Of a DNA stretch of 20,430 nt, positions 1 through 20,430 are shown piece after piece. The first letter of the stretch is position 1. Every line of letters starts with the position of its first letter. The position numbers and the translations under genes were made by a program. The notes beneath the pieces were generated by a model. The model had not been told where the DNA came from. It did no database searches and saw only the letters and a program-made list of their open reading frames with translations. The DNA comes from a virus, in IMG/VR virus record IMGVR_UViG_3300008459_000532, positions 1 through 20,430 of that record; one strand, 5' to 3'.

Positions 1-72
1 AGCAGCGTTCACCTGATTCATTGTCCAGATGCCTGAGTATTGAACGCCTGATATTACTGTTGAGGAGGGCAT
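1..72 (-). CDS. Partial tail/virion protein, N-terminus only
   Basis: An ATG at 70-72 opens a frame that stays open to the window edge, giving 24 residues that begin MPSSTVISG and contain the stretch GIWTMNQVNAA. It is preceded by a good ribosome binding site (AGGAAACAAT then ATG) placed just past the stop of the RCC1-repeat gene. The Gly-Ile-Trp followed by a short polar helix is a pattern I associate with phage tail-fibre or glycine-rich virion proteins, but 24 residues cannot prove that. It continues the same minus-strand late operon, and its 3' end lies outside the window. Confidence 0.6.
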   Translation of the reverse strand, partial: MPSSTVISGVQYSGIWTMNQVNAA

Positions 73-80
73 ATTGTTTC

Positions 81-1217
81 CTAATACTTAAGAGCTACAC
101 AGAAATAAGTGCCCGCTGATGCAATAAGCCAAGTAGTCAGTGCTCCCACTTGTTTAGGGGAGGAGTAATTGGTTGTATTGCCTAAGCCTAATTGACCAGA
201 TATGCCTGCCCCCCAAGCGTACAAAGAGCCTGTTGATGTAGTCGCCATAGCCTGAGAAACACCAAAAGATACAGAACTCCACGTAGCAAGTGCCCCTATT
301 TGTTTAGGGGATGAATAACTAGTCGTGTTGCCTAAGCCTAATTGACCGCTGCTATTACTTCCCCAAGACCATAGTGCGCCGTCAGTTTTTACTGCGCTTG
401 AAGCGTTAGCACCACAAGTCACCTTAGACCACGTAGTTAACGCTCCAACTTGCATAGGGGATGAATAGCTAGTGGTGTTGCCTAACCCTAGCGCACTAGA
501 ACCTCCACTCCCCCACATCCATAGAGTGCCGTTGGTTTTGATTGCTGCGCCTACATAACTAGCCCCTGCAACGGTAGCCCAAGCAGTAAGTGCGCCTACT
601 TGCATTGGGGAGGAGTAGTAAGTGGTGTTACCCAAACCTAATTGCCCAGTGTTGTTAAGTCCCCATGTCCAAAGCGTACCGTCTGTTTTAACGGCAAGGC
701 ACATACTGGCTCCCCCGCCCGCAATACTTGCCCACGTAGTTAATGCGCCAACTTGTTTGGGAGAAGAATAATCAGTCGTATTACCTATACCAAGTTGACC
801 ATAAGTGTTTTGTCCCCAAGCCCATAAAGCGCCGCCTTTAATGGCAAGGGAGTGGTAATACCCAACAGCTACTTTAGACCACGTAGTAAGCGCGCCAACC
901 TGCTTGGGTGAGGAGTAGTAAGTGACGTTATTTAAACCTAGCTGCCCGTTGTTGTTATACCCCCACGCCCAAAGAGTGCCGTCGGTTTTAGTAGCTAAAC
1001 AATGGTAGTAACCGGCTGCAATAGTTGACCAAGTAGTAAGTGCGCCAATTTGTACCGGAGATGAGCGATTAGTTGAAGTGCCATCGCCTAGTTGACCAAG
1101 ATTATTTTTACCCCAGCTATACAACTCATAGGTAAAAGTCGTGACATTAGTCTGCGCCCCCAAAGCGTTAAACCCCGGCTTGACTATGCTACCTAGATTG
1201 TTATTCCGGATGCTCAT
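81..1217 (-). CDS. RCC1-repeat beta-propeller tail protein
   Basis: The 378-aa product has a short N-terminal segment (about residues 1-30) followed by seven repeats of about 49 residues. Each repeat has the RCC1 signature: aromatic-x-WG, then x4-GQLGLG, then SSPxQVGALTTW, ending near a small-residue strand and AxK. Seven repeats match the seven blades of the RCC1 propeller fold. RCC1 is best known from eukaryotic Ran exchange factor, but such repeats also occur in bacterial and phage surface proteins. Here the position at the end of the tail-gene run suggests a receptor-binding or decoration protein (inference). The start overlaps the upstream stop as TAATG. The blades are also similar at the DNA level with a period near 147 bp, so the gene could gain or lose blades by recombination. 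There is no export signal, as expected for a virion protein. Confidence 0.85.
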   Translation of the reverse strand: MSIRNNNLGSIVKPGFNALGAQTNVTTFTYELYSWGKNNLGQLGDGTSTNRSSPVQIGALTTWSTIAAGYYHCLATKTDGTLWAWGYNNNGQLGLNNVTYYSSPKQVGALTTWSKVAVGYYHSLAIKGGALWAWGQNTYGQLGIGNTTDYSSPKQVGALTTWASIAGGGASMCLAVKTDGTLWTWGLNNTGQLGLGNTTYYSSPMQVGALTAWATVAGASYVGAAIKTNGTLWMWGSGGSSALGLGNTTSYSSPMQVGALTTWSKVTCGANASSAVKTDGALWSWGSNSSGQLGLGNTTSYSSPKQIGALATWSSVSFGVSQAMATTSTGSLYAWGAGISGQLGLGNTTNYSSPKQVGALTTWLIASAGTYFCVALKY

Positions 1218-1594
1218 TACGCAGCGATGCTCTCATAACTGATCGTGTAAGTGATTCCGCTTGATGTGCCAGACGTAACTACAATGGAGCTATTCTCCAT
1301 CAGGTAGATCGCCGTTGTCTTGTCTACCGCTATCACCGAGGCACTCGCTGGCACTGAGATGGTAGAGATAACAGGGAAGTTCGTACCCGCACCAGCGGCT
1401 GCGTTGTTGATGGCTACCGTTGCGTTAACCGCCGAGGAGCCGTTGACGTTAGCGCAGACAATCTGGTTGATCTTAAAGACCAAGCCAGAAGATGCGGCAT
1501 TAGACAGCAGCGTGTTGGCCGTTGTGTTAGCAGGGGTAAGGTACGTTGTCGTACCGTAGATTGCGGTTACTGCGACTATATTTGGCGAAGCCAT
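1217..1594 (-). CDS. Small virion/tail protein, Ala/Ser/Thr/Val-rich
   Basis: The product has 125 residues and no cysteine-rich or catalytic motif. It is made of alternating small and hydrophobic residues (for example VVTSGTSSGITYTISYES near the C-terminus), which suggests an all-beta fold like that of tail-fibre or decoration domains. It starts at ATG with a strong AGGAG nine bases upstream, directly after the HNH endonuclease gene, and its stop overlaps the start of the RCC1 gene by one base (TAATG). The coupling suggests it is made together with the RCC1 protein and may be its partner or attachment domain; that is inference. I do not recognise a named family. Confidence 0.75.
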   Translation of the reverse strand: MASPNIVAVTAIYGTTTYLTPANTTANTLLSNAASSGLVFKINQIVCANVNGSSAVNATVAINNAAAGAGTNFPVISTISVPASASVIAVDKTTAIYLMENSSIVVTSGTSSGITYTISYESIAA

Positions 1595-1608
1595 TTGAGT
1601 TTCTCCTA

Positions 1609-2115
1609 TTATTGGGCGGCAAACGCGCCGTGGAATTTTTGACGCGCTTCATGGGCAACCAGTTCCGCAAGCTCAAAATCATCAAAATATCCGATGTGTT
1701 TGATTGCCCGCCTCACGCCTACATACACTTGCCATTTGCTAATACGTTTGTGCCACACAACGCCTTTTGCCCCAGATTTGTTATTCTTGAACAACCCGCG
1801 ATTTTGCATGTTTTCGCAACTATCAGCCACTCGAATATTTTCAACACGGTTGTCGAGCGAATTTTTATTGACGTGATCGACCTGCTCAGGCCACTGCCCG
1901 TAGTGCCACAAGTATACAAGTTTATGAACGCAGTAATGCTTTCCGGATATTTTAGTAATTAAGTATTTTTTGTCCGGCCTTTCTGCTCCACCCGTAGCAA
2001 TAGAACCTATTTCCCTGCCAATCTGACCAGCAGGGCCACCGACCGCCACTTTGCGAATCAGTGCGCCGTCTTCTCGGTAGTCAAAAAGCCTGCGGACTTC
2101 TTCCTGTGTAATCAC
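1609..2115 (-). CDS. HNH homing endonuclease with AP2-like domain
   Basis: The 168-aa product carries the HNH_3-type core around residues 62-105: VHKLVYLWHYG, then the VDH motif (79-81), then N83 and a DNRxENIR segment. It is followed by an AP2-like DNA-binding region (about 110-165) containing SGxKGVVWHK, W128 and IGYFDDxELA. This is the usual layout of free-standing phage homing endonucleases, which cut alleles lacking the gene and so spread by repair. The start is GTG, supported by AGGAG eight bases upstream; no better ATG is nearby. It sits between two tail genes and shares their strand, so it probably moved in as an intergenic insertion and is expressed by read-through from the late operon. 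Confidence 0.88.
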   Translation of the reverse strand: MITQEEVRRLFDYREDGALIRKVAVGGPAGQIGREIGSIATGGAERPDKKYLITKISGKHYCVHKLVYLWHYGQWPEQVDHVNKNSLDNRVENIRVADSCENMQNRGLFKNNKSGAKGVVWHKRISKWQVYVGVRRAIKHIGYFDDFELAELVAHEARQKFHGAFAAQ

Positions 2116-2126
2116 GGGGTAGTCTC

Positions 2127-2858
2127 CTACAAACCAAAAATTAACGAGAAAGCGATGGCTTGGCCTACGGAGGCTCCACTCGCTGCTGGGGTTGCAAACG
2201 CTGGTGCGCCACCTGTTGTTGCTGTTAGAACCTGACCAGTGGTGCCTGCTGCTGTTGCTACAGGGACCGCCCCTGCACCGCCGCCGTACACAACGCCATA
2301 CTGCGTAAGCAAAGCCGATGAGGCCAGCGTTCCTGATGCTGTGTATGCAAGGACACCGCCAGAAGTGCCTGAAGCTAAGTTCGTGCCGCCGTTGGCAACT
2401 GGGAGGATACCCGTAACACCAGAAACCAAACTCACCGTGGGGTTTGCCAGCGTGACCGCTGCGCCAGCGCCAGCGCCATCCGTTACTATCATCGCCTTTG
2501 TGCCGGTGGCAATGGTTATCGTAGCACCAGAGCCCTGAGCAATCGCAATTGACTGACTGCCGCTCGTAGCGTTCTCAATGATCCAGACCTTGGATACCGT
2601 GTTCGGCCCCAGTGTAACGGTACGCGTTACAGTCAAGGACACTGCAGAGGTGATCTTCAGGTACAGCGAGCGCGTACCGTCAGCCGTTGCATCCGGCATC
2701 GTGAAGGTTTCATTGGCGTCAGCGGCCATCTGCTTGGTGCCAAGGCTAAACGCATCAGCGATCAGAGACAGGTTGGTGTTGGTGCTGGTGCCCCATGTGC
2801 CGTCTTCGTCCCCCGTGGTTATCTCTTTTAGTCGGAGGTCATTTACGTATGATGCCAT
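2127..2858 (-). CDS. Tail fibre-like structural protein
   Basis: The 243-aa product begins MASYVNDLRLKEITTGDEDGTWG, a beginning shared with many phage fibre or virion proteins that I recognise from environmental phages. The middle is beta-rich, and residues near 150-165 read GVTGILPVANGGTNLASG, a motif common in the shafts of phage tail fibres. The C-terminal third is Gly/Ala/Thr-rich and of low complexity. There is a clear AGGAG site before the ATG. It lies between the 11-repeat protein and the HNH gene in the tail-gene cluster. It probably contributes to a fibre or its attachment; the exact role is not shown by the sequence. Confidence 0.78.
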   Translation of the reverse strand: MASYVNDLRLKEITTGDEDGTWGTSTNTNLSLIADAFSLGTKQMAADANETFTMPDATADGTRSLYLKITSAVSLTVTRTVTLGPNTVSKVWIIENATSGSQSIAIAQGSGATITIATGTKAMIVTDGAGAGAAVTLANPTVSLVSGVTGILPVANGGTNLASGTSGGVLAYTASGTLASSALLTQYGVVYGGGAGAVPVATAAGTTGQVLTATTGGAPAFATPAASGASVGQAIAFSLIFGL

Positions 2859-2868
2859 GTTTTAGCTC

Positions 2869-3732
2869 CTAAGCCGCTTTATCTACGCTGACCCATGTGG
2901 GGGTCTGAGCGTCGTTTATGTTACCCCAATTCGGTGTCTGTGTATCGTTGACATTTGTCCATCCAGCTATTCTAACGGTACCTACCGCGCCTACACCAGC
3001 TACTCCGGTTGGTATAACGGCATCGTCAACCGATATGACTACACCACCTACAGCCCCAGTCCCAGCTACGCCCGTAACAGCCTTTCTAACCAGCGGCACT
3101 ACGTTTTGGACCGCACCCGTGCCAACCACTCCGGTCACTGCGACATCGGTATCGTACGCAGGGGTAACAGTGCCTATCTCGCCGTCACCTTCAACCCCGG
3201 CAAACACCGGGGAAAGCGACACACCCGCCGCTTCAACCGCGCCAGTGCCCTCAACGCCGGTTACTGCAAACGTAATGCGTGGGACTGCGCTGCCTATCTG
3301 TCCAGTGCCTTCAACACCTACGGGGATAAAGATAGCCGCTATAACTAGGTCTACGGTGCCTACTGCGCCTGTACCTTGCACCCCTACAGGGATGACGATG
3401 TCATCAACCTGTACTTCAAACCCGCCCATCTCTCCAACGCCTTGTACGCTAGCAGAGACGATTGCTACTCGGGTTAGTACGGTGCCTACTGCGCCTGCGC
3501 CTTCAACACCTACGGGGATAACAGAATCATTTACTGCAGTTACAACGTCCCCAACGGAACCAGTACCCGCTACGCCTGTAACACCAATATTGGCGTCATA
3601 GATAAGCGCAACGGTACCAACTGCACCAGTACCTTGAACACCGTCCACCACATAGGCAGGAGCGATGCCCCCGAAGCCATTAAAGCCCCAAGCGCCTTCG
3701 CCCCAACCTTTATTGTAGGTGGTCGCGCCCAT
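2869..3732 (-). CDS. Virion protein with 11 short GVxGxGxVG repeats
   Basis: The 287-aa product starts with a Gly/Trp-rich head (GWGEGAWGFNGFGG). It is then built from about eleven repeats of 20-22 residues with the core GVxGxGAVGxV, each followed by a more variable hydrophobic stretch and often IPVG or AVTG. The last 35 residues hold a second small repeat, W-x2-(V/I)ND-x-QTP-x-W. The regular spacing suggests a beta-helical or stacked-strand shaft. Similar repeat proteins occur next to neck and fibre genes in aquatic phages, and a tail-shaft or decoration role is inferred. The start follows GAGATAGCTC, eight bases beyond the upstream stop. Confidence 0.75.
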   Translation of the reverse strand: MGATTYNKGWGEGAWGFNGFGGIAPAYVVDGVQGTGAVGTVALIYDANIGVTGVAGTGSVGDVVTAVNDSVIPVGVEGAGAVGTVLTRVAIVSASVQGVGEMGGFEVQVDDIVIPVGVQGTGAVGTVDLVIAAIFIPVGVEGTGQIGSAVPRITFAVTGVEGTGAVEAAGVSLSPVFAGVEGDGEIGTVTPAYDTDVAVTGVVGTGAVQNVVPLVRKAVTGVAGTGAVGGVVISVDDAVIPTGVAGVGAVGTVRIAGWTNVNDTQTPNWGNINDAQTPTWVSVDKAA

Positions 3733-3740
3733 GAGCTATC

Positions 3741-4196
3741 TCACGCAATACGGATAATTGCAGTAGCTGCAGCGGCTGCAGGCATTTGAATCTGGAAATC
3801 ACCGGAACTCACGGTCTGGTCGCCGCCAAAACTCAGCACCGCGCACGCAGAGTTTGAGTTGTTGGTGTTGTAAATCATCGCCCCGCAAGTTGTGAACGAC
3901 GCGCTTGACCATGTGGTGTCAGCAAAGTCCGTAATAGCCGTAGTGCTGTCAGCAGTAGGAGTGACGTTAGTGAGCGTGTTGCCGCCCGCCGAGTACCCTG
4001 TGCCGCTAGCCTCATCGGTGTTGCCGGTAATGTTGGAGTAGTTTGTGCTCGCCGCTCCGTACGTGCCGGTGCCTGCCGCAGCAGATTTAAGCAGCGCGAT
4101 CTTGAACACATCCGCGCCGTTGGTGAAGTCGTGAAGACCCTTGAGCAGCTCAACTTTAAAGCTGGTGGGCATTGCGGTAGTGACGGTAATAGCCAT
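3741..4196 (-). CDS. Phage structural protein (Ser/Thr/Ala-rich)
   Basis: The 151-aa product opens with MAITVTTAMPTSFKVELLKGLHDF and contains the segment DVFKIALLKSAAA, which I associate with a conserved but unnamed phage structural family. The rest is rich in Thr, Ser, Asn and Ala with predicted strands, and the C-terminus ends in an Ala-rich strand. The start has GGAGAGTTAAC before ATG. The upstream stop lies one base away (stop at 4198), so the pair is probably coupled. A tail or decoration role is inferred from position between the adaptor and fibre genes. Confidence 0.75.
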   Translation of the reverse strand: MAITVTTAMPTSFKVELLKGLHDFTNGADVFKIALLKSAAAGTGTYGAASTNYSNITGNTDEASGTGYSAGGNTLTNVTPTADSTTAITDFADTTWSSASFTTCGAMIYNTNNSNSACAVLSFGGDQTVSSGDFQIQMPAAAAATAIIRIA

Positions 4197-4197
4197 G

Positions 4198-4485
4198 TTA
4201 ACTCTCCAGTAATTTCACAAGTTCCGGGTGCCCAGCGGCGCGGAATCTATTTGCCAACGTAGTGTGATTAGACCGCACCGCTTGTTTCATGTAGTGTACT
4301 AACACCCCACGAATATCATTTTTGAACGCTTCCGCTTGATCGCGGATGACAGGGTGGCAGTTACCGCCTACCGAGATTATCTTGTTCAGCGCCTGCTCGG
4401 CTACTTCTTCAGGAGTAAAGCCTCGCCCAGACACCAGCGTTGCCTTGATCTCTCCTATTTCCCCACCACCCAACGCGCTAAGCAT
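4198..4485 (-). CDS. Small conserved phage protein in neck region
   Basis: The 95-aa protein is mostly helical. The sequence GRGFTPEEVAEQALNKIISVG is followed by a segment with H50 and HYMKQAVRSNHTTL. I recognise the pattern from environmental phage genomes but know no function. Its ATG overlaps the end of the adaptor gene by eight bases (ATGCTTAG), and GAGGAAG lies about ten bases upstream within that gene, which suggests translational coupling. It may be a chaperone or a small connector component made in step with the adaptor (inference). Confidence 0.72.
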   Translation of the reverse strand: MLSALGGGEIGEIKATLVSGRGFTPEEVAEQALNKIISVGGNCHPVIRDQAEAFKNDIRGVLVHYMKQAVRSNHTTLANRFRAAGHPELVKLLES

Positions 4486-5113
4486 TGCCGGTCTTCCTCT
4501 TTATCTGGCCGTCGCGGTATGCGTCTCCACGCAGTTTACCGTCACCCACTTGAATAAGCAAAGTGAGTGCCTGTACGTACAACTTCTCATACAGCGCCAC
4601 CATATCAACCTCACCCTTCTGGAATCGGATCGCTTCAACCAGTGCACCATTAAGCAGTGCGGAGTCAAACTCCTCGCCAAGCCAAGTAGTACCCGCCGTA
4701 ACAATCGACTCTGGGTAGTACGAGAAGTGAATCTCAGAACTGTAACTGGCATCAGGGGTCGGGCCAAGTATGAACGAGTTCTGGTCAAACACCGCGTAAT
4801 ACTTAGGCTTAGCTGTATCGGTAGGGGTGGGGTACGCCTCGCGTATGAAGTTCACGTCTTTGTTTATTAAAAATTCATAGCTGCCGTTGGCGGCAATTAC
4901 GGCCAAAGAGTAGACGTACAGCATACCCGTTGGCATCGTCAGGTACTTATTGCCAGAGGTCATCGACCCCGTTTGATTCTTACGAAACGCAGGCAGGTCT
5001 ACTGTGGTGTAGATTTTCTGTTCGGCCTGCTGCGTAAACATGGCGAGCTGACCTGCTGTAAACGTCTGTTCGCAGATGTCTTCTATATTTGTCGTCAGTT
5101 CGCTGTAGTTCAC
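4478..5113 (-). CDS. Head-tail adaptor protein (SU10-adaptor-like)
   Basis: The 211-aa product begins MNYSELTTNIEDICEQTF and contains FTQQAEQKIYTTVDLPAFRKN, a proline-ended segment PTGMLYVYSLAV, and a C-terminal helical part (LVEAIRFQKGEVDMVALYEKLY). This order, with an N-terminal helical bundle, a central beta insertion (YEFLINKDVNFIRE) and C-terminal helices, resembles phage adaptor proteins of the kind named after phage SU10, which bind under the portal ring. The start is GTG, chosen because a very strong site (AGGGGGTGA) lies five bases upstream; the nearest ATGs would cut the conserved N-terminus. Assignment is from memory of the family, not a search. Confidence 0.75.
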   Translation of the reverse strand: MNYSELTTNIEDICEQTFTAGQLAMFTQQAEQKIYTTVDLPAFRKNQTGSMTSGNKYLTMPTGMLYVYSLAVIAANGSYEFLINKDVNFIREAYPTPTDTAKPKYYAVFDQNSFILGPTPDASYSSEIHFSYYPESIVTAGTTWLGEEFDSALLNGALVEAIRFQKGEVDMVALYEKLYVQALTLLIQVGDGKLRGDAYRDGQIKRKTGNA

Positions 5114-5123
5114 AGATCACCCC

Positions 5124-5291
5124 CTACGCCATCGGCCCACGGGCCATTGTGCCTTTGGTTGCCGCGCCATTGCCACGGGTTACATACCCAGTGGTTTTTA
5201 CCCCGGTGGACAGGTTTACGGTTTCAACTTTATACACTGAGGGTGTTGCGGGCATCACTACAACTTTGGGGCCATTGCCACTAGTCTTCAT
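5124..5291 (-). CDS. 55-aa basic phage protein
   Basis: A short frame begins at ATG 5289-5291 and reads MKTSGNGPKVVVMPATPSVY through to ARGPMA before a TAG at 5124-5126. It is preceded by a good site (AGGAGATAGGTT then ATG). It fills the gap between the adaptor gene and the CxxC protein exactly, with about ten bases on either side, which supports it as real. The product is Gly/Thr/Lys-rich with no hydrophobic core typical of an enzyme. I recall similar small proteins ending in ATKGxxARGPMA next to adaptor genes in environmental phages; function unknown. Confidence 0.72.
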   Translation of the reverse strand: MKTSGNGPKVVVMPATPSVYKVETVNLSTGVKTTGYVTRGNGAATKGTMARGPMA

Positions 5292-5301
5292 AACCTATCT
5301 C

Positions 5302-5613
5302 CTAGAATATTACTATTTTTACGTACCCTACGGTACCACCGGCGTGCACGCCCAATACTGGAAGGATCAACGCACGTTCTTGCGGGAACTCACTAAAATC
5401 GGGTCTTGGATTTCTAAGCGCTTGCGGATCATCCACTGGGAACTCGCCAAGGTGCAGCTGCGGGTGATCGGGATTCCAGCACTCGGGGCACGCGCGCACG
5501 TTTGTGTTTCTGCCTTTAACAATCAACTCCCGAAGCTCTCGGAGTTTGTACGGGAACCCGCACACGTCGCACAGCGATAGCGCTTTTTGACTGGAAGCAA
5601 ACCGGTTGCTCAT
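5302..5613 (-). CDS. Phage protein with paired CxxC motifs
   Basis: The 103-aa product has C15-x2-C18 (CDVCGFPY) and C42-x2-C45 (CPECWN), the spacing of a rubredoxin-like or treble-clef zinc site. A conserved-looking tail follows with HLGEFPVDDPQALRNPRPD. Such a small zinc-binding protein in a neck/tail cluster is probably structural, stabilised by metal, rather than a DNA-binding regulator, but this is inference. The start is supported by CGAGGTAGCG before ATG, and this site overlaps the stop of the upstream gene. The C-terminal GGTVGYVKIVIF suggests a closing beta hairpin. Confidence 0.75.
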   Translation of the reverse strand: MSNRFASSQKALSLCDVCGFPYKLRELRELIVKGRNTNVRACPECWNPDHPQLHLGEFPVDDPQALRNPRPDFSEFPQERALILPVLGVHAGGTVGYVKIVIF

Positions 5614-5615
5614 CG

Positions 5616-6320
5616 CTACCTCGTATAATACATGCGCGGAACAAAGCGAACCGGGGCTTTCTCACGGTCCTCGCCGCCAGCCAGCTCAAACTGTCTCTCA
5701 TATTCCGCTTGAATCATCGGCACTCGGGGCATCAGCGCGGGGTCTTTCTGCGCTATGTAATAGGCAAGCCCTGCAACCAGCGCCGGTAAGAACCTGAAGT
5801 TCACATCCGGTGTCTGTATCCCGCTTCCCGCGTCCTCAATCCTGCGCATACGCCAGTACTTTATTATGTAGTACGGGGCGTTAATGGTGCCTTGGTCTGG
5901 AACAGGCCACACCGTAACGACTGGGTTCTCTTGCCCCCGGTCAATATACAGCTGAATCGGCCTACCTTGGGTAAGCTTGTTGGGGATAGTCGAGTACGTG
6001 GAGACGCTTATTCTGGAGATGTTCAGGTCTGACTGCGTAGACGCACTGCCCGCACCGGTGCGCACGACGTGCTCCAGCAGGTCTATGGTATCTGCCGGTA
6101 AGTTGTAAGACGCGACACCCTGACCTAGATTGATGGTGCCTTCTTCAATCGTCCACATGTTAATGCCGCGGTTCTGCCACTCAATGGTCAGCAGATTCAT
6201 GGATCGACGCGCGGTACGAAGATCGTAACCAGAGCGCATCTCACGCCCAGCCCGCTCCCATGCTTCTTCTGCAATCTCGGTGAAGTCTAGGTTGAACGAT
6301 GTTGTGCCCGAAGTTGCCAT
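5616..6320 (-). CDS. Neck / tail-tube-type protein
   Basis: The 234-aa product opens FNLDFTEIAEEAWERAGREMRSGYDLRTARRSMNLLTIEWQNRGINMW. An N-terminal helical half of this type, followed by a beta part (IQLYIDRGQENPVVTVWPVPD) and a C-terminal helix (PALVAGLAYYIAQ), resembles short-tailed phage gatekeeper, adaptor or tubular proteins that bind under the portal. I recognise the N-terminal signature from many environmental podovirus-like genomes, where it is usually labelled a hypothetical or structural protein. The ribosome binding site is weak (AAGAGACT). It is flanked by the Cys-rich and CxxC genes in the neck cluster. Confidence 0.72.
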   Translation of the reverse strand: MATSGTTSFNLDFTEIAEEAWERAGREMRSGYDLRTARRSMNLLTIEWQNRGINMWTIEEGTINLGQGVASYNLPADTIDLLEHVVRTGAGSASTQSDLNISRISVSTYSTIPNKLTQGRPIQLYIDRGQENPVVTVWPVPDQGTINAPYYIIKYWRMRRIEDAGSGIQTPDVNFRFLPALVAGLAYYIAQKDPALMPRVPMIQAEYERQFELAGGEDREKAPVRFVPRMYYTR

Positions 6321-6330
6321 AGTTAGTCTC

Positions 6331-6780
6331 TTACGTTACAGGTCCGCCGAACAACCAAGCATCGCAGGTTCTAGCCCCCGCGCACTTAAAGTGAAACAGC
6401 TGGCAATACCCCAAGTTTGCAGCATCGCTAACTATTTTAGCATTTTTAGTCTCTGGGGTGTCCCCCTTTCCAGCCTCATGGCCTGACAGCCCCGACTCTA
6501 TACAACCCATCATCATGGGCGTCTGGACAAATGCCGCGCAGTTCCCGCAGCGGGCTGTCTTAGTTTCTTCGGGGCTTATCCCCCACATCTCACCTAACCG
6601 GTCCCAGAAATCAGAGTTATCTTCGTCCGGGTTGAGTGGCCCGTACCCGTACTCTTCAATGGCGTGGTTCCTGTTTTTCAGGTTCACCTCTACATCTAGC
6701 GTAGCCACGGGACATGAGGTCGGGTCTTTGTACCCCTTGACCAGTGCCGTTCCACGCTTGGACGTTTTTCTTTCCGCCAT
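6331..6780 (-). CDS. Cysteine-rich protein, possible Fe-S or metal-binding
   Basis: The 149-aa product has seven cysteines. One lies in SCPV near residue 23, then RCGNC near 78-81, GC near 93, GYCQLFHFKC near 123-130 and RTCDAW near 137. A C-x2-C pair, later single cysteines and a final C-x-A-W followed by GG recall high-potential iron-sulfur proteins, but the spacing is not standard and I assign this only tentatively. A structural zinc protein is the main alternative. The start has GAGGAAAAAGTA before ATG and overlaps the upstream stop as TAATG. It is placed between the small basic proteins and the neck genes, so it is probably made late. Confidence 0.72.
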   Translation of the reverse strand: MAERKTSKRGTALVKGYKDPTSCPVATLDVEVNLKNRNHAIEEYGYGPLNPDEDNSDFWDRLGEMWGISPEETKTARCGNCAAFVQTPMMMGCIESGLSGHEAGKGDTPETKNAKIVSDAANLGYCQLFHFKCAGARTCDAWLFGGPVT

Positions 6781-7055
6781 TACTTTTTCCTCTTCAGCGG
6801 ATCAACCCGTTTAGGCGCTCCGGCAGGCTGACCTAAACTCTTCTTCTGGGCTATGCGCGAACTTTTTTCCGCAGAAGTCATTTCACTTGAGGTCTTCGGA
6901 GTTTTCTCGGAGACCCGCTTGCTCGGTCTACAGTAAGGCGTGCCGCGTTTTTCACCTTCTTGGCGACCGCACGCTTTGCCAGTGCGGACGTCTTTCCAGT
7001 CCTCTTTGAACCAGCGTTTTAGCGACGCACCTTTCTCAGTTTTCCGGATGGCCAT
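6780..7055 (-). CDS. Small basic protein (DUF5872-like)
   Basis: The start chosen is ATG at 7053-7055, which gives 91 aa beginning MAIRKTEKGASLKRWFKEDW. A GTG 36 bases upstream is in frame but lies inside the preceding gene and has no site, whereas the ATG follows a GGGGG run. The motif KRWFKEDWKDVRTGKACGR followed by GTPYCRPSKR, with two conserved-looking cysteines, matches a family I remember as DUF5872. The C-terminal half is Lys/Ser/Pro-rich and looks disordered. It is strongly basic, so nucleic-acid contact inside the virion is possible (inference). Confidence 0.72.
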   Translation of the reverse strand: MAIRKTEKGASLKRWFKEDWKDVRTGKACGRQEGEKRGTPYCRPSKRVSEKTPKTSSEMTSAEKSSRIAQKKSLGQPAGAPKRVDPLKRKK

Positions 7056-7056
7056 T

Positions 7057-7230
7057 TTAGCCCCCGCGCTTACGGCATTTGGCAATGGCACCAGAGGCGT
7101 ACGCTGATGGAAAAACTTTGTACGACGCTTTCACCTTATGGTAGCAGGCGTCTTTAACGGTTCCGCCTTTTTTAAAGGCAGGCCCGGGCAGCTTAGTGGG
7201 GGCCACAGCCCCCATCCCGCGACAAGGCAT
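7057..7230 (-). CDS. 57-aa basic phage protein
   Basis: A frame from ATG 7228-7230 to TAA 7057-7059 encodes MPCRGMGAVAPTKLPGPAFK, then KKGGTVKDACYHKVKASYKVFPS and a C-terminal CRKRGG. The segment CYHKVKxxYKVFPSAYASGAIAKCRK is a pattern I know from environmental phages, and it explains the region between two other small basic genes. The stop lies one base before the start of the DUF5872-like gene. The ribosome binding site is weak (GGATGG), so translation may depend on coupling. Three cysteines and many lysines are present; function unknown. Confidence 0.72.
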   Translation of the reverse strand: MPCRGMGAVAPTKLPGPAFKKGGTVKDACYHKVKASYKVFPSAYASGAIAKCRKRGG

Positions 7231-7235
7231 CACGA

Positions 7236-7439
7236 TCAGACCATCCGACCTTTGGTGTGGCCCTTCATGCAGCAGCCGTCACCGCGAGTCATCCCGCCTT
7301 TGGCGTAGCCCTTGGTCATGCCGCCACCCATCATTTTCTTGGTACCACAGGAAGAGCCGCCTTTGGCCATCTTCACAGTCACACCCGAGCCTTCCATATC
7401 CATACGCTTACGTGGGGACATCATCTTCATATCCATCAT
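7236..7439 (-). CDS. Met/Gly/Lys-rich 67-aa protein
   Basis: The product starts MMDMKMMSPRKRMDMEGSG and has a C-terminal half of GGMTKGYAKGGMTRGDGCC type. It is very rich in Met, Gly and Lys with three cysteines (one single, one Cys-Cys pair), and has low sequence complexity. The start has AGGAG seven bases upstream, and its ATG overlaps the stop of the 46-aa gene as ATGA. Proteins of this kind recur in environmental phage late operons beside other small basic proteins; no role is known. The composition would suit binding to DNA or filling the capsid interior, but that is inference. Confidence 0.65.
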   Translation of the reverse strand: MMDMKMMSPRKRMDMEGSGVTVKMAKGGSSCGTKKMMGGGMTKGYAKGGMTRGDGCCMKGHTKGRMV

Positions 7440-7576
7440 TTCTTTGCTCCTTTGCGCTTATCAGCGCCGCTGAATTCTTTGCCTACCTTCTGGGGAACGC
7501 CCACTTGTTTGGCAAATTTAGGGTTATTTGCTACGGCCATCATGAACTTGCGCTGTCGTTTAGAAACGGCTGGCAT
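7436..7576 (-). CDS. 46-aa basic phage protein
   Basis: A frame from ATG 7574-7576 to TGA 7436-7438 encodes MPAVSKRQRKFMMAVANNPK, then FAKQVGVPQKVGKEFSGADK. It has a good GAGGTAGTT site right before ATG. The stop overlaps the following start as ATGA. The pattern VSxxQRxxMxAxxxNPxxAxKxGVPQxVGKEF is one I know well from small proteins of many phage and environmental contigs, with no assigned function. It is helical and basic. Confidence 0.78.
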   Translation of the reverse strand: MPAVSKRQRKFMMAVANNPKFAKQVGVPQKVGKEFSGADKRKGAKK

Positions 7577-7583
7577 AACTACC

Positions 7584-7853
7584 TCAACAATTCCAAGCCC
7601 GGAGGCTCTTATTTATCCTGCTGTTTGGGTCATTAGCCGTCTTAGCGCTGGTATTCTTAGCCTTCATCCCTGACATTCTGGCACAGAATGACTTCTTTCT
7701 CGCTGCGGCTTTCTCTGTTTTAGGCTTCGGCGCGGGGGGCTTTAGCCCGGGTTTGCCCGGGTTTGCCTTGTTATAGCTCGCGCGGCCCTTGGCGTTTAGC
7801 CCGCCAGCTTCCGCTTTACCTTCTTTTCGAGTCCACGCCGGAGTTTTAGCCAT
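7584..7853 (-). CDS. Small basic protein (DUF6321-like)
   Basis: ATG at 7851-7853 gives 89 aa beginning MAKTPAWTRKEGKAEAGGLN. A TTG 21 bases upstream is in frame but is a poor start. AWTRKEGKxxxGGLNAKGRASYNK, then LKPP, SFCARMSGM and SRINKSLRAWNC match a family I remember as DUF6321, which is widespread in phages and of unknown function. The centre is Lys/Pro/Ala-rich and probably disordered. Its start overlaps the upstream stop by eight bases (ATGGCTAA). It is the first of five consecutive small basic proteins, which may act as a set in the virion or in DNA handling. Confidence 0.78.
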   Translation of the reverse strand: MAKTPAWTRKEGKAEAGGLNAKGRASYNKANPGKPGLKPPAPKPKTEKAAARKKSFCARMSGMKAKNTSAKTANDPNSRINKSLRAWNC

Positions 7854-8352
7854 AATAGATTTGCGCACCGTCAATGCCGTTCAAGTACCCGTATACTCCG
7901 TTCTGCACTAATACACCTTCCCCCGGAATGGACGGCGCGTTTTGGAACTCATCAGTGCTATGAGTTTCGTAGGTTAGTATCCACGCAGAAGAATACACAG
8001 CCGCCGGAGACCCTGTAATGGTTCCGGTATTGAGGTCGGTGACACTAAAAGAGTTAGCGTCAATTCGAGTTACTACGTAGTTACCGTCTGTTGCGGCGCC
8101 GCCTGAACCAGCAACAAAGTGGATACCAATTACAGCCCCCGTAAGCAGGCCGTGGCTCGTTTTTGCTATGGTAACAAGCGTCCCCGATCTACCGTAGGTA
8201 ACGCTTGAAGTCACAGGGGCTGTTACAGTATCAAACAGCACAATTGTCCCACTGCCACCGTAGTAAGAAACGCCCTTTACGCGATTTCGCCCAAGAACAA
8301 AAAATCCGCTTTGGTTGAGGTGGCCTTGTTTGACATCATATTGCATAGCCAT
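7846..8352 (-). CDS. Phage structural protein, beta-rich
   Basis: The 168-aa product reads MAMQYDVKQGHLNQSGFFVLGRNRVKGVSYYGGSGTIVLFDT. It then has a Gly/Thr-rich part (TDGNYVVTRIDANSFSVTDLNTG) of the kind seen in domains of tail-fibre and decoration proteins, where a short loop follows VTxIDxNSFxV. The start has GGGGAGTGCT before ATG, and an internal ATG two codons later is also possible. The C-terminal LNGIDGAQIYYG overlaps the next start. It is probably a virion surface or head-tail component (inference). Confidence 0.75.
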   Translation of the reverse strand: MAMQYDVKQGHLNQSGFFVLGRNRVKGVSYYGGSGTIVLFDTVTAPVTSSVTYGRSGTLVTIAKTSHGLLTGAVIGIHFVAGSGGAATDGNYVVTRIDANSFSVTDLNTGTITGSPAAVYSSAWILTYETHSTDEFQNAPSIPGEGVLVQNGVYGYLNGIDGAQIYYG

Positions 8353-8364
8353 AGCACTCCCCTA

Positions 8365-8784
8365 TTAAGCGGTGCGTGTGAACACGTACGCTGTTGCGCT
8401 TGAGAACATGAGTGTAAAGCGGGCCAGTCCAGTTACACCAGAAGCAACAGTCAGGTCGCCAAAGCTACCAGCAGTGTCGGCAGCGGCAGTAGACAAGATG
8501 CCATTAGTTGCCACAGCGATGGTCACGGTATCAGCGCCGCCGGTGTTGTCGATGTAAAGGTCAAGGGATGTACCTTTAACTGCACCAAGAGCGGCGCCCA
8601 ACAGCGTGCCGGTAGGCAAAGTAATAGTTGTTGCTAAGGCAGAAGTAGAAGTGATGTAGCCGGTTGCTACTTGCGCGGCGGTTGCTACGGCAGTTGCGTT
8701 GATTGCGTTGGCAGCAGTAACTTGGTGGCCTGCAATGAAGCCGTTTTGAGATACTACGGGACCGTTAAATGTGCTGGTAGCCAT
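8365..8784 (-). CDS. Phage structural protein (capsid/tail decoration candidate)
   Basis: The start chosen is ATG at 8782-8784 with TGAGGAAATAAAA upstream, giving 139 aa beginning MATSTFNGPVVSQNGFIAGH. A longer frame from TTG at 8907 would cross the promoter and is rejected. The protein is Ala/Thr/Val-rich: ATAAQVATGYITSTSALATTITLPTG, then a beta-rich end. The N-terminal STFNGPVxSxNGF motif is common in phage structural proteins I have seen. It is the first gene after the promoter in the endonuclease 3' end, so it heads the tail-side transcript. Decoration or stabilisation of the head is a guess. Confidence 0.75.
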   Translation of the reverse strand: MATSTFNGPVVSQNGFIAGHQVTAANAINATAVATAAQVATGYITSTSALATTITLPTGTLLGAALGAVKGTSLDLYIDNTGGADTVTIAVATNGILSTAAADTAGSFGDLTVASGVTGLARFTLMFSSATAYVFTRTA

Positions 8785-8796
8785 TTTTATTTCCTC

Positions 8797-8829
8797 ACAT
8801 GCGAGTAGGGTGCGCTTCAGTCTGCATGT
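8797..8829 (-). promoter_or_regulatory. Inverted repeat in the leader, next to the ribosome binding site
   Basis: In the RNA leader ACATGC (8824-8829 on the minus strand) pairs with GCATGT (8797-8802), with 21 bases between. The stem abuts the GAGG site of the gene starting at 8784. It is short, so an effect on translation is only possible. Confidence 0.25.
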
Positions 8830-8878
8830 CGTCCGCCCGGTCGGTCTGCGGCGCGTAAAATGTTCCGGGGATACGCGT

Positions 8879-8907
8879 TTTATATCACGTTGCTGGAGGT
8901 AGGTCAA
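8879..8907 (-). promoter_or_regulatory. Sigma-70-type promoter for the tail-side genes
   Basis: On the minus strand TTGACC (8902-8907) and TATAAA (8879-8884) are separated by exactly 17 bases, giving five of six matches in both boxes. Transcription would start near 8872 and give an 88-base leader before the ATG at 8784. The promoter overlaps the last codons of the GIY-YIG gene. It lies downstream of a strong terminator, so it would restore expression of the following genes. Confidence 0.6.
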
Positions 8908-9727
8908 CGTACTGAAAAACCAAGCCCGTAAATTGACCTTTTGTTATGGGGGAATTGGAGAGCAGCGCGCGTCGAAGCGTGGGCATCTTCATGCCGTAAT
9001 GCTGCAGTACTGCGGTTAAGCTTGGGAATTGCATACCCGTTGTGGCCTCTAGCACCTGCTTGCTCATCTTCAGCTTTGACTCTTCCGAGTGCTTCTTTCC
9101 TAGCCAATTCTGGTTGCCCGTATTCGCTATAGAAAGGTTGCGGCGGTGTTCTTCGGTTCGGATGTGCCCCTTGGTGTTTTGGTTCCCCATCAAAGACGCA
9201 GACATTTTCTTTCGGGTTTCCTCTGAGGGGATAAAGCACCCGCCGCGCCCTTCAGCAACAACTTGCTGCACCTTAGCGGATATCAACGCCTTAGTTTCAT
9301 CGGTGTGTTTTTGCCCTGTACGGGGGTCTGAGGTGGTCCACTGATGTTTTGTCGCTATAGAAAGGATGGATTTAGCGTCCGCAGACATAACTTTCCCGTA
9401 ATTGGGGGTTGTATGCGCTGGGGCGTTTCTCCATGGGGCACTCGCGCTATACCCCGAATTGTAACAGTGCTCCTTGCCCACGTGCTGAACTAGGTATGTG
9501 TCCTCCACATCTAACAATGACCGGGTATCGGGCACTTCTTCTATAACTAGGAAGTCAAACTTGGACTCTCCATACTTATTCCACGCGGCTTGCAAGTGCT
9601 TGCAGTGGTGCCTATTCCCCCGTAACAGGTTACGGTGTTGTCGGAACCGTACTTTCTTATTAATAGTGCTGCCGACATAGAACTTGTCGTTTACTAAGTT
9701 GATAATTTTATAGATTACCTGCGTCAT
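8885..9727 (-). CDS. GIY-YIG homing endonuclease with NUMOD3 motifs
   Basis: The 280-aa product has an N-terminal GIY-YIG nuclease domain: IYKI (residues 5-8), YVGS (17-20), an arginine at 27, HCKHLQAAWNKYG, and a glutamate at 75 in DVEDTYL. Arg27 and Glu75 match the numbering of the catalytic residues of I-TevI. From about 115 to 230 come repeated NUMOD3-type DNA-binding motifs (HTDETKALIS, SEETRKKMSASLMGN, TEEHRRNLSIANTGN, SEESKLKMSK). The C-terminus (about 240-265, PSLTAVLQHYGMKMPTLRRAL) looks like a NUMOD1-type helix-turn-helix. AGGAG AAGTAT precedes the ATG. It is inserted between the capsid gene terminator and the next structural gene. Confidence 0.92.
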   Translation of the reverse strand: MTQVIYKIINLVNDKFYVGSTINKKVRFRQHRNLLRGNRHHCKHLQAAWNKYGESKFDFLVIEEVPDTRSLLDVEDTYLVQHVGKEHCYNSGYSASAPWRNAPAHTTPNYGKVMSADAKSILSIATKHQWTTSDPRTGQKHTDETKALISAKVQQVVAEGRGGCFIPSEETRKKMSASLMGNQNTKGHIRTEEHRRNLSIANTGNQNWLGKKHSEESKLKMSKQVLEATTGMQFPSLTAVLQHYGMKMPTLRRALLSNSPITKGQFTGLVFQYVDLPPAT

Positions 9728-9803
9728 ATACTTCTCCTATACAAGTCTAGTTAGCTGTATAGTTCTATAGTACCGACGGAACACCACAAATGCAAGGCAA
9801 AAG

Positions 9804-9823
9804 AAAGGGGCCGAAGCCCCTTT
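9804..9823 (-). terminator. Rho-independent terminator after the capsid gene
   Basis: On the minus strand the RNA reads AAAGGGGC, UUCG loop, GCCCCUUU, then UCUUUUG. The eight-pair stem with the very stable C(UUCG)G loop followed by a U-rich run lies 26 bases past the capsid stop, before the homing endonuclease gene. It should end or sharply reduce transcription from the head genes. Confidence 0.85.
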
Positions 9824-9848
9824 CAAATACTACTTATAAAACAACAAC

Positions 9849-10766
9849 TTAGGTCGCGCCCGGAGACCCGAAGATACCCAAGGGGTCGCTCACTCCGAAC
9901 GAATATCGCTCACGCGCTTTGTAGCGAGCGTTGCCCGTGTCAAAGTCGGCGTCCATAGATGTCTGCATAGGCGTACGAACAAAGTGCTTCAGTCCGTTGG
10001 GCACGTCAGTCATCAGGAACCACGCGTTCGTGTCGGTCAGGTAGTTGTTAACCGTGTACCCGCCGGGGATAGAACCGTTGTTTTTCAGGGCGTTGATATC
10101 GTTGTCAGCAGTGCCTACACGCAGCTCAGTTTCGAGCAAACGAGTTGCAACGAACTGCAGCGCGGGAGGGATCACCAACTTGCTCGGCTTGGCAGCGATC
10201 AACAGGCCACGTTCATCAGTCCACGCAGCGATCTGAATAACGGCGGCTTCCAAGGAAGTCTCGTTCAAGTCAGCGCCAGTGGTAGGACGGTTACTGTTAG
10301 TTCCACCAGACACCAGCGGGTGCGCGGTAGAGCACAACACCTGACCGTCGCCGTATGTCGGATTGCCCGACCCAGTGAACGCGGTGTTAAGGATAGCAGC
10401 AGCCTTTACTTGCTTGGTGTATGCCATAGCACGGGCCAGCGCTTTGGTATAACGAGTAGACAGTGAGTCATACAGGTTATCTTCAACAGCTTCTTCAGTG
10501 ATGGAGAAGCCCATTGCGATGGTTTCGTGAGTGTAGCGAGCAGTAAACGCTTCTTGCGCGTTATCGTAAGAAATAGCGGAGCCTTCGTTTTTAACGGGGG
10601 CAGCGCCAAAGCCAGACAGCTTAGTTTCTTCTTCAAACGAACGGTCCGAACTTTCGGTCTCATAAATCTCGGCGTGTTGCTCGCCGTATCTTGCGTACTC
10701 CATGCCAAACAGAGCATTAAGCCCCGGAAGCAGTTCTTTGAGTAGCTGTGCACGTGAAATAGCCAT
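9849..10766 (-). CDS. Major capsid protein (HK97 fold, gpT-like)
   Basis: The 305-aa product begins MAISRAQLLKELLPGLNALFGMEY. It continues with an E-loop-like stretch (ETESSDRSFEEETKLSGFGAAPVKNEGSAISYDN), then FTARYTHETIAMGFSITEEAVEDNLYDSL, a helical spine region and the P-domain motif PSKLVIPPALQFVATRLLETE, ending with WFLMTDVPNGLKHFVRTPMQ. This order matches capsid proteins of the HK97 fold, in the Mu gpT-like group. Length is normal for the group. A strong AAGGAG lies nine bases before ATG. It should form the shell around the scaffold-assembled prohead, and it is followed by a terminator, as expected for a high-dose gene. Confidence 0.9.
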   Translation of the reverse strand: MAISRAQLLKELLPGLNALFGMEYARYGEQHAEIYETESSDRSFEEETKLSGFGAAPVKNEGSAISYDNAQEAFTARYTHETIAMGFSITEEAVEDNLYDSLSTRYTKALARAMAYTKQVKAAAILNTAFTGSGNPTYGDGQVLCSTAHPLVSGGTNSNRPTTGADLNETSLEAAVIQIAAWTDERGLLIAAKPSKLVIPPALQFVATRLLETELRVGTADNDINALKNNGSIPGGYTVNNYLTDTNAWFLMTDVPNGLKHFVRTPMQTSMDADFDTGNARYKARERYSFGVSDPLGIFGSPGAT

Positions 10767-10779
10767 ATTCGTCTACTCC

Positions 10780-11391
10780 TTAAATACCAGTGTTCACAGA
10801 CATGCTGTGGAAACTAGGGTTGATTTTAACCAGCACGTCGGGGAACGCATCTGAGACCGGGGAAACAAACGCCACGATACGCATGGCTGCTGGAACAGTA
10901 ACCGTCGAAGACTCTATCGCGCTGGTTGAGTTGCCAGTACGGGTACTGCCCGTAGAGGTGCTCTGTGCAGCAGCGAAGAAAGTATTGGCGCCAATCGCGG
11001 CCTGTGTGGCAGTGCCATCAAGTTGCGCTTGGAACAGGACCATGGGGTCGTCCACAACAAAAGCTTGGACCACGCCGGTAGTACCAGAAGGGTAGTACTG
11101 ACTGAAAATCACTTGCCCCTGTGCGTTAACAAAACTACAACCGACGAATACGCCAATTGCGCCTGTGACGCTGGTGGTGCCTGTGGGCCAGTCATTGGTA
11201 GTAGCATCTGCACCGGTACCGGTGACGATGGCGATGTATCCGTTGGCGTTGTTGTACACGACACTTCCGTAGAAGATGTTGGTGTTAACGCCAGCAGGAT
11301 CAATCAAGTAGGTAGAGAAGGCGCCCGCGTAGGGCAGCCCGTCTACACGTTTAACGGGGCGAAGCCCGTACGGTGCAGCAGTTGTAGCCAT
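10780..11391 (-). CDS. Head-associated structural protein
   Basis: The 203-aa product opens MATTAAPYGLRPVKRVDGLPYAGAF and is rich in Gly, Thr, Ala and aromatic residues, with motifs FYGSVVYNNANGYIAIV and GVFVGCSFVNAQGQVIFSQYYPSGTTG. These all-beta stretches and the position right before the capsid gene suggest a decoration or head-stabilising protein. I have seen the N-terminal GLRPVxxxxGxPYAGxF in many environmental phages beside the capsid gene, but it has no standard name. GAGGATTTTATC precedes ATG. Confidence 0.8.
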   Translation of the reverse strand: MATTAAPYGLRPVKRVDGLPYAGAFSTYLIDPAGVNTNIFYGSVVYNNANGYIAIVTGTGADATTNDWPTGTTSVTGAIGVFVGCSFVNAQGQVIFSQYYPSGTTGVVQAFVVDDPMVLFQAQLDGTATQAAIGANTFFAAAQSTSTGSTRTGNSTSAIESSTVTVPAAMRIVAFVSPVSDAFPDVLVKINPSFHSMSVNTGI

Positions 11392-11406
11392 GATAAAATC
11401 CTCAAA

Positions 11407-11853
11407 TTAACCTTTACCGAAAGTTACCGTTGTTTTCCTCTCATTAAAGAGAGGCATTCTCGGGTCGTTTTCCCGCATAAGATTTTGGTCCACAGCGAGC
11501 ATCTGAGACTTGGTTTGGTGGGCATAATAAGCATTACGCTCTTCAACCAGCTCGATAGGCGCTTTACACAGAAGCAGGCCACCAATGACGACATTATCCT
11601 TGAAGCGCTCATTCTCGATGCTGCTTAGGAAAATCTCTGGGTGATCTACCGCGCGTACGGGCTCCCAACCTTCGCGGAGTTTAGAAGATACATTGATCGC
11701 ATCAGCTTGTCCTCGGGTACTAACACGGACCCAGTGAAACGTATACCCTGCTTCCGGACTCGGAGAGGGCAACAGCTCTGGGCGACGCCACGCTTGTTTA
11801 CGTGGGGTACGTTCGCGTTTTTCTAGTTCTCGATCTATTCTGTTATCGGCCAT
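11407..11853 (-). CDS. Conserved phage head-region protein
   Basis: The 148-aa product begins with a basic, charged segment (RIDRELEKRERTPRKQAWRRPELLP) followed by FHWVRVSTRGQADAINVSSKLREGWEPVR, which looks like a compact alpha/beta unit. The last third (NAYYAHQTKSQMLAVDQNLMRENDPRMPLF) is helical. The gene sits between the scaffold and a head-associated protein. Its ATG overlaps the scaffold stop as TAATG, with GAGGAG upstream. I recall homologues in uncultured aquatic phages next to the capsid gene, with no defined function. A role in head assembly is inferred from position. Confidence 0.75.
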   Translation of the reverse strand: MADNRIDRELEKRERTPRKQAWRRPELLPSPSPEAGYTFHWVRVSTRGQADAINVSSKLREGWEPVRAVDHPEIFLSSIENERFKDNVVIGGLLLCKAPIELVEERNAYYAHQTKSQMLAVDQNLMRENDPRMPLFNERKTTVTFGKG

Positions 11854-12902
11854 TATGTTCTCCTCAATATCGCAACCTGTTTGGCGTAGTCCGCAAGAGA
11901 CACCCCGAGTTTTTTAGCTAACGCAATTTGTGTACCGCTTAAATGCACCTTGATGGGTGCTGTGCTCCGCGTAGCGGGTGCGACCACATTTGCTGCTTTC
12001 TTTACCTTTTGGGGTTCTTCTGTGTCTTCAATATCTTCATCAAAGTTCTCTGGAAACAATTTTCGCATACGAGCATTCACTTTCTCGTAGTATTCATCCG
12101 ATCTAGGGTCTACACCCTCTTTCACTAACTTGCTGTGGTAACCCAGAGCCGACGCCGTCATTTCATCGTCACTGCCAAACCACGAATTATCATTTCTCCA
12201 TTCCTCGGCTTTTTCGTCTCTCGACGGTTGCTGCTGGGGAGTGGTGGGTATTTTCTGCTGTTGTACACTAGCTGCTTGATTTTGTAAAGTGCCCCCCTCT
12301 GGAGGTTGCACTCTAGGAGCTAGGTTGTTGACCTTGTCCATGCGTATCTGCGCGGAGTTCAGACTCTCTTGAGCGGCGATAATAGCGTCAGTCTCGCCAG
12401 CCTCGTAAGCTTCCTTGTACTTGCGCTTTGCGTTCTGTACCTCGTCCTGAACCTGCTTTTTAGCAGACTCGATCAGCGCGTTGTGCCCCTTATCAACAGA
12501 CCCCTTTAACTTCTGATTCTCGTCAATAAGAACTCTGGCATACCGCTCCAGCTCCTCGCGCTCGCGCAGGGCTTGCTCTTTTGCCCGCCGCTCGTCGTGG
12601 TAGCCTTTGCTGATGTGTTGAATTCGTTTTTTAACTTTGGTGGAGTAGCTATCCAACTCGTCATCGGTGACTTCTGGGGGCGTTGACTGCTTTCTGTTCC
12701 TGTCCCCAAGCGGCACGTCGTTAACCACTTCTATCTCGACGTCGTCAACTTTTAGGTTCTTCTTTTTCTTAGCGACGGTCTCTCTTCCAACAGCTCCTTC
12801 AATCTCAAGGCCCTCATCAGCAACCTCCTGTTCTACTTCTACAGTGACTGCCGACGGTTTGTCGGGTTCTGGAAAATCAAACTCTACCTGTTGCATTGCC
12901 AT
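11853..12902 (-). CDS. Scaffold-like assembly protein
   Basis: The 349-aa product is highly charged. An acidic N-terminus (FDFPEPDKPSAVTVEVEQEV) is followed by a long coiled-coil region (about residues 85-200, with KGYHDERRAKEQALREREELERYARVLIDENQKLKG). Then come a Gln/Pro-rich linker, an acidic helical part and a basic C-terminus with VHLSGTQIALAKKLGVSLADYAKQV. Charged, elongated proteins upstream of the capsid gene are the usual picture of phage scaffolds, and the C-terminal basic helix is where they commonly bind the capsid protein. AAGGAGTAACCT precedes ATG. No protease motif was seen. The name rests on composition and position. Confidence 0.8.
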   Translation of the reverse strand: MAMQQVEFDFPEPDKPSAVTVEVEQEVADEGLEIEGAVGRETVAKKKKNLKVDDVEIEVVNDVPLGDRNRKQSTPPEVTDDELDSYSTKVKKRIQHISKGYHDERRAKEQALREREELERYARVLIDENQKLKGSVDKGHNALIESAKKQVQDEVQNAKRKYKEAYEAGETDAIIAAQESLNSAQIRMDKVNNLAPRVQPPEGGTLQNQAASVQQQKIPTTPQQQPSRDEKAEEWRNDNSWFGSDDEMTASALGYHSKLVKEGVDPRSDEYYEKVNARMRKLFPENFDEDIEDTEEPQKVKKAANVVAPATRSTAPIKVHLSGTQIALAKKLGVSLADYAKQVAILRRT

Positions 12903-12912
12903 AGGTTACTCC

Positions 12913-13335
12913 TTACGCGCGAGAGATGGCTCTCGGATTGGGTACAGTAGCTTGGACAGAATCGTCGTTCATGAGTCGGTACTCCTGCGTACCAATTTTG
13001 AACCGCGTGCCTGTATTTGCTCGGAACATCACGTAGTCCCCCGGTTTGCACCATGGGCCTGCGGAAAAACGGTCTTTGTCGTTATAGGCTTGATCGCCCA
13101 TATCGAGCACCAACCCAATGGTGGAGAGGATGTATTCCTCACGCACTGTTTTGTCGGCCTTTAGCAGCATGGATTCCCCGAAGGTTTCTTCCACGTTTGG
13201 TAGCGCAATCAGGATGTGATACCCCGTTGGTTTAGGAATAGCGGCGTCAAGCGCGGCTTGCGCTACTTCCGCTTCATTTATTTTTACTTTGCGTTTCTTT
13301 TCAAGCTGCGTCATCGCTGCCGTAGGTTCATTCAT
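12913..13335 (-). CDS. GroES-like co-chaperonin
   Basis: ATG at 13333-13335 gives 140 aa; an upstream TTG is in frame but lies in the previous gene. After a charged N-terminal extension (1-33) comes a Cpn10-like domain: PTGYHILIALPNVEETF (36-52), a mobile-loop-like stretch FGESMLLKADKTVREE (52-67), STIGLVLDMGDQAY (71-84), WCKPGDYVMFRAN (95-107), and RLMNDDSVQATVPNP (120-134). This matches the order of strands in GroES, where the corresponding elements read GEVLAVG, VGDIVIF and LIMSESDILAIV. GroES caps the host chaperonin. Phage versions, such as T4 gp31, serve capsid folding, and the place just before the scaffold and capsid genes agrees. The canonical GGIVL of the mobile loop is absent. Confidence 0.82.
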   Translation of the reverse strand: MNEPTAAMTQLEKKRKVKINEAEVAQAALDAAIPKPTGYHILIALPNVEETFGESMLLKADKTVREEYILSTIGLVLDMGDQAYNDKDRFSAGPWCKPGDYVMFRANTGTRFKIGTQEYRLMNDDSVQATVPNPRAISRA

Positions 13336-13525
13336 CGTCCTGTTCCATATAGTTTTTCGCAAGGTCTTGTAGTTCTCGTCGTGCCAGAGTTAGACCCCGG
13401 ATTACCCCGCACGCTTCTTTATACCCCTCTAGGGTCTTAGCCCCGCCAGAGGTTAAAAAGTCTTCGTTATCGTGGATAGCTTTTACTATCCGGTCATCCA
13501 GCACATCAAATACGGTTTTAGCCAC
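13328..13525 (-). CDS. Small conserved phage protein between portal and GroES-like gene
   Basis: The 65-aa product reads MAKTVFDVLDDRIVKAIHDN and then has GGAKTLEGYKEACGVIRGLTLARRELQDL. It is mostly helical, and the segment YKExCGVIRGLxxARREIxDL is one I recognise from many phages, where it lies after the portal gene with unknown function. The start is GTG, overlapping the portal stop by eight bases (GTGGCTAA), with GGAG eight bases upstream. Its end overlaps the next start by eight bases. Confidence 0.82.
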   Translation of the reverse strand: MAKTVFDVLDDRIVKAIHDNEDFLTSGGAKTLEGYKEACGVIRGLTLARRELQDLAKNYMEQDDE

Positions 13526-15965
13526 GGCCAGTCTCCGTCATTCGAGATTTAGTAAGGTCCATAATCGCCTTGGCTTCATCCAAGTTCTGTCGTGCATCGG
13601 CCTGATCGGTCATTGCCGCAATTCGGCTGGACTCCAACGCCGAAGTGTTCTGAGCTTTCTGGGCATCCAACGACAATCTCGCGGCTGCGAGTTGTGCATC
13701 AGTCTGATCCTTCTGCCCCTTGCGCTGCTGTTCTGCTGCCTTAATCTGCAGCTCTTGCATCTGCATCTGCATGATCGGGTCTTGGGCTTGTTGCTGCGCT
13801 TGTTGCTGCGCGGCTGCCGCTTGTTTCTGCTGGGTGTTCTGCTGTGCAGCCTCGGCAATCATACTAGCCAACTTAACTTCCAGTTCTTCTGGCAGCTCGG
13901 CGTTTGGCGCTGGCAGCGGTGCGCCCAGTGCATTTTCTATCTGCTGTCGGTACGAGAACGCGATGTGCTCCGCGATGTGAGCGGTCAAACCCCCCATCAT
14001 TTGCTGCGCTGCTGGGTTCTGGCCCATAAACGCCGCAATCTGCGGGTCTTGCATAAATGACTGGTGCGTAGCGATGTGGGCATCATGGTCTTGAGTGATA
14101 AATGCTTTGATCGGCTTGTTCACCAGCACGTTCATATTCTCGCTAACGGGGTCCGTCGGCCTCATATCGTCACTCGTCGGTATGAGTTTGTCCGCGTTTT
14201 TAACCCCCAACACCTCGATCATCTGCTTGTGCAGCTGGGGTAAGTCGTAAATTTGTGGGGCGGTTTGCGACATCTGGAGCACCGCTTGGTACTGCACCAC
14301 TCGCTGTGCCATTGTGCTGCTGTTAGGGTCGCTTACTGGGATGACGTCGACCACTGCATAATCCGACTGTTTGGCAGGAGACTGCGCTCTGTCGGGGGTA
14401 TATGTGTATTCAGCGGGGGCGTACTCGGCAATTATCGCTTTAAGGAGCTTAAACTCCTGCTTCATCGCGTAGTGAACCCGCGATTGGACTGCTGCCATGG
14501 GCTTTAGCGTGCGTTCTAGCAGGGCAAGTGTGGTCCCTACTGGCGCGTTCGCGCTCATATCACTGATGTTCATGTCCGAGATTGCTCCCAAACGACGCCC
14601 TTCTTCAGTGATTTGGTTCAAGAGCGCCAGTAGGGTTTGGCTCGGCTCTTGGTACGGCAGCGTCATGATATTGTCGCGGATAGACCCGCTTGGGACGTCT
14701 ACATCACGAAATTCACCCGGAGAAATGGGCGTATCGTCGCCTTTTATGCGCAAACCGCGGGTTTTTAGCCCACCCGGCAGGTTTGACAGGGTGCCAGCGT
14801 CAACAAGTTGACGAATTATCGAGGTTCCAGCCTTTGCGTAGCCCCCAATGATGTGAATCAGCCCCAAACCGTAGAATCCGAAGCCCGGGACGTACACGTA
14901 GTGCACGAAATGCTGACGTTTTAGCATCAATTCGTCGTCTGGGTTCCAGTTTCGGCGGATCGCCAGCACTGTATTGTCCCCGCGCTCGATAGTGACAACG
15001 TACGGCTTGGCTATTTGTATGTCGTCGTCGTCTTCAGCGTCAACTCCTTCGATAATAAGCTCGGCGTGTATCTCATAAATGCTATATCGGTCGTCGTCAG
15101 TAAGAGAATATCCGCCTTCCTCGGCCTTTTTCTCCTCGATATCGGTGCGGTACGGCACTGGATCGCCCAGTGAGACATCTACGTAAAACCCGGAGGCTTG
15201 AAGTTTAGCCATCTCGTTCTTGGTTTTACGCATCACGTGCGTTACTCGTTCAGCGCTCTCTATGTTCGAGGCGCCATACGGCACAATGACGTCTTCAGGC
15301 GGTATAAAAATCGCAACCTGCCTGCCGATGTTCGGGTCAAAATACACTTTCTTAAACGCAGAACCTGCTAGCCCAAGGGTGTACAGCATCCGCTCGTGCT
15401 CGGGGCGGTACTCGCTCATTACCTCGGTTATCTCGTAGTTCATGTCCGCTTGAACACGCGCGGCGGCGTCTTCTTTTTCTCGGGTAATTTCCCCGATAAT
15501 CTTAGTTCTAACCGGGCCCGCTGCGGGGAACGTCTCAGACATCGCCTCGGCTTGAAAACGAATTACCGCTTCGGCCAGCACAGTAGAGTACACGCCACAG
15601 GCGCCTTCCCACGGATCGGTGCGCTCCTCGTACTTGAACCCCAGCACGGCAAGACCTTTGACAAACGTATCCGCCCAGTCCTTGCGACTGTTTATATCAG
15701 ACTGCACTGACCCAACCAGATCGTTGGCAAGTGTTAACAGCACGCCGTCATCAATGTATTCGGCCAAGTTGGCGTCAAACGGAGCGGAGTCGATGTCTGT
15801 GTCAACGTCTTCGGAATCTTCAGGGGACAGGGTAATTTCCGCGCTGCCGTCGTCCAGCATCACGATCTCAGCTTCCGCTGGTCCCATGTCCATCTCAATC
15901 TCGACACCAAACTCATCAGTCGGTATACCCTGCGGCATCTCATACAAACTGCGTTCAATTGCCAT
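13518..15965 (-). CDS. Portal protein
   Basis: ATG at 15963-15965 gives 815 aa, with TTGAGGG upstream; a TTG 15 bases earlier lies at the terminase end and is less likely. An acidic N-terminus (to about 75) leads to the core: DWADTFVKGLAVLGFKYEERTDPWEGACGVYSTVLAEAVIRFQAEAM, GSAFKKVYFDP, IPPEDVIVPYGASNIESAERVTH, and FVHYVYVPGFGFYGLGLIHIIGG. Asn/Pro-containing turns and a long helix follow in the stem region. The last 150 residues are Gln/Ala-rich coiled coil (QQKQAAAAQQQAQQQAQ and on), which may form a barrel like that of P22. This fits large portals of short-tailed phages, similar to the SU10 type. It forms the packaging ring with the terminase. Confidence 0.9.
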   Translation of the reverse strand: MAIERSLYEMPQGIPTDEFGVEIEMDMGPAEAEIVMLDDGSAEITLSPEDSEDVDTDIDSAPFDANLAEYIDDGVLLTLANDLVGSVQSDINSRKDWADTFVKGLAVLGFKYEERTDPWEGACGVYSTVLAEAVIRFQAEAMSETFPAAGPVRTKIIGEITREKEDAAARVQADMNYEITEVMSEYRPEHERMLYTLGLAGSAFKKVYFDPNIGRQVAIFIPPEDVIVPYGASNIESAERVTHVMRKTKNEMAKLQASGFYVDVSLGDPVPYRTDIEEKKAEEGGYSLTDDDRYSIYEIHAELIIEGVDAEDDDDIQIAKPYVVTIERGDNTVLAIRRNWNPDDELMLKRQHFVHYVYVPGFGFYGLGLIHIIGGYAKAGTSIIRQLVDAGTLSNLPGGLKTRGLRIKGDDTPISPGEFRDVDVPSGSIRDNIMTLPYQEPSQTLLALLNQITEEGRRLGAISDMNISDMSANAPVGTTLALLERTLKPMAAVQSRVHYAMKQEFKLLKAIIAEYAPAEYTYTPDRAQSPAKQSDYAVVDVIPVSDPNSSTMAQRVVQYQAVLQMSQTAPQIYDLPQLHKQMIEVLGVKNADKLIPTSDDMRPTDPVSENMNVLVNKPIKAFITQDHDAHIATHQSFMQDPQIAAFMGQNPAAQQMMGGLTAHIAEHIAFSYRQQIENALGAPLPAPNAELPEELEVKLASMIAEAAQQNTQQKQAAAAQQQAQQQAQDPIMQMQMQELQIKAAEQQRKGQKDQTDAQLAAARLSLDAQKAQNTSALESSRIAAMTDQADARQNLDEAKAIMDLTKSRMTETGRG

Positions 15966-15976
15966 TTTCTTGGCCC

Positions 15977-17569
15977 TCAATAATATGCGTTTCGGCTCCG
16001 AAACATTCTCGGCTCATCTTTCTGATCTGTGGCCAGCTGGGCGAACCCACCCTGCCTGAATCGGGTCAACGCCATGATAGTGGTATCCACGCAGTCGTCG
16101 TGGTCACCATACGGGAACTCGGCAAGTTCTTCAACCAACTGCTCGGCCCAACGCGTATGCGGGACCCACACGAGCCCCTCTCGTATCATGTCTATTATAG
16201 AGTTAAGTCGCGCGTACTTGTTGTTGGGGTTGTTAATACTCCCGCGGTGGGGGGTAAACTCCGTCGCCAGCACGCCCATTCTTCGGAGCTCTTGGTACAG
16301 CGCGGTGCCGCTGGACTTCTTTTCCACCAGCGCACTGTCCGGCTGCCAGTAATTATACTCGTCTAACACCTTTTGTTTAAGCTCTGGGAACTCCAGTCTC
16401 TCACGCACCGAGTTGAGCAGGATGATGTTGTTCAGTGAGGTGGCGTCATTCCAGAAAATACCCCACGTAGTGATAGAGGTGAAGTCCGCACGGTTGTTGA
16501 GCTCGGCCGCCGCGTCGATGGCCTGTATTATATAGTCGCAGTCGGGCGGCTCGTCCTCCTCCCATTTCTGCCACCACTCCCGCTTGCATATTGAACTTGT
16601 GTCCCCGGTGGGGTTCTGCTGGTACTGGGCATTCCACTGGTAGGCAGGCATTGTCGAGCGGGTGCGGCGCAGGGCTTCAAGGTCAAAGAACTCAGGCCAC
16701 AGCGCCTTCTCGTTGTCGGTGTCCTCGTTGAGGATCGCAGGGAACTCAACCACGTGGTACTGGTCGACGTCCTCGCTCTTGGACATGTCATTGATGAGTT
16801 TCCCGATCAGGTCACTCTTGTGCCAGCGTGTGGCTACAATTACTACGCGCCCACCGGGCATCAACCGCGTCCGCGCGCCAATCAAGAACCACTGATACGC
16901 AATGTCCAGAGCGTCAAAGTTGCCCGCCAACATGTCCTGTTCCGAGTGGGGGTCGTCCACTATCAGCAGATCAGCACCCCGTCCGGCCAGTGAGGAGCCC
17001 ACACCTGTGGCGTAAAACACCCCCCCTTTATTAGTATTCCATCGGCCCGCGCTCTTTGAGTCCACCGCCAAGTGGACCCCGGGGAAGATGCTCTGGTACT
17101 GCTCGGTGTCAAACAAGTTACGCACCTTACGACCAAAGTCGACGGCCAAGTCTGCAGTGTGTGACACCAACATCACCTGCTTGTTCGGGTTCCTTCCCAA
17201 AAACCACGCGGCAAAGAATATAGACGTCATCTGGCTCTTGCCGTGGCGCGGGGCGATAGACACAGTCACCCGGTCTTTCTCCCCTCTTTCGCAGTCCATC
17301 AACAGATCAGCCAAGTGCCGGTGGTGGGTGCCCACCTTGTACCCTTCCTGCATGGCTTTGCAGAACTCAATCAAATCTTCTCGGCAACGCTGGGAGAACT
17401 CTCGCTCCTCCAGCACCTGCGTTATCTGCAACAACTCCTGCGCCTCATCCGGGCTCAAGCTATCGATGTTATCCAGCAGAAAATCCAGCTCGTCTTGGCT
17501 GAACTCCACCGGTTCTCGGGCCACAATAAGCCCGTTGACGCTCGTAGGCTTACTTGACGTAGTTTTCAA
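15977..17569 (-). CDS. Terminase large subunit
   Basis: The 530-aa product has all core motifs. The ATPase has Walker A APRHGKS (106-112), Walker B LLIVDDPH (201-208) and the coupling motif ATRWH (246-250). The RNase H-like nuclease has D352 in QAIDAAAE, E416 in VEKKS and the acidic cluster GDHDDCVD (488-495). It drives DNA into the prohead through the portal and cuts the concatemer. Length is normal. The start is TTG, chosen because GGAG lies seven bases upstream, and the frame overlaps the small subunit by 20 bases; no in-frame ATG is close. The stop precedes the portal start by eleven bases. Confidence 0.95.
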   Translation of the reverse strand: MKTTSSKPTSVNGLIVAREPVEFSQDELDFLLDNIDSLSPDEAQELLQITQVLEEREFSQRCREDLIEFCKAMQEGYKVGTHHRHLADLLMDCERGEKDRVTVSIAPRHGKSQMTSIFFAAWFLGRNPNKQVMLVSHTADLAVDFGRKVRNLFDTEQYQSIFPGVHLAVDSKSAGRWNTNKGGVFYATGVGSSLAGRGADLLIVDDPHSEQDMLAGNFDALDIAYQWFLIGARTRLMPGGRVVIVATRWHKSDLIGKLINDMSKSEDVDQYHVVEFPAILNEDTDNEKALWPEFFDLEALRRTRSTMPAYQWNAQYQQNPTGDTSSICKREWWQKWEEDEPPDCDYIIQAIDAAAELNNRADFTSITTWGIFWNDATSLNNIILLNSVRERLEFPELKQKVLDEYNYWQPDSALVEKKSSGTALYQELRRMGVLATEFTPHRGSINNPNNKYARLNSIIDMIREGLVWVPHTRWAEQLVEELAEFPYGDHDDCVDTTIMALTRFRQGGFAQLATDQKDEPRMFRSRNAYY

Positions 17570-18200
17570 TCCCCAACTCCTCCATGGCGTTGTACGCGTG
17601 GAGCTCTTCTGACTCTATCTGCGGCACGTCGTTAAATTCCACAGCCTCGTAGATGCCGTCTTTATTAGGCACAAGTGTCAGGGTGCTTTCACGCAGCCTT
17701 TGAAGTTTCTCTTTGAGCTTGCTCTTGAGGTCGTCGGTGCTCTGGTGGGTTATGAGCACCTCGCTTCGTTCCGTAAACAACGCAACGTCTGACATCTTAC
17801 CCAGCATCTCAACCGCCTTCATGCGAATGCGGGCGTCGGGGTTCTCCGACTCTATAATGAGCTTATTAACAACGAGGTTTCGGATTGCCTTTGAGCTCTC
17901 TGCGATCTCATGGCCGAACTCGTCAAGGATTGTCTTAACCAGCGCAATGGTAGCAGGGGCCAGTGAAGAGGCACGTCTGTGGGTAGTGGCTTTGGAGGTT
18001 TTTATAGGGTCTTTGGCAAAGGATTCTGCCAAGTCGTTGGCCGCTGCGACATCTTCCTCGCTCACGTCAAACTCATACCCGACCTCAGATAGCAGGTCTA
18101 GGGTCGCAGCAGCTGAGCTGATGCGTTCGCGCAGATCAATGTTCTGCGCCTCGTCCGTCATTGGAACCGCACGGTCTGCGTTCAAGATCATCACCGTCAT
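17550..18200 (-). CDS. Terminase small subunit (probable)
   Basis: ATG at 18198-18200 gives 216 aa beginning MTVMILNADRAVPMTDEAQN. The open frame runs 150 bases further upstream but through G/C-run sequence with no start signal. The protein is helical: DLRERISSAAATLDLLSEVGYE, then SSLAPATIALVKTILDEFGHEIAESSKAIRNLVVNKLIIESENPDARIRMKAVEMLGKMSDVALF, and a coiled segment DDLKSKLKEKLQRLRE. This resembles terminase small subunits in environmental phages. The place immediately upstream of terL and the 20-base overlap support it. The ribosome binding site is weak; an alternative ATG lies nine bases downstream. Confidence 0.75.
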   Translation of the reverse strand: MTVMILNADRAVPMTDEAQNIDLRERISSAAATLDLLSEVGYEFDVSEEDVAAANDLAESFAKDPIKTSKATTHRRASSLAPATIALVKTILDEFGHEIAESSKAIRNLVVNKLIIESENPDARIRMKAVEMLGKMSDVALFTERSEVLITHQSTDDLKSKLKEKLQRLRESTLTLVPNKDGIYEAVEFNDVPQIESEELHAYNAMEELGIENYVK

Positions 18201-18448
18201 GTTTGCAAGCCTACTATGGCTGATGCGCAAGTGTGCGCTGTATACCCCCCGGCTGTCAACGCTTGGGTCCCCTTGACGGGGGGTGTTCCTATAAACAGGG
18301 GGGTGGGGTCTACGGCGGCCGATTCGTATAAAGAAGGGGTGGGGGGTCACGTATCTTTCTTTATGTGGGGCGTTTTGAAATTTTGGCGAAATTTTTAACG
18401 GGATTTTGAAAATTATAAAAAGTGGAATTTGTTTGAGCGGTTTAGTTT

Positions 18449-18478
18449 GATATAGACGTGGCCTACTGCTCGGCTCAA
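18449..18478 (-). promoter_or_regulatory. Weak late promoter candidate for the packaging genes
   Basis: On the minus strand TTGAGC (18473-18478) and TATATC (18449-18454) lie 18 bases apart, each with four of six matches. A perfect TATAAT at 18412-18417 has no partner -35 box and might instead depend on an activator. Either could make the terS-terL transcript. Neither is convincing. Confidence 0.28.
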
Positions 18479-18565
18479 AACGGGGGGTACGGGGTATGTG
18501 GGTCAGTGAGCGGCGCTGATTTCGCCCGTTCAGGCGAAAAACCCATATAAATCAATGACTTACAA

Positions 18566-18583
18566 TTACTAGAATCCTAGTAA
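18566..18583. promoter_or_regulatory. 18-bp palindrome, copy 1 (operator candidate)
   Basis: TTACTAG-AATC-CTAGTAA has seven-base arms and is palindromic over 20 bp with its flanking A and T. It lies 12 bases upstream of the -35 box of the plus-strand promoter, centred about 55 bases before the start point. It is the exact reverse complement of copies 2 and 3. Confidence 0.75.
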
Positions 18584-18595
18584 TCATAATATTGA

Positions 18596-18623
18596 TTGAC
18601 ACAGTGTGAAAAAGGAGTATACT
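18596..18623 (+). promoter_or_regulatory. Strong sigma-70-type promoter for the 191-aa gene
   Basis: TTGACA (18596-18601, perfect) and TATACT (18618-18623, five of six) are separated by 16 bases. The start point would be near 18630, about 42 bases before the gene's ATG. The -10 box begins the 12-base sequence TATACTGTACAC, which is repeated at the other plus-strand promoter. Confidence 0.8.
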
Positions 18624-18671
18624 GTACACAGATCGGCGACATTCGTTGCCGACAAAAAGGAGCTACAAAAA

Positions 18672-19247
18672 ATGACTACTTCAAATGTTCAGGCCTTCGT
18701 CATCACCAAAGCTATGGCAACAATGATTCGCGAGGGTGCAGCCGCTTCCGCTTCCGCGACAGAAATCAAGAAAAAAGCAGCGGCAGATATTGCCCGTTTG
18801 GGCGGCCGCGGCGCGATGTTCTCACTGGCTGGCGTAAAGTCTGGTCAGATCAGCAAAGAAACTTGGGTAAGTCTACAGGCTACTGTCGCGGCCGGATTGT
18901 TCGCGAATAAAAAAGATTCGTTTGCTCTCTGGGCGACGGATTCAAAACTAGCCAACAAAGAAGGAAAACAGCAGGAGCGCAACAAGCTTGTCGGCCTTGT
19001 CGGAACGTATGTCCGCGACTTCGGCAAAATGATCGAAACCGCTTTCCGCGAACACTTCCCCGAAGCGGCCGCGCTGGAAGCCGAAGCCGACGAAGCCGAC
19101 GAAGCCGAAGCCGCGCCAGTCACTGGCGCCGATCTGCGCAAAAGATTGCTTGATCTGATCGCCGATGTCGCTGCTTCTGAGGTGAAAGATCGCGAGCACA
19201 TTCTGGCAAGTCTCAATCAGGCGGAAGGACGTATGTCCGCTTGGTGA
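18672..19247 (+). CDS. Unknown 191-aa plus-strand protein (early gene candidate)
   Basis: ATG at 18672 is chosen because AGGAG lies nine bases upstream; the in-frame ATG at 18606 lies inside the promoter. Residues 1-60 are Ala-rich helix (AFVITKAMATMIREGAAASASATEIKKKAAADIARLGGRGAM), followed by a helical core with ETWVSLQATVAAGLFANKKDSFALW and LVGTYVRDFGKMIETAFREHF. Near 136-150 an acidic linker of EAEADEADEAEA is encoded by nearly identical 9-base DNA repeats. The last 35 residues are helical and charged. I recognise no family. With its own strong promoter, a nearby palindrome and a terminator, it is a single-gene unit opposite to the late genes, so early expression is inferred. Confidence 0.82.
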   Translation: MTTSNVQAFVITKAMATMIREGAAASASATEIKKKAAADIARLGGRGAMFSLAGVKSGQISKETWVSLQATVAAGLFANKKDSFALWATDSKLANKEGKQQERNKLVGLVGTYVRDFGKMIETAFREHFPEAAALEAEADEADEAEAAPVTGADLRKRLLDLIADVAASEVKDREHILASLNQAEGRMSAW

Positions 19248-19279
19248 TCTACCCGCGCAGGGATGCGCTGCTACACCTT

Positions 19280-19303
19280 GCCGCCTTCGGGCGGCTTTTT
19301 TTT
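19280..19303 (+). terminator. Rho-independent terminator after the 191-aa gene
   Basis: GCCGCC (19280-19285), a TTCG loop and GGCGGC (19290-19295) are followed by eight Ts (19296-19303). It is a textbook terminator 32 bases past the stop codon and closes the single-gene unit. Confidence 0.95.
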
Positions 19304-19366
19304 GTCCGCGATTTGTGGACTTTTGAAAACAGTAGTTGAAGTTAGTAGTAGATTGAGAACAGTAGT

Positions 19367-19420
19367 AGCAGTGAGCAGTGAGCAGTGAGCAGTGAGCAGT
19401 GAGCAGTGAGCAGTGAGCAG
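19367..19420. repeat. Tandem 7-bp repeat, 7.7 copies
   Basis: AGCAGTG is repeated seven times exactly from 19367 to 19415 and ends in a partial AGCAG. It is not a multiple of three and lies just before palindrome copy 2. A degenerate AGTAGT-rich stretch precedes it. Slippage during replication could change its copy number. Confidence 0.97.
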
Positions 19421-19423
19421 CGT

Positions 19424-19441
19424 TTACTAGGATTCTAGTAA
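19424..19441. promoter_or_regulatory. 18-bp palindrome, copy 2 (operator candidate)
   Basis: TTACTAG-GATT-CTAGTAA, with flanking T and A extending the symmetry to 20 bp. It follows directly after the 7-bp tandem repeat. A TTGACT begins nine bases downstream but has no matching -10 box, so no promoter is claimed here. Confidence 0.75.
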
Positions 19442-19501
19442 AAAGTGGTTGACTTGCTGAAGGTCGCGCCGTTGCTGGGTTGTGGGTGAAGTATAGAAGT
19501 G

Positions 19502-19542
19502 GGCCACCTCGTTTTTCCAAAAGACTCGGATAACAAGTTATA
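19502..19542. repeat. 41-bp direct repeat, copy A
   Basis: It begins GGCCACCTCG and ends ATAACAAGTTATA. It matches copy B at 40 of 41 positions (one C/T difference). The palindrome ATAACAAGTTAT occupies 19530-19541, and a variant of the GGTATAGAAGTAGG motif precedes it. Confidence 0.95.
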
Positions 19543-19580
19543 CCATCCACAAATACTAGAGGTATGGAAGTAGAGAAGTA

Positions 19581-19621
19581 GGCCACCTCGTTTTTCTAAA
19601 AGACTCGGATAACAAGTTATA
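19581..19621. repeat. 41-bp direct repeat, copy B
   Basis: Second copy, beginning 79 bases after the first. The palindrome ATAACAAGTTAT is at 19609-19620. Motif variants at 19561-19574 and 19569-19582 directly precede it, as in copy A. Confidence 0.95.
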
Positions 19622-19669
19622 GTTCATGAAAAGGGAAAAGGTACGGAAGTGGACATTTGTAGAAACGCG

Positions 19670-19715
19670 AAATCGAGCTGGAGGCCGCGAACGGCGCGGC
19701 AGGTATAGAAGTAGG
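19670..19715 (+). repeat. 46-bp inverted repeat, left arm
   Basis: It begins AAATCGAGCTGG, has a GC-rich middle with the hairpin CCGCG-AACGG-CGCGG, and ends AGGTATAGAAGTAGG. It matches the reverse complement of 19841-19886 at 41 of 46 positions, with the last 15 bases exact. Confidence 0.9.
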
Positions 19716-19840
19716 CGTTTGCTCGACCTTGTTCAGGTTTGACCGACCAAAGCGCGGCGATTTCGGTTCGGGAGCACGGGCGAGGTGGGAAAAAAGCTAT
19801 TAAATTCTATGAGGTCAAATAAGAGTTACTTTAGAAAACA

Positions 19841-19886
19841 CCTACTTCTATACCTCCCGCGTCTTTCGGGGCTTCCAGCTCGATTT
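19841..19886 (-). repeat. 46-bp inverted repeat, right arm
   Basis: It begins CCTACTTCTATACCT, the exact reverse complement of the left arm end, and ends CCAGCTCGATTT. Its inner part ACCTCCCGCGTCTTTCGGG (19852-19870) is repeated exactly at 19914-19932. Confidence 0.9.
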
Positions 19887-19902
19887 TGCCTTTTTTCGAC
19901 CT

Positions 19903-19932
19903 CCCACTTCTCGACCTCCCGCGTCTTTCGGG
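19903..19932 (-). repeat. Partial third copy of the inverted-repeat unit
   Basis: It has CCCACTTCTCGACC (19903-19916, 11 of 14 to the motif) running into ACCTCCCGCGTCTTTCGGG (19914-19932), which is identical to the same part of the right arm. It has the same orientation as the right arm. Confidence 0.85.
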
Positions 19933-20027
19933 CCTCGTATGTATTACACCGCCCGTTCTAGACAATAAATTCCCCACTTCTGCTCAAAGTTTAACCAAAC
20001 CCGCCATTCTCCACTTTTACACTCTCT

Positions 20028-20039
20028 GTAACTTGTTAT
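20028..20039. repeat. Third ATAAC-N2-GTTAT palindrome (one mismatch)
   Basis: GTAACTTGTTAT differs by one base from the ATAAC-N2-GTTAT form seen in the 41-bp repeats and at the downstream promoter. The inner ten bases TAACTTGTTA are a perfect palindrome. Confidence 0.6.
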
Positions 20040-20065
20040 TGTTGTTTATTCAGAAAACGTGGTAG

Positions 20066-20108
20066 TCTACTTCCACACCTCGGCTACCTCCCGCGCCGTT
20101 CGTGGCTT
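20066..20108 (-). repeat. Degenerate fourth copy of the inverted-repeat unit
   Basis: TCTACTTCCACACC (20066-20079) is an 11 of 14 motif copy in the right-arm orientation. It is followed, after six bases, by ACCTCCCGCGCCGTTCG (20086-20102), which resembles the reverse complement of the GC-rich core of the left arm. Confidence 0.7.
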
Positions 20109-20134
20109 ACAGACTTTCAACCCGTGCCTCCTAC

Positions 20135-20163
20135 TTGACAAACACGCTATAACGTGTTATACT
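20135..20163 (+). promoter_or_regulatory. Consensus sigma-70-type early promoter
   Basis: TTGACA (20135-20140) and TATACT (20158-20163) lie exactly 17 bases apart. The start point would be near 20170, with an 85-base leader before the ATG at 20255. The -10 box is overlapped by a perfect 14-bp palindrome and begins the shared TATACTGTACAC sequence. Confidence 0.88.
20148..20161. promoter_or_regulatory. 14-bp palindromic operator candidate over the -10 box
   Basis: TATAACGTGTTATA is a perfect palindrome of the ATAAC-N2-GTTAT family. A wider inverted repeat AACACG (20141-20146) / CGTGTT (20153-20158) fills the spacer. A bound repressor here would block the polymerase. Confidence 0.65.
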
Positions 20164-20209
20164 GTACACTAAGAAATGGAGATTTACTTGAAGGAAACCA
20201 ACCCCCGAT

Positions 20210-20227
20210 TTACTAGGATTCTAGTAA
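20210..20227. promoter_or_regulatory. 18-bp palindrome, copy 3 (operator candidate in the leader)
   Basis: TTACTAG-GATT-CTAGTAA, with the same 20-bp extension as copy 2. It lies about 48 bases past the start point, within the leader. In RNA it could fold as an eight-pair hairpin, but copy 1 lies upstream of its promoter, which favours a DNA-binding role. Confidence 0.7.
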
Positions 20228-20254
20228 ATCCAACCACCAACCGGAGCAACACCT

Positions 20255-20430
20255 ATGCGAACGATAACCCTGCACATCACGCCCACCGAAGTAGAACAGA
20301 TGACCGCTGTCATGCACGACGACATCGAGAAAGCCAAGATCGCAGCCACTGCCGCACAAGACGGGCGTACATATAGAATGCTGCTCAAAACCAGTGTTCA
20401 AACCCAAGTGCGCGTAGCTATCGGTCACCT
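20255..20430 (+). CDS. Partial early protein, unknown
   Basis: ATG at 20255 with GGAG eight bases upstream opens a frame that stays open to the window edge (58 complete codons). It reads MRTITLHITPTEVEQMTAVM, then HDDIEKAKIAATAAQDG and RTYRMLLKTSVQTQVRVAIGHL. The stretch TLHITPTEVEQM looks like a beta strand followed by a helix, but no family is recognised. It is the first gene behind the consensus promoter and the two palindromes, so it is likely an early, repressible gene. The 3' end is missing. Confidence 0.65.
   Translation, partial: MRTITLHITPTEVEQMTAVMHDDIEKAKIAATAAQDGRTYRMLLKTSVQTQVRVAIGH

Follow-up and report, generated by a model that had tools for sequence, protein, structure and literature searches.

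The window (the whole 20.4-kb stretch of DNA analysed here) is a fragment of a tailed-phage genome in which terminase, portal and head genes are transcribed leftwards. A 53.6-kb contig (G001) represents the same phage: both end at the identical base, and only window bases 1-267 lie outside the 100% match (of these, 1-197 align at 90% to an adjacent part of G001, probably inside the RCC1 repeats). The structural region encodes a protein of RCC1 repeats with seven matched stretches (81-1217), and HNH and GIY-YIG/NUMOD3 homing-endonuclease-like genes (1609-2115 and 8885-9727) are found amid the structural genes. The phage DNA collection contained no nucleotide match; a known RNA was rejected, as Rfam gave no match at E ≤ 0.1. 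Gene X (18672-19247, plus strand, 191 aa) reads towards the repeat site and ends at a terminator (19280-19295) ahead of its left array, and a sigma-70-type early promoter (20135-20163, plus strand; TTGACA-17-TATACT, 11/12) reads away from it, so that these two elements frame the repeat region. By inspection, an early gene begins at 20256. The gene X promoter (18596-18623) and the early promoter have TATACTGTACAC in common, at and after the -10 box. Directly past the gene X terminator lie tandem 7-bp repeats, (AGCAGTG)n, at 19367-19420, with similar GCAGGCA repeats at the equivalent place in relatives, and the element CAGTAGTTGAAGTTAGTAGT (19323-19379) is almost invariant across all relatives despite diverged flanks.

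The first-pass annotation described opposed clusters of a 14-bp iteron around an AT-rich core. Its exact copies at 19702-19715 (plus) and 19841-19854 (minus) are correctly placed and oriented, as are the weaker ones at 19490, 19561 and 19569 (12/14), 19640 (10/14), and 19903 and 20066 (11/14). The split in orientation also holds, because at a threshold of at least 9/14 all five copies left of the centre are on the plus strand and all six on the right are on the minus strand, with none the wrong way round. The repeat is thus real, but its unit is not 14 bp: the copies are head-to-tail 8-bp octamers (RGAAGTRK; tandem period 8, by inspection) in pairs or triplets. On the plus strand, the left array comprises pair 1 (GAAGTATAGAAGTGGG, 19488-19503), triplet 2 (GGTATGGAAGTAGAGAAGTAGG, 19561-19582), pair 3 (GGTACGGAAGTGGA, 19640-19653) and, innermost, pair 4 (the exact 14-mer, 19702-19715); on the minus strand, the right array runs outwards from pair 4' (again the exact 14-mer, 19841-19854) through pair 3' (19903-19916) and a weak octamer copy (9/14, 19973-19986), which mirrors site 2 in its distance from the centre, to pair 1' (20066-20079). 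Copy centres are mirrored about ~19778 (69.5/69.5, 131.5/131.5, 202.5/201.5 and 281.5/294.5 bp), the third right-hand copy in this series being the weak one. The extra weak right-hand copies at 19973, 20010 and 20127 are each, taken singly, at background level.

The arrays are embedded in imperfect inverted repeats, an inner one with 85-nt arms at 19639-19723 (plus) and 19833-19917 (minus; 78% complementary, 109 nt between the arms) and an outer one with 48-nt arms at 19575-19622 (plus) and 20026-20073 (minus; 73%), and the left arm also contains a 55-bp direct duplication (19488-19542 and 19567-19621, both plus, 95% identical). At up to three mismatches, the window holds nine matches to the 14-mer against 1.25 expected (0 of 100 shuffles reached nine), and these copies are not independent occurrences, because those at 19490 and 19569 sit in the direct duplication and the pairs 19640/19903 and 19702/19841 face each other within the inner inverted repeat. 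An AT-rich segment had been described between the arrays; this applies to 19786-19840 (73% AT), a candidate melting region, but not to 19716-19785 (61% GC), and we count it against an origin that half of the segment between the inner copies is GC-rich. The 50-bp core of 19786-19840 ranks fourth among the AT-rich stretches of the 53.6-kb contig, and in G001 as well as in the relatives G002 and G008 the centre of the site coincides with an AT-rich 50-bp peak.

A 20-bp palindrome (TTTACTAGGATTCTAGTAAA, 19423-19442) forms the left border of the site and an identical copy in the early leader (20209-20228) forms the right border; a third, related palindrome (ATTACTAGAATCCTAGTAAT, 18565-18584) precedes the promoter of gene X. 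In relatives the palindrome recurs ahead of early-gene ribosome-binding sites (start-associated sites are at 1487, 2120 and 2564 in G008, 40088 in G002 and 20209 in the window), and its arms vary between phages in matched fashion (CTAG vs CTCA). It is probably the site of a separate regulator. The SAS/ESAS of Cluster K mycobacteriophages are inverted-repeat elements just upstream of several non-structural gene starts (PMC3203893), a position that the palindrome shares; however, the sequences differ (by inspection, the 13-bp SAS/ESAS core GGGATAGGAGCCC is not in the palindrome sites), and the palindrome also flanks the array and precedes the gene X promoter.

Gene X was found in eight IMG/VR contigs (G001 included), which represent four or five lineages. 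Random motif arrangement in relatives had been named as grounds for abandoning the origin, but the layout, the cluster positions and the promoter are kept in near relatives, with the same layout in L008, L011, L012 and L015. Comparison of the left arm with the reverse-complemented right arm gave z-scores of 25.6 in the window, 25.4 in L008, 24.0 in L011, 12.6 in L012 and 15.3 in L015. The arm sequence is lineage-specific: own-arm scores exceed cross-lineage scores in the window and in L008, and the two are mixed in L011, L012 and L015, which are closer to one another. L011 and L012 are near-identical in the centre and the right arm and differ in the middle of the left arm, where L011 bears TCCCGTCAAATC-GAGGGGGAAAGTA, which is sequence of the right arm copied in inverted orientation. 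A conserved 19-mer (AGTAGTTGAAGTTAGTAGT) was rejected as a means of finding relatives, since its extra matches (L101, L104 and L105) had none of the other features and were judged to be due to chance. The early region of L093 (16574-18822) encodes a VWA-like/metallopeptidase protein beside a MoxR-like AAA ATPase.

A self-inverted-repeat scan of loci whose TerL is ~47% identical detected similar structures. In 29 such distant relatives, we took the AT-richest 40 bp located 1.65-3.3 kb upstream of TerL and scored inverted arms at p ≤ 0.01, a coarse p because each locus had 100 shuffles. Inverted arms were present in 23 of the 29, a descriptive count since the loci share ancestry, compared with four that had direct repeats, and six missed the threshold; control AT-rich spots had inverted arms in 2/29, 1/25 and 0/17 cases. 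The arrangement thus extends, at a matching and conserved position, well beyond the near lineages, but the motif itself has turned over. Many of the distant structures have TATATA-rich centres and GTCCA/TGGAC motifs (GTCCA in several), and GTCCA as a universally opposed motif was rejected, with pooled GTCCA/TGGAC counts of 57/37 on the left and 29/31 on the right; strict orientation is limited to some distant relatives. The metagenome-assembled circular genome DSL-LC04 has an inverted-arm site upstream of TerS, and BLAST detected no such repeat in the first 50 kb of HTVC023P and of HTVC027P. At most distant loci a small gene of ~130-150 aa, opposite to TerS, takes the place of gene X; it showed neither homology nor a profile link to gene X, and no solved-fold match. 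In our literature check, published descriptions of the nearest described phages made no mention of an origin.

Gene X matched neither a family nor a solved or viral fold and was rejected as a known initiator; bacterial genomes contained no relatives of it. No known Rep/O-family initiator was present among the proteins scanned, which covered the small early genes of G002 in part; G001 lacks part of the early region, and an initiator gene could therefore lie there. The relative G002 encodes a DNA polymerase A of its own, together with a primase/helicase and a helicase. The DnaA box TTATNCACA was not found in G001 or G008 and has a single copy in G002, far from the site; host DnaA boxes are not needed by all iteron-type origins. 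Cumulative GC skew, which the first-pass annotation had suggested as a check, does turn close to the site; since it tracks the direction of the genes, however, it is uninformative about the origin, and DSL-LC04, with nearly all genes on one strand, shows no skew turn at its site. We thus rejected skew as independent evidence.

Taken together, the opposed arrays, the AT-rich centre, the replication enzymes of G002 and the lack of a promoter on the left favour a bidirectional origin, and from the sequence we consider it most likely, at somewhat better than even confidence, that 19423-20228 is an iteron-like, phage-encoded bidirectional replication origin. Against this reading stand the scan that yielded no initiator, the absence of the DnaA box from G001 and G008, the missing skew turn in DSL-LC04, the six distant relatives below the threshold, the negative BLAST results for HTVC023P and HTVC027P and the limited strict orientation of GTCCA. 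The initial proposal of an origin is thus supported in part, by the opposed arrays and their conservation in relatives, and gains nothing from skew; that replication starts here is what we infer. A candidate phage protein (the product of gene X or else the primase-helicase) would occupy the octamer arrays of both arms, and the bound arrays would assemble into a complex with two-fold symmetry that would put the AT-rich centre under strain and melt it. The replication machinery could then enter on each strand and copy in both directions, a process that opposed arrays suit, and initiation may be helped by transcription from the early promoter next to the site.

The site shares with known iteron origins both the short repeats clustered at defined spacing (the octamer arrays) and an A+T-rich region beside them (19786-19840). 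In the phage lambda ori, iterons are bound by the O protein, and, as here, repeated initiator sites lie beside a melting A+T-rich stretch with an early promoter nearby; however, the four lambda iterons are on one side of the AT-rich region and inside gene O (PMC5043065), whereas the arrays of the window lie in non-coding DNA and face one another from the two sides of the AT-rich segment, and the proteins scanned included no homologue of lambda O. The iteron plasmid origins (P1, RK2, R6K) likewise combine short tandem direct repeats with an A+T-rich region, but their iterons are mostly direct and helix-phased (PMC5043065), in contrast to the 8-bp period, the two opposed arrays and the absence of DnaA boxes from G001 and G008. 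The origin of PLE in Vibrio cholerae, a phage-related element, also carries repeats in non-coding DNA, and these were tested as iterons for RepA, but they have inverted sub-repeats and a RepA_N initiator (PMC7145576), neither of which was seen in the window phage.

Three other readings were weighed. The site might be a transcription-control hub, in which a phage regulator bound to octamers and palindromes would loop the DNA and so govern the early promoter at 20135, and perhaps also that of gene X at 18596. The strong, conserved early promoter adjoining the array leaves such a regulatory role open, and the border palindrome recurs both before early-gene ribosome-binding sites and upstream of the gene X promoter. 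We nevertheless regard this reading as unlikely, because there is no promoter for the left half of the array to act on (gene X terminates ahead of it), an early promoter so near consensus ought to work without an activator, regulation would not call for a symmetric AT-rich centre, and the palindrome suits regulation better than the octamers do. Less likely still is a site for partition or some other assembly, or the absence of any dedicated function, the inverted repeat being maintained chiefly by template switching: arm-to-arm copying is visible and would by itself keep the arms alike, but the flanks diverge around a conserved position, AT-rich centre and set of octamer clusters, and the proteins scanned yielded no recognisable partition genes. 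Marginally the least probable is that the terminase small subunit recognises the site for packaging, as a pac or cos region. The constant association with terminase (~2-3 kb upstream of TerL and close to TerS family-wide, upstream of TerS in DSL-LC04) keeps this role open, but mirror-symmetric arrays around an AT-rich centre are unexpected for it because packaging is one-directional, and the last base common to the window and G001 cannot be taken for a genome end, given that G001 has no terminal repeat.

To our knowledge, the origin is unknown for the majority of uncultivated phages, and GC skew is of no help where it merely tracks gene direction, as in this phage. The search for inverted arms at AT-rich spots provides a way of proposing an origin from sequence only, and it works even where the motif has not been kept. 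More speculatively, and with considerable doubt, the bidirectional origin proposed here might represent a family-wide type of phage origin, with two opposed initiator arrays, a melting centre, symmetric loading and arms matched by inverted copying, in which motif and origin change together. Arm-to-arm copying would offer a route by which a multi-copy binding site changes everywhere at once; if this is true, inverted copying between the arms lets the binding motif and the origin change together from phage to phage.
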